DNA of 48,007 bases, from assembly GCA_035703895.1 (NCBI GenBank), contig DASSXJ010000233.1, positions 1 through 48,007 on the forward strand, read 5' to 3'. The position numbers and the translations under genes are program-made. Every line of letters begins with the position of its first letter. The stretch's first letter is position 1. The DNA comes from a bacterium (GTDB lineage Bacteria > Sysuimicrobiota > Sysuimicrobiia > Sysuimicrobiales > Segetimicrobiaceae). Positions 1 to 48,007 of this stretch are shown piece by piece. Below the pieces are notes generated by a model, which was not told where the DNA came from, searched no databases, and worked only from the letters and a program-made list of their open reading frames with translations.

Positions 1-1224
1 GCGGACGACGTCAAGTACAGCATCGACCGCGTGATCGATCCAAAAACGGCCTCCCCCTGGCGCAGCTGGTTCGACTCGGTCCAGGAGGTCAAGATCGTCG
101 ACCCGATGACCATCCAGATCAACCTGAAGGACCCGTATCCGGGCCTCCTCGGAGCCTTTGCCGGCATGCGTGCGTCCGGGATCATCCCCAAGGGCTTTGC
201 CGAGCGGGAGAACCTCAAGATCAAGGCGATCGGAACCGGGCCGTTCAAGTTGGTCGAGTTTGTGCCCCAGGACCACATTACCTACGCGCGCAACGCCGAC
301 TACTGGGACAAACCGCTGCCATACCTCGACGGCATGACGTTCAAGATCCTTACAGAAGACAACGCACGACTGGCGGCGCTGCGGGCCGGCCAGGTCCAAT
401 ACGCGGCCATAACCGCACAGGGGGAAACACAGCTCAAGGGCACTCAGGGAATCACGGTGGTGAAGGGGCCCAGCGCCTGGGTCGCGCTCCACTATATCAA
501 CGTGTCCAAGAAACCGCTCAACGACGCCCGCGTCCGCAAAGCGATGCGGATGGCGGTCGATACGAACGAGGTCATCCAAAAGGCTGTGTTCGGCGCCGGC
601 GTGCCCTCCGGGCCGGTGCCCACGGGGTACGGAGACTGGTACCTCGATCCGAAGACGCTCCCCTATCAGAAGCCCGATATCGAAGGGGCGAAGAAGCTCC
701 TTGCAGAGGCCGGGTATCCGAACGGCGGGTTCAAGATCGAGATCAAGTGCTCCCCGCAGTATCCAGAGTTCGTGGCGACGACGCTCATTGTACAGGACTC
801 CCTCAAGAAGCTCGGCATCGATGTCCAGGTCGTCCAGCAGGAGTGGGGGACCTTCGTCAAGGACCACAATACGGAGACACAGACCAAGGGCCGGGAGGGC
901 GGCGAAATCTTCGCCTCCGCCAACACCTTCCGGCCGGACCCCGACGGTTACATCTACCCGTATTTCCACTCCGCAGGGACGATCAACGACGGCGGGTACA
1001 ACAACCAAAAGCTGGATCCGCTCATGCAGCAGGCGCGGTCCATTTTCAACCACGACCAGCGCAAGAGCCTGTACCGGGAGATCCAGCGCACCCTCCTCGA
1101 CGATTCGCCCGACTGGTGGTGGTACGCGAAGTTGAACATCGAGGCGATGAGCGGCAAATTGCAAGGATACGCCCAGTCGTTTACAGGTCGTCGCATCTTT
1201 CTCAAGAAGGCCTGGCTCGCGTAA
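1..1224 (+). CDS. ABC transporter substrate-binding protein, family 5 (5' truncated)
   Basis: Peptide/nickel-type (SBP_bac_5) periplasmic or lipid-anchored binding protein. The reading frame is open from base 1, so the gene starts upstream of the window; about 407 codons are visible. Family features are RKAMRMAVDTNEV in the middle, the GEIFASANTFRPDPDGYIYPYF segment split around 300-320, and the DWWWY motif near the C-terminus. Its first base aligns with codon 130 of the next gene, so roughly 129 N-terminal residues including the signal peptide are missing. The two proteins share most residues over their full overlap, so this is a tandem duplication. Ligand cannot be read from sequence; short peptides, or other ligands known for this family, are possible. 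Confidence 0.93.
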   Translation, partial: ADDVKYSIDRVIDPKTASPWRSWFDSVQEVKIVDPMTIQINLKDPYPGLLGAFAGMRASGIIPKGFAERENLKIKAIGTGPFKLVEFVPQDHITYARNADYWDKPLPYLDGMTFKILTEDNARLAALRAGQVQYAAITAQGETQLKGTQGITVVKGPSAWVALHYINVSKKPLNDARVRKAMRMAVDTNEVIQKAVFGAGVPSGPVPTGYGDWYLDPKTLPYQKPDIEGAKKLLAEAGYPNGGFKIEIKCSPQYPEFVATTLIVQDSLKKLGIDVQVVQQEWGTFVKDHNTETQTKGREGGEIFASANTFRPDPDGYIYPYFHSAGTINDGGYNNQKLDPLMQQARSIFNHDQRKSLYREIQRTLLDDSPDWWWYAKLNIEAMSGKLQGYAQSFTGRRIFLKKAWLA

Positions 1225-1253
1225 CGCCGAGCCACACAGGGGAGGGACCGAAG

Positions 1254-2867
1254 ATGAACCGTGTAAGCCGAAGAAAGCTCTTGGCCCGCGGCCTGGCGCT
1301 CGGCGGAGGACTCGGCCTCGGAGGGGCGGAGGCAGCGCAACTACTGATCCCCTCCTGGCGGGGACAGACGGTGGAAGCGGCTACTACCGCCCAACCCAAA
1401 CGAGGAGGGACCCTTGTCGCGGCCGCCGAGGTGGATCCGGTCAGCCTGGACCCGCACACCAACTCGAACTTCTCCGCAGCGCAAGGGTTCGAGCATCTGT
1501 ACGAGAGCCTCACCGGCTACAATGAAAAAAACCAAATCGTGCCAATGCTGGCCCAGAAGTGGGAGCTCTCCAACGGGGGGAAGACATACATCTTCCACCT
1601 GCGTCCAAACGTGAAGTTTCATAACGGCCAGACCATGACCGCGGAGGACGTGAAGTACAGCATCGATCGCGTGCTCGATCCCAAGACCGCCTCGCCCTGG
1701 CGCAGCTGGTTCAACGCGATCGAGGAGATCAAAGTCATCGACCCGTTGACCGTCCAGATGAACCTCAGCGCCCCGTACCCCGGCCTCCTCGGCTCGTTTG
1801 CCGGGATGCGGGCCTCAGGGATCGTTCCGAAGGGCCTGGCGGAACGGGAGAACTTGAAGATCAAGGCCATCGGCACGGGCCCGTTCAAGCTGGTTGAATT
1901 CGTGCCCCAGGACCACATCACATACGCCCGCCACCCCGACTACTGGGACCAGCCGCTGCCGTACCTCGACGGCATGACCTTCAAAGTCCTGCCCGAAATG
2001 ACCGCGCGTGAGGGCGCGCTTCGGGCCGGGCAGGTTCAGTACGCCTCCATTAACGCCCAAGGAGCCGAGCAGCTCGCCCGCGTCCCCGGGATCAAGGTGT
2101 TGAAAGGCCTCATCGCCACGGTGACCCTCCAGTACATCAACGTCGCCGCGAAGCCGCTCAACGACTCGCGGGTCCGCAAAGCCCTGCGGATGGCGGTCGA
2201 CACCAACGAGATCATCCAAAAGGCGGAGTTCGGAGCGGCAGTGCCCTCGGGCCCGATCCCGACCGGCTACGGCGACTGGTATCTCGACCCCAAAACACTG
2301 CCCTACACCAAGCCCGATATCGAGGGAGCCAAGAAGCTGCTGGCCGAAGCCGGGTACCCGGGTGGCGGCTTCAAGATCGAGCTCAAATGTTCACCCCAGT
2401 ATCCGCAATTGGTGGCGATCTCGCTGGTGGTCCAGGATGCGGTGAAGAAACTCGGCGTCGATGCTCAGGTCGTGCAGCAGGAATGGGGAGCGTTCGTGAA
2501 AGACAACGACACGGTGATCAGGACCGGAGGAAAAGAAGGGGGAGAGATCTTCGCCTCGGGGAACACGTTCCGCCCCGACCCAGACGGATACATTTACCCG
2601 TATTTCCACGTGGGCGGAGAGCGGAACTACGGCGGGTACTCGAACCCGAAGCTGGAACCGCTGATGCGGCAGGCCCGGACGATCTTCAACCACGACCAAC
2701 GCCGCAGCCTCTACGTGGAGATCCAGCGAACCCTGCTCGAGGAATCGCCCAACTGGTGGTGGTACGTGGCCTACAACATCGAGGCCACGTCGGAAAAAGT
2801 CCAAGGCTACGCGCAATCGTTTACCGGACGCCGCTTCCTGTTGAAGAAAGCCTGGCTCAGCAGCTGA
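1254..2867 (+). CDS. ABC transporter substrate-binding protein, family 5 (Tat-exported)
   Basis: 537-residue extracytoplasmic binding protein for a DppBC-type importer. The ATG at 1254 is preceded by GGGAGGG (1240-1246). The N-terminus SRRKLLARG followed by a Gly/Leu-rich stretch and an Ala-rich end is a twin-arginine signal (residues 5 to about 43), so it is probably exported folded. Mature start motif KRGGTLVAA and FEHLYESLTGYN are typical of SBP_bac_5. It lies 29 bases after its paralogue and 37 bases before the first permease, so the four genes look like one operon. It differs from the upstream copy mainly in surface segments such as residues around 260-285, which may mean different ligands. 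Confidence 0.94.
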   Translation: MNRVSRRKLLARGLALGGGLGLGGAEAAQLLIPSWRGQTVEAATTAQPKRGGTLVAAAEVDPVSLDPHTNSNFSAAQGFEHLYESLTGYNEKNQIVPMLAQKWELSNGGKTYIFHLRPNVKFHNGQTMTAEDVKYSIDRVLDPKTASPWRSWFNAIEEIKVIDPLTVQMNLSAPYPGLLGSFAGMRASGIVPKGLAERENLKIKAIGTGPFKLVEFVPQDHITYARHPDYWDQPLPYLDGMTFKVLPEMTAREGALRAGQVQYASINAQGAEQLARVPGIKVLKGLIATVTLQYINVAAKPLNDSRVRKALRMAVDTNEIIQKAEFGAAVPSGPIPTGYGDWYLDPKTLPYTKPDIEGAKKLLAEAGYPGGGFKIELKCSPQYPQLVAISLVVQDAVKKLGVDAQVVQQEWGAFVKDNDTVIRTGGKEGGEIFASGNTFRPDPDGYIYPYFHVGGERNYGGYSNPKLEPLMRQARTIFNHDQRRSLYVEIQRTLLEESPNWWWYVAYNIEATSEKVQGYAQSFTGRRFLLKKAWLSS

Positions 2868-2904
2868 TCGCCGCTCGACCTCTCGGGGCCTAGCGCTCCG
2901 GTCG

Positions 2905-3852
2905 ATGCGCTACCTCGTCCGACGCCTGCTATGGATGGGCGCCGCCCTGCTCGGAGTGTCGGCGCTGATCTTTATCCTGGTACGGCTGCTTCCGGGCAAC
3001 ATCATCGACATCATCGCCGGCACAGAAGGCCAGTTGAGCCGCTCGCAGCGCCTCGAGATCCTGCACAGTTTCGGCCTGGACCGCCCGTGGCCGGTGCAGT
3101 ACGCGCTGTGGGTATGGAGTATGCTCCACGGGAACTTCGGCTGGTCGTTCAGGACGAGCCAACCCGTGGCCGGGCTGCTCGTCTCGAGGCTGCCCACGAC
3201 GGTCGAACTCGCGGCGCTCACCGTCGCGCTCGTCACGCTCGTGGGACTTCCGCTCGGCATCCTCGCCAGCATCACCCGAAGCGCCCGGCTCAAGGTCGCC
3301 GTCCAGATCGTGGGCCTGCTGGGACTCTCCATCCCAAACTTCTGGATCGCTATCGTCCTGATCATCGTGGCCTCGTTTGCATTCCACTGGCTTCCGGCGC
3401 TGATCTTCGTCCCCCCCTGGCAGGACCCGTGGATCAACCTGCAGCAGATGTTCCTGCCGATCCTGTCCCTCGCGCTCGGGCTGGCGGCCGTCGTCGTGCG
3501 CATGACTCGGTCGTCGATGCTCGAGGTGCTGGGCCAGGAGTACGTCAAAGTGGCACGAGCCAAGGGCCTCGGAAGTCGCGCCGTCCTCCTGCGGCACGCC
3601 CTTCGCAACGCGCTCATCCCCATCGTGACCGTGCTCGGCCTTCAGATGGGGTTCCTCCTCGGGGGGGTGGTCATCACCGAACAGATCTTCGGACTGCCCG
3701 GGTTGGGATGGACGCTACTCAACGGCGTGTACCAACGGGACTATCCGGTCGTGCAAGGCGCCGTAATGTTATTTGCGATCACGTTCGTGGTCACCAACCT
3801 GATCGTGGACCTGCTCTACACCACCCTCGACCCCCGCATCCGTTATGAGTAG
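2905..3852 (+). CDS. ABC transporter permease, DppB type
   Basis: 315-residue inner-membrane permease of a peptide/nickel importer. It starts MRYLVRRLLWMGAALLGV, the standard first membrane segment of DppB/OppB proteins, contains the family signature GFLLGGVVITEQIFGLPGLG, and carries the cytoplasmic ATPase-contact (EAA) loop EYVKVARAKGLGSRAVLLRH. About six membrane segments. The stop overlaps the start of the next permease by 8 bases, indicating translational coupling. No gene for the two ATPases follows; the operon ends with the next permease. Confidence 0.95.
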   Translation: MRYLVRRLLWMGAALLGVSALIFILVRLLPGNIIDIIAGTEGQLSRSQRLEILHSFGLDRPWPVQYALWVWSMLHGNFGWSFRTSQPVAGLLVSRLPTTVELAALTVALVTLVGLPLGILASITRSARLKVAVQIVGLLGLSIPNFWIAIVLIIVASFAFHWLPALIFVPPWQDPWINLQQMFLPILSLALGLAAVVVRMTRSSMLEVLGQEYVKVARAKGLGSRAVLLRHALRNALIPIVTVLGLQMGFLLGGVVITEQIFGLPGLGWTLLNGVYQRDYPVVQGAVMLFAITFVVTNLIVDLLYTTLDPRIRYE

Positions 3853-4744
3853 GGTGGAGGCCGAGCTTCAGGAGTCGCCCGCCCGATCGTTCGCGCCTGC
3901 GCGGGCGCGACGATCCATCGGTCTCGGACGCCTCCTCCGGCGGAGCCCCGTCGTGATCATCGGCGGGGCGCTGGTCGTCATGGTTGTGCTCCTCGCGCTC
4001 GGCGCGCAGATCATCGCGCCGCAGAGTCCCGTCTCCCAGACCGCGCAGCCGCTCCTTCGACCGGGGCACGACCATCTGGCCGGGACCGACGAACTCGGAC
4101 GCGACGAATTCAGCCGCCTCATCTACGGCGCGCGCGTCTCGCTCTACGTCGGCGTGCTCGCGGTCTCCATCGCGCTGGCGTTGGGGGCAACCTCCGGGAT
4201 CATTGCGGGGTTCTACGGCGGGTGGGTAGACAACATCTTGATGCGGACGATGGACATCCTGTTCTCGCTCCCGGCGATCGTGCTCGCGATCGCGATCACC
4301 AGCATCCTCAAACCGAGCCTCACCAACGCGATGATCGCCATAGGGATCGTCTATGCGCCGACCTTCGCGCGGATCGCTCGGGGACCTACGCTCGCAGTCG
4401 TCAACCTCGCCTACATCGAAGCGGCCCGGGCCGTCGGCATCCCGAACGGGAAGATCATGCTGCGACATGTCCTACCGAACGTGTCGGCTCCGCTGATCGT
4501 CCAGACGACTGTGTCCCTCTCGACAGCGATCCTCACGGAGGCGGCGCTGAGCTTCCTCGGCCTGGGCACCCAGCCCCCAACGGCATCCTGGGGGCTGATG
4601 TTGAGTTCGGCACGGCAGTACATGCTGATCGACCCATGGATCGCCGTCCTGCCGGGAGCGGCGATCGCCCTGACCGTGCTCGGCTTCAACCTCCTGGGAG
4701 ATGGCCTGCGCGACCTGCTCGATCCGCGGATCCGGACGATGTAG
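3845..4744 (+). CDS. ABC transporter permease, DppC type
   Basis: 299-residue partner permease. N-terminal cytoplasmic tail rich in Arg, then one membrane segment (VVIIGGALVVMVVLLALG), the DppC motif AGTDELGRDEFSRLIYGAR, and the EAA loop YIEAARAVGIPNGKIMLRH. The C-terminal SFLGLGTQPPTASWG is typical of the family. The start codon lies inside the dppB-like gene. Its stop is 3 bases from the stop of the convergent GGDEF gene, so there is no space for an intrinsic terminator between them. The absence of DppD/DppF genes in the window means ATPases are encoded upstream or elsewhere. Confidence 0.95.
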   Translation: MSRVEAELQESPARSFAPARARRSIGLGRLLRRSPVVIIGGALVVMVVLLALGAQIIAPQSPVSQTAQPLLRPGHDHLAGTDELGRDEFSRLIYGARVSLYVGVLAVSIALALGATSGIIAGFYGGWVDNILMRTMDILFSLPAIVLAIAITSILKPSLTNAMIAIGIVYAPTFARIARGPTLAVVNLAYIEAARAVGIPNGKIMLRHVLPNVSAPLIVQTTVSLSTAILTEAALSFLGLGTQPPTASWGLMLSSARQYMLIDPWIAVLPGAAIALTVLGFNLLGDGLRDLLDPRIRTM

Positions 4745-4747
4745 GAA

Positions 4748-6103
4748 CTAGCTCTGCCGGACTTGCACGTCGGATTCCGGCTGAACGTCTTCCGGCGGGC
4801 GGGGGGCGAGCATCCTGGCCAGCGTCTTCCCCAAGCGACGGTTGAGCGCCGACAAGATCGCACGCGAGACGGCGACGTGCGGATCGGGGGCGCTCGCGCT
4901 GCCGACCAGTCGCTCCGCGGTGTCGGCGGCGCCGACCAGCACCGCGACCGCCACGGTCTCTTTCTCGGCCGGCGTGACCGACAGATCGTCGAGGAGAAAC
5001 CCCGGCTCCTCGCCAATCGCCTGGGCGATGGCCCGAAGGGTGGCGTCGGCAACCAGAAACGGCGTGCCGTGCCCGTGGATTCGCGCCGACGCAGATCCTC
5101 GCAGCGGGCGGCCACCGAGGTCCAGCTCCACCACCGCGGTACTCCCGTGCGTGTCCCGGTCCACGCGCGCCAGCGCGAGACGCAGGCGTATTTCCTCCGT
5201 GCGCGGGACCGGCTCGCCCCCGGGGTGGGCGTGGTCCTCATCCCGCCGGCTGTGGTGAACAATGCCCTGCCCGGACTCCTTTGCCAGCGTGGAGCCCCGG
5301 CTCGCCAGCGTCAGGAGATCCTCCACCGTCGACGCGATATGCGAGGCAGTGCGCCGCTCAATTCTACGCCCTCCGGCGAACCCGATCGCCGCCGTGACCC
5401 GCTCTTCTACACCCCGGATCTCGACCGGCAAGTTCACCGTATCCCGAAGCCGCTGAGCCAGCGCGCGCGCGTCCTCGCTCCGCCGTGTCGTCGCGATCGC
5501 AAACTCGTCGCCGGCGTACCGGCACAGCAGATCGGTCTCCGGATCGATTTGGCTCTCGAGTAAATACCCCACGGAGCGGATGATGTCGTCGCCCACCACG
5601 TGCCCGAGCGCCTTGTTGACGATCCTGAAGTTGTTCATATCGATGAAGAGAATCGCCACTTCCTGGCCGCGTTCGAGCGCGGCCGCGGCCCAATTTCGAA
5701 GGGCGGTCGCCCACGGCAGGCCGGTCATCGGATCGCGTTCCTGGCTCCTGGCCTCGAGCACCGCGGTCAGGGTGATCAGACCGACGAGATGCCCCTGATC
5801 GACGACGGGGAGAGCGGCCGCGCGCTGCCGGGTGAGCAGCTCGTACGCCTGTCCGAGGGGAAGATCGGGAGTCGCCGCCGCAACGTCGGTGGTCATGACC
5901 TCGGCGACCGTCCGGTAGAGCGGCTGACGGAGCAGTTGCAATGGCGTGACGAACCCCACCAATCGATCGCCGTCGACAACCGGCACCCCAGCGTGCCCGC
6001 CCTCGCGGATGAGGTCAATGGCGGCGCCCACGGATGCCGATCCGGCAACCGGGGTTGGGGCCGGCGTCATCAAGTCCGCGACCGTCCGGGGGGATTCTCT
6101 CAT
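4748..6103 (-). CDS. CBS-CBS-GGDEF diguanylate cyclase-like protein with extra C-terminal domain
   Basis: 451-residue cytoplasmic signalling protein without membrane segments. Tandem CBS domains (about 7-58 and 66-116) would sense a nucleotide ligand. A GGDEF domain (about 124-290) has DPMTGL at 124-129, FIDMNNFR around 153-160 and the active-site loop A197-G-D-E-F201, so the first Gly of GGDEF is Ala. The inhibitory I-site RxxD just upstream is PETD (188-191), lacking Arg, so classical product inhibition is unlikely. Some AGDEF enzymes are known to be active, so c-di-GMP synthesis remains plausible. Residues from about 320 to 440 (VELDLGGRPLRGSA, AILSALNRRLGKTL) form a further domain that I do not recognise. 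It converges on the dpp-like operon. Confidence 0.88.
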   Translation of the reverse strand: MRESPRTVADLMTPAPTPVAGSASVGAAIDLIREGGHAGVPVVDGDRLVGFVTPLQLLRQPLYRTVAEVMTTDVAAATPDLPLGQAYELLTRQRAAALPVVDQGHLVGLITLTAVLEARSQERDPMTGLPWATALRNWAAAALERGQEVAILFIDMNNFRIVNKALGHVVGDDIIRSVGYLLESQIDPETDLLCRYAGDEFAIATTRRSEDARALAQRLRDTVNLPVEIRGVEERVTAAIGFAGGRRIERRTASHIASTVEDLLTLASRGSTLAKESGQGIVHHSRRDEDHAHPGGEPVPRTEEIRLRLALARVDRDTHGSTAVVELDLGGRPLRGSASARIHGHGTPFLVADATLRAIAQAIGEEPGFLLDDLSVTPAEKETVAVAVLVGAADTAERLVGSASAPDPHVAVSRAILSALNRRLGKTLARMLAPRPPEDVQPESDVQVRQS

Positions 6104-6353
6104 CGAAGGCGATTCTGCTCACCGGCACTTTCGGCGCGATCTGCCGCTGTCCTTGCACAGAGGATCGCGATCTCTACACGTATCATCGGGCTTTGACCAA
6201 TCCCGCGCCACCCCTCGAATGAATGGATGTGTGCATCGAACACGCATGCCCCACTCGGGTCTTGCGGCCTGTGGTTCGGGGTATCTTTTGAAGAGGAACC
6301 TTTCATAGATCCTTGACCGGGCCGGAGGACACGCGTGGGCAGGGCGCACGTTG

Positions 6354-6382
6354 TTGACAATCGGTCTCATAGCCCGTACACT
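6354..6382 (+). promoter_or_regulatory. Sigma70-type promoter for the histidine kinase gene
   Basis: TTGACA at 6354-6359, a 17-base spacer and TACACT at 6377-6382. This is a perfect -35 and a four-of-six -10 with optimal spacing, which is rare by chance in such GC-rich DNA. Predicted start of transcription is about 6389, leaving about 130 bases of leader before the ATG at 6520. Confidence 0.7.
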
Positions 6383-6401
6383 CTTCACTACCCGTACACT
6401 C
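6373..6401. repeat. 11-base direct repeat overlapping the -10 element
   Basis: CCCGTACACTC occurs at 6373-6383 and again at 6391-6401, 18 bases apart start to start. The first copy includes the -10 box, the second spans the predicted transcription start. It could be a pair of regulator half-sites or a duplicated -10 region giving a second start. Confidence 0.5.
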
Positions 6402-6519
6402 ATTCGGCGGGCTGTTTGGACCGTCGGATGAACTACTGCCAAAGAACGACCGTATTGGTTCGTATGGACGCCGCCGTCGCTGGTCCTCAATCGACGCGCG
6501 AAGAAGGTCGCTGATCGAG

Positions 6520-7617
6520 ATGGGCAAGGTGCACGGGATCGACGTACGCGCGCTCCGGCAAACGAAGTCCCCTGCCGGCGCGGTTGCATCGAGGTCAGCG
6601 GTCCACGGCGACCTCGACGATTTCTTCGCGGACCTCCGATCATCGTTTCTCGACGCCAGCAAGGCAGAACGGTGCGTCATCAAACTGGCGCCGGGCTGGC
6701 GGCGGATCGTCGGCCAGTGGCTCGGGCCCGTCCCAGATGGTGAGGCGAGCGCCGACGAGCCCGACTTCGTCCCGGTGTCCTGGATCAAGGTCCGGCACGA
6801 GGGATCCAGGAGCGAGGTCAGGGTCAATCTCCTCCTAGGCGGATCGTCGGCCGCACAGATCGTCGTCACCACGCGCAAGAAGCGCGGGCTCGCGCAGATC
6901 TTGCGCGTCCTGACGACCTTTATCCCCAAGGTCTCTTCCCGGCTGTGCCTGCGGTGGCTCCGCGAGGAAGCGAATGCCTACGAGCGGCGCCGGCTCGCCC
7001 AGGACCTGCACGATGGACCTCTGCAGATCGCCACGGCCACGAAGATCCGGCTCCAATCACGCCGGCAGTTTGCCGAAGACGGTCTGGCGGCGCAGGGATT
7101 GGACGAAGCCATCGAGCTCACGGGACAGGTCATCGCGTCGATGCGCTCGCTGCTGCACGAGCGGATGACGGCCGCGGAGTCCCCGTCCCTCAAGACGCAT
7201 CTCCGGCGGGCGGCAGGTCGCTGGGGTGAGTTGACCGGCATGCGCGTGCACTTCAGCTTCCCGGAAAACGCTCCGGACGAGGTGCGGGCGTTCTCCAAGG
7301 AGACGCTCGAGGTCGCCGAACACGTCGTGAGCGAGAGCATCGTCAATGCCTGGAAACACGGCAAGGCGACACAACTCTCGGTGAGCTGTCATCCACAGAA
7401 CGGCGGCATGCTGCTGACGCTCCGCGACGACGGATGCGGATTCCGGGCCTCGGTCGAGCCGGAGGCGGGGGACGGCACCAAGATGGGGCTTCGGCTTCTG
7501 CGCTCACGCGTGAACGAACTCGGCGGGCGGTTCGACGTCCGCTCACCGCAGGACGGCGGCACCATCGTCGAGACCTGGCTCCCCCCGCATCAGGGCCACC
7601 GCGAGGACCCCGCCTAA
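6520..7617 (+). CDS. Sensor histidine kinase, NarL/HisKA_3 type, soluble, orphan
   Basis: 365 residues. Residues 1-150 are an input region I cannot assign; there is no membrane segment, so sensing is cytosolic. The dimerisation and phosphoacceptor motif AQDLHDGPLQ puts the phosphorylated His at H164. The ATPase domain shows the N box VVSESIVNAWKHG (N276), DDGCGF (303-308), GLRLLRSRV and GGTIVETWLP. HisKA_3 kinases normally pair with a LuxR-type response regulator, but none is encoded beside it. The gene follows its own promoter and is 109 bases upstream of the CoxL-like gene, with no strong terminator seen between. Confidence 0.9.
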   Translation: MGKVHGIDVRALRQTKSPAGAVASRSAVHGDLDDFFADLRSSFLDASKAERCVIKLAPGWRRIVGQWLGPVPDGEASADEPDFVPVSWIKVRHEGSRSEVRVNLLLGGSSAAQIVVTTRKKRGLAQILRVLTTFIPKVSSRLCLRWLREEANAYERRRLAQDLHDGPLQIATATKIRLQSRRQFAEDGLAAQGLDEAIELTGQVIASMRSLLHERMTAAESPSLKTHLRRAAGRWGELTGMRVHFSFPENAPDEVRAFSKETLEVAEHVVSESIVNAWKHGKATQLSVSCHPQNGGMLLTLRDDGCGFRASVEPEAGDGTKMGLRLLRSRVNELGGRFDVRSPQDGGTIVETWLPPHQGHREDPA

Positions 7618-7726
7618 CCGCGCACCGTAATGCTCCCGGCCCCTCGTCCCCGCATCACGGCAGGGGGGGTCCCGCCTCCGGTCGAACACGTGGGCATCCA
7701 CTTCACGCACAGGATGGTGTGAACCC

Positions 7727-10045
7727 ATGGCGGTTTCGCACTACGTGGGCGCCCGAGTCAAGCGGATCGAAGACCCCAAGTTGATCCGGGGCGAGGGAGT
7801 GTACCTCGACGACCTCCGCATGACCGGCATGCTGCACGCGGTCTTTGTTCGGAGCCCGTACGGACACGCGCGAATCAAGAAGATCGATGTCCATCGCGCG
7901 CGGGCGCACCCTGGCGTCGCGGCCGTCCTGGACGCCGGCGACCTCCGCGAGATCCAGCGCCCGCTTCCAACCATCCCCGTCGAGGGGATGCGGGCCGCGG
8001 ATCACCTCCCGCTCGCCTCTGGTGAGGTGCGGTACGCGGGAGAACCGATCGCGGTCGTCGTCGCGGAGGATCTGTATGCCGCGCGCGACGCCGCCGGCCT
8101 CGTCGAGATCAACTACGATCCCCTGCCGGCGGTGGTGGATCTCGAACAGGCGGCGCGAGGGACCCCATTCACGCACGCGGGATGGGACACCAACGTGGCC
8201 TTTACTACCACGACCGCGCGGGGAGATCTGGCCGCGGCGTTCCAGAACGCTCCGGTGGTCGTGCATCAACGCATGGTCAACCAGCGGGTGGCCCCGGTCC
8301 CCCTAGAACCGAGAGGTACGATGGCGATGTACGACGGGAGCCAGGGGCAGGGGCTGTTGACCGTCTGGACCTCGACCCAAGAGGCGCACTCGATCCGGGA
8401 TGGCCTGAGCCAGGTGCTCGAGCTCCCGGCCAGCCGGATCCGAGTGATCACCCCCGATGTGGGCGGAGGCTTCGGCGCGAAGCTGAACACCTATCCCGAG
8501 GACGCGGTGATCGCGCAACTCGCGCGGCGGCTTCGACGCCCGGTGAAATGGATGGAGACCCGGCAGGAAAATCTGCTCACGACGACGCACGGACGAGGCC
8601 AGGTCATCGATGTGGAAGTCGCCGCCGAACGGGACGGCCGCATCCGGGGGATGCGGTGCCGGGTGCTCGCCGACCTCGGCGCCTACCTGGTGTACACGAC
8701 GGCGATCGTCCCGACGCTGACCCCGCTCATGATCCAGGGCCCGTACGAGATCCCCGCCCTCAACTGCGAACTGGTCGCGCTGTACACCAACACCTGCCCG
8801 ACCGGCGCCTACCGAGGGGCCGGTCGCCCGGAAGCCACCTACTACCTCGAACGGGTCATGGACCTGGTCGCGGATGAGACCGGGGTGGACCCGGCTGAGG
8901 TCCGCCGCCGCAACTTTATCCCTCCATCCAGGTTCCCATTCAAGGCGGCGAGCGGGGCCACGTATGATTCCGGCGATTACGTGAAGGCGCTCGACGAGGT
9001 TCTCCGCCTGGGCGGCTACCAGGCCGCCCGCGCCGAGCAGGCCAAGCAGCAGCGCGACGGCGCGGTCGTGGGCATCGGGCTGAGCAGTTATGTCGAGATC
9101 TGCGGGTTCGGTCCCTGGGAGCTCGGCACCGTGCGCGTCAACAAAGACGCCACCGCCACGGTCATCACCGGCACCTCTCCCCATGGGCAGGGGGACGCCA
9201 CCGGGTTCGCCCAGATCGTCGCCGACATCCTCACGATTCCGATCGACCAGATCTCGGTGGTGTCCGGCGACACCCTCTTGGTCCAATACGGCGGCGGAAC
9301 CAGCGGGAGCCGCAGCATGTCGCTTGGGGGGTCCGCGGTGTATCTCGCGGCCCAGGAGGTGCGGACGCAGATCTTGGGGATCGCTGCGAACCTCCTCGAG
9401 GCCGCGGCCGCTGATCTGACGCTCGCAAGCGGTCGGGCGTCCGTCCGGGGCGCGCCGGGGCGGGAAGTGTCGATCGCAGACGTGGCCGAGGCCGCCTACA
9501 ACGGCGCCCACCTGCCGAAGGGACAGTCCCCAGGGCTCGAGGCGACCAGCCGGTTCAAGTCGGAGGGGACGACGTTCCCCTTCGGCAGCCACCTCTGCGT
9601 GGTGCAGATCGATCCCGAAACGGGAGGCGTGCAGATCGTCCGGTATGTCGCCGTCGACGACTGCGGGCGTGTCATCAATCCCCTCCTGGTCGATGGCCAG
9701 GTTCACGGGGGGATCGCCCAAGGCGTGAGCCAAGCGCTGCTCGAGGCGGTGGTGTACGATGGGCAAGGGCAATTGCTGACCGGGACGCTCTCGGATTACG
9801 GGATCCCCCACGCCCACTGGCTTCCGCATTTGGAACGCGGGATCTCGGTGACCCCGACCCCGCGCAACCCGCTCGGCGCCAAAGGGATCGGCGAAGCCGC
9901 GACGATCGGCTCGACACCTGCGATCGTCAACGCGGTCGTGGACGCGCTCAGCCACATCGGGATCCGCCACTTGGATATGCCGCTTCTGCCCGAGCGCATC
10001 GCCGGCGCGCTCCGCCAGGCCGGACCGAACGCGAAGGGAGCGTGA
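7727..10045 (+). CDS. Molybdenum hydroxylase large subunit, form II CoxL-like
   Basis: 772-residue molybdopterin-cytosine-dinucleotide-binding catalytic subunit of the xanthine dehydrogenase/CO dehydrogenase family. N-terminal VGARVKRIEDPKLIRGEG, then GGGFGAKLNTYPEDAV, the active-site loop A361-Y-R-G-A-G-R367, GGTSGSRSMSLGG and the catalytic-Glu motif KGIGEAATIG near the C-terminus. AYRGAGR marks form II (putative CODH); true CO dehydrogenase has AYxCSFR, so CO oxidation should not be assumed. The usual partners, an FAD subunit (CoxM) and a 2Fe-2S subunit (CoxS), are not adjacent. The gene ends 3 bases before the next one, with which it forms an operon. Confidence 0.93.
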   Translation: MAVSHYVGARVKRIEDPKLIRGEGVYLDDLRMTGMLHAVFVRSPYGHARIKKIDVHRARAHPGVAAVLDAGDLREIQRPLPTIPVEGMRAADHLPLASGEVRYAGEPIAVVVAEDLYAARDAAGLVEINYDPLPAVVDLEQAARGTPFTHAGWDTNVAFTTTTARGDLAAAFQNAPVVVHQRMVNQRVAPVPLEPRGTMAMYDGSQGQGLLTVWTSTQEAHSIRDGLSQVLELPASRIRVITPDVGGGFGAKLNTYPEDAVIAQLARRLRRPVKWMETRQENLLTTTHGRGQVIDVEVAAERDGRIRGMRCRVLADLGAYLVYTTAIVPTLTPLMIQGPYEIPALNCELVALYTNTCPTGAYRGAGRPEATYYLERVMDLVADETGVDPAEVRRRNFIPPSRFPFKAASGATYDSGDYVKALDEVLRLGGYQAARAEQAKQQRDGAVVGIGLSSYVEICGFGPWELGTVRVNKDATATVITGTSPHGQGDATGFAQIVADILTIPIDQISVVSGDTLLVQYGGGTSGSRSMSLGGSAVYLAAQEVRTQILGIAANLLEAAAADLTLASGRASVRGAPGREVSIADVAEAAYNGAHLPKGQSPGLEATSRFKSEGTTFPFGSHLCVVQIDPETGGVQIVRYVAVDDCGRVINPLLVDGQVHGGIAQGVSQALLEAVVYDGQGQLLTGTLSDYGIPHAHWLPHLERGISVTPTPRNPLGAKGIGEAATIGSTPAIVNAVVDALSHIGIRHLDMPLLPERIAGALRQAGPNAKGA

Positions 10046-10048
10046 CCG

Positions 10049-11176
10049 ATGTCGCGGATGCTCGAACCCGAACGCACCGTCTCATTGCCGGGCAGTCTTG
10101 AGGCGATCGACACCCCGGCCCTGATCGTCGACCTCGATCGTTTGGAGGCGAACATCGCCCGCTGGGCCGCGTTCGCCCGGGAGGCCGGCGTGCGGTTGCG
10201 GCCGCACGGCAAAACGCACAAATGCATCGAGATCGCGCGCAAGCAGCTGGATGCCGGGGCCGTCGGGCTCACCCTCGCCAAGATCGGCGAGGCCGAGGTC
10301 ATGGCCGCTGCAGGCGTCCGGGATATCTTCCTCGCCTACGAAGTCATCGGAGGTCCAAAACTCCCCAGACTCGTGGCCCTGGCCCGCACTGCGCGAATCT
10401 GCGTGGGGGTGGACAGCGTCGAGGGCGCGGAGCCCATCGCGCGCGCCGCCCGGGATGCGGGGCTCGTGATCGACGTGCTCCTCGAGGTGGACACCGGGCT
10501 CGGGCGGTGCGGGGTGCAACCGGGCGACGCCTTGATGGCGCTGGCGCAGCAGGTGGCACGTCTCCGAGGCCTCAGGATCGCCGGGCTCTTCACCTACCGC
10601 GGCTACCGGCCGGATCTGGATGCGGCCGGCCGCGAGGAGGGAGAGATCATGGTCCGGGAGGCGGACCGCCTCCGCAAGATCGGGATCGAGATCGAGGAGA
10701 TCAGCGTCGGCTCAACCCCCACCGGCCGGAGCGCAGGGCGCGTGGCGGGCGTGACCGAGATCCGTCCGGGCACCTACGTCTTCAACGATGCGATGCAGGT
10801 TCGGTGGGGATCCGCGACGCCGGAGGAGTGTGCGCTCACGATCCTGACCAGGGTGATCAGCCGCCCCTCGCGGGACGTGGCCGTTCTCGACGGAGGAAGC
10901 AAGGTGCTGACGGCGGAGCGCGGCCCGTTCAGCAGCCGGGGGGACAGCCACGGGGTCATCCGCGGATACCCGGACTGCCAGATCGATCGCCTGTGGGAGG
11001 AGCACGGCCGCGTTCAGTTGACCGAGGACGCGCGGCAGCTCCGGGTCGGCGATCTTGTCGAGGTGATTCCCGCGCACGTCTGCCCCACCGTGAACCTGGC
11101 CGAGCGGTTGGTGTGCGTGCAGGGAGGGCAGGTCGTCAGTACGTGGACGGTGGCGGCGCGGGCGCGCGTGCAGTAA
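10049..11176 (+). CDS. Fold-type III PLP enzyme: D-threonine aldolase / D-serine dehydratase-like (DSD1)
   Basis: 375 residues with an alanine-racemase-type TIM barrel and a C-terminal metal domain. PHGKTHK (52-58) supplies K55 as the Schiff-base lysine. DTGLGRCGV and IRPGTYVFND are family motifs. PAHVCPTVN near the end gives H343 and C345, the metal ligands known in DSD1-type dehydratases. Likely reaction is retro-aldol cleavage or dehydration of a D-3-hydroxy amino acid. Which of the two cannot be told. SD GGAG at 10037-10040 lies 8 bases before the ATG. Coupled to the CoxL-like gene, which may oxidise an aldehyde released by an aldolase; this is speculation from context. Confidence 0.88.
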   Translation: MSRMLEPERTVSLPGSLEAIDTPALIVDLDRLEANIARWAAFAREAGVRLRPHGKTHKCIEIARKQLDAGAVGLTLAKIGEAEVMAAAGVRDIFLAYEVIGGPKLPRLVALARTARICVGVDSVEGAEPIARAARDAGLVIDVLLEVDTGLGRCGVQPGDALMALAQQVARLRGLRIAGLFTYRGYRPDLDAAGREEGEIMVREADRLRKIGIEIEEISVGSTPTGRSAGRVAGVTEIRPGTYVFNDAMQVRWGSATPEECALTILTRVISRPSRDVAVLDGGSKVLTAERGPFSSRGDSHGVIRGYPDCQIDRLWEEHGRVQLTEDARQLRVGDLVEVIPAHVCPTVNLAERLVCVQGGQVVSTWTVAARARVQ

Positions 11177-11199
11177 GCGACATCGATCACTAGAAAGCC

Positions 11200-11233
11200 G
11201 GGGGGCCGCACCCACCCCAGAGCGCGGCCCTCC
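11200..11233. terminator. Stem-loop between convergent genes, likely terminator
   Basis: GGGGGGCCGC (11200-11209) pairs with GCGGCCCTCC (11224-11233), ten pairs including one G-U, with a 14-base loop. It follows the stop of the DSD1-like gene by 24 bases and sits 43 bases from the stop of the convergent small gene, so it could serve both. No long T tract follows. Confidence 0.55.
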
Positions 11234-11275
11234 GTGTTCGCCTGCGGTGTCCGGCCCGCAGACCTTTCAATCCTT

Positions 11276-11509
11276 CTATTCGGTCATCGTGGCGCAGTCG
11301 AAGGCGGTGCTGCTCTTGTCGTTCCCTCCGGCGCCTCGTCCCTTTGACCCCGTGTGACAGTTGCTCTGAACGTCCCCGTTGTGATCGTCCGCACTGACGC
11401 CCTGGATCCCCGTCCCGCTGAACGTGAAGGTCGCGTACGAGAACCCAAACGCGGGGAGCGCCACCATCACCATGACGCCCGCAATCCTGGCGAAGCAGAC
11501 CCGACCCAT
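11276..11509 (-). CDS. 77-residue secreted protein under c-di-GMP riboswitch control
   Basis: No recognised family. The ATG at 11509 has SD GGGAGG (11517-11522) with a 7-base gap. Residues 1-26 form a signal peptide (basic start, VMVMVALPAFGF core, cleavage probably after SYA). The mature part of about 50 residues is rich in Gly, Ser, Asp and Asn and has two cysteines (C51 and C72) that could form a disulfide outside the cell. The frame stays open 33 codons upstream, but those codons lie in the riboswitch and have no SD. Its 5' leader is a GEMM-I riboswitch, so expression should follow cyclic di-GMP. An extracellular or surface role is inferred from the signal peptide and the control. Confidence 0.75.
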   Translation of the reverse strand: MGRVCFARIAGVMVMVALPAFGFSYATFTFSGTGIQGVSADDHNGDVQSNCHTGSKGRGAGGNDKSSTAFDCATMTE

Positions 11510-11527
11510 TGCACTGCCTCCCGTTCG

Positions 11528-11618
11528 CCGCCCGGCAGCCCGGCTGACTTGCCAGGTACCTGGCCTGTCCCGAGGCTTTGCGTCCCCAGGTCTCCCTGGG
11601 TTTGCCACTTACGAGCGG
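11528..11618 (-). promoter_or_regulatory. Cyclic-di-GMP-I (GEMM-I) riboswitch
   Basis: Read on the minus strand from 11618. P1 pairs CCGCTCG (11612-11618) with CGGGCGG (11528-11534), one G-U. The conserved GGCAAACC is 11606 to 11599; the G before CAAACC (11605) matches Vc2 G20, which favours c-di-GMP over cGAMP. P2 is CCCAGG/CCTGGG closed by a GAGA tetraloop (GNRA). The invariant GACGCAAAGCC is 11584 to 11574. P3 is GAC/GTC, an AG/AA internal loop, then GCCAG-GTAC-CTGGC. AGCCGGGCTGCC is 11545 to 11534, with C at 11535 matching Vc2 C92. The SD of the 77-residue gene begins 5 bases after P1. GCCTC in the core could pair with GAGGC of the SD, suggesting translational control, possibly an ON switch. 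Confidence 0.92.
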
Positions 11619-11624
11619 TGTTTG

Positions 11625-11654
11625 TTTATGGCACCCCTTGTGTTGCCCCGAAAA
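11625..11654 (-). promoter_or_regulatory. Weak candidate promoter for the riboswitch transcript
   Basis: CATAAA (11625-11630, minus strand) lies 6 bases upstream of the first paired base of the riboswitch, which is the expected distance for a -10. The matching -35 (TTTTCG, 11649-11654, 18-base spacer) is poor. Position supports it more than sequence. Confidence 0.3.
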
Positions 11655-11779
11655 CTCCCAACGGAGACCCCGGGACGTTCCGCTGAACCTCTCCCCAGGC
11701 GCGAAGGAGTTCAGATCCGCATGGCGAACAGGTGTTCGAAACGCAAGATTGTCGCTGTGTCCACAGGTGGTGGGACAAG

Positions 11780-14035
11780 ATGACGCTCGAACAGATCGTG
11801 GACGCGCTCCGCACGCGCGCCCGCTTCGCGCCGCAGTTCACCACCTGGCAGATGATGCCCGAGATCCCCGCCAAGTACGAGGCCTTTCCCTCGGCCCTCG
11901 ATCCGCGTCTTCGGCTCGCGCTCGAGGGGCGAGGGATCCGGCAGCTCTACACGCACCAGGCGGAGGCGTTTCGGGCGGTTGCGCACGGAGATGACATCGT
12001 CGTCGTCACCCCGACCGCCTCGGGAAAGACCCTGTGCTACAACCTCCCGGTGATCGATGCGATTCTCAAACACAGCGATGCCCGCGCGCTGTATCTCTTT
12101 CCGACCAAGGCCCTCTCCAGCGATCAGGTGGACGAGCTGCACGGCCTCGTTCACGCCCTCGGCGTCGACCTGCGAACGTCGACCTACGACGGCGATACGC
12201 CGGCCGAGGCACGGCGCACCATCCGCGCGGCGGGCCACATCGTGGTCTCCAATCCGGACATGCTGCACGCCGGGATCCTCCCGCATCACACCAAATGGCT
12301 CCGCCTGTTCGAACATCTTCGCTACGTGGTCCTCGACGAGCTCCATACCTATCGCGGGGTGTTTGGCTCGCATCTCGCCAACGTCCTTCGGCGGCTTGAG
12401 AGGATCTGTCGATTTTACGGGAGCACGCCCCAATTCATCTGCTGCTCGGCCACGATCGGCAACCCCCGAGAGCACGCGGAGCGCCTCATCGGTCGCCCGG
12501 TCACGGTGATCGATCGGACCGGGGCGCCGCGGGGACCCCGCATGGTAGGGCTGTACAATCCACCGGTCGTGAACCAGGCACTCGGCATCCGCCGCGATGC
12601 CGTCCGGGAGGCGGTGGCGCTGGCCGGCGAGTTGCTCGCCGGGCGGGTGCAAACGATCTTCTTCGCCCGCACACGCCTCAGCGCCGAGCTCCTCACGACG
12701 TATCTCCAGACCGACGCCCGGCGAAGAGGGCAGCCCTCCGATGCGATCTGCGGGTATCGCGCCGGGTATCTCCCCAGCGAACGGCGGCGGATCGAGTCGG
12801 GGCTGCGGAGCGGAGCGATCCGGGCCGTGGCCGCCACGAACGCGCTGGAGCTTGGGATCGACATCGGGCAACTCTCCGCCGCCGTCCTGGTCGGGTATCC
12901 CGGGACGATCGCCAGCACGTGGCAGCAGATCGGACGGGCCGGCCGGCGGGGGGATCTGTCGCTCGCTATTCTCGTGGGAACCAGCGCGCCGCTGGATCAG
13001 TTCATCGTGACCCACCCGGAATATCTCTTGCATCATCCCATGGAGGAGGCCCGCACGAATCCCGACAACCTGCTCGTGCTCGCCAGCCACGTGAAGTGCG
13101 CGGCGTTCGAGCTCCCCCTCCGCGATGGCGAGACGTTTGGGCCCAACACGCTGCCGGAGATCCTGGCGTATCTCGAGGAGGAAGGGGTGCTTCACCACGA
13201 GGACGATGCGTGGCATTACGTCGCCGAGGCCTACCCCGCGGAGGAGATCAGCCTGCGGAGCGCCAGCACGGAGAACGTCGTCATCATCGATACGACCGAT
13301 CCCCGGCCCCGGGTGATCGGTGAGGTGGACCTGGCGTCCGCCCCCGCGTTCGTCCACGACGATGCGATCTACCTGCACCTCGGCCAGCAACATCACGTTG
13401 ACCGCCTCGACTGGGAAGAGCGCAAAGCCTACGTGCGGCGGGTCAACGTCGACTACTACACCGATGCGCAGATCGCGGTCGACGTGCGCGTGCTGGAGGA
13501 GTTCGCGAGGGCGGGCGAAGCGGCTCACGGCGAGGTCGCGGTAACGTTTCGGCCGACGATCTTCAAGAAGCTCACCTTGGCCACGCACGAAAACGTCGGC
13601 TATGGACCGATCCACCTCCCCGAGACGACCCTCCACACGACGGCGGCCTGGTGGCGGTTCCCCCAGGCACGGACGCCCGCGATCCGACCTGACGAACTCC
13701 AGGGGGCGCTGTTGGGCGTCGCCCACGCGCTCGAGAACGTCGCGCCGCTGTACCTCATGTCCGATCCGCGAGATCTGGGCGCGGTCGCCGAGATCAAATC
13801 TCCCCACACCGGCGAACCGACGATCACGCTGTACGAGCGAGTCCCCGGTGGCGTCGGACAGGCGGAGCGCCTATACGCGCTTGGCGCCGACCTCTTTACC
13901 GCCGCCCAGTCGCTCGTACTGACCTGCGGGTGCGCGGAAGGATGCCCCTCTTGTGTAGGACCCGTCCTCGAGGTCGGGCCGCAGGGCAAGCAGCACACCC
14001 TCGACCTTCTGCGGGGCGCCTGTGTCCCAGCCTGA
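11780..14035 (+). CDS. mrfA: MrfA-type DNA repair helicase (DEAD/DEAH box, DUF1998)
   Basis: 751 residues, the length of B. subtilis MrfA (YprA, 749). Walker A TPTASGKT at 77-84, DEAD-like DELH at 186-189, SATIGNP around 223-229, QIGRAGRRGD in the second RecA domain, and a C-terminal cysteine cluster C716, C718, C722, C725 in CGCAEGCPSC, the zinc-type signature of this family. MrfA is a 3'-5' helicase that with MrfB repairs mitomycin-type DNA lesions independently of UvrABC. I start at the ATG at 11780 because the 16 upstream codons are unlike the family. The gene overlaps mrfB by 14 bases, so the pair is translationally coupled. Confidence 0.92.
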   Translation: MTLEQIVDALRTRARFAPQFTTWQMMPEIPAKYEAFPSALDPRLRLALEGRGIRQLYTHQAEAFRAVAHGDDIVVVTPTASGKTLCYNLPVIDAILKHSDARALYLFPTKALSSDQVDELHGLVHALGVDLRTSTYDGDTPAEARRTIRAAGHIVVSNPDMLHAGILPHHTKWLRLFEHLRYVVLDELHTYRGVFGSHLANVLRRLERICRFYGSTPQFICCSATIGNPREHAERLIGRPVTVIDRTGAPRGPRMVGLYNPPVVNQALGIRRDAVREAVALAGELLAGRVQTIFFARTRLSAELLTTYLQTDARRRGQPSDAICGYRAGYLPSERRRIESGLRSGAIRAVAATNALELGIDIGQLSAAVLVGYPGTIASTWQQIGRAGRRGDLSLAILVGTSAPLDQFIVTHPEYLLHHPMEEARTNPDNLLVLASHVKCAAFELPLRDGETFGPNTLPEILAYLEEEGVLHHEDDAWHYVAEAYPAEEISLRSASTENVVIIDTTDPRPRVIGEVDLASAPAFVHDDAIYLHLGQQHHVDRLDWEERKAYVRRVNVDYYTDAQIAVDVRVLEEFARAGEAAHGEVAVTFRPTIFKKLTLATHENVGYGPIHLPETTLHTTAAWWRFPQARTPAIRPDELQGALLGVAHALENVAPLYLMSDPRDLGAVAEIKSPHTGEPTITLYERVPGGVGQAERLYALGADLFTAAQSLVLTCGCAEGCPSCVGPVLEVGPQGKQHTLDLLRGACVPA

Positions 14036-15206
14036 CTCCGCCGCGGGCGCGCTTCGCGAGCGGCTCAGGCGCCTGGCGGGGGGAGCCTCTCGCCGCCGCG
14101 AGCCGCTTCCGGCCGCGCAGCGTCCCTCGACCCCGTCCGTGGGGGATGGGGTCGAGGTGATCCGGGCGCGCTTCGCCCTCACACATCGCCACGGCCGCAC
14201 CGCGCTTGGGGAGTGCGCCCGCCTCCTGGCGGAGCGTGGGGAACAGGTCCATCTGTCCGATACCCTGTGGCTGGATACGGAGACCACGGGTCTCGCCGGT
14301 GGGACCGGCACGCATGTGTTTCTCGTCGGGCTCGGGTCGTTCAACGGCACGACATTCACGATCGAGCAGTTTCTCCTCCGGCGGTTGAGCGCGGAGGGAC
14401 GGTTCCTCTTGCTGATTCAAGAGAGCCTGGCCCGGGCCCGCCACGTCGTGACCTTCAACGGTCAGCGGTTCGATCTCCCGCTGCTCGAGGCTCGGTTCAT
14501 CCTCACACGGCTCCGGCCCATCTCGATCGACCTCCACACCGACCTCATCCATCCAGCGCGACGGTTGTGGCATCGAGTCCTGGGAACCCACCGCCTGAGC
14601 ATGCTCGAGGCGGAGATCCTAGGCGCCCCCCGTCCGGACGACATCCCAGGATGGATGATCCCTCAGACGTACGTCCAGTACCTGCGCTCGGCCGACCGCA
14701 TGGCGCTCGAGCCGATCCTCTCACACAACCGGTCGGATCTGCTCGCGCTCCTCGGCCTGCACGCCCACGTGGCGCGCGTCTTGCGCGATCCCGACGAGGC
14801 AGGAGGGCCGATCGACTGGGAGGGCGCCGGAGTGCTCCTGGCCCGCAGAGGCAACCCCCGGCAGGCGGCGATGTGCTTCGAGCGGGCCCTCGCCGGTCCC
14901 GTGGAGGAGCGAGATCGATGGCGGGTGATGCGCCGGTGTGTCCGTCAGTACCGCGTCCTCGGCGAGGTCGGGCGACCGCGTGCCTTGTGGGAAGACGCGG
15001 CCCGGACCTGTTCCGACGCCGGTCACTATCGCCCACTCATCCTCGTGGAGGTCGCGAAGGCTCGAGAGCGGGCGGGGGATCCGGCAGGCGCGCGCGCGGC
15101 GGCCGAGGAGGCGCTCCGCATCGCGACCCACCACTCCTCGCTGTTTGTAGACCGCCTCAGGCGCCGGGTCGAGCGGCTCGATCGACGATCCGCCGCGCCT
15201 TCTTGA
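14022..15206 (+). CDS. mrfB: MrfB-type DnaQ-fold exonuclease with C-terminal TPR-like repeats
   Basis: 394 residues starting at GTG inside mrfA. RNase H-like (YprB) core: D85-T-E87-TTGL, NGQRFDLP (146-153, D151), HNRSDLLAL (235-243, D239) give the four acidic metal ligands of a DEDD exonuclease. The segment WHRVLGTHRLSMLEAEILG is a family signature. Residues from about 268 (GAGVLLARRGNPRQAAMCFE) to the end look like helical TPR-type repeats. In B. subtilis MrfB degrades DNA at damage processed by MrfA. The tight gene overlap supports the same partnership here. Confidence 0.9.
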   Translation: MSQPDSAAGALRERLRRLAGGASRRREPLPAAQRPSTPSVGDGVEVIRARFALTHRHGRTALGECARLLAERGEQVHLSDTLWLDTETTGLAGGTGTHVFLVGLGSFNGTTFTIEQFLLRRLSAEGRFLLLIQESLARARHVVTFNGQRFDLPLLEARFILTRLRPISIDLHTDLIHPARRLWHRVLGTHRLSMLEAEILGAPRPDDIPGWMIPQTYVQYLRSADRMALEPILSHNRSDLLALLGLHAHVARVLRDPDEAGGPIDWEGAGVLLARRGNPRQAAMCFERALAGPVEERDRWRVMRRCVRQYRVLGEVGRPRALWEDAARTCSDAGHYRPLILVEVAKARERAGDPAGARAAAEEALRIATHHSSLFVDRLRRRVERLDRRSAAPS

Positions 15207-15260
15207 CCGTGACGATTGCGCTTCGGTGTCCGTCTTGGCCGCCGCCATCGAACGTGTGAG

Positions 15261-15434
15261 TTATCGTGGCTCGTAGCAGGGGCCGATCACCGGGCACACC
15301 GTTGGTACGATCAGGGTTCCGTATTGATTGGTGGACGGGCTATTTAGTGGAACGTTAACTTGGGCGAACGTCACGGGAGGCATTGCCGTGATGGTAAGTC
15401 CCAGAACGAGCAGGGCTGTTACTAAGTACCGCAT
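15261..15434 (-). CDS. 57-residue secreted protein of unknown function
   Basis: Start ATG 15434 has SD AAGGAGG with 8 bases between. Residues 1-24 are a signal peptide (MRYLVTALLVLGLTITAMPP), cleavage probably after TFA. The mature part is only about 33 residues, Pro/Val/Asn-rich, with two cysteines (C47 and C53) seven positions apart inclusive, so a small disulfide loop is possible. No family recognised. With the 77-residue protein it flanks mrfAB, both on the minus strand. The frame is open far upstream of the ATG but without SD. Confidence 0.65.
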   Translation of the reverse strand: MRYLVTALLVLGLTITAMPPVTFAQVNVPLNSPSTNQYGTLIVPTVCPVIGPCYEPR

Positions 15435-15675
15435 GACGCGTTCCTCCTTCGTGTCGATCTGGACTCCACCAGCATTGTGGCGCAACGACGCACCGCCGGC
15501 ATCGTCCGTCTGGCCGTACGCCCCATTGTCCAATTGCTCTGCACAGTGGCCGATGGCATTGTCCGAAAGGGCTGCAGCTTCACCGTCCGTTCGGACGATG
15601 TGGGCACCACCCGGATTCTGGCACACTGTGGCAGGCATGAGGCTTTGCATACAAATCAAACTTGGAGGAGCGCAG

Positions 15676-16254
15676 ATGAAAAAACCAGGAGGAGTCATGC
15701 AGAGTGCTGTTTGGGCAGTGGGTCTCAGCTTGATGGCCAGCCTTGTCCTTCCGGGGGTCGCCGGCGCGGCCACGGCGCAGGCGATCGACGAGGCTGCGAA
15801 TCAGTCCCTCGCGATGTTCAAGTCGACGGTCAAAGGCGCCGACGAGCTCCTCCGTGACGCGAAGGCCTATCTCATATTTCCACGAGTCACGCAAGCGGGC
15901 ATCGGGATCGGAGGCCAGTACGGCGAGGGCGTGCTGCGCATCGGGGGGCGGAGCGCCGGCTACTACAGCATCTCCGGCGGCTCGATTGGGATCACGTTTG
16001 GCGCGGAAACGAAGTCCGTCCTCCTCGCATTCACGGACGACCAGGCGCTGAAGCAGTTCCAAGCCAAGGCCCGGGCGGATCAATCATGGCAGTGGGGCAT
16101 CGATGGGGCAGTCGCGCTCGTGGACGTGGGAAGCCAGGGCGACGTGAACAGCGCGACGATAAACCAGCCGATCGAGGGCTTTGTCTACGACCAGTCCGGG
16201 TTGTTCTTTAACCTGAGTCTGCAGGGAACGAAGATCGCGGAGCTGCAGCGGTAA
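15676..16254 (+). CDS. SYLF-domain (Ysc84-type) lipid-binding protein, secreted
   Basis: 192 residues. A signal peptide spans residues 1 to about 31 (hydrophobic LSLMASLVLPGV, end AGA). The rest is the SYLF/Ysc84 domain: DELLRDAKAYLIFPRV, GIGIGGQYGEGVL, GYYSISGGSIGITFGAETKS and a C-terminal GLFFNLSLQGTKI. The eukaryotic domain binds phosphoinositides; the bacterial role is uncertain, probably periplasmic or membrane-associated. SD GGAGGAG (15664-15670) lies 5 bases before the ATG. Divergent from the 57-residue secreted gene across 241 bases in which I see no clear promoter. Confidence 0.88.
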   Translation: MKKPGGVMQSAVWAVGLSLMASLVLPGVAGAATAQAIDEAANQSLAMFKSTVKGADELLRDAKAYLIFPRVTQAGIGIGGQYGEGVLRIGGRSAGYYSISGGSIGITFGAETKSVLLAFTDDQALKQFQAKARADQSWQWGIDGAVALVDVGSQGDVNSATINQPIEGFVYDQSGLFFNLSLQGTKIAELQR

Positions 16255-16398
16255 GCCTGACCGACCCGCCGGCCCCCGAGGGCGGATGCGTGGCCGTCTG
16301 TATTCGATAACCGGACCATAGCGGCCAAGGCGCTCGTGTCCACGACGGAAGGCCGGGCCGGTGGACGCGCGCGCCCGGACTCAGTGAGCGGCAGGAGG

Positions 16399-16893
16399 CT
16401 ACGGATAGACCTCTTCCCACCGGAGCACGAGCACGTTGGTCGGGAGCCGGAACAACGACCCGCCGCTTCCCCCATAGTGGATCTCGAGGAGGGCCCGGAT
16501 GCTGCGGTTCTGAACCACGGTCGACGAGCCGGCTTGATGGATCTCCCCGGTCGACACGATCTGCCAGCGCCGGCTCTCGAAGTTCACGCCGCAGTTGAGC
16601 AGGCACTGCAGGGTGGTGCTGTACCAATACTCCTGTCCAGGCGTCGCCGGGTAGTTGGTCAGCCCGATCCCGCCCCCATCCTTGTTGGCCTTGAGTAGAT
16701 AGATCTGATGCTCGATGCCCGCCTGCGCCAGGTAGTTGGCCCGAACGTCCCGATAGGCCGGGAGCGCCGCGCCGAATTCCGCGGTCGAGGTCAGCGCCAG
16801 TTCCAGCGTGATGGCCGAGAGAATCGTCACCACCAACATCGCCATTGGGAGCGCGAGCCCGCGTTCGTCGCGGAGCGCCTCGATCCATTTCAT
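16399..16893 (-). CDS. PilX/GspK-like pseudopilin (minor pilus component)
   Basis: 164 residues. Prepilin-type leader ends RDERG, then LALPMAMLVVTILSAI, a hydrophobic N-terminal helix. The residue at mature position 5 is Met, not Glu, as tolerated in PilX/GspK-type pseudopilins that cap the fibre. Two cysteines (LNC) lie in the globular part. The start overlaps the stop of the preceding gene by 4 bases (ATGA), so it is translationally coupled. It is the last gene of the pilus operon. Confidence 0.8.
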   Translation of the reverse strand: MKWIEALRDERGLALPMAMLVVTILSAITLELALTSTAEFGAALPAYRDVRANYLAQAGIEHQIYLLKANKDGGGIGLTNYPATPGQEYWYSTTLQCLLNCGVNFESRRWQIVSTGEIHQAGSSTVVQNRSIRALLEIHYGGSGGSLFRLPTNVLVLRWEEVYP

Positions 16894-18392
16894 GGGCTGC
16901 GCCGGAACGCTTCGTCGGTCAGGGTGATGTCCGGCACGACCCCGTCGGGATCGATGACGACCAGGGCCACCTGCACGGCGCGCACCGGGGCCGTCGGGGA
17001 GCATGGGATGGACGCGTTCGTGGCGTCGAAGCAGGTCACGTTCAACGAACTGAACGGCCCGGCCAGCGCCGAAAGCGGGTCGGAGCGGCTCCCGGAGGAT
17101 TCGCTGCCCAGGCTGGTGACCGGCTCGAGGGCCACCCGCGGCCTGACGATCATCGTTCGGTGCCGATGGTCCATCGTAGGAGCCGAGCCGTCCACCTGGC
17201 CGTACTGGTTCCCGCTCGACGCCTGCGCGTCGGTGACGGCGAGCTGCCACGTGGGTGGCTCCGGTGTCCCGGCGGGCCAGTACTTGGCCTGAAGCGAGGA
17301 GCCGACCAGGTAGAACCGGGCGTAGTAGCTTGCCCCGGGGATCACCGACCCCGGCACGCTCGCGAGGAGGGTCCCGGTCGTGCCCCACCCGCTTCCATAA
17401 TACAGACCAAACGCACTGTTGTTGTTGTCCGCGGGGAGCAGCCGGTATCCCGCACCGGAATCGCTGAGACGGGCGCTTACCCCGGATTGGTTGCCGTTCC
17501 CATTGTCGGTCGCGTTGCCCCAGAACCCCCAGAACACCTCCACATCGGAGTGGGGGAGGGTCTTGGTCAGCTCCCGCCGGCCGGCGCCCAGAGACGCCTG
17601 GAAGACGAACCCATCGGTCGCGGATGTCGTATCCGTCCCCGGCAGGCTGTCGCGGCGGGCCCAACCGTCGAGGGCGGTGCCGTCCTGATAATCGAGGAAC
17701 ACGTTGGATCCGTACGCCGGTGGGTTGGCATCGGCCAGGTTGCCGTAGTCAAGGTAGTAGTTGGGATCGGAGCCGAACCCGCCGATCGCCGTCTGCAGGG
17801 GAAACCAGATCGTCGTGGCCGCGGCGTTCCAGGCCGAAATCGGATCGAGAACCCGGTCGAGCTCGACCATGGCGCTGCCATTCCAGTACCGCACCCGGAT
17901 ATCGTCGCCCCCGGCCAGGCTCTTTCCGGCCGCGACCAGGGCGGCGTGGTTCAGGGTGACCGCCACGGCGTAGCCCGCGGGCAGCGCGGTCTGGGCCTGT
18001 ATGGTGATCCGCCTCCGGTAATCGTAATTGGCGCTCCAACGATACTCGATGTTGTGGGTCACGGTGTTGAGCGAGTACTGGACGGATGGCTCGGCGCCGG
18101 TCCCATCGCCCCACGACAGCGTGAACCCGATTTGTCCCGGGGCCAGGGTTCGAAACGATTCTGCCGCGCGCATCTCGCGAATCAATCGGTCGAGCGCGAC
18201 GCGGCCATTGCGGATCATGACCTGGCGCCGGCGGGCATAGTCTGACCCCTGCTGCCCGCTGGTCAGCAAAGGGAGGAGGGCGCCCACGACCATGGCCATG
18301 AGGAGGACGGTCACGAGCACCTCGACGAGCGCGAGGCCCTCCTGCCGGCTGCGTGGAAACCGGCCGCTATGGGCGCGAGGTGACTTTGGCAT
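16890..18392 (-). CDS. PilW/PulJ-like pseudopilin with inserted DUF2341 and LamG-like region
   Basis: 500 residues, about twice the usual PilW/GspJ size. The leader ends RQEG (19), then LALVEVLVTVLL with Glu at mature position 5, the prepilin peptidase motif. A pilin-like part runs to about 118. Then an insertion begins: YDYRRRITIQ, LPAGYAVAVTLNHAALVAAGK and NYYLDYGN are hallmarks of DUF2341 (about 122-220). A beta-rich, Asp/Asn/Gly-rich stretch resembling a concanavalin/LamG fold follows (about 230-370). From about 400 the pilin-like sequence resumes. The insert would be displayed at the pilus tip. ATG 18392 overlaps the previous gene; ATG 18419 is an alternative. No good SD, so coupling is likely. 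Confidence 0.8.
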   Translation of the reverse strand: MPKSPRAHSGRFPRSRQEGLALVEVLVTVLLMAMVVGALLPLLTSGQQGSDYARRRQVMIRNGRVALDRLIREMRAAESFRTLAPGQIGFTLSWGDGTGAEPSVQYSLNTVTHNIEYRWSANYDYRRRITIQAQTALPAGYAVAVTLNHAALVAAGKSLAGGDDIRVRYWNGSAMVELDRVLDPISAWNAAATTIWFPLQTAIGGFGSDPNYYLDYGNLADANPPAYGSNVFLDYQDGTALDGWARRDSLPGTDTTSATDGFVFQASLGAGRRELTKTLPHSDVEVFWGFWGNATDNGNGNQSGVSARLSDSGAGYRLLPADNNNSAFGLYYGSGWGTTGTLLASVPGSVIPGASYYARFYLVGSSLQAKYWPAGTPEPPTWQLAVTDAQASSGNQYGQVDGSAPTMDHRHRTMIVRPRVALEPVTSLGSESSGSRSDPLSALAGPFSSLNVTCFDATNASIPCSPTAPVRAVQVALVVIDPDGVVPDITLTDEAFRRSP

Positions 18393-18774
18393 CGTATCGG
18401 ATCTGAGGGCCCCCGGCATCGCAGGCCCCGTGCCCGGTGTGGTCGACGCAGGCGGTCACCGAGACGTCGACGAGCGCGCCCACGCCCCGGGTGGTGGTCG
18501 ACGTCTCTGTCGTCACGCTCCAAATGAGGAGGCACCGGGGGAGGTCCGAGCATGCCGCCGCGCCTCCTGGCACGCCGCTCGTGTTGGTGCGAAGGCTATT
18601 GGTGAGGGCTTCCATCTTTCGCACGGCGACCGTGCCCAACTGCAGGGTCACTTCATCCGCCTGATCGTCCGCGATGAGCCCGGGCATCATCTGCATCAAC
18701 GGCACCAGTGCCACGCCGATGATCATGGCGGCGACGATGACTTCGATCAGGCTGAACCCGTCCTCCCTCCTCAT
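18367..18774 (-). CDS. PilV/GspI-like pseudopilin
   Basis: 135 residues. MRREDG then FSLIEVIVAAMIIGVAL is a textbook type IV prepilin leader with cleavage after G6 and Glu at +5. The globular part has three cysteine-containing loops (AACSDLPRC, TACVDH, GACDAGG), more cysteines than most PilV proteins, suggesting disulfides. It overlaps the upstream FimT-like gene by 4 bases and the downstream PilW-like gene by up to 26. Confidence 0.82.
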   Translation of the reverse strand: MRREDGFSLIEVIVAAMIIGVALVPLMQMMPGLIADDQADEVTLQLGTVAVRKMEALTNSLRTNTSGVPGGAAACSDLPRCLLIWSVTTETSTTTRGVGALVDVSVTACVDHTGHGACDAGGPQIRYDAKVTSRP

Positions 18775-19214
18775 GGCCCGGTCTCCTGCACGTAGCCGGT
18801 CGCCCCAACCACCCGGACCTGGGCGGTGGCCGAGCCTGCCGTGAGGATCACGGTGGCATCGGACGACGCCGCGCCGCTGGGATCGAAGGTGATCTGCGGG
18901 GTCCCGATCACGGTGAGCCCGACAGGGAAGACCTTGGGGAAATCAGGTGCGGAAGTTCCGCCTTGCGGCGTCACCGTGTACGAGGTAAACGGTCCGGCCC
19001 CGGGGGAGAAGGTGACCACATAGCTCGTCCGCCCTGCGATCGCCAGCTGGCGGGCAAGCGCCAGATCGGCGGCCACGCCGCGCGCCGCCTGACCGGCCGG
19101 GACCTGCGCGGGCACCATCAATTGCGGCACCGCGATCAGCGACAACACGGCCAGTACACCCACCGCGACCAGCACTTCGGCCAGTGACGCTCCCCGAGAG
19201 ACCAACCCAGCCAC
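18771..19214 (-). CDS. FimT/GspH-like pseudopilin
   Basis: 147 residues. Leader MAGLVSRG then ASLAEVLVAVGVLAVLS, with Glu at mature +5, and the GspH/FimT-type continuation VAADLALARQLAIAGRTSYVVTF. The first mature residue is Ala, which is less common than Phe/Met/Leu. Same strand and spacing as the rest of the pilus operon; its end overlaps the PilV-like start. Confidence 0.82.
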   Translation of the reverse strand: MAGLVSRGASLAEVLVAVGVLAVLSLIAVPQLMVPAQVPAGQAARGVAADLALARQLAIAGRTSYVVTFSPGAGPFTSYTVTPQGGTSAPDFPKVFPVGLTVIGTPQITFDPSGAASSDATVILTAGSATAQVRVVGATGYVQETGP

Positions 19215-19291
19215 CTGGATCGGCCGGAGGCCGCTATCCCGCGGAGGCCGATGGCGTTGAGGCGGCCCGCAATCCTGCAGCCACCCGACCG

Positions 19292-19636
19292 CTACTTCGT
19301 GCGGCAGAGGGTGGAGCTGTAGTTGCTGATGAAGGTCGAGTTGTCCTTTGTAAACGGATCGACCGGCGAGCCGTCTGGGAAGTAGGTCGTGTCGGCCAGG
19401 AACGCGGTGATCGACGCGTCCGGACCGCTCGGCGGGCAGACCCCGTTTCGGTACTGGTAGAGCGACAGCGCCGTGTTGATCGCGGCGACGTTCGACGAGC
19501 GGACCGCGGTCTGCGCGTCGCTCTGCGTCCCGAAGTAGTTCGGCAGCGCCACAAGGGCCAGGATCCCCAGCAGCAGCACGACCGCCAGGACCTCCAAGAA
19601 CGTGAAGCCAGACTCACTGGATACCCTACGAATCAT
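19292..19636 (-). CDS. Type IV pilin, copy 2 of a tandem pair
   Basis: 114 residues. Leader ending ESG, then FTFLEVLAVVLLLGILAL with Glu at +5. The mature pilin is short (about 105 residues) with a cysteine near residue 67 and another four residues from the end, likely closing a C-terminal disulfide loop. SD AAGGAGG lies 8 bases before the ATG. About three quarters of residues match the next gene upstream, including the motif YFGTQSDAQTAVR. Probably a major or alternative pilin subunit. Confidence 0.88.
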   Translation of the reverse strand: MIRRVSSESGFTFLEVLAVVLLLGILALVALPNYFGTQSDAQTAVRSSNVAAINTALSLYQYRNGVCPPSGPDASITAFLADTTYFPDGSPVDPFTKDNSTFISNYSSTLCRTK

Positions 19637-19666
19637 GACCGTCCTCCTTCCCGCGGCCCCGCACGC

Positions 19667-20011
19667 TCATTTCGTGCGACAGGTCGTGGGGCTGTAGTTG
19701 GTGATGAACGTCGAGTCGTCTTTCGTATACGGATCCATAGGCGCGCCGTCCGGGAAATACGCGGTGTCGGCCATGAACGCCGTGAAGGTCTCTTGTCCGG
19801 CCTGACCCGGGCATGATCCGTTGTTCCGGTACTGATAGAGCGACACCGCCGTATTGATCGCGGCCACGTTCGATGCGCGGACCGCGGTCTGCGCGTCGCT
19901 CTGCGTGCCAAAGTAGTTCGGCAACGCGACCAGGGCCAGCACCCCGAGCAGCAGCACGACGACCAGCACCTCGATGAATGTGAAGCCTGCCTCCCCCGAT
20001 GTTCTCCGCAT
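19667..20011 (-). CDS. Type IV pilin, copy 1 of a tandem pair
   Basis: 114 residues from the ATG at 20011, chosen because GGAGGAG precedes it by 6 bases and the leader MRRTSGEAG is short, as in its paralogue. Mature start FTFIEVLVVVLLLGVLAL. Same paired cysteines as copy 2. The differences cluster in the segment between the first cysteine and PDGAPMDPYTKDDSTF, the region exposed on pilus surfaces, which suggests divergence of the exposed face after duplication. Confidence 0.88.
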   Translation of the reverse strand: MRRTSGEAGFTFIEVLVVVLLLGVLALVALPNYFGTQSDAQTAVRASNVAAINTAVSLYQYRNNGSCPGQAGQETFTAFMADTAYFPDGAPMDPYTKDDSTFITNYSPTTCRTK

Positions 20012-20056
20012 CGTGATCTCCTCCATGTCTGTCCGGATTCGCACACCCTCGGGCTG

Positions 20057-21235
20057 TCAGTGGGCCAGCCCCCGCGCCAGCCCAAACATAGGCAGATACA
20101 ACGCCATCAGAATCACTCCGACGAAGGCGCCGACCAACAGGATCAGAATCGGTTCGAGCAGGGTCAGGAAACGGCGCATGCGCACGTCGAATTCCCGGTC
20201 CAGGATCGCCGCCGCGCGCGCCACCATGAGGTCCAGCCGTCCCGTCTCCTCTCCGACGCTGACCATCCGAAGGAACATCGGCGTGAACCATCCGGAGACG
20301 CGCATCGCCTCCGAGAGCCGCCGCCCCTGGATCACCGACCGGCTCAAGCCCTCCACCATCGACGCGAACTCCGGGGGTCCGCCGATCGCTCCCGCGACCT
20401 CGAGGGCGGAGAGCAGGGGAACCCCGCTCCCGAGCATCATCGACATCGAGTGGGCGAACCGGCCGAGGAGCGCGGTCTGCGCCAGGACCCCGGCGTGTGG
20501 CAGCCGGAGCACGATTCGCTGCACCGTCGCTCCGCCCGTCTGCCGGAGCCACCGGCGCGCCTGCGGGAGGAACAGCAGGGCACCGGCCGAGATCGTCACG
20601 GGGAGCCCCACACGGGCCGTCCGGCTCCACGCCAGCAGGACTCGCGTCAGGAAGGGGAGGGACGCCCCGGCCCGATGGTAGACGCGCTCGAACGCCGGGA
20701 TGATGTAGATGAGGAAGATGCACAACACGAAGGCGGCCATCGAGAGGACCATGGCCGGGTAGATGAGGACGTCCCGGATCTTCTTGCGGAACTCGAGATC
20801 GCGCTCGAGGAACGTGGCCAGGCGCTCCAACGCCAGGTCGAGCCGCCCGCTGGCCTCGCCGTTGGTCACAATGCCGCGGTAGAGGGGGGAGAAGAGCTCC
20901 GGATACCGCCCCAACGCCTCCGAGAACCGGCGGCCTTCCTGAATTTCTTGCGACAGCTCGTGCAGGACGTCCCGCATCTGCAGCTCGGTCGCCTGATCGC
21001 CGAGCACCTCAAGCGCCTGCATGAGCGGCAGACCGGCGTTCAGCAGCATGGAGAGGTCGTACGTCAGCATCGCCACATCTGCGGGGCCGATCCTGCGCCG
21101 TCCGAGCCTCGCCGCTCCGGCGCCCGGCATCGTCGAAGCCATCGCCGTCCCGGGCCGCGAGACCGCCGGCCGCCCTCGGGGGCGAAGCGGAAGCACGCTT
21201 CGCTGCATTCGCCCGGCGTTATCGATCCCGGCCAC
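20057..21235 (-). CDS. pilC: Type IV pilus / type II secretion inner-membrane platform protein PilC
   Basis: 392 residues with the duplicated GspF/PilC domain: AMLTYDLSMLLNAGLPLMQALEVL (first half, split here) with GEASGRLDLALERLA, and FAHSMSMMLGSGVPLLSALEV with GEETGRLDLMVARAA in the second half. Three long membrane segments (around 165, 215 and the C-terminus). A basic N-terminal tail of about 50 residues precedes the first domain. Start GTG shares one base with the stop of pilB, so the two are co-translated. The pilus motor PilB is expected to act on it. Confidence 0.92.
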   Translation of the reverse strand: MAGIDNAGRMQRSVLPLRPRGRPAVSRPGTAMASTMPGAGAARLGRRRIGPADVAMLTYDLSMLLNAGLPLMQALEVLGDQATELQMRDVLHELSQEIQEGRRFSEALGRYPELFSPLYRGIVTNGEASGRLDLALERLATFLERDLEFRKKIRDVLIYPAMVLSMAAFVLCIFLIYIIPAFERVYHRAGASLPFLTRVLLAWSRTARVGLPVTISAGALLFLPQARRWLRQTGGATVQRIVLRLPHAGVLAQTALLGRFAHSMSMMLGSGVPLLSALEVAGAIGGPPEFASMVEGLSRSVIQGRRLSEAMRVSGWFTPMFLRMVSVGEETGRLDLMVARAAAILDREFDVRMRRFLTLLEPILILLVGAFVGVILMALYLPMFGLARGLAH

Positions 21236-23133
21236 TAACTCGCCTCCACGATCATGAGACGCTGCAACTCCTCGATACTGGTCACCCCGTCCAGGACCTT
21301 TCGGATGATGGCCCCCCGCAGCGTCTGCATCCCTTCCGAAACGGCCGCCTCCGTAATCGCGCCCGCGGGTTTTCGCGCGAGGACCAGTTCCCGGACGGTG
21401 TCCGTCATCACCATGAGCTCAAACGCTCCGGTCCGTCCCTTGTAACACAGGTTGGCGCACTCCGCACACCCGGACCCCGCGGACAGCCTCAGGGGGGTGT
21501 CGATGGGGAGACCGAGGATCCTGAGGTCGGCGTCTCGCGCCTGGTACTGGCCCTTGCATGCCGTGCAGAGGATCCTGATCAGCCGCTGCCCCACGACGGC
21601 GAGCACCGATGATGTCAAGAGATAGGGCTCCACGCCCATGTCCAGGAGCCGTACCAGCGCACCCGCCGCGTTGTTGGTGTGGAGGGTGGTGAGCACCAGG
21701 TGGCCGGTCAGCGCTGCGTGGACGGCGATCGATGCCGTTTCGGGATCGCGGATCTCCCCGACCATCACCACATCAGGGTCCTGCCGCAGCAGGGCGCGCA
21801 GGCCGATCCCAAACGTGATCCCGGATTTCTCCCGGACCGGGATCTGCGTGATCCCGGGCAGCCGGTACTCGATCGGATCCTCGATCGTCATGATGTTGCG
21901 CACGCGATCGTTGATGTGACTGATCGACGCATATAGGGTCGTGGTCTTCCCGCTGCCGGTGGGCCCCGTGACCAAGATCATGCCATGCTGACGGCTCAGC
22001 AGCGATTGCAGGGGCTCCTGCTGCTCGGGAAACAGCCCCAGCCGCTCCAGACCCACCAGCACCTGCCGGTTGCTCAACAAACGCAGCGCCACCCGCTCGC
22101 CATAGGCCGTGCCGACCGTGGCGATCCGGAGATCGTATTCGCGGCTTTCGATGTCGACGAGGATCCGACCGTCCTGCGGACGGACCCGCTCGGCGATGTC
22201 CATGCCGGCCAGCACCTTGAGGCGGGAGGTCACCCCCTCGGCGACCGCTCGGGGGAGTGTGGCCTTGTCCAACAGCAAGCCATCGATCCGGACGCGCACA
22301 CGGGTCTGGTCCGCCTCGGGCTCGATGTGGATATCGGTGGCCCCGATGCGCACCGCATCGCGGATGATCGTGTTGACGACGCGGACGACCGGGGAGGCGT
22401 CGTAGGTGTCGGCGACCGCCACCGCGGCGTTTTCCACCGGGTCGCTCTCTGCTTGCTCGACGGCGACTTCCAGCAGGCTCTCGCCGACCTTGCGGGTCAC
22501 ATCGAAGAACTTGGTGACGGCCCACCCGAAGTCACCTTCGGTGATCAGAAACGGCCGCACCCGCCCACCCAGATACTTGCCCACCGTGTCGATCGCCATG
22601 ATATCGCTCGGGTCGAGCATCGCCAAATGGATCTCGCCGTCCATCCGGGCGATGGGCACGACTTTGTGCTCCATGATCACGCGCTCGGGGAGGCTGCGCA
22701 CCAGATGCTCGTCGATCGCGCGCGTGCTGAGGTTGACGTAGGGAACGCCGCGCTGCAGCTCCAGCATCTTGCCCAGGACCTGCTTGGAGACGTAGCCCCG
22801 GTCGAGCAAGATCGCGCCCAGCCGTTCGGCGGTGCGGGCCTGCTCGGCAAGCGCTTCCTGCAGCTGCGCGTTGGTCATGTGGCCGGCCTCGACGAGCATG
22901 TCGCCGAGCAGCTTTCGCCGGGGTGCAGCACTGTACCGCGCCTCGCCGTGCATACTGGTCCGGCGCGTCAGGTTTCCGAATCGGGCCAGCGCCCGCAGCT
23001 CGGCCTCGACCTCGGAGACCGGGGCCGACAGCAACGTAGCCAGGCCGGTCGCAGTGACCTCGTCCTCCTTGAGGTTGTCATCAAGGAGCGCGAGCAGGCG
23101 GCGCTGAAGCGGCTGATCAGGTGTGAGGACCAT
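21235..23133 (-). CDS. pilB: Type IV pilus assembly ATPase PilB/GspE with wHTH and MshEN domains
   Basis: 632 residues. Start ATG 23133 has GGAG 7 bases upstream; the GTG at 23139 has none. Residues 1-60 look like a winged helix. Residues 70-135 form the MshEN type of domain that binds c-di-GMP in MshE: LLGDMLVEAGHMTNAQLQEA (76-95) and RLGAILLDRGYVSKQVLGKM (104-123). The first motif has Leu where MshE has Arg; the second keeps RLG. The ATPase core shows Walker A GPTGSGKTTT (390-399), VGEIRDPETA (E460) and paired cysteines (CTACKG, CAECANLC) of the zinc subdomain. It powers pilin polymerisation. First gene of the pilus operon; no PilT is present. Confidence 0.93.
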   Translation of the reverse strand: MVLTPDQPLQRRLLALLDDNLKEDEVTATGLATLLSAPVSEVEAELRALARFGNLTRRTSMHGEARYSAAPRRKLLGDMLVEAGHMTNAQLQEALAEQARTAERLGAILLDRGYVSKQVLGKMLELQRGVPYVNLSTRAIDEHLVRSLPERVIMEHKVVPIARMDGEIHLAMLDPSDIMAIDTVGKYLGGRVRPFLITEGDFGWAVTKFFDVTRKVGESLLEVAVEQAESDPVENAAVAVADTYDASPVVRVVNTIIRDAVRIGATDIHIEPEADQTRVRVRIDGLLLDKATLPRAVAEGVTSRLKVLAGMDIAERVRPQDGRILVDIESREYDLRIATVGTAYGERVALRLLSNRQVLVGLERLGLFPEQQEPLQSLLSRQHGMILVTGPTGSGKTTTLYASISHINDRVRNIMTIEDPIEYRLPGITQIPVREKSGITFGIGLRALLRQDPDVVMVGEIRDPETASIAVHAALTGHLVLTTLHTNNAAGALVRLLDMGVEPYLLTSSVLAVVGQRLIRILCTACKGQYQARDADLRILGLPIDTPLRLSAGSGCAECANLCYKGRTGAFELMVMTDTVRELVLARKPAGAITEAAVSEGMQTLRGAIIRKVLDGVTSIEELQRLMIVEAS

Positions 23134-23224
23134 TCGCACGCTCCGCGATATGTACGACGCTTCCTCTCAGACATGGCCAGGCAGGGCCAGCCAAAGACGG
23201 CCCAGCCGATGCACGATCCGGAAG

Positions 23225-23245
23225 GTGCATATAGGAAATATGCAC
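23225..23245. promoter_or_regulatory. AT-rich inverted repeat in the pilB-gmd divergent region
   Basis: GTGCATAT (23225-23232) and ATATGCAC (23238-23245) form a perfect 8-base inverted repeat with a 5-base centre, followed by ATTTT. It stands out in very GC-rich DNA and sits between two divergent genes, 92 bases from pilB. It could be an operator for a dimeric regulator. The alternative is a short terminator-like hairpin read rightwards. Confidence 0.45.
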
Positions 23246-23417
23246 ATTTTGGGAGACTTTCAGACCTCCCCACGGGACACGGCCCGCCCCGCAGGATTGA
23301 CAGTCGATCGTCCGGACGGGGAGGGGGACGGCTGGCGCACGGCGCAGGAGGGCAAAATGCTCAATGAGAACCACCTACGATGCGAACTCCGACATCGACA
23401 TTCTGGACGAGGTGATC

Positions 23418-24500
23418 ATGAAGCGCGCTCTGATTACCGGGATCACAGGACAGGATGGGTCGTATCTCGCGGAACTCCTGCTGTCCAAAGGCTACGAGGT
23501 GCACGGCCTCATCCGCCACGCCTCGACGTCGAACACCCACCGCATCGAGCACATCTCGCAGGATCCGAATAGGAGCGCCCATTTTGTGCTCCACAACGGA
23601 GATCTCGGGAATCCGGGCGAGCTGGCCAATCTGCTCGGGGTCGTCCAACCCGACGAAGTGTACCATCTCGCCGCGCAGAGCCACGTGAAGGTCAGCTTCG
23701 AGATGCCCGAGTACACGGGCGATATCACGGGGCTCGGAACGACGAGGATGCTCGAGGCGATTCGACGGAGCGGTATCAAGACACGGTTCTACCAAGCCTC
23801 GACCAGCGAGATGTTTGGGAATTCCCCCGCGCCGCAAAACGAGGACACACCGTTCCGGCCGCGCAGCCCTTACGCCGCGGCCAAGGTCTACGCGCACTGG
23901 ATGCTCGTGACGTACCGAGAGAGCTATGGGCTCTTTGCCACGAGCGGCATCCTATTCAACCATGAGAGTCCTCGTCGAGGCGAGACGTTCGTCACCCGCA
24001 AGATCACCCGTGCGCTGGCATCGATCCTCGCCGGGAGAAGCCACCGCCTCTCGTTGGGGAATCTCGACGCCAGCCGGGACTGGGGCTATGCGCCCGACTA
24101 CGTGGAGGCGATGTGGCTGATGCTCCAGCAGGAGCGACCCCAGGACTATGTGATCGGGACCGGCGAGACCCACACCGTCCGAGATTTCCTGGAGGAGGCG
24201 TTCGGGTACGTCGGGCTCGCCTGGCGGGACTATGTGGCGACGGATCCGCAGTACATGCGGCCGCTCGAGGTCCCGATGCTGGTGGCGGACAGCACGAAAG
24301 CCAAAAAGGTCCTCGGGTGGCAGCCGAGAATCAGCTTCAAAGAATTGGTGCGGGTGATGGTGGACTACGACGTTGCGGCGATCGGACTAGAGCCCCCCGG
24401 GGCAGGCCGGAAGGTCCTGGAGCAAAACGACTTTGGGTGGGATCGGTGGGACACTGGCATTCTCGCCGCGAAGCGGTCGGCGCCGAAGGATTTGGGTTAG
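23418..24500 (+). CDS. gmd: GDP-mannose 4,6-dehydratase
   Basis: 360 residues, extended short-chain dehydrogenase. NADP-binding GITGQDG (8-14), [23 protein letters not shown] (125-134), catalytic Y152 and K156 in SPYAAAK, and [20 protein letters not shown] are diagnostic for GMD, which makes GDP-4-keto-6-deoxy-mannose for rhamnose or fucose-type surface sugars. ATG 23418 matches the family N-terminus; ATG 23364 in the same frame would add 18 residues. A better SD (GGAGGG 23347-23352) actually precedes an out-of-frame ATG at 23357. No GDP-fucose synthase lies nearby. The stop overlaps the convergent NagZ-like gene by 4 bases. Confidence 0.93.
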
Positions 24501-26029
24501 GGGAACCGCACCGTCACCGGCAGCCTGCCCTGGGCGGGCACCGTCCCCGCAAGCACATCCGCAGCCGCCTTGAGTGAGGCGGGATCGGCTCCGTAGACGG
24601 CCAGGCAGGCACACGTCGGGTCGACGGCCGTCAGGGGATAGGGGACATCGACCGCCACCGCGACCGTGGGCCCCTGTCGTGCGGCGGCCTGTGTCACCTG
24701 GCGAACCCGATCCCGGCGCGAGGGATCCTCTCCGATGGCTCCGCCGATAGGCACGACGATGGCGCCCCGCCCCGAGCCCCGAGCCTCCCACCGGCCATCA
24801 CCGTCGAGCGCCACCGTCGTGGCCGGGCGCCCTGCAGCGTGCAAGGCCCCCGCCAAGCGGTCCGTGGTCTCTCGGGAGGCGAGGCCGGCGGCCACGTACA
24901 CCGGCCCCGGCGGCAGCGGAATGATCCCATCCCGAGTCACAACGAGCGTCGCGGCCGCGGCGGCGACCTGGTCGGCGAGGGCGAGATGCGACGGGCACCC
25001 CGCCAGCCGCTCGGCATCCGCCTCGGAGACGCGGGCGCGGTCGAAGAGCCCCAGGCGGCGTTTGGCGGCGCCGATGCGCTCCGCCGCCTCTCGTATGCGC
25101 CCGGCGGGAATGCGGCCATCGCGGGCCGCCGCGCGCACCGCGTCGAGGGCTTCCCACTGCGCCTCCACTGCGCCCAGCGCGAGCACAACATCGACGCCCG
25201 CGCGCACGGCCTGCACCGCGGCGTCTCCGGGCGCGTGCCGGCCGGCGATCGCCTGCATCCGCATGGAATCGCTGACGACGAGCCCGCCGAATCCCCACTC
25301 CTTCCTGAGGAGCGCGATGATCCGGGCCGAGAGCGTCGCGGGATGATCGGGATCGAGCGCCGGATACACCACGTGCGCGGTCATCACGGCGGCCACGCCG
25401 GCGTGGACGGCCTCCCGGAACGGCAGGAGTTCGACCGCATCCAACCGATCCCGCCGGTGGGAGACGATCGGTAGGGCCAGGTGCGAGTCGAGCAGGGTGT
25501 CTCCGTGCCCGGGAAAGTGTTTCGCGGTGGCCAGCACCCCGGCGGACTGCGTCCCCGCGATGGCGGCGACGCCGAGCCTAGCGACACGCGCAGGGTCTTC
25601 TCCGTACGAGCGCACCCCGATCACGGGATTCGCGGGATTGCTGTTGACATCGAGGACCGGGGCGAAGTTGAGATGGATGCCCGCGGCGCGCAGTTCGCGG
25701 GCCGTGGCCTCGGCGGCGCGGGCGGCGAGGGTCTCATCGGCTGCGGCCCCGAACGCCATCGCGCTGGGGAACCAGGTCCCCCGCAGGCGGACGACCGGGC
25801 CCCCCTCCTGGTCCACCGACACGAGCAGGGGAGGATGGCCGGCCTCGGAGGCGAGGCGTTGAAGCGCGTTGGTCAGGCGGGCGATCTGGCCGGGTCCTTC
25901 GACGTTCTTGTCGAACAGGATCACGCCGCCTACTCCACCGTCCACGATGAGGCGCTCGATCTCATCCGACGGCTCGGGGCCGGAGAAGTCAACCGTAAAC
26001 AGCTGGCCGACCAGCGCGTCCGGATTCAT
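24497..26029 (-). CDS. Glycoside hydrolase family 3, NagZ-like beta-N-acetylhexosaminidase
   Basis: 510 residues without signal peptide, so cytoplasmic. [13 protein letters not shown] (71-83), [12 protein letters not shown], the GH3 NagZ loop KHFPGHGDT (170-178) with DSH (181-183), and the nucleophile Asp in VVSDSMRM (D254). KHFPGHGDT with a mobile His/Asp dyad separates NagZ from beta-glucosidases. The extra C-terminal domain (about 340-510) is larger than in E. coli NagZ (341 residues) and resembles the second domain of longer GH3 enzymes. Last gene of an operon with a sugar importer and a DUF4127 gene; expected substrate is a GlcNAc-containing disaccharide or muropeptide. Confidence 0.9.
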
Positions 26030-26081
26030 ACCAGGATCATACCCGAAGCCGCAGTACGCCGGACCGGGGCGATGCTGGGGC

Positions 26082-27554
26082 TCATGCCACGGCCACCTCG
26101 ATCTCGAACAACCGCTCCCACGGAAATCCGATAGTCGTGACGGCGATCCGCCGCCCAAAGCACGCCACCAGCGCGGGGACGAACTCTCCCTCGAACCAGC
26201 GGCGGGCGGCCGCGGTGCACGCGTCCAGGGCAGCGCCGAGATGCGCCGGGGTGGCTCCAGGATATCGCGGCACGACGTCTGCGGCGAGCCGCTGCCGCAC
26301 GTCCGCCTGATACGCCCAGTCATCGAGGAAACGGATGAGGGTGAACACCTGGCTGTCCGGGCCAGACGGCAGCAGCGCCTGGGCGAGCGCCATCCCGATC
26401 GTGTTGCTCGCCGTGTTCCAACCGCCGTACGCTCGCATCGCGGCCGCTCGGGGGACCTTAAGGAGCTGCTCGACGAACGTCCGGTCGGCTCCGTTGCTGT
26501 AGCGGACGTCCGCCACCGCAAACGGATGGTCGCAGGCCGCCGCCGCGGCCATCGCGCTCAGAAACGGGACCAGCACCTGCGGGTCGTACGGCTCCTGAAA
26601 CGGCGCCTCCTGTTGAGTCCCGGGAAAGTTGTGAACGAACAGCGTCAACGTCTCTCCGCGTTCGACGCGTCGGGCCCCCACCGTCAGGATGTGCGAAGTG
26701 AGCGTGCGGTCGAGGCTCTGGCCCTCATATCTGGGAATCGCGTCCCGGTGATCCGGGTAGGCGTACACCACCCGGACTGGGGGGGTCTGCCCCTGTGCGG
26801 CCAGTTGCGCCCGCGCGAGCAACCGGACCGCCAGTTCGTCGGTGCCGTAGGACACCCACGCGCGCAGCGCAACACCCCGGTCGACGATCGCCGCCTCGAC
26901 CGCCCGAAGGTCGCGCCGGGTGAGGCCGTATTCCGCGGCATCGTCCTGCCCGATCAAGAGACCGTCTACTTCTCCCCGTGAGGCGTGGGCGACGAGAGCG
27001 AGGAGGACCGTGAGATTTCTTGTGCGGCGGGCCAGGACGTCCGCCAGGACCGTACGCGGGAGCGCGGCCCGCGCGGAGGCGGCCTGTTCCTGCGATGCCG
27101 CGGCCCCGGTCTCCGCGAACCGATCTGTGTGGTACGAGTACGCGAAGATCTCCGGCCCGTGCTCGGACCAGTACTCCGGCTCCTCACTGGCGTCGGCGGT
27201 GCAGGGCAGACGCAAATTGCTGGCCGACACCAGGATCTGCCGGTGCGGCGCCCGCCGCCTCGCGTCGGCGAACCGGGCGGCCAGCCGGAGACATCGATCA
27301 AGGGATTCATGACCGATGCGCGAGGGCACCAACCCCCCGTAGATCAGGAGCTCGGCCGAGGCGATCAGCACATCCGCGTCCGCGCCCTCGCCCTCAACCC
27401 AGCCCCAGAGCGCCTCGACGTCCGCGGGGTGGCGGCGAACACCCAGCATCGCGCGCGGAGGAGTGGCGACCTCGATCCCGGCCGCCCCCGCGAGCGCGAG
27501 GAACGCTCCGCGCGTCACCGGACGGTCGTCGAGTGGGAGGAACGCCACCTTCAT
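26082..27554 (-). CDS. DUF4127 family protein
   Basis: 490 residues, no signal peptide or membrane segment. Family features: N-terminal MKVAFLPLDDRPVTR, SAELLIYGGLVPSR, LIGQDDAAEYG, SYGTDELAVRLLAR and a C-terminal YGGWNTASNTIGMALAQA. Biochemical function is not established to my knowledge. The conserved Asp-rich motifs (LDDRP, GQDDA, GTDE) could bind metal or sugar. It lies 7 bases from the permease gene and 52 bases from the NagZ-like gene, so it is co-transcribed with sugar import and N-acetylhexosaminide cleavage. A role in amino-sugar or cell-wall fragment metabolism is inferred from context only. Confidence 0.9.
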   Translation of the reverse strand: MKVAFLPLDDRPVTRGAFLALAGAAGIEVATPPRAMLGVRRHPADVEALWGWVEGEGADADVLIASAELLIYGGLVPSRIGHESLDRCLRLAARFADARRRAPHRQILVSASNLRLPCTADASEEPEYWSEHGPEIFAYSYHTDRFAETGAAASQEQAASARAALPRTVLADVLARRTRNLTVLLALVAHASRGEVDGLLIGQDDAAEYGLTRRDLRAVEAAIVDRGVALRAWVSYGTDELAVRLLARAQLAAQGQTPPVRVVYAYPDHRDAIPRYEGQSLDRTLTSHILTVGARRVERGETLTLFVHNFPGTQQEAPFQEPYDPQVLVPFLSAMAAAAACDHPFAVADVRYSNGADRTFVEQLLKVPRAAAMRAYGGWNTASNTIGMALAQALLPSGPDSQVFTLIRFLDDWAYQADVRQRLAADVVPRYPGATPAHLGAALDACTAAARRWFEGEFVPALVACFGRRIAVTTIGFPWERLFEIEVAVA

Positions 27555-27561
27555 GCGGCCC

Positions 27562-28440
27562 TCACTTCACGGCTCCGATGGTGATCCCCCTCAGGAAATA
27601 CCGCTGCAGCAGGAGGAACACGACGATCATCGGCAGGGTCATCACCACCGCGCCGGCCGCCACATACCGGGTGTTGTGCGCGAACAATCCGGACAAGTAG
27701 AGGAGGCCGACGGCGAGCGGATATTTGTCGGGCGACTTGAGCACGATGAGCGGCCACAGAAACGAGTTCCAGTACGCGGAGAACTCGATGATCGCGAGGG
27801 TGGCAAGGGCGGGGGACACGAGGGGGAGCATGATCTGCGCCCACACTCGGAGTTCGCTCGCGCCGTCGATCCGGGCGGCGTCCTCGATCTCGTTGGGGAT
27901 GGTCAGAAACGCCTGTCGGAGGAGAAAGATCCCAAACACGCTCGCCGCGCTCGGGAGGTAGACCGCGGCGTACGTGTCGATCAGATGCAGCCGCATCATG
28001 GTCACGAAGTTGAGGATCAACCCCACGTGCTGCGGCAGCATCAAGCTTCCCACGATCGCGTAGAAGATCAGATCGCGCCCGGGGAAGCGCATGCGGGCCA
28101 GCGGGTATCCGGCGAGCGCGCTGACCACCACGGTCATCGCGATACCCATCCCGGTGATGTATGCGGTGTTGAGGAAAAACCGCCCGATCGGCATCGTCTG
28201 CCACACCCCGACGTAGTTGGCGAGGGTCGGTGGACGCGGGATGATCACCGGCGGAAACGAGAACACGGTCCCGCTCCCCCGCAGCGAGGTGGCGAGGAGC
28301 CAGACAAATGGGAACGCCGTCACGACCGCGATGAGCACGAGGACCACGGATTGGGCCGCGGCCGCAACCCGCCGCCTTGTCCGCCGGACCCGGGCGGCCC
28401 CCGACTCGGCCGTGTGCGGAGTGCGGGGTGCCTCAATAAT
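27562..28440 (-). CDS. Carbohydrate ABC transporter permease, MalG type (possible ATT start)
   Basis: Six-segment inner-membrane permease with family landmarks TAFPFVWLLATSLRG, NTAYITGMGIAMTVVVSALAGY, LMLPQHVGLI and the EAA loop EIEDAARIDGASELRVWAQIML split across 27800-27880. The start is unclear. The basic segment VRRTRRR that normally precedes the first membrane helix has no ATG, GTG or TTG upstream until an ATG at 28563, which would mean 131 bases of overlap with the preceding permease. ATT at 28440 follows GGGAGGG by 7 bases and overlaps the preceding stop, so I use it. GTG 28347 inside the first helix is another option. Confidence 0.9.
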   Translation of the reverse strand: MIEAPRTPHTAESGAARVRRTRRRVAAAAQSVVLVLIAVVTAFPFVWLLATSLRGSGTVFSFPPVIIPRPPTLANYVGVWQTMPIGRFFLNTAYITGMGIAMTVVVSALAGYPLARMRFPGRDLIFYAIVGSLMLPQHVGLILNFVTMMRLHLIDTYAAVYLPSAASVFGIFLLRQAFLTIPNEIEDAARIDGASELRVWAQIMLPLVSPALATLAIIEFSAYWNSFLWPLIVLKSPDKYPLAVGLLYLSGLFAHNTRYVAAGAVVMTLPMIVVFLLLQRYFLRGITIGAVK

Positions 28441-29344
28441 AGGAGAGCCCTCCCTCCCGGAGCAGCCGGAAACCGGCGACCGACAGACCGATGGTGACCG
28501 CGGCCAGGACCACCCCCAGGGCGGCGGCGTAGCCCAGATGAAGCGCGCCGAAGGCCTGATCAAACATGTAGTAGAACATCGTGTACGTGGAATACACCGG
28601 TCCGCCGCTCGTCATGACGTAGACCTCTTCGAACACCCGGAGCGCCGAGATCGCCGACAGCGTCGTCGCGAGCAGGATGCTGGGGCGGAGCAGGGGCAGG
28701 GTCACGTGGCGCAACTGCTGGACCGCGGTCGCGCCGTCGATCGCGGCGGCCTCGGCATACCCGGGTGGGATGGCCTCCAACCCCGCGAGATAGATGACCA
28801 TGTAATATCCCAGGCCCTTCCAGAGCGTGACAAACATCACCGCGTACAGGGCGATCCCGGGGCTGGCGAGCCAATGGACGGGGGCACCGACCACCCCGAG
28901 CCGCAGGAGAATGAAGTTGACCAGCCCGGCATCGTCGTACAGCCACCGCCACAGAATCCCGACAACCACGATCGAGGTGACGACCGGCAAATAGTACGCC
29001 GCGCGCAGCCACCCGAGACCGCGGGTCGAGCGATGCACCCAGATCGCGAGGACAATGGCGCACCCCTGCAGCACGGGGACGACGGCCAGGTACTTGATGC
29101 TGTTCTCGAGCGCGATCCAGAAGTACCGGTCGGTCCACAGCGCGCGAAAGTTCGCGAGCCCGACAAAGCGAGGGGGCGTGATCACATCATACTCAAACAG
29201 GCTCAAGGCGGTCCCGAACGTGACCGGATAAAACGTGAACACGCCGAGCAGCAGGAGCGCGGGCAGGAGGAACAGATACGCCGTGAGGATGCGGCGGCCG
29301 GTCCGCGCAGCCGGCAGAGAGCGCGCTAGAGTTTGGCGTTCCAC
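28433..29344 (-). CDS. Carbohydrate ABC transporter permease, MalF type
   Basis: 303 residues from a GTG start. N-terminal LTAYLFLLPALLLLGVFTFYP, NTIKYL-like region NSIKYLAVVPVLQG, and the EAA loop YAEAAAIDGATAVQQLRHVTLP are characteristic of the MalF/UgpA group. Overlaps the end of the binding-protein gene by 19 bases. Forms the heterodimeric channel with the MalG-type protein encoded next. No ATPase gene is in the operon, so a shared MsmK/UgpC-type ATPase is expected elsewhere. Confidence 0.93.
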   Translation of the reverse strand: MERQTLARSLPAARTGRRILTAYLFLLPALLLLGVFTFYPVTFGTALSLFEYDVITPPRFVGLANFRALWTDRYFWIALENSIKYLAVVPVLQGCAIVLAIWVHRSTRGLGWLRAAYYLPVVTSIVVVGILWRWLYDDAGLVNFILLRLGVVGAPVHWLASPGIALYAVMFVTLWKGLGYYMVIYLAGLEAIPPGYAEAAAIDGATAVQQLRHVTLPLLRPSILLATTLSAISALRVFEEVYVMTSGGPVYSTYTMFYYMFDQAFGALHLGYAAALGVVLAAVTIGLSVAGFRLLREGGLSYY

Positions 29345-30588
29345 TCCTTGACCGCCCAGTCCAGCGCCTGCTGCGGGGTCATCCGGCCGAAGAACGCGCT
29401 CTCGATCGTCTCGCGAAACACCCGGAACAGCTCGTCGCTGTGGGGGACGACCACCGTGAGATCCCGGGCGATCCCCAGCTCGCCCGCCGCGATCGCCCGT
29501 GCCTGCTCCTCGGGCGTGGCCCCCCCTCGGGTAAAGTACGAGTCCCGCGCGGCCGCCAGGGTCGACGGGAAGATGACCACGAGGTGGCAGAAGGCGAGCT
29601 GGTTCGTGTCGTTCGTCACGAACAAAGCGAACTCCACCGCCTCCGCCCGGTGCCGGCTTTGCAGCGGCACGGCCAACGCCATCGTGGGCAGATCGAGCAC
29701 GCGAGCGCGCCCCAGCGGATACGCGGCCACACGAGTGTCCTTGTACACGTCGGGGCTGTCCGAGCGGACGCGGAGGAGGAACTGCGGCCCGGTGGTCAGC
29801 ATCGCCAGCTGCCCCGCCGCGTACCGCTCGGTGGCCCCGAGATACCCGCGCTGCAGCGTGTCTGCGGGAAACGCGTCCCGCTTGAACAGGGCGACGTATC
29901 GGGCCAGCAGGCGGACGTGATCTGGCCCGTTGAACACCGCGCGCCGGCGGTCCGGACTGAGGATCGGGAGCCCATCCTCTTGGAATACCCGCAGAAACCG
30001 GATCCCGTCTACGTTGGGCATAAAGCCGTAGATCCTCGTGCGTTCCTTGATCGCCGTCGCCGCCTGGATGAACGCGTCGTCGGACGCCGGGGGATGCGCG
30101 GGATCGAGGCCGGCGCGGCGGAACACGGTCTGGTTATACGCGAGGATGTTGGGGACGACGTACCAGGGGATCCCGTAGACGCTCCCGAGATACCGCGCCG
30201 AGCTCCAGATATTGGGAAAGTACCGGGCGCGAGCGGTCGCGGGCACGGCCGCATCCATATCGACCAGCGCATGCGCCTGGGCCATCCGCACGGTGCCCTC
30301 GGTGTTGAGATTGACGACATCCGGGGCGACACCGCCTGCGACCGCCGCGAGGAGTTTCTGGTCGATCGCCTGGGCGGGGACGTCGATCCACCGGATCGTC
30401 ACCGCGGGATGGGCGCGCTCGTACTGCGCGATGAGGCTCTGAATGTAACTGGTGAAAAACGGCTGGAGCGAGATCGTCCAGAACTCGATGCGCGCCTGCG
30501 GGGCCGCGGCGGCAACGCCGGAGGTCGAGAGGAGCGCAAGGCAAAGGGCGGCGAGGCTGCGTCGTATGGTGGGGTTGTTCTGCAACAC
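29326..30588 (-). CDS. Extracellular sugar-binding protein, ABC transporter family 1
   Basis: 420 residues from GTG. Signal peptide about 1-29 (LAALCLALLSTSGVAAAA), no lipobox cysteine. Mature start RIEFWTISLQPFFTSYIQSL, then APDVVNLNTEGTVRMAQ, YGIPWYVVPNILAYN and WAVKEWNAKL at the end, as in family 1 (MalE/UgpB) binding proteins. Arg and aromatic residues are plentiful, but the sugar cannot be deduced. The downstream NagZ-like hydrolase suggests an amino-sugar oligosaccharide. First gene of the operon running to 24497. Confidence 0.92.
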   Translation of the reverse strand: MLQNNPTIRRSLAALCLALLSTSGVAAAAPQARIEFWTISLQPFFTSYIQSLIAQYERAHPAVTIRWIDVPAQAIDQKLLAAVAGGVAPDVVNLNTEGTVRMAQAHALVDMDAAVPATARARYFPNIWSSARYLGSVYGIPWYVVPNILAYNQTVFRRAGLDPAHPPASDDAFIQAATAIKERTRIYGFMPNVDGIRFLRVFQEDGLPILSPDRRRAVFNGPDHVRLLARYVALFKRDAFPADTLQRGYLGATERYAAGQLAMLTTGPQFLLRVRSDSPDVYKDTRVAAYPLGRARVLDLPTMALAVPLQSRHRAEAVEFALFVTNDTNQLAFCHLVVIFPSTLAAARDSYFTRGGATPEEQARAIAAGELGIARDLTVVVPHSDELFRVFRETIESAFFGRMTPQQALDWAVKEWNAKL

Positions 30589-30723
30589 TGCCTAGCGGGT
30601 TCGCTGCGCGGCGGGCGCGTTCCTGCGGTCCAGCCCCTCGGGGGGATCCCGGGCGCGCCGATGCGAAACAGTGACTCCACTGCCGGCGCTGATGCGAGCC
30701 GGATCCGAGGGGTGGAGCGATCG

Positions 30724-31488
30724 ATGGGCGATTCGAGCGACCTGTTCAGCCTTGACGGGCTCGTCGCAGTGGTCACCGGGGCCGGCCGCGGGATCGGCCG
30801 CGGCGTGGCCGCGGCGCTCGCCGGCGCGGGCGCAGACATCGTTGCGGTGAGCCGGCGCCCCGCCGAGACCCTCGCCTCCGACGTGACGCGTCTCGGAAGA
30901 GCGTGCCATCTGGTGACGGCCGATCTGGAGAACCCAGAGCAGGTCGAGACCGTCATCCCCCGTGCGGTGGCCGCAGCATCGCGCGTGGACATCCTCGTCA
31001 ACAACGCCGGGATGATCGCCCGGGGACCCGCGCTCGAGGTCTCCCTCGATGCCTGGCACCGCGTGCTCCAGGTCAATCTCCACGCCGTGTTCCGGTTGTG
31101 CCAGGCGGCGGCCAAAGACATGCTCTTGCGGAAGCGGGGCAAGATCATCAATATCGCGTCGTTGATGAGCTTCGAAGGGGGGATCCTGGTGGTCCCGTAC
31201 ACCGCAAGCAAGGGGGCTGTGGGGCAGCTGACTAAGGCGCTCGCCAACGAATGGGCTCCCCGAGGCATCAACGTCAACGCCATCGCGCCCGGCTATATCG
31301 CCACCGACCTGACGCGACCGCTGCAGGAGGACGGGACCCGCAATCCGGCGATCCTGACGCGGATTCCCGCCGGGCGGTGGGGGCGGCCCGAGGACCTCGG
31401 AGGGGCAGCCGTGTTCCTAGCCTCGGCGGCCTCCGACTACGTTCATGGACACCTCCTGGCCGTCGACGGCGGATGGCTCGCACGATAA
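30724..31488 (+). CDS. SDR dehydrogenase, KduD-like (2-dehydro-3-deoxy-D-gluconate 5-dehydrogenase)
   Basis: 254 residues, same length as KduD. TGAGRGIG (18-25), NNAG (93-96), catalytic S146, Y159 and K163. The segments INIASLMSFEGG, ALANEWAPRGINVNAIAPGY, RIPAGRWGRPEDL and SDYVHGHLLAVDGGWLAR are close to E. coli KduD, which acts on 2-keto-3-deoxy-uronate products of pectin or glucuronan breakdown. SD GGGGTGGAG lies just before ATG 30724; ATG 30661 in frame would add 21 poorly conserved residues. No KduI or KDG kinase is nearby, so a related sugar substrate is possible. Divergent from the sugar importer, 135 bases away. Confidence 0.85.
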   Translation: MGDSSDLFSLDGLVAVVTGAGRGIGRGVAAALAGAGADIVAVSRRPAETLASDVTRLGRACHLVTADLENPEQVETVIPRAVAAASRVDILVNNAGMIARGPALEVSLDAWHRVLQVNLHAVFRLCQAAAKDMLLRKRGKIINIASLMSFEGGILVVPYTASKGAVGQLTKALANEWAPRGINVNAIAPGYIATDLTRPLQEDGTRNPAILTRIPAGRWGRPEDLGGAAVFLASAASDYVHGHLLAVDGGWLAR

Positions 31489-31498
31489 CCTCCGGGCA

Positions 31499-33430
31499 AT
31501 GACCGTTCGGCGTCTCAGGGCGGCCGCCGGCCACGTGCTGGACTGGCTGGTGCTGCTGGGGGTCCTGGGACTCATCGCCAATACGGCGTTCCAGGGACTC
31601 GTCTTTCTGCCGGAGACCGGGTTCCCGAGCCGGGTACCGCTGGCCGCCTTTGAACGGATGACGGCGCTCGTTGGTGCGGGCGCGCTCGTGCGGTGGCTGG
31701 TCCTCGGCGGGCGGGTCCTGCCGGGTGCGCTGTTGTGGGGCCTCTCCGCAGTCACGGCGCTCGGAGTGCTGGCGCTTGCGACCTCGACCGACCTCTACGG
31801 GACGCGGGACGCGGTGCTCTTCCTCGCATCCGTGGTCGTGGTGGCGCTCACCGTCATGATCGCGGCGACGGACGGCGTAAAGACACGGGTCTTCCTCGTC
31901 GGGCTCCTGCTGGTGAGCCTCGGCGAATCGATCATCGGGCTGGCCCAGTACGCGGGCGGTGTGGCCACGCCCGTCTACTGGCTCAGCCGCGCCTTCGCCG
32001 GAGCGATCCGTACCCGCATCCACGGAACCCTCACCAATCCGAATGTGCTCGCCGGTTTCCTGCTCATTGGCATCGGCGCGACCGCGCTTCTCGCAGTGGA
32101 TCTCGCGGGGAGGAGACGGCTCTTTCTCCTCGCGGCGCTGTGCGTAGAGATCGCCGCCCTTGCGCTCACGTACTCACGCGGAGGGTACGCGGGCCTCGCC
32201 GCGTTTGCGATCCTGGGTGCGGCGCTCCTCTGGCCCGTCCGCCGGCGTGCGTGGCCCGTCTGGCTCACCATCGCCGTGATCGCCGCCGCGGCCGCGCTCG
32301 CGCTCCCGTCGGTGGGCCTGCGGGCCGGAAGCGTCACGCTCGACGAAGGCGACACCGCCCAGAGCCGCCTGTTCATCTGGCGAACGGCGATCCGGATGTG
32401 GGAGACCCACCGCCTCTGGGGCACGGGGCTCGGGTCGTTCAACGCCGCATATCCCCCCTTCCGACCGCTGGGAGTGATGACCACCTACGCGGCGCTCAGG
32501 ATCCCCGGCTCGGCCCACAACGACTACCTGCAGGTGATCGCCGAAACCGGCCTAGCCGGCGCGGGCCTCATTGTCTTCGCGATGGCCTGGGGAGTGTGGC
32601 GGGCAGCCCGCCGGTATCGGGCCGGCGGTGATGGCGATCGAATCTGGCTCGGCACGTGGGCCGCGTCGATCGGGGGCGTGGGGGTCGTGAGCCTCGCCAA
32701 CTCCACGATCACCGTCATCCCGAGCGCCGTCATGGTGGCGGCATTGACCGCGGCCGTTGCCGCCCACGTAACCCTGGAACATCCTCCGCTCCGATTCGAC
32801 AAACGCCTCTTGTCGCTGCCGCTCGCCGCCGCGCTGATAGCGATCCCTCCGCTGCTCTCACCACTGATGCAGAGTTCGGCCTATCGCGAGGAAGCGGGCC
32901 GCGACGTCAGGGCGGGCCGATACGCCGATGCCGTGGAAGCGTTCCGCCGGGCCGCCGCGGCCGATCCGCTCAACGGCGACCTCCTGCCGTACTTCGGGGA
33001 TCTCATGGCCGACCTCTACCTGCGCCGAATCGACACCAGCCTGGGACCCTGGCAGGCGGCCAGAGCGGAAGCGGCGGCGCTGTACGAGCAGGCCGAGCGG
33101 GTGAGCCCATGGGACGGCTATCCACGCGCCGCACTGGGGAGGCTCCGCCGAGCGGAAGGGTGGTATGCGGATGCGGTCGCGGCGTTCCAAGACGCGATCG
33201 CCCTCGATCCGTACTCCCCCCGGTACCGTCTCTGGCTCGGAGAGACGTTTGCGGAGATGGGAGACAGACGCTGGGCCGCGGAGCAACTTCGGGAGGCCGT
33301 GCGGCTCTACCCGATCGAGATGCTCGTCATCGAGCGCCACGAAGGCCACAGCGCGTGGTATAGGCAAGACCAAACCGACCTAGCCCAGGCCCACCGGCTC
33401 CTGAGCCGGGTCGGCGCGATGGCTCCCTAG
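31499..33430 (+). CDS. O-antigen ligase/polymerase (Wzy_C) with C-terminal TPR repeats
   Basis: 643-residue multi-pass membrane protein with about 12 hydrophobic segments (residues 10-450). The Wzy_C hallmark loop is present: HGTLTNPNVLAGFLL, then SRLFIWRTAIRMWETHRLWG, GTGLGSFNAAYPPF and SAHNDYLQVIAETGLAGAG. Residues about 470-640 carry TPR repeats (RAGRYADAVEAFRRAAAADP, ADAVAAFQDAIALDP). The fusion is common in large uncharacterised ligases or polymerases of surface glycans. ATG 31499 lies 10 bases after the SDR stop with a weak SD; ATG 31445 overlaps the SDR gene. Its stop is 4 bases from the convergent XDH gene. Confidence 0.88.
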   Translation: MTVRRLRAAAGHVLDWLVLLGVLGLIANTAFQGLVFLPETGFPSRVPLAAFERMTALVGAGALVRWLVLGGRVLPGALLWGLSAVTALGVLALATSTDLYGTRDAVLFLASVVVVALTVMIAATDGVKTRVFLVGLLLVSLGESIIGLAQYAGGVATPVYWLSRAFAGAIRTRIHGTLTNPNVLAGFLLIGIGATALLAVDLAGRRRLFLLAALCVEIAALALTYSRGGYAGLAAFAILGAALLWPVRRRAWPVWLTIAVIAAAAALALPSVGLRAGSVTLDEGDTAQSRLFIWRTAIRMWETHRLWGTGLGSFNAAYPPFRPLGVMTTYAALRIPGSAHNDYLQVIAETGLAGAGLIVFAMAWGVWRAARRYRAGGDGDRIWLGTWAASIGGVGVVSLANSTITVIPSAVMVAALTAAVAAHVTLEHPPLRFDKRLLSLPLAAALIAIPPLLSPLMQSSAYREEAGRDVRAGRYADAVEAFRRAAAADPLNGDLLPYFGDLMADLYLRRIDTSLGPWQAARAEAAALYEQAERVSPWDGYPRAALGRLRRAEGWYADAVAAFQDAIALDPYSPRYRLWLGETFAEMGDRRWAAEQLREAVRLYPIEMLVIERHEGHSAWYRQDQTDLAQAHRLLSRVGAMAP

Positions 33431-33434
33431 CGGG

Positions 33435-35738
33435 TCATTCTACGCGACCGAGCGCCCGGAGCACCCTCAACGGCGTGATCGGCAGTTCGGTGATGCGCAC
33501 ACCGATCGCGTTCGCGACCGCGTTGGCGATCGCCGCCGCGGTCGGAATGATCGGTGGCTCGCCCACGCCCTTCACCCCGAGGTTATTGGCTATCGGATCG
33601 GGGATGTTGACCGCGAGCGCATCGATCTCCGGCAGCATGGACAGCCGCGGCACCGCGTACGCGTCGAAGCCCAAATCGAGGACATTCCCTGTCTCAGGAT
33701 CGGTGGCGTGGTCCTCGCTGAGCCCGAATCCCAGTCCCTGGATCACGCCGCCGTGGATCTGGCTGGTGTACTGGAGCGGGTTGATCACCCGGCCAACGTC
33801 GTGGCACGCCGCGATCTTGAGGACGGTCACCCCGCCGGTCTCGGTATCGACCTCGACTTCAGCGAACTGCGCGCCCCACGTGCGAATCGTGACGTCGCTC
33901 GGGTTCGCGCCGCGGAATCCGCGCCCGGTGATGGTGAAGTTCCCCATCCGCGCGGTGAGTTCGGCGATGGAGATCTTCCGGTCGGGAACGCCGGCCACGT
34001 GGAGGTGGCCGGCGGCGAGCCTGACGTCGGTCGGCGCGGCTTCGAGCACCGAGGCGGCGGCATCGATGAGGTGCCGGCGCGCCTCCTCCACGGCCATGCG
34101 GACCGCCGGCCCGCACGAGGAGATCGTCTGGCTGCCCGCGGAGAGGGGGCTGTACGGAAAGTCGGTGTCGCCGAGGGCCACCGTGATGCGGTCGACCGGC
34201 AGGCTCAACACCTCGGCGGCGATCTGGGTGAGCGCCGTCTTGGCACCGGTCCCGATATCCTGCGTGCCGATCCGCACCTCGGCGGTCCCGTCCACGTTCA
34301 GCCGCACCTCGGCGTAGGCCGGAGGCGAGCCCGCCCCGCCCCATAACTGGCTGGCCATCCCGATCCCGCGATGCGTCCGTCCGTCGCGCACCGGGTGCGC
34401 AGGGGTGGGAGCGCGCCGCGTCCACCCGATCGAGCGCGCGCCGAGCTGGTAGGCTTCGCGGAGGAACTTGCTCGAGTACGGCCGCTGCTGCACCTGGTCC
34501 TCTTCCGCGAAGTTCCGCAGCCGGAGGTCCATCGGATCCATCCCGAGCCGGTCGGCCAGCGCTTCCATCGCGCACTCCAGCCCGACCGTGGCCTCGACAT
34601 ATCCGGGGGCGCGGAACGCCGCGGCCGGGCCGGTATGCGTGTAGACCGAGGCCGTGTCCGTCCGCACGTTCGGGCAGGCATACAGCTCTTTCGGAGGGCC
34701 CGAGAGGGGCGTGGAGATGGCGCGGTAGGCGCCCACATTCGACAGCCCCCAGTAGTCGATCGCCGTCAACGTACCGTCCCGCCGCGCGCCCAAGCGAATC
34801 CGCTGGACGCTGCTCGGCCGCTTGCCCGCCGCCTGGCTCTCCTCGATGCGCGTGAAGACGATCCGCACGGGCCGGCCGAGCGCGCGGGACGCGAGCGCGG
34901 CGATCACCGTGTACTTCCCGGCGTTGTTCTTGCTGCCAAACCCGCCGCCCATAAATGGGCTCAGCACCCGGACTCTATCCATCGCCACCCCAAGCGCTGC
35001 GGCGACCTGGCGGCGCACCCCGAAGATGTGCTGGGTGGAGTCCCACACGGTCAAGCGGTCGGCTGACCAGTCGACCACCGACCCATGGGTCTCCATACTG
35101 TGGTGGAGCTGGTCGGGGGTGCGCGCGGTGAGCTCCACCGTCACCTCCGCCTGCGCCAGTCCCTGATCCACGTCTCCGCGCTCGTACCGCTCGGGCGCCC
35201 CCCCGAGGATGTTCCCGCCGGGATGGACCTGGACCGCCCCCGGCCGGAGAGCGGCTTCCGCGTCCACGACGTGGGGAAGGACCTCGTACTCCACCTCGAG
35301 GAGGTCGACCGCGTCGCGCGCGGCATCGGCATCGTCGGCGACGACCACCGCCACCTCGTCCCCGACGTACCGGAGCTCCGGGTCGAATATCCAGCTCATG
35401 CCGTTCCACCACTTGATCTTGGGCGCGTTCGTGTGGCACAGCACGGCGCGCACGCCGGGTGCGCGCTCGGCCTGACGCGTCTCGATCCGGGTGATGCGCG
35501 CGTGCGCGTGCGGACTGCGCAGCATCACGCCGTGGAGCATGCCCGCGGGCTGGAGATCGGTGGTGAAGGAAGCCCGGCCCCCCACCCGATCACGGCCGTC
35601 CACCCGGAGCACCGGCGTTCCCACGACGGTGAAGCGCTCGTCGGCCGGCCAAACGGGGAGATCGTCCCCTTCGATGACGACGTCGCGCTCCTCGATGCGG
35701 CCCTCAAACTCGATCTTTTGCTTGACGATCCGCGGCAT
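33435..35738 (-). CDS. Xanthine dehydrogenase family molybdopterin-binding subunit
   Basis: 767 residues. VGTPVLRVDGRDRVGGRASF at the start, GGGFGSKNNAGKYTVIAALA, the loop AAFRAPGYVEATVG (XDH/aldehyde-oxidase type AFRAPG), AGSQTISSCG and the catalytic-Glu motif KGVGEPPIIPTAAA. The loop separates it from the CoxL-like protein at 7727. Forms an operon with the 2Fe-2S subunit 3 bases upstream. The FAD-binding medium subunit is absent, so electrons may leave directly from the iron-sulfur subunit to a carrier, as in two-subunit isoquinoline oxidoreductase-type enzymes. Substrate unknown: aldehyde or N-heterocycle. Confidence 0.93.
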   Translation of the reverse strand: MPRIVKQKIEFEGRIEERDVVIEGDDLPVWPADERFTVVGTPVLRVDGRDRVGGRASFTTDLQPAGMLHGVMLRSPHAHARITRIETRQAERAPGVRAVLCHTNAPKIKWWNGMSWIFDPELRYVGDEVAVVVADDADAARDAVDLLEVEYEVLPHVVDAEAALRPGAVQVHPGGNILGGAPERYERGDVDQGLAQAEVTVELTARTPDQLHHSMETHGSVVDWSADRLTVWDSTQHIFGVRRQVAAALGVAMDRVRVLSPFMGGGFGSKNNAGKYTVIAALASRALGRPVRIVFTRIEESQAAGKRPSSVQRIRLGARRDGTLTAIDYWGLSNVGAYRAISTPLSGPPKELYACPNVRTDTASVYTHTGPAAAFRAPGYVEATVGLECAMEALADRLGMDPMDLRLRNFAEEDQVQQRPYSSKFLREAYQLGARSIGWTRRAPTPAHPVRDGRTHRGIGMASQLWGGAGSPPAYAEVRLNVDGTAEVRIGTQDIGTGAKTALTQIAAEVLSLPVDRITVALGDTDFPYSPLSAGSQTISSCGPAVRMAVEEARRHLIDAAASVLEAAPTDVRLAAGHLHVAGVPDRKISIAELTARMGNFTITGRGFRGANPSDVTIRTWGAQFAEVEVDTETGGVTVLKIAACHDVGRVINPLQYTSQIHGGVIQGLGFGLSEDHATDPETGNVLDLGFDAYAVPRLSMLPEIDALAVNIPDPIANNLGVKGVGEPPIIPTAAAIANAVANAIGVRITELPITPLRVLRALGRVE

Positions 35739-35741
35739 CGG

Positions 35742-36221
35742 TCATCCATCCTTCCGGCGGCCGGTCTCGCGCGCGGCCAGGGCCGCGGCCTGAATGCGGA
35801 GTTGCGCGCCGCACCGGCAGACGTTCCCGTCCACGGCCCGCCGGATCTCCTCCGCGGAGGCCTGCGGATGCCGGCGGAAGAGACCGCGGAGCGCCATGAT
35901 CTGTCCCGGGGTGCAGAACCCACACTGAAATGCGTCGTGCTCGATGAACGCGGCGAGAAGCGGATCCGAATCCTGGGCCGCCGCCTCGATAGTCTCGACG
36001 GTCCGCCCGTCGGCCTGGACTCCCAGGAAGAGACACGACAGCACGGCGCGTCCGTCGACCAGCACGGTGCAGGCGCCGCATGTGCCAATGCTGCATCCTT
36101 CCTTGGTGCCGGTCAGGTGGAGATCGTCGCGGAGCACTTGCAACAACGTGCGGCGGGGCGGGGAGGCGAGCTCGTGCGCCCGACCATTGATGACGCACTG
36201 AATCCGGTGCGGTGAGTTCAC
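35742..36221 (-). CDS. 2Fe-2S subunit of a molybdenum hydroxylase
   Basis: 159 residues. Plant-ferredoxin-type cluster CSIGTCGAC with a following LSC, and the second alpha-helical cluster QCGFCTPG plus NVCRCGA, the two-cluster layout of CoxS/XdhC small subunits. N-terminal VINGRAHELASPPRRTLLQVLRDDL is standard. It passes electrons from the Mo centre of the large subunit encoded 3 bases downstream. No signal peptide. Confidence 0.95.
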   Translation of the reverse strand: MNSPHRIQCVINGRAHELASPPRRTLLQVLRDDLHLTGTKEGCSIGTCGACTVLVDGRAVLSCLFLGVQADGRTVETIEAAAQDSDPLLAAFIEHDAFQCGFCTPGQIMALRGLFRRHPQASAEEIRRAVDGNVCRCGAQLRIQAAALAARETGRRKDG

Positions 36222-36381
36222 GGCATCCTCCGAACCAAGTGTGTGGGGACGACGTTCAGGATTCGGCTCCTCGTCCCGCGGGTCCTCCGGAGCGGAATCG
36301 GCGTTCCCTACGAGACGTTACGCCAGGGGAACGGCTCAAGCCTGGTTGGTGATTCCGGAGATCAGAAAAAAGGAGGCTGCG

Positions 36382-36594
36382 ATGGCCGATGTGACGATCA
36401 CCCCGCTCGACAACGGACCATATCTCGTGAAGGGTCCCGTGAAGATCATCGACACGGATGGGACGACGTATGAAGTAAAGAAGGAAACCGTCGCGCTGTG
36501 CCGGTGCGGAGGATCGGTGTCGAAGCCGTTCTGCGACGGGACCCACAGCAAGATCGGGTTCGCGGCCGCGAATCGGGCCGTCAAGGGCGGATAG
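36382..36594 (+). CDS. CDGSH-type iron-sulfur protein
   Basis: 70 residues, one CDGSH domain. Ligands C40-x-C42-x8-C51-D-G-T-H55 match the 3Cys-1His 2Fe-2S site of mitoNEET-type proteins, with Thr in place of Ser. SD AGGAGG (36371-36376) lies 5 bases before the ATG. The leader before it, an A-run joined to GGAGGC, is nearly repeated before the thioredoxin-like gene at 38207. Possible electron or cluster carrier; 9 bases upstream of the DUF971 gene. Confidence 0.92.
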   Translation: MADVTITPLDNGPYLVKGPVKIIDTDGTTYEVKKETVALCRCGGSVSKPFCDGTHSKIGFAAANRAVKGG

Positions 36595-36603
36595 CTCCGG
36601 TCG

Positions 36604-36957
36604 ATGGCACGGACGCCCACGCCGGTTGAGATCACGCAGGAGCTTCCCGGGCACCTGGTGATGGTGTGGGATGACGGGCATCGCAGCCGTCACGCCTTTC
36701 GGACGCTGCGGGAGCGGTGTCCGTGCGCGCTGTGCGTGGACGAGTGGACGGGCGAAGGCCGGCTCGATCCATCGACGGTCTCCGACGAGATTCACCCGAA
36801 AGAGGTCGGGCGGGTCGGGGCGTACGCGCTCAGGTTTACGTGGTCGGATGGCCACTTGACCGGGATCTACACCTATAAGTTCCTGCGCGAGATCTGCGAG
36901 TGCGAGATCTGCGCGCGGACCCGGGCAGGGGGCGCCTCGGGCCGGTCGCGGTCCTGA
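36604..36957 (+). CDS. DUF971 / gamma-butyrobetaine hydroxylase-like N-terminal domain protein
   Basis: 117 residues. CPCALCVDEWTG, EVGRVGAYALRFTWSDGH and TGIYTYKFLREICECEIC fit the DUF971 family, whose members bind zinc or iron-sulfur centres and are linked to iron-sulfur biogenesis in some bacteria. It has six cysteines: C39, C41 and C44 in the first motif and three near the C-terminus. Nine bases after the CDGSH gene, so both would be co-expressed; a joint role in iron-sulfur handling is inferred. Confidence 0.88.
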   Translation: MARTPTPVEITQELPGHLVMVWDDGHRSRHAFRTLRERCPCALCVDEWTGEGRLDPSTVSDEIHPKEVGRVGAYALRFTWSDGHLTGIYTYKFLREICECEICARTRAGGASGRSRS

Positions 36958-38091
36958 TCAGCGCAGCGCGTACCGCCGGACGGCCTCCGGATCCAGATCG
37001 AGCCCGAGGCCCGCGCCCTGGGGGAGGGGGATCTGCCCTTCGGTGGGCGACGGGAACGGCGCCGTGAAGATGTCCCGAAGCGGGTTCTGAATGTACGCGG
37101 TCCCCATGTACTCGTACGTGTAGAAGTTCGGCGCGGCGGCGGCGAGGTGCAGGGACGCCAGGTGGGCGATCCCACCGCTGAAGCCCGTATGGGGCGCGTA
37201 GAGCAGGTTGTGCGCGTGGGCCATCGCCCACAACCGGCGCGCCGCGGTGATGCCGCCGATCCGGGCGACCTCGGGTTGGAGCACATCCACACAGCCACGG
37301 GAGATGAGATCCCGAAACCCAAACAGCCCGAACTCGGTTTCGCCCGCGGCCAACGGCACCCGGACCGACCGGCGCAGATGCGCGTACCCGTCCACATCGT
37401 CCGCCGGAACCGGCTCCTCGAGCCACGCGACGTTGAGCTCCTCGAGTTGCCGGCCCACGCGGATCGCCGTTCCCACGTCGTACGCTCCGTTGGCGTCGAG
37501 CATGATCTCCACCTCCGGGCCGACCGCGTCGCGAATCGCGCGCACCGTCCGCACGTCGGCGTGGTGGCCGCCGCGGGCGGCCGGCCAGCCCACCTGTACC
37601 TTGATCGCGGCGTGCCCGTGCGCGACGAGCACCCGCGCTTCCTCCGCCATCCGTGGGATCTCATCGAAGTAGACCTTCGAGACATAATAGCGGACACGGT
37701 CGCGCCCCGCGCCGCCCAGGAACTTGTACAGCGGTTTGCCGACCGAGCGGGCGAGGAGATCCCACAGGGCAATATCGATCCCGCTCATCGCTTCGACGAC
37801 GAACCCGCGGGAATGGCCCCACCGCCTGAGCAACGTGAGCATCTCATCCCAGAGACCTTCGACATCCCAGGGGTCGCGGCCGATCAGGGCGGGCGCGAGC
37901 AGGCGGTCGACGATGGTGGTCACGACCTCCGGGGCGCGACGAACGATGCACTCGCCGATCCCCGTCAGTCCGTCGTCGGTCCGCACGGTCACGAGCGTCG
38001 CGTAAAATGTGGCGAAGGTGCCGATCGAAAACTCCACCGGCCGGGGCGGCGCGGCCGCAAGCGGCGTCGCGGTGATCGAGGCAATCTTCAC
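36958..38091 (-). CDS. Enolase-superfamily enzyme (mandelate racemase / muconate lactonising type)
   Basis: About 377 residues from GTG 38091, chosen because VKIASITATP matches the family start; ATG 38139 or GTG 38169 would add 16 or 26 residues. Metal ligands appear as D199 (LDANGAY), E225 (WLEEPV) and E251 (AGETEFG). The second half-barrel base is K164 in KVQ, where mandelate racemase-type enzymes usually have KxK. H301 (APHTGFSGG) could serve as the acid/base on the opposite face. It may therefore be a sugar-acid dehydratase or a racemase acting from one side only. It abuts the stop of the DUF971 gene. Confidence 0.87.
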   Translation of the reverse strand: MKIASITATPLAAAPPRPVEFSIGTFATFYATLVTVRTDDGLTGIGECIVRRAPEVVTTIVDRLLAPALIGRDPWDVEGLWDEMLTLLRRWGHSRGFVVEAMSGIDIALWDLLARSVGKPLYKFLGGAGRDRVRYYVSKVYFDEIPRMAEEARVLVAHGHAAIKVQVGWPAARGGHHADVRTVRAIRDAVGPEVEIMLDANGAYDVGTAIRVGRQLEELNVAWLEEPVPADDVDGYAHLRRSVRVPLAAGETEFGLFGFRDLISRGCVDVLQPEVARIGGITAARRLWAMAHAHNLLYAPHTGFSGGIAHLASLHLAAAAPNFYTYEYMGTAYIQNPLRDIFTAPFPSPTEGQIPLPQGAGLGLDLDPEAVRRYALR

Positions 38092-38206
38092 GGACCCGGT
38101 ATTCGGGACCCGCGGACCCCTCTCCTCGGCGGTGCGCATGAAATACCCCGGGACCGCCGGGGCGTTCACCTCATCAGACCGTGACCAGAAAAAAAGGAGG
38201 CGAGGG

Positions 38207-38767
38207 ATGGAGTGGGGCAGGGTCTTTGCCGACGCACTCAGTTACCAGGACTTCCTGACTAAGCATGGGACCCCAGACCAGCAGAAGCGCTGGCAGGGCG
38301 TGTACGACGCCGTGGCCCTCACGGGCGACCAGCGAGAATTGCTGACCGGGTTTGTCCGCGAGATGCACGTCCTGTGCGTTGCGGGAGCCTGGTGCGGCGA
38401 CTGCGTGAATCAATGCCCGATCCTCGAGCGGATCGCCGAGCAGACCCCGCGGGTCGTGGTGCGGTTCGTCGATCGGGACGCCCAGCCGGCCGCGCAAGAC
38501 GCGCTGGTCATGAACGCCGGGAGGAGGGTTCCGGCCGTCATCTTCTTGAGCGAAGACGATTACGAGTGCGGCCGGTACGGAGACCGAACGGTCGCGACGT
38601 ACCGGCAAATGGCCGCCGACAGGCTGGGCCCCGCGTGCCCGACCGGGATCGTGCCCCCTGGTCCCGCCCTCCTCTCCGCGGTCACTGCGGAATGGGTCGC
38701 CCAGTTCGAGCGAATTCAGTTGATGCTCCGCCTCTCCAAGCGGCTCCGGGAGAAGTACGGAGACTGA
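38207..38767 (+). CDS. Thioredoxin-family protein with WCGDC motif
   Basis: 186 residues, no signal peptide. The redox motif W62-C-G-D-C66 is followed by C70; cis-Pro is in RRVPAVIFLSEDD. A helical N-terminal extension of about 50 residues and a C-terminal tail (LMLRLSKRLREKYG) flank the thioredoxin core. CGDC is more like cytoplasmic reductase-type motifs than CGPC. SD AAGGAGG (38194-38200) sits 6 bases before the ATG. It precedes the paa operon by 120 bases, which contain a separate promoter. Confidence 0.88.
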   Translation: MEWGRVFADALSYQDFLTKHGTPDQQKRWQGVYDAVALTGDQRELLTGFVREMHVLCVAGAWCGDCVNQCPILERIAEQTPRVVVRFVDRDAQPAAQDALVMNAGRRVPAVIFLSEDDYECGRYGDRTVATYRQMAADRLGPACPTGIVPPGPALLSAVTAEWVAQFERIQLMLRLSKRLREKYGD

Positions 38768-38816
38768 CTCCCGAAGAGCCGCGCTCGAGTGTGCACTGGT
38801 TTGCGGGGTGGGCGCC

Positions 38817-38845
38817 TTGTGTGTTACCATATGTGACGATAAACT
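38817..38845 (+). promoter_or_regulatory. Predicted promoter of the paaABCD operon
   Basis: TTGTGT (38817-38822), 17-base spacer, TAAACT (38840-38845). It lies in a conspicuously AT-rich patch; predicted start near 38852, 36 bases before the paaA ATG. Confidence 0.6.
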
Positions 38846-38870
38846 CTCGTTGTGCGAAAAAATGTCACAT
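38831..38870. promoter_or_regulatory. Inverted repeat around the paa transcription start, candidate operator
   Basis: ATGTGAC (38831-38837) and GTCACAT (38864-38870) are perfect 7-base inverted copies, 33 bases apart start to start (about three helical turns). One arm is in the promoter spacer and the other just after the predicted start, the layout expected for a repressor site. No regulator gene (PaaX or PaaR type) is in the window. Confidence 0.5.
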
Positions 38871-38887
38871 TGTTAAGAGGACGGGCC

Positions 38888-39826
38888 ATGGCGGAAAATG
38901 TAGGGCCCCATGACGATCCCGAACTCCTTGCGCGGTTCAACACACGCGTGGCATCCGGAGAGCAGATCGAGGCCGGAGAATGGATGCCTGCGGAGTACCG
39001 GTTCGAGGCGCTCCGCCTGATTCAGATGCACGCGAACTCGGAAATCATGGGCGCCCTCCCCGAGCGGGAGTGGATCCCCCGTGCGCCCACGCTCGCCCGG
39101 AAGATGGCCCTGACCGCCAAAGTGCAGGATGAGGTCGGCCACGCCATGCTCCTGTATCGTGTGGCAGAAACCCTCGGCCGGTCGCGCGAGGAGATGTTCG
39201 CCGAGTTGGTAGAGGGACGCTCCCGGTTCCACAACGTGTTCCACTATCCGGCGGAGACGTGGGCGGATGTGGCGATCATCCAGGTGTTCGTCGACGGCGC
39301 CGCGATGCAGACCCAGGGGGCGCTGCGCTCTTGCTCCTACGCGCCCTACGCCCGCGTCCTCAAGCGGATCTGTTATGAAGAGGACTTCCACATCCAGTTG
39401 GGGCTGGACGTCTGGCGGGCCCTCGCGGAAGGCACGCCGCGCCAGCGGGCGATGCTTCAAGACGCCCTCAACCGCTGGTGGACTCCGATCATTCACTTCT
39501 TTGGCATGCCCGACCGGATCTCGCCGCACAGCGAGAAGATGCTCGCGTGGCGGATCAAGGTCAAGTCAAACGAGGAGCTGCGCCAGCAGTTCCTGCGCCG
39601 GTTTGTCCCGATCATCCTCGAGTACGGCCTCGACGTCCCCGATCCCGCCCTCCGGATGGTGGAACCCGAACAGCGATATGTCTACACCGAGCCGGATTGG
39701 GAGGAGCTCAAGCGGGTCGGCCGCAACAACGGGCCGAAGAGCGCCGAGCGGCTCGCGCTCAGGCAGGCGTTCTACCGCCAGCACGCGTGGGTGCGAGACG
39801 CGGTCGCGCACGGGGCGGCTGCGTGA
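38888..39826 (+). CDS. paaA: Phenylacetyl-CoA 1,2-epoxidase subunit PaaA (catalytic)
   Basis: 312 residues, close to E. coli PaaA (309). Ferritin-like di-iron motifs: AKVQDEVGHAMLLYR (E..H) and CYEEDFHIQLGLDVWR (EExxH). WIPRAPTLARKMALTAKVQDE and FFGMPDRISPHSEKMLAWR are diagnostic. It epoxidises the ring of phenylacetyl-CoA or a related CoA thioester with O2. ATG 38888 has SD AGAGG 7 bases upstream; ATG 38852 is 12 codons earlier but lacks one. Its stop overlaps paaB as GTGA. Confidence 0.94.
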   Translation: MAENVGPHDDPELLARFNTRVASGEQIEAGEWMPAEYRFEALRLIQMHANSEIMGALPEREWIPRAPTLARKMALTAKVQDEVGHAMLLYRVAETLGRSREEMFAELVEGRSRFHNVFHYPAETWADVAIIQVFVDGAAMQTQGALRSCSYAPYARVLKRICYEEDFHIQLGLDVWRALAEGTPRQRAMLQDALNRWWTPIIHFFGMPDRISPHSEKMLAWRIKVKSNEELRQQFLRRFVPIILEYGLDVPDPALRMVEPEQRYVYTEPDWEELKRVGRNNGPKSAERLALRQAFYRQHAWVRDAVAHGAAA

Positions 39827-40167
39827 AGGCCGCCGGATCGTGGGAACAGCGCCTCGACGCGCCCCGTGATGTCTGGGCCGTGTTCCTCCAATCGCGGACA
39901 CGCGATCCGCACATCCACGTCGGCGACGTGCACGCGCCCGACGCGGAGATGGCGCTGGTCTTGGCCAAGGAGAACTACGCCCGCCGCGATCCCTGCGTGA
40001 GCCTGTGGGTCGTCCGCGCCGACGAGATCCACGCGACGACGGCCGATGCCGCCGAGATGTTTGACCCCGCGCTCGACAAGAGCTACCGCTTCGGCGGCTC
40101 GTACCGCAAACAACAACAAGTCTACCGGAGCGCCTGGCGGCTGTCGCACCGGGATGAGGATCAGTAG
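39823..40167 (+). CDS. paaB: Phenylacetyl-CoA epoxidase subunit PaaB
   Basis: 114 residues, slightly longer than E. coli PaaB (95). WAVFLQSRTRDPHIHVGDVHAPDAEMALVLA (split 20s) and CVSLWVVRADEIHAT fit the family; the C-terminal KSYRFGGSYRKQQ also matches. Small non-catalytic subunit bridging PaaAC heterodimers. Starts with GTG sharing four bases with paaA. Confidence 0.92.
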   Translation: MKAAGSWEQRLDAPRDVWAVFLQSRTRDPHIHVGDVHAPDAEMALVLAKENYARRDPCVSLWVVRADEIHATTADAAEMFDPALDKSYRFGGSYRKQQQVYRSAWRLSHRDEDQ

Positions 40168-40944
40168 ATGATCGGCCCGCCGGGGGTGATCGCGGACGCC
40201 GATGTGCATACGGCTTTCCGGGAGTGGCTCCTTCGAGCCGCCGACGACGAGCTTGTCATCGGCCACCGCCATTCGGAGTGGACGGGGTTCGGACCCGACA
40301 TCGAGAGCGATGTCGCATTGAGCAGCATCGCCCAGGACGAGATCGGGCATGCCCGCGCGATGTACGCGCAGATCGTCGCCGATGCGGACCGCGACACCGA
40401 CCATCTCGCCTTCTCACGCCCCGCCTCCGAGTACCGCCACGGGATCTTCCTGGAACGAGAAAACGGAGGGTGGGAGTGGAGCATCGCGCGCCTCGCCCTC
40501 TACGAACGCTATGACACGCTGCGCCTCAGGGCGCTCGCCGCGTCCAACCAGGAGCCCGTTGCGGGTCTGGCGCGGGCGCTGCTCCGGGAAGAACGGTACC
40601 ACACCTTGTTCGCCGACACGTGGCTGGCGAGGATGTCCGAAGGAAGCCCCGAGGGGCGCACGCGAGTCCAGGCCGCGATCGACGCCGCGTGGCCCGATGC
40701 GCTCGGCTTGTTCGAGCGCACCGACGCGGACGAGCGGCTCATGGCCGCCGGGATGCTCCCAGCCTCGGACCATCGGGGATCCTGGGAAGCCGCCGTGCGG
40801 CCCCTGCTCGAGTCTTGCGGCCTCACCGTGCCATCCGCAATCGCGCGCGAGGGCGGCCGTCGGGGAACCCACACCCCCGAGTTCGACCGGCTCCTTGCGC
40901 AGATGACAGAGGTCCGGCGGTCCGACCCTGAGGCGCGATGGTGA
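40168..40944 (+). CDS. paaC: Phenylacetyl-CoA epoxidase subunit PaaC (structural)
   Basis: 258 residues. Ferritin-like fold paralogous to PaaA: LIGH-like LVIGHRHSEWTGFGPDIE, SIAQDEIGHARAMYAQI and LREERYHTLFADTWLARM. In characterised enzymes PaaC stabilises PaaA and does not carry the active di-iron site. The ATG directly follows the paaB stop, and the end overlaps paaD by 7 bases. Confidence 0.93.
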   Translation: MIGPPGVIADADVHTAFREWLLRAADDELVIGHRHSEWTGFGPDIESDVALSSIAQDEIGHARAMYAQIVADADRDTDHLAFSRPASEYRHGIFLERENGGWEWSIARLALYERYDTLRLRALAASNQEPVAGLARALLREERYHTLFADTWLARMSEGSPEGRTRVQAAIDAAWPDALGLFERTDADERLMAAGMLPASDHRGSWEAAVRPLLESCGLTVPSAIAREGGRRGTHTPEFDRLLAQMTEVRRSDPEARW

Positions 40945-41432
40945 CCCCCGCGGCGCTCACCGAAGCGGTCTGGGATGTCCTCCGGACGGTCGAGGACCCG
41001 GAACTCCCGATTGCCATCACCGACCTCGGACTGGTCCGCGATGTGCAGGTCGCCGGCGACCGGATCTCGGTCCGTCTCGTCCCGACCTGGACGGGGTGTC
41101 CAGCGCTCGACGTCATCAGGGCGCGCGTGCGGGAGGCGCTTCAGGCCCTTCCGGGCGTCACGGACGCCGCGGTCGAGTACACCTACGACGAACCGTGGAC
41201 GATAGACCGAGTCACCCCGCGCGGACGCCGACGCCTCGAGGCGCACGGCCTCGCGGTGCCCCGGTGCCGCTTCAGCGAGCCGGCGGTGTGCCCCACCTGC
41301 GGATCACGCGAAGTCGCGCTGGACAGCCTGTTCGGGCCGACCCTGTGCCGGGCCACCTACATCTGCCGCGCCTGCCGCAATCCCTTCGAGCGATTCAAGC
41401 CGCCCGCCGATCCCGAAGACCTCGGACGCTAG
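40938..41432 (+). CDS. paaD: PaaD, iron-sulfur/di-iron maturation protein of the epoxidase
   Basis: 164 residues. MIP18/DUF59 domain: EDPELPIAITDLGLVRDV and TWTGCPALDVI with the conserved Cys. A C-terminal zinc-ribbon (CPTCGSREVALDSLFGPTLC and CRACRNPFERFKPP) is typical of PaaD. Needed for maturation of the epoxidase complex. No paaE reductase follows; the next gene is convergent and shares the CTAG stop. Confidence 0.92.
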   Translation: MVTPAALTEAVWDVLRTVEDPELPIAITDLGLVRDVQVAGDRISVRLVPTWTGCPALDVIRARVREALQALPGVTDAAVEYTYDEPWTIDRVTPRGRRRLEAHGLAVPRCRFSEPAVCPTCGSREVALDSLFGPTLCRATYICRACRNPFERFKPPADPEDLGR

Positions 41433-42538
41433 ATCGCCTCGATTAGACCGTGCAGCGCCCGGGCGGCCGCGACCATTCCGGCCACCGAGGCCGATTCGTT
41501 CGCTTTGTGCGGTTGCCCGATCGATCCCGGCCCCAGGTTGCAGAAGTCGTGGGTCCGCTCGGCAAAGATCGAGAGGTCCTGGCGGCCCTGGGAAAACTGG
41601 ATTGGGGCGCTCCCCTGCGTCTTTTGGAGGGCCTCTACCGCAGTCGCGAGCGTGTGCCCGTTCCGGTCGGCGAGCGTGGGCAGGCACAGCTTGCTGATCT
41701 CCAGCTCGTGATTGACGCCCTGGGCGGCCTCCCGGAGCTCCGCCTCGAATGTGGCGTAGTCCTCCCCCACGGAGAGCCGCCGGTCCACCGTCAGCCTGAG
41801 CCGGTCGGGAATGATATTGTCCGCCACCCCAGCGTGAGCGGCAACGACCGAGAGCGATGGAACGCTCTGCACGCCCCGCACCACCTCGATGGGCTTGAGG
41901 CGCTCGGCGATCGCTGCGATCCGCTCGATCACGGCGACCCCCCGGTAGATCGCGTTGTCGGCTCGGCGCCAGTCCGACGAGTGGCCGCTCCGCCCGACCA
42001 CGGTGAGCGCCGCGATCGCCCGCCCCTGGCACCCGATCCCGATCGACAGACGGCCTGAGGCGTCATCGTATGAAGGTTCCGTGGTGATCGCGTAGTCCGG
42101 TCGCGCCCGGCCAATCAGCCGGCGCACGCCATTCCGGGGAATGATCGAGCCCCCCTCCTCATGGTTCGTGAACGCAAACCACGTGCGGGTTCGCGGACGC
42201 ACGTGTTGGGCGAGCCACATCATGCAGGCGAGGCCCGCCTTCATGTCGGACGCGCCGAGTCCATACACCCGGCCGGCCTCCACCCGAGCCGCGAACGGAT
42301 CGGTCTTCCAGCCGTCTACCGGAGGCACCGTGTCCATGTGTCCGTTCACGACGAGCAGGCGGTCGCCTTGGCCGACCTCCGCGGTGATGTTCCCCTCCTC
42401 ATCGCGTTCCACGGCCACCCCGGCGGTCTTCAGGTGATCGTAGATGTACGCGGCGAGCGGCGCCTCTTCGCGGGTCACGCTTCGAATGCTGACAAGATCG
42501 CAGAGGGTCCGCTCGAGATACGCCGCCATTTCGGACAC
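41429..42538 (-). CDS. M20 family metallopeptidase (ArgE/DapE/ACY1 type)
   Basis: 369 residues. Two-zinc site: H67-x-D69 in NGHMDTVPP, D98 in GASDMKAG, E127-E128 (catalytic Glu and ligand) in TNHEEGG, and a C-terminal GQPHKANE His ligand. A dimerisation lid domain lies between about 170 and 290 (GRSGHSS). The combination with WKTDPFAARVEAGRVYGLG suggests an acyl-amino-acid deacylase or dipeptidase. Its stop shares CTAG with the paaD stop. Followed upstream by 195 gene-free bases. Confidence 0.92.
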   Translation of the reverse strand: MSEMAAYLERTLCDLVSIRSVTREEAPLAAYIYDHLKTAGVAVERDEEGNITAEVGQGDRLLVVNGHMDTVPPVDGWKTDPFAARVEAGRVYGLGASDMKAGLACMMWLAQHVRPRTRTWFAFTNHEEGGSIIPRNGVRRLIGRARPDYAITTEPSYDDASGRLSIGIGCQGRAIAALTVVGRSGHSSDWRRADNAIYRGVAVIERIAAIAERLKPIEVVRGVQSVPSLSVVAAHAGVADNIIPDRLRLTVDRRLSVGEDYATFEAELREAAQGVNHELEISKLCLPTLADRNGHTLATAVEALQKTQGSAPIQFSQGRQDLSIFAERTHDFCNLGPGSIGQPHKANESASVAGMVAAARALHGLIEAI

Positions 42539-42680
42539 GCCACATCACCTCTTCGCACAGGTTCCACGGGGATCGAGGATCCCGCCGGGACTATCGAGTG
42601 GTTTGCACCGCGTCACGTTTCGATTGGGACTGAGACGATCCCTCTCAGCCGGGTCGCGCAGGCACGGTTGAGACAACGCG

Positions 42681-42709
42681 CGGCGCCCGCGATATTCTTG
42701 CGGGCGCCG
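42681..42709. terminator. GC-rich stem-loop downstream of the PsbP/DcrB-like gene
   Basis: Ten-base perfect stem (42681-42690 with 42700-42709; CGGCGCCCGC arm) and 9-base loop GATATTCTT. It starts 25 bases past the stop of the minus-strand gene at 42734 and 143 bases upstream of the M20 gene. No T tract, so termination may be weak. Confidence 0.5.
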
Positions 42710-42733
42710 GTTGCGTGGGGTAGGACGAGAGAC

Positions 42734-43324
42734 CTATTTACCGGTGGGACGGAAGCTCTCCAGAATCTGGGAGATGTCCCCGAAGGACTTGCGGACGGTC
42801 TCCGGCTGATTGGGGGTGGCCCCGAAGATCATGTATCCGGTCTTGTCCACGGTAAAGTAGACCATGACGCTGTAGAGCTCATGCTGCTGCTTGGCCATCG
42901 TAAAGTACCGGTAAAACGCCGGGCGTTTCGCAATCGTCGCCGTCCCTTCCTTGACCAGCGCGTACCCTTCCAGCTTCTCGCCCATGGATTCGCCGGTGAT
43001 CATGCCAAACGTCCGGGGCGAGAGCGCCCGTTCGAGCGGCATCCCCATCACCATCAAAACCGTCGGGGCGTCGCGCGACGCGCCGGGGTCGATCGCCATG
43101 AGCATCGAGAACAGGTTCTTGCCCATCTGCGACACGATCTCCCCGGCCAGGGGCGTGGCGTTCATCGACACGATTTCCCACGAGGTGGGAAAACTGATGG
43201 AATAGCGTCCGTTCGGATCGGTCACGCTCCGCAGCGTAGGCTCAGCCGAGGCCGGGACCGAGGCGGCGAGGAGCAGCACGCCACAGAGGGAGCTCGCGAG
43301 TCGTAGCCGCATCGGCGCCTTCAT
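42734..43324 (-). CDS. Secreted PsbP/DcrB-like protein of unknown function
   Basis: 196 residues. Signal peptide about 1-27 (LRLASSLCGVLLLAASVPASA). Mature part begins DPNGRYSISFPTSWE, the typical opening of PsbP/DcrB (DUF1795-like) folds, followed by alternating beta strands and a C-terminal ILESFRPTGK helix. Function unknown. ATG 43324 sits 10 bases after a TATACT box, which implies a leaderless transcript; ATG 43312, 4 codons later, has AAGG upstream as an alternative. Confidence 0.75.
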   Translation of the reverse strand: MKAPMRLRLASSLCGVLLLAASVPASAEPTLRSVTDPNGRYSISFPTSWEIVSMNATPLAGEIVSQMGKNLFSMLMAIDPGASRDAPTVLMVMGMPLERALSPRTFGMITGESMGEKLEGYALVKEGTATIAKRPAFYRYFTMAKQQHELYSVMVYFTVDKTGYMIFGATPNQPETVRKSFGDISQILESFRPTGK

Positions 43325-43334
43325 GGTATTGCGG

Positions 43335-43362
43335 AGTATAGCATAGCCCCGCGGCGCCGCAA
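43335..43362 (-). promoter_or_regulatory. Promoter giving an apparently leaderless mRNA
   Basis: On the minus strand, TTGCGG (43357-43362), 16-base spacer, TATACT (43335-43340), then 10 bases to the ATG at 43324. Transcription would begin within 2-5 bases of the start codon. There is no Shine-Dalgarno between, consistent with leaderless translation as known in several high-GC phyla. Confidence 0.55.
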
Positions 43363-43471
43363 GACGGTCGCGTTCACGGCCAAAGAGATTTATCCGTTCG
43401 GAGGGGATGCCGGCATCTGATCGAACGAGCAATCCTCGGTGAGATCTCTCACGCGACGGAGGAGAGATGAC

Positions 43472-43555
43472 ATGAAATCGGTCGAAAGCTTCGACCGGCC
43501 GGGCGCAGGAGGCGCGCGTCCAGAGTGCGCGGAATATCTGGCCTCACATGCCTGA
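43472..43555 (+). CDS. Possible 27-residue small protein coupled to next gene
   Basis: ATG 43472 has a strong SD (GGAGGAG, 43458-43464) 7 bases upstream. The 27 residues (start MKSVESFDRPGAGG) have no recognisable family. Its stop TGA lies 8 bases into the following gene (ATGCCTGA), a typical coupled overlap, so it may act as a leader that sets initiation of the next gene, which lacks its own SD. Confidence 0.4.
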   Translation: MKSVESFDRPGAGGARPECAEYLASHA

Positions 43556-44051
43556 GCAGCAGCGCGATCCCTGGACCGTGGTGTGGCAGGACGTCGCCGC
43601 CCTTCGTGCCGACGCCGGGCGGCTTCGCCACCTCTCCCAACAGGAGCCGCTGGCCCAGCCGCGGCCCGGCTATCCGCGCGCCGGCCTGGGGCGGTCCCAT
43701 GCCGACGAGGTGCGCGACGTCCTCACCGGGATCGAGCAGAGGCTCGAGCGCATCCGATCGGCCCTGCCCAGCGTCGTCCCGTCGGGTCCTCCGCTTGGGA
43801 TCGCCGCCGACGAACGCCCCCCGGAGATCGTGAAGCGCGCCGACGCCTTGCGCCGATTGACCTCGACACTGGCGCAGGAAGCGTTCCAACCGGTGCCGGC
43901 GCTGCCGCCGCACTCCCCCCCGTACCTGGTCGAGCCACCCGGACATGACCTCGCGGGCACGAAGGCGGTGCTGCTCGCGGTCGGGATCGAGGACCTCACC
44001 ACGTCGGTCCAGAACCTCTTGGTCTCCGCCGCAAACGCCGCCCCGGGATAA
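43548..44051 (+). CDS. Hypothetical protein
   Basis: 167 residues without a recognised family, signal peptide or membrane segment. The first half is rich in charged helix formers (RADAGRLRHLSQQEPLA, ADEVRDVLTGIEQRLERI) and is probably helical; a Pro-rich hinge (PVPALPPHSPPYLVEPPG) separates a C-terminal helix ending in SVQNLLVSAANAAPG. I prefer this strand over the opposite 165-codon frame because codon third positions are strongly G/C and the residue mix is protein-like. Possibly translated through the preceding 27-codon frame. Confidence 0.6.
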   Translation: MPEQQRDPWTVVWQDVAALRADAGRLRHLSQQEPLAQPRPGYPRAGLGRSHADEVRDVLTGIEQRLERIRSALPSVVPSGPPLGIAADERPPEIVKRADALRRLTSTLAQEAFQPVPALPPHSPPYLVEPPGHDLAGTKAVLLAVGIEDLTTSVQNLLVSAANAAPG

Positions 44052-44055
44052 ACAC

Positions 44056-44094
44056 CAACCGGCCGATCCCTTCGCGTACGGAACCGGCCGGTTG
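44056..44094. terminator. Stem-loop between convergent genes
   Basis: CAACCGGCCG (44056-44065) pairs perfectly with CGGCCGGTTG (44085-44094), ten pairs, 19-base loop. It starts 5 bases after the stop of the hypothetical gene and is 40 bases from the stop of the DUF1501 gene. No T tract; likely a bidirectional barrier. Confidence 0.5.
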
Positions 44095-44133
44095 TGGGAT
44101 ACCTGTCACGGGGGGGAGTGACCGGCACGCAGA

Positions 44134-45423
44134 CTATCCCGATCGGGGCACGCCAACCCGCGGCCGCAGAATCTCGAGGGTAGGGAACCGGCCGCTCAAG
44201 ATCTGCTGACTGCCGATCCCCATCCAATGTTCGAGAACGGTCGCATAGACGCTGCGGAAGTCCATCTGGAACTTCAGGTCGCCCTGATCAAGATCCGTCA
44301 GGCTGGGATGCGGACCATGGACGCCCGGAGCGACGTTCGCCCCGATCAAGAACATCGGCGCCGCCGCCCCGTGGTCGGTCCCGGCCGAAGCGTTCTCCGC
44401 GACGCGCCGGCCGAATTCCGAGAAGGTCATCACCAGGACGCGGTCGGACAAGCCCTTCTGCGTGAGGTCTTTGACGAACGCGTCGAGGCCGGCGCCGAGC
44501 TGCTCCATCAACCGATCGTGACGGCCGGCCTGCGCGGCATGGGTATCGAACCCGCCCAGCCCGACGTAGTAGACGCGCGTCGGCGAGCCCGCCGAGATGA
44601 GCTCGGACACCAACCGGAGTTTGAGGCTGAACGGGTCGCGCGGATAGGGCCCCCCGGTGTCCGACAACCGTCCCGCGACCCTGCGGATGTCATCGGAAGC
44701 CAGAATCGCGTCCATCGCGGTGTGGGTCAAGAAATCCACCGTGGGCTCCTCGCCCGGTACCGGCTGCATCACCTGTCGATACGCTTCGACCTCTTGGGCC
44801 CCGCCGCCGGCGAGCGGATGAAACGCAAACGCCTGCGGGCTCTCCAGCACGACCGCCCGCCCGGATCCTCCCTGCATCGCCAGCGGCATCTCGGCCCCGA
44901 GCATGGCGAGCCCCGCGGTCGGTCCGCAGTTGGGACACTCGCTGTCGAACAACCGCCCCAACCAGCCCGTACGCGGCCCGGTCCCGGCCGGGTCGGCCGT
45001 GTGCCAGATCTCCATCGACCGGAAGTGACTCCGGTTCGGATTCGGGTACCCGACCCCCTGGACGACGGCGAGCCGCCCGTCGTCGAAGAGCGCCTTGAGC
45101 GGCTTGAGTCCGGGGTGGAACCCCAACTCGTCGGTGACGCGCAGGACGCTTTGCTGGGGCACCGCCAAGTGCGGCCTCGCGCGATAGTACTCGTCGTGAG
45201 CGAACGGCACCACGGTGTTGAGGCCGTCGTTGCCTCCACCCATCTGGACAACGACCAGGATGGGGCCGTCGAGCCGTCCGGTTGTAGGCGCGGTGAGCGC
45301 TTGATCCCATGGGTTGTTGATCGCCAGGGCCGTGCGTGTGAGGAACATCGGTGCGGTCGCCCCGGCGGCCACGATCGTCAATCCTTTGGTGAGGAACTCG
45401 CGGCGGGTCATCATGTTCTGCAT
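44134..45423 (-). CDS. DUF1501 family protein, Tat-exported
   Basis: 429 residues. Tat signal TRREFLTKG followed by a hydrophobic Ala/Gly stretch and AxA-type end (TALA). VVQMGGGNDGLNTVVP, NPNRSHFRSMEIWHTADP and GGFDTHAAQAGRHDRLM are hallmarks of DUF1501, a sulfatase-like fold of unknown activity. SD GAGGAGG lies 8 bases before the ATG. It is second in an operon with a DUF1800 gene, a pairing seen in many bacteria and thought to act in the envelope. Confidence 0.92.
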   Translation of the reverse strand: MQNMMTRREFLTKGLTIVAAGATAPMFLTRTALAINNPWDQALTAPTTGRLDGPILVVVQMGGGNDGLNTVVPFAHDEYYRARPHLAVPQQSVLRVTDELGFHPGLKPLKALFDDGRLAVVQGVGYPNPNRSHFRSMEIWHTADPAGTGPRTGWLGRLFDSECPNCGPTAGLAMLGAEMPLAMQGGSGRAVVLESPQAFAFHPLAGGGAQEVEAYRQVMQPVPGEEPTVDFLTHTAMDAILASDDIRRVAGRLSDTGGPYPRDPFSLKLRLVSELISAGSPTRVYYVGLGGFDTHAAQAGRHDRLMEQLGAGLDAFVKDLTQKGLSDRVLVMTFSEFGRRVAENASAGTDHGAAAPMFLIGANVAPGVHGPHPSLTDLDQGDLKFQMDFRSVYATVLEHWMGIGSQQILSGRFPTLEILRPRVGVPRSG

Positions 45424-45436
45424 CGTCGTGGCCTCC

Positions 45437-46834
45437 TCAGCTGACCTGGTACTCGGGCAGGCTCATCATGAGATGGATCCCCGCCTCTCGTCCGATGTTC
45501 TTGATCGCCCGCGCGACGACCGTCTTGCGGGAGGACGCGATCGGCCGCTGCAGGAGCTGTGCGGCCATAGTCTCGATGGAGGACAGCGCCGTGATGTCCG
45601 GGGTCCCGAACTTCCCTGAGAGGAGCGCGCCGGCAAGGTTCGCGCGGCTGAACACAGTTGCTGCGTTGATCCAGGCCTGCCCGCCGTCCCACCCCTTCAC
45701 CGTCGGCGGATAGAAGAGCCGCTGGCCCGCGTCGCCTGCGAGGAACCCGAGGCGCGGCCAGTCCGGATCGGCGATCCCGAGATGGCGCACCGCACCGACC
45801 ACGAACTCCACCGGGCTCTTGATGTTGGCATGGACGACCTCCGGCCGGTAGAACGCCTGCGACCGGAACATCGCGCGGAGGACCGGCGCGATCTCGTATC
45901 CGCTGGCCGTGAGCTGTCGGGCCATCGCCTCCACCAGGTCCGGGTCCGGGGTGGGGGAGACGAAGAACTTGGCCAGTTTCCCGGCGATCCAGCGCGGAGT
46001 CGCGGGGTTGGCGAGGATGATCCGCATCACGTCGGTGCCATCGAGGTTGCCGCTCTGACCGAGGAACGTCTTCGGACCGTCGTCGTGCAGCGCCGGTTTC
46101 AACGCGAAGTTCCTGCGGTCCTCGAACGTCCGATACTCCCGCAGCGTCCATCCGGTCCACGCCCGGGCAGACTCGAGGATATCTGCCTCCGTGTAGTGCC
46201 CGATCCCCATCGTAAAGAGCTCCATGAGCTCGCGAGCCCAGTTCTCGTTCGGGTGCCCCTTGCGGTTCGCGTCGTTGTTCAGGTACCGCAGCATCGCGGA
46301 ATCCCGGGCAACGCCGTCCAGCAGGCGGGCGAAGTTCCCTGCCGCGAACTGCCGGAAGAGCTGGTTCTGGTTGTAGATCGCGATGGCATCATGAACATCG
46401 CCGGCCGATGTGGTGAAGTGGCCATGCCAGAACAGCGTGAGTTTCTCCTGAAGGGGAGCCCGCGTCTTCGCCATGCGGTCGAACCACCAAGAGGTGAGCG
46501 CGACGAGTGCACGTCCGTGCGCCCGATTGGCCTCTTCGTAAGCGGCGCGGAGTTGGGGGTTATCGTTCGGTTTGGTCTTGGTCCGGATGAACTCGGCGAT
46601 CATCTCGTCGACCCGCGCCTCCGACTGGCGGATCTCGCCAAACGAAGGCGGAGACGGGGCGTCGCTCGGAAATGCGAACAGGGCGTCGACCGCCCTGTCG
46701 GGACCGACCTGCACCGCCTGCGCGATCTCAGAGGGAAGCGGTCCAAACCCAGCGCGGCGCAGCAGGTGCCCCGTCTTTCCCACGTCCCAGCGATCCTGAG
46801 CGGAAGGGGAAAATGGCTCGAGGCCAGACGGCAT
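45437..46834 (-). CDS. DUF1800 family protein
   Basis: 465 residues. KTGHLLRRAGFGPLPSEI, LTLFWHGHFTTS, FARLLDGVARDSAMLRYLNN, NENWARELMELFTMGIGHY and VKGWDGGQAWINAATV are classic DUF1800 motifs. No clear signal peptide, unlike its Tat-exported partner. SD AAGGAGG precedes the ATG by 7 bases. Thirteen bases separate it from the DUF1501 gene. Function is unknown. Confidence 0.92.
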   Translation of the reverse strand: MPSGLEPFSPSAQDRWDVGKTGHLLRRAGFGPLPSEIAQAVQVGPDRAVDALFAFPSDAPSPPSFGEIRQSEARVDEMIAEFIRTKTKPNDNPQLRAAYEEANRAHGRALVALTSWWFDRMAKTRAPLQEKLTLFWHGHFTTSAGDVHDAIAIYNQNQLFRQFAAGNFARLLDGVARDSAMLRYLNNDANRKGHPNENWARELMELFTMGIGHYTEADILESARAWTGWTLREYRTFEDRRNFALKPALHDDGPKTFLGQSGNLDGTDVMRIILANPATPRWIAGKLAKFFVSPTPDPDLVEAMARQLTASGYEIAPVLRAMFRSQAFYRPEVVHANIKSPVEFVVGAVRHLGIADPDWPRLGFLAGDAGQRLFYPPTVKGWDGGQAWINAATVFSRANLAGALLSGKFGTPDITALSSIETMAAQLLQRPIASSRKTVVARAIKNIGREAGIHLMMSLPEYQVS

Positions 46835-46895
46835 GAACGACCTCCTTCGTTGCGTGAGTGTCTAGGACGATCCCGACCCCACGCGGGGTCGCTCC

Positions 46896-48007
46896 CTAAG
46901 CGCTCGAAGTTCCGGGAAAGTTCCCCGCTTCAAAGTCCCGCCGCACCCGATCGACGAGCTCCGGGACGGCCAGCAGGTCGATCGCCGTCATCGCCATCAC
47001 CCGAGCATCGTTCATCATCCCGGTGAGCCCGATCTCCGCGGCCCCGGCCGCGAGTGCCTCACGGGTGTGCATGCCGACCCCCGGAGGGCAGGTCGGGAGC
47101 CCATAGCTGAGCGTCGGTACCGCCTGCGCGAGGTTCCCCAGGTCCGTGGAAGCCCCCACGAACCGAGCGGTCATCTCGAAGCCGAGGGCGCGGGCGTTCT
47201 CCTTCACGACCTCCGCGAGCGCCGGGTTGAACTTGATGCCGTCGTGGAACTGCCCCCGCGTGACCTCCAGCGTCGTCCCCGTGGCCGCCGCCGCACCCTG
47301 CGCGCAGGCTTCCACGCGGCTCATCAGCTCCTCGACGTACCGCCCGTCCGGCGATCGCAGCCCAAGCTCCATCGCCGCGCGCTCGGGGATGATGTTGACG
47401 GCCTGCCCCCCGTCGGTGACGATCCCGTGGATCCGAGCATCGGGATGGATCTGCTGGCGAAGCGCGCTGACCCCGTTAAAGGTCAGGATCACCGCGTCCA
47501 AAGCGTTCAGGCCTTTCCACGGGGCCGCGGCGGCGTGCGCCGGCCGTCCGGTAAAGGCGAACTCAATCGACTGGACGGCGAGACATCCCGTCGCATACGA
47601 ACAATGGTCGCCGGCGTGGTACTGCAGCGCCACGTCGAGACCGGCGAAGGCATCGCGCTCGAGCATCAGGATCTTGCCACCGCCGCCCTCTTCGGCCGGC
47701 GTCCCGTAGTAGGTGATGCCCCCGGCCAGCTCGGGCAAGACGGTCCGCAGCGCCGCGGCGGCCGCCATCATTCCCGCGGCCATCAGGTTGTGGCCACACG
47801 CATGCCCGAGGCCGGCGAGCGCGTCGTACTCGGCGATCAGCCCGACGGTCGGCCCTGGAGATCCGCCCCGAGCTCTCGCGGCCATGGCCGTCGGCAGGTC
47901 TGCAACCCCGGCTTCGACGTCGTAGCCGTGCCGCCGGAGCGCCGCGCTGACCCACTCCAGAGCCTGGCGCTCCTGGAACCCGATCTCAGGGTTCGCGTGG
48001 ATCCGCA
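46896..48007 (-). CDS. M20 amidohydrolase, AbgB/carboxypeptidase-like (N-terminus beyond window)
   Basis: The frame is open to the right edge, where IHANPEIGFQE shows the N-terminal motif of AbgB/HipO-type amidohydrolases, so only a short N-terminal part is missing. About 370 codons remain. Metal-site motifs: GHACGHN, PAEEGGGGKI, and YHAGDH; dimerisation domain around FTGRPAHAAAAPWKG. Such enzymes cleave N-acyl or aminobenzoyl-glutamate-type amides. Sixty-one bases separate it from the DUF1800 gene, so the two may not share a transcript. Confidence 0.92.
   Translation of the reverse strand, partial: RIHANPEIGFQERQALEWVSAALRRHGYDVEAGVADLPTAMAARARGGSPGPTVGLIAEYDALAGLGHACGHNLMAAGMMAAAAALRTVLPELAGGITYYGTPAEEGGGGKILMLERDAFAGLDVALQYHAGDHCSYATGCLAVQSIEFAFTGRPAHAAAAPWKGLNALDAVILTFNGVSALRQQIHPDARIHGIVTDGGQAVNIIPERAAMELGLRSPDGRYVEELMSRVEACAQGAAAATGTTLEVTRGQFHDGIKFNPALAEVVKENARALGFEMTARFVGASTDLGNLAQAVPTLSYGLPTCPPGVGMHTREALAAGAAEIGLTGMMNDARVMAMTAIDLLAVPELVDRVRRDFEAGNFPGTSSA

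Follow-up and report, generated by a model that had tools for sequence, protein, structure and literature searches.

The closest described counterparts of the leader RNA considered here are the Vc2-type c-di-GMP-I (GEMM-I) riboswitches of Rfam family RF01051 and the GEMM-Ib cGAMP riboswitches of Geobacter, which share that family and fold and have A at position 20, whereas G occupies this position in the aptamer of the window (the whole stretch of DNA that was analysed, 48,007 nucleotides). GEMM-Ib riboswitches sensing cGAMP have been described from Geobacter (PMC6456294, PMC8835794), and a G20A mutant also binds cGAMP (PMC7288161). The collagen-binding surface protein CbpA of B. thuringiensis, which is under a c-di-GMP riboswitch (PMC7423583), resembles the window locus in that such a riboswitch lies upstream of an exported protein (export being predicted for the window protein), whereas the product in the window would be a mature peptide of ~37 aa with no known family. 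The lineage concerned, CSP1-3/Sysuimicrobiota, comprises one class and one order (PMC11604079). The reading preferred here, with a probability of about 0.72, is that a c-di-GMP-I riboswitch controls the translation of a 77-aa precursor, which would be exported and cut to the ~37-aa peptide, likely a minor component of the surface or matrix.

RF01051 was the sole Rfam family above its curated cut-off in the whole 48-kb window (cmscan), with a minus-strand match at 11616..11531 that covers model positions 1-87 of 87 at 73.3 bits (E 1.3e-12) against a gathering cut-off of 35 bits, which bears out the identification of the leader as a c-di-GMP-I riboswitch by a sequence-only reading of the same DNA. 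Together with the 7-bp P1, the aptamer occupies 11528..11618 on the minus strand, and the GEMM-I elements listed in that reading were all found in the sequence: P1 (CCGCUCG, 11618-11612, paired with CGGGCGG, 11534-11528); GGCAAACC between P1 and P2, which contains the position-20 G (11606); P2 with its GAGA cap (CCCAGG-GAGA-CCUGGG, 11600-11585); GACGCAAAGCC directly after P2 (11584-11574); a long P3 running down to AGCCGGGCUGCC; and the equivalent of C92 (11535). Through the cmscan alignment and our own alignment to Vc2, whose position numbering we take to apply here, the ligand contacts G20, A47 and C92 are all present. The full-length match, the core, the P1-P3 architecture and the G20 and C92 equivalents are the same as in the Vc2 type, whereas the long P3 and the G in place of A at position 18 (11608) are different; the elements of the core stood as claimed, but its departure at position 18, where most lineage relatives have A, had been missed. 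In the Vc2 structure 3IRW, A18 is listed among the contacts (PMC7288161), and the affinity of the window aptamer may therefore differ, while its membership of RF01051 is secure because the family score stands without A18, which is not a rule of membership in Rfam. All 200 dinucleotide shuffles folded less well than the leader (z -3.2), and the helices covary, with both-sided (compensatory) changes in 14 of the 21 predicted consensus pairs across 36 copies from the window genome and its relatives; its variable position keeps P1 out of this set of pairs. By these comparisons, the RNA is a standard c-di-GMP-I riboswitch, of a known class that is frequent in the lineage.

Downstream of the aptamer, the open reading frame on the minus strand (11276..11509, with its ATG at 11509 and its stop ending at 11276) encodes 77 residues, as had been counted before, and the Shine-Dalgarno (SD) sequence GGGAGG (11522-11517) lies 5 nt past P1, also as noted before, and 7 nt ahead of the ATG. 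The product has an N-terminal hydrophobic segment at about residues 4-18 and, at residues 40-42, an A-D-D that is invariant in the alignment of four homologues and is read as a probable signal-peptidase-I site, in agreement with the export signal suggested earlier. Residues 1-40 (11390..11509, minus strand) would form the putative signal peptide, with a predicted cut between SA and DD, and the following 37 aa (11279..11389, minus strand) the putative mature peptide, which reads DDxNGDxxSNCHTGxxGxGAGGNDK..DC in the homologue alignments and holds both conserved cysteines. Homologues are 49-59% identical to the window protein, and the mature half is more conserved than the signal half in the comparison with those of G005 (e.g., 64% vs 37%). 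The presence of homologues in sister genomes, the codon-position GC (0.53/0.55/0.84) and a dN of 0.25-0.46 that is well below dS (>1 or saturated) indicate that the ORF is a real gene under purifying selection. No match to the product was obtained in Pfam, NCBIfam and PHROGs at E<=1 and a PDB profile search with its motif gave nothing at E<=10, in keeping with the earlier statement that it belongs to no known family, while an AlphaFold model of the single 77-aa sequence was uninformative (pLDDT 48.9). A calcium loop of the dockerin or excalibur kind, considered for DxNGD, is supported by no Pfam or NCBIfam profile. As far as these searches indicate, the family is undescribed and rare, and export is the only function indicated.

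The aptamer and the gene occupy an intergenic stretch (11177..11779), in which the gene has no companion and is flanked by a divergent MrfA-type helicase with DEAD, MZB and HRQ1 winged helix domains and a convergent, aldolase-like gene of the alanine-racemase-N/D-serine-dehydratase-like kind. The helicase and the aldolase-like gene are separated by 603 nt in the window vs ~143 nt in G001, a sister species of the same genus, where the site is empty of both aptamer and gene. The syntenic position beside the helicase in G002 holds a pseudogene copy with an in-frame TGA (C3:41881), whose leader can be aligned to the aptamer of the window (score 51 vs a shuffle mean of 20.2, sd 3.6, 0/1000) but has lost the core GGCAAACC and GACGCAAAGCC and now folds poorly; aptamer and gene were thus both present at this site in the past and have both decayed. 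Three intact homologues with the frame kept were found in two related genomes, at G002 C3:11208-11432 (G002a), G005 C40 and G005 C47, and the family was present in 3 of 12 genomes of the bacterial family. No aptamer was detectable before these three, and an Rfam search of the homologue loci at E<=1 returned no GEMM, remnants being observed only at the G002 pseudogene; the proposed tie of riboswitch and protein thus holds in the window but is not general for the family. The leader of G002a was also considered as a degenerate GEMM and rejected, as 915 of 1000 shuffles scored as well in the aptamer part. What G002a shares with the window is the region upstream of the aptamer and not the aptamer itself (11626..11760, minus strand; local alignment 46 vs a shuffle mean of 19.4, sd 3.4, 0/1000), likely a promoter region, in which a sigma-70 consensus was not found. 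G002a lies elsewhere than the syntenic site, in an island with a Gly-rich secreted protein and a pseudopilin-like operon, which adjoins it and which we read as GspH/PilV/PilW/PilX-like from its sequence (a Pfam scan of the PilX-like member was negative). Ahead of the helicase, CGAACAGGTGTTCG at 11725-11738 is an SOS box of the LexA type (GAAC-N4-GTTC), ~40 bases from the helicase start (11780), and a perfect CGAAC-N4-GTTCG was observed before the same helicase in 7 of the 8 relatives read, which suggests SOS control of this repair helicase.

Nine RF01051 matches over the cut-off were detected in this genome and 4-13 per genome in 11 other genomes of the family, and the genes downstream of GEMM-I in this genome or its relatives encode CAP-domain proteins, peptidase M64, a GspH-like pseudopilin, a T2SSE/PilT-like ATPase, a sigma-70 factor and Gly-rich secreted proteins. 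In L025, L043, L046 and L049, ahead of CAP-domain and other secreted proteins, the SD lies within the 3' strand of P1 (e.g., CTCCTCC/GGAGGAG), and a compact switch that turns OFF on ligand binding is predicted for them on that ground; the SD of the window differs from those of these relatives in lying just outside P1. Clustered or tandem arrangements, with two or three copies on a single strand within ~0.1-2 kb, were observed at G005:C57 (L020/L034), G010:C4 (L024/L038/L049), G008:C39 (L026/L039), G040:C4 (L028/L040) and G012:C43 (L044), and the copy of L044 at 1501-1640 carries a ~60-base hairpin insertion in P3. Three copies of the window genome, at L002, L007 and L009 (G000 C250, C187 and C30), have A20, the cGAMP-type base, yet none of the GGDEF domains with a readable core showed the Hypr GHxxGS. 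One of the 12 GGDEF domains of the genome lies in the window, in a protein encoded at 4748-6103 on the minus strand; it reads AGDEF and is accompanied by two CBS-like repeats (CBS-CBS-GGDEF by our own domain reading).

Control in the window is probably translational, since no terminator-like site was found on this strand between the aptamer and the ATG; the ligand-bound class-I riboswitch in the 5' leader would thus act on the translation of a monocistronic gene, the precursor from which would be exported and then cut to a Gly/Asp/Asn-rich peptide with two cysteines. The CUGCC of the aptamer is complementary to a GGCAG that overlaps the SD, and CUGCUUC in codons 4-6 is a second possible anti-SD. 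With RNA 3' ends at +3 and +10, the SD openness was 0.36-0.92 in the aptamer-forced fold vs 0.31-0.33 when the 5' strand of P1 was kept single, and with longer 3' ends a hairpin with CUGCUUC was predicted to close the SD in both states. An ON switch is very slightly favoured over OFF, because folding of the aptamer on ligand binding would take CUGCC away from GGCAG at the SD, a picture that CUGCUUC blurs, and the predicted openness depends on the 3' end. GEMM aptamers that closely resemble one another are described as acting as ON or OFF switches (PMC9262584).

The motif of the mature peptide was also observed outside the stand-alone genes. A paralogue in G002 has a signal sequence resembling that of the 77-aa protein and then (QGNGG)n, and the (QGNGG)n repeat with which one contig opens ends in three units like DPDITGDIHSNNHTGSKGKGAGGDD, the motif units of this Gly-rich repeat protein being in tandem and without cysteine. 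Such (QGNGG)n repeats end L061 and start L079 (the end of G002 C3 and the start of C13), and the two ends may represent one gene split across contigs. A 123-aa protein of a Thermoleophilia MAG has a single hydrophobic segment followed by a C-terminal EPDSNGDLHSNCHTGSKGRGAGGNDKPGN and is probably membrane-anchored. Further convincing members were found neither in the class Thermoleophilia (399 genomes) nor in its phylum Actinomycetota (396 genomes), a weak match from this search (G489) had no motif when read, and a motif search of viral contigs, phages and plasmids gave no match. A new c-di-GMP-controlled family of exported mini-peptides of ~37 aa with the pattern DxNGDxxSN(C)HTG..GAGGNDK, occurring as a single peptide, as units of Gly-rich repeats or, in another phylum, as an anchored tail, and forming a structural or metal-binding module at the cell surface, can be proposed from these sequences only tentatively, with the odds against it.

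Several other explanations bear on the individual parts of the preferred reading. The expected ligand is c-di-GMP, given the G at position 20 and the 12 GGDEF domains that the genome encodes; at least 8 of these domains read GGDEF or GSDEF, and the GHxxGS change of the Hypr type was not found among those with a readable core. It is very improbable that the aptamer senses cGAMP as a GEMM-Ib or is promiscuous instead of selective for c-di-GMP: one Rfam family spans both ligand types, the aptamer departs from the consensus at position 18, and A stands at position 20 in three further GEMM copies of this genome, but the window copy has G where GEMM-Ib has A, and the Hypr signature is missing from the readable cores. 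Still less credible, and largely refuted by the sequence comparisons, is a non-coding ORF beside an RNA that acts alone, since homologues with a conserved frame, a dN far below dS, the SD and ATG in place and the codon-position GC pattern all oppose what the very short gene and the lack of a database family might suggest.

The pairing could also be incidental or in decay, with the aptamer in front of this gene by chance and the window copy being lost as in G002. GEMM pairing with this protein family is not conserved, and the intact homologues without aptamer, the syntenic G002 pseudogene behind a decayed aptamer and the empty G001 site all speak for this explanation, yet the ORF and all core positions of the window aptamer but 18 are intact, and the joint decay in G002 suggests that both formed one functional unit, so that this explanation is considered unlikely. 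Doubtful to a similar degree is a mature peptide that acts as a diffusible signal or like a bacteriocin and not as a structural surface component; no immunity, export or processing gene was recognised beside any homologue, and the motif recurs as cysteine-free tandem units in the Gly-rich repeat protein and forms the C-terminal end of the probably anchored Thermoleophilia protein, against which stand the tiny product, its two cysteines, the patchy presence in the family genomes and the stand-alone gene.

In the preferred reading, an exported peptide under c-di-GMP-I control, the product most likely acts extracellularly, as a minor component of the surface or matrix, because the ~9 GEMM-I targets are mostly cell-surface, pilus and secreted factors, and the conjectured role in the sessile state would agree with the rest of the regulon, such as the CAP proteins, the pseudopilin, the PilT-like ATPase and the Gly-rich secreted proteins. 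The locus would represent one more output for the c-di-GMP network of a GEMM-I-rich lineage, and its product a short conserved, putatively extracellular motif without a known family. With joint decay in one sister species and an empty site in another, it also appears as a small case of riboswitch-gene units coming and going, and, should the peptide prove to be a genuine surface factor, its riboswitch would show when the cell makes it.
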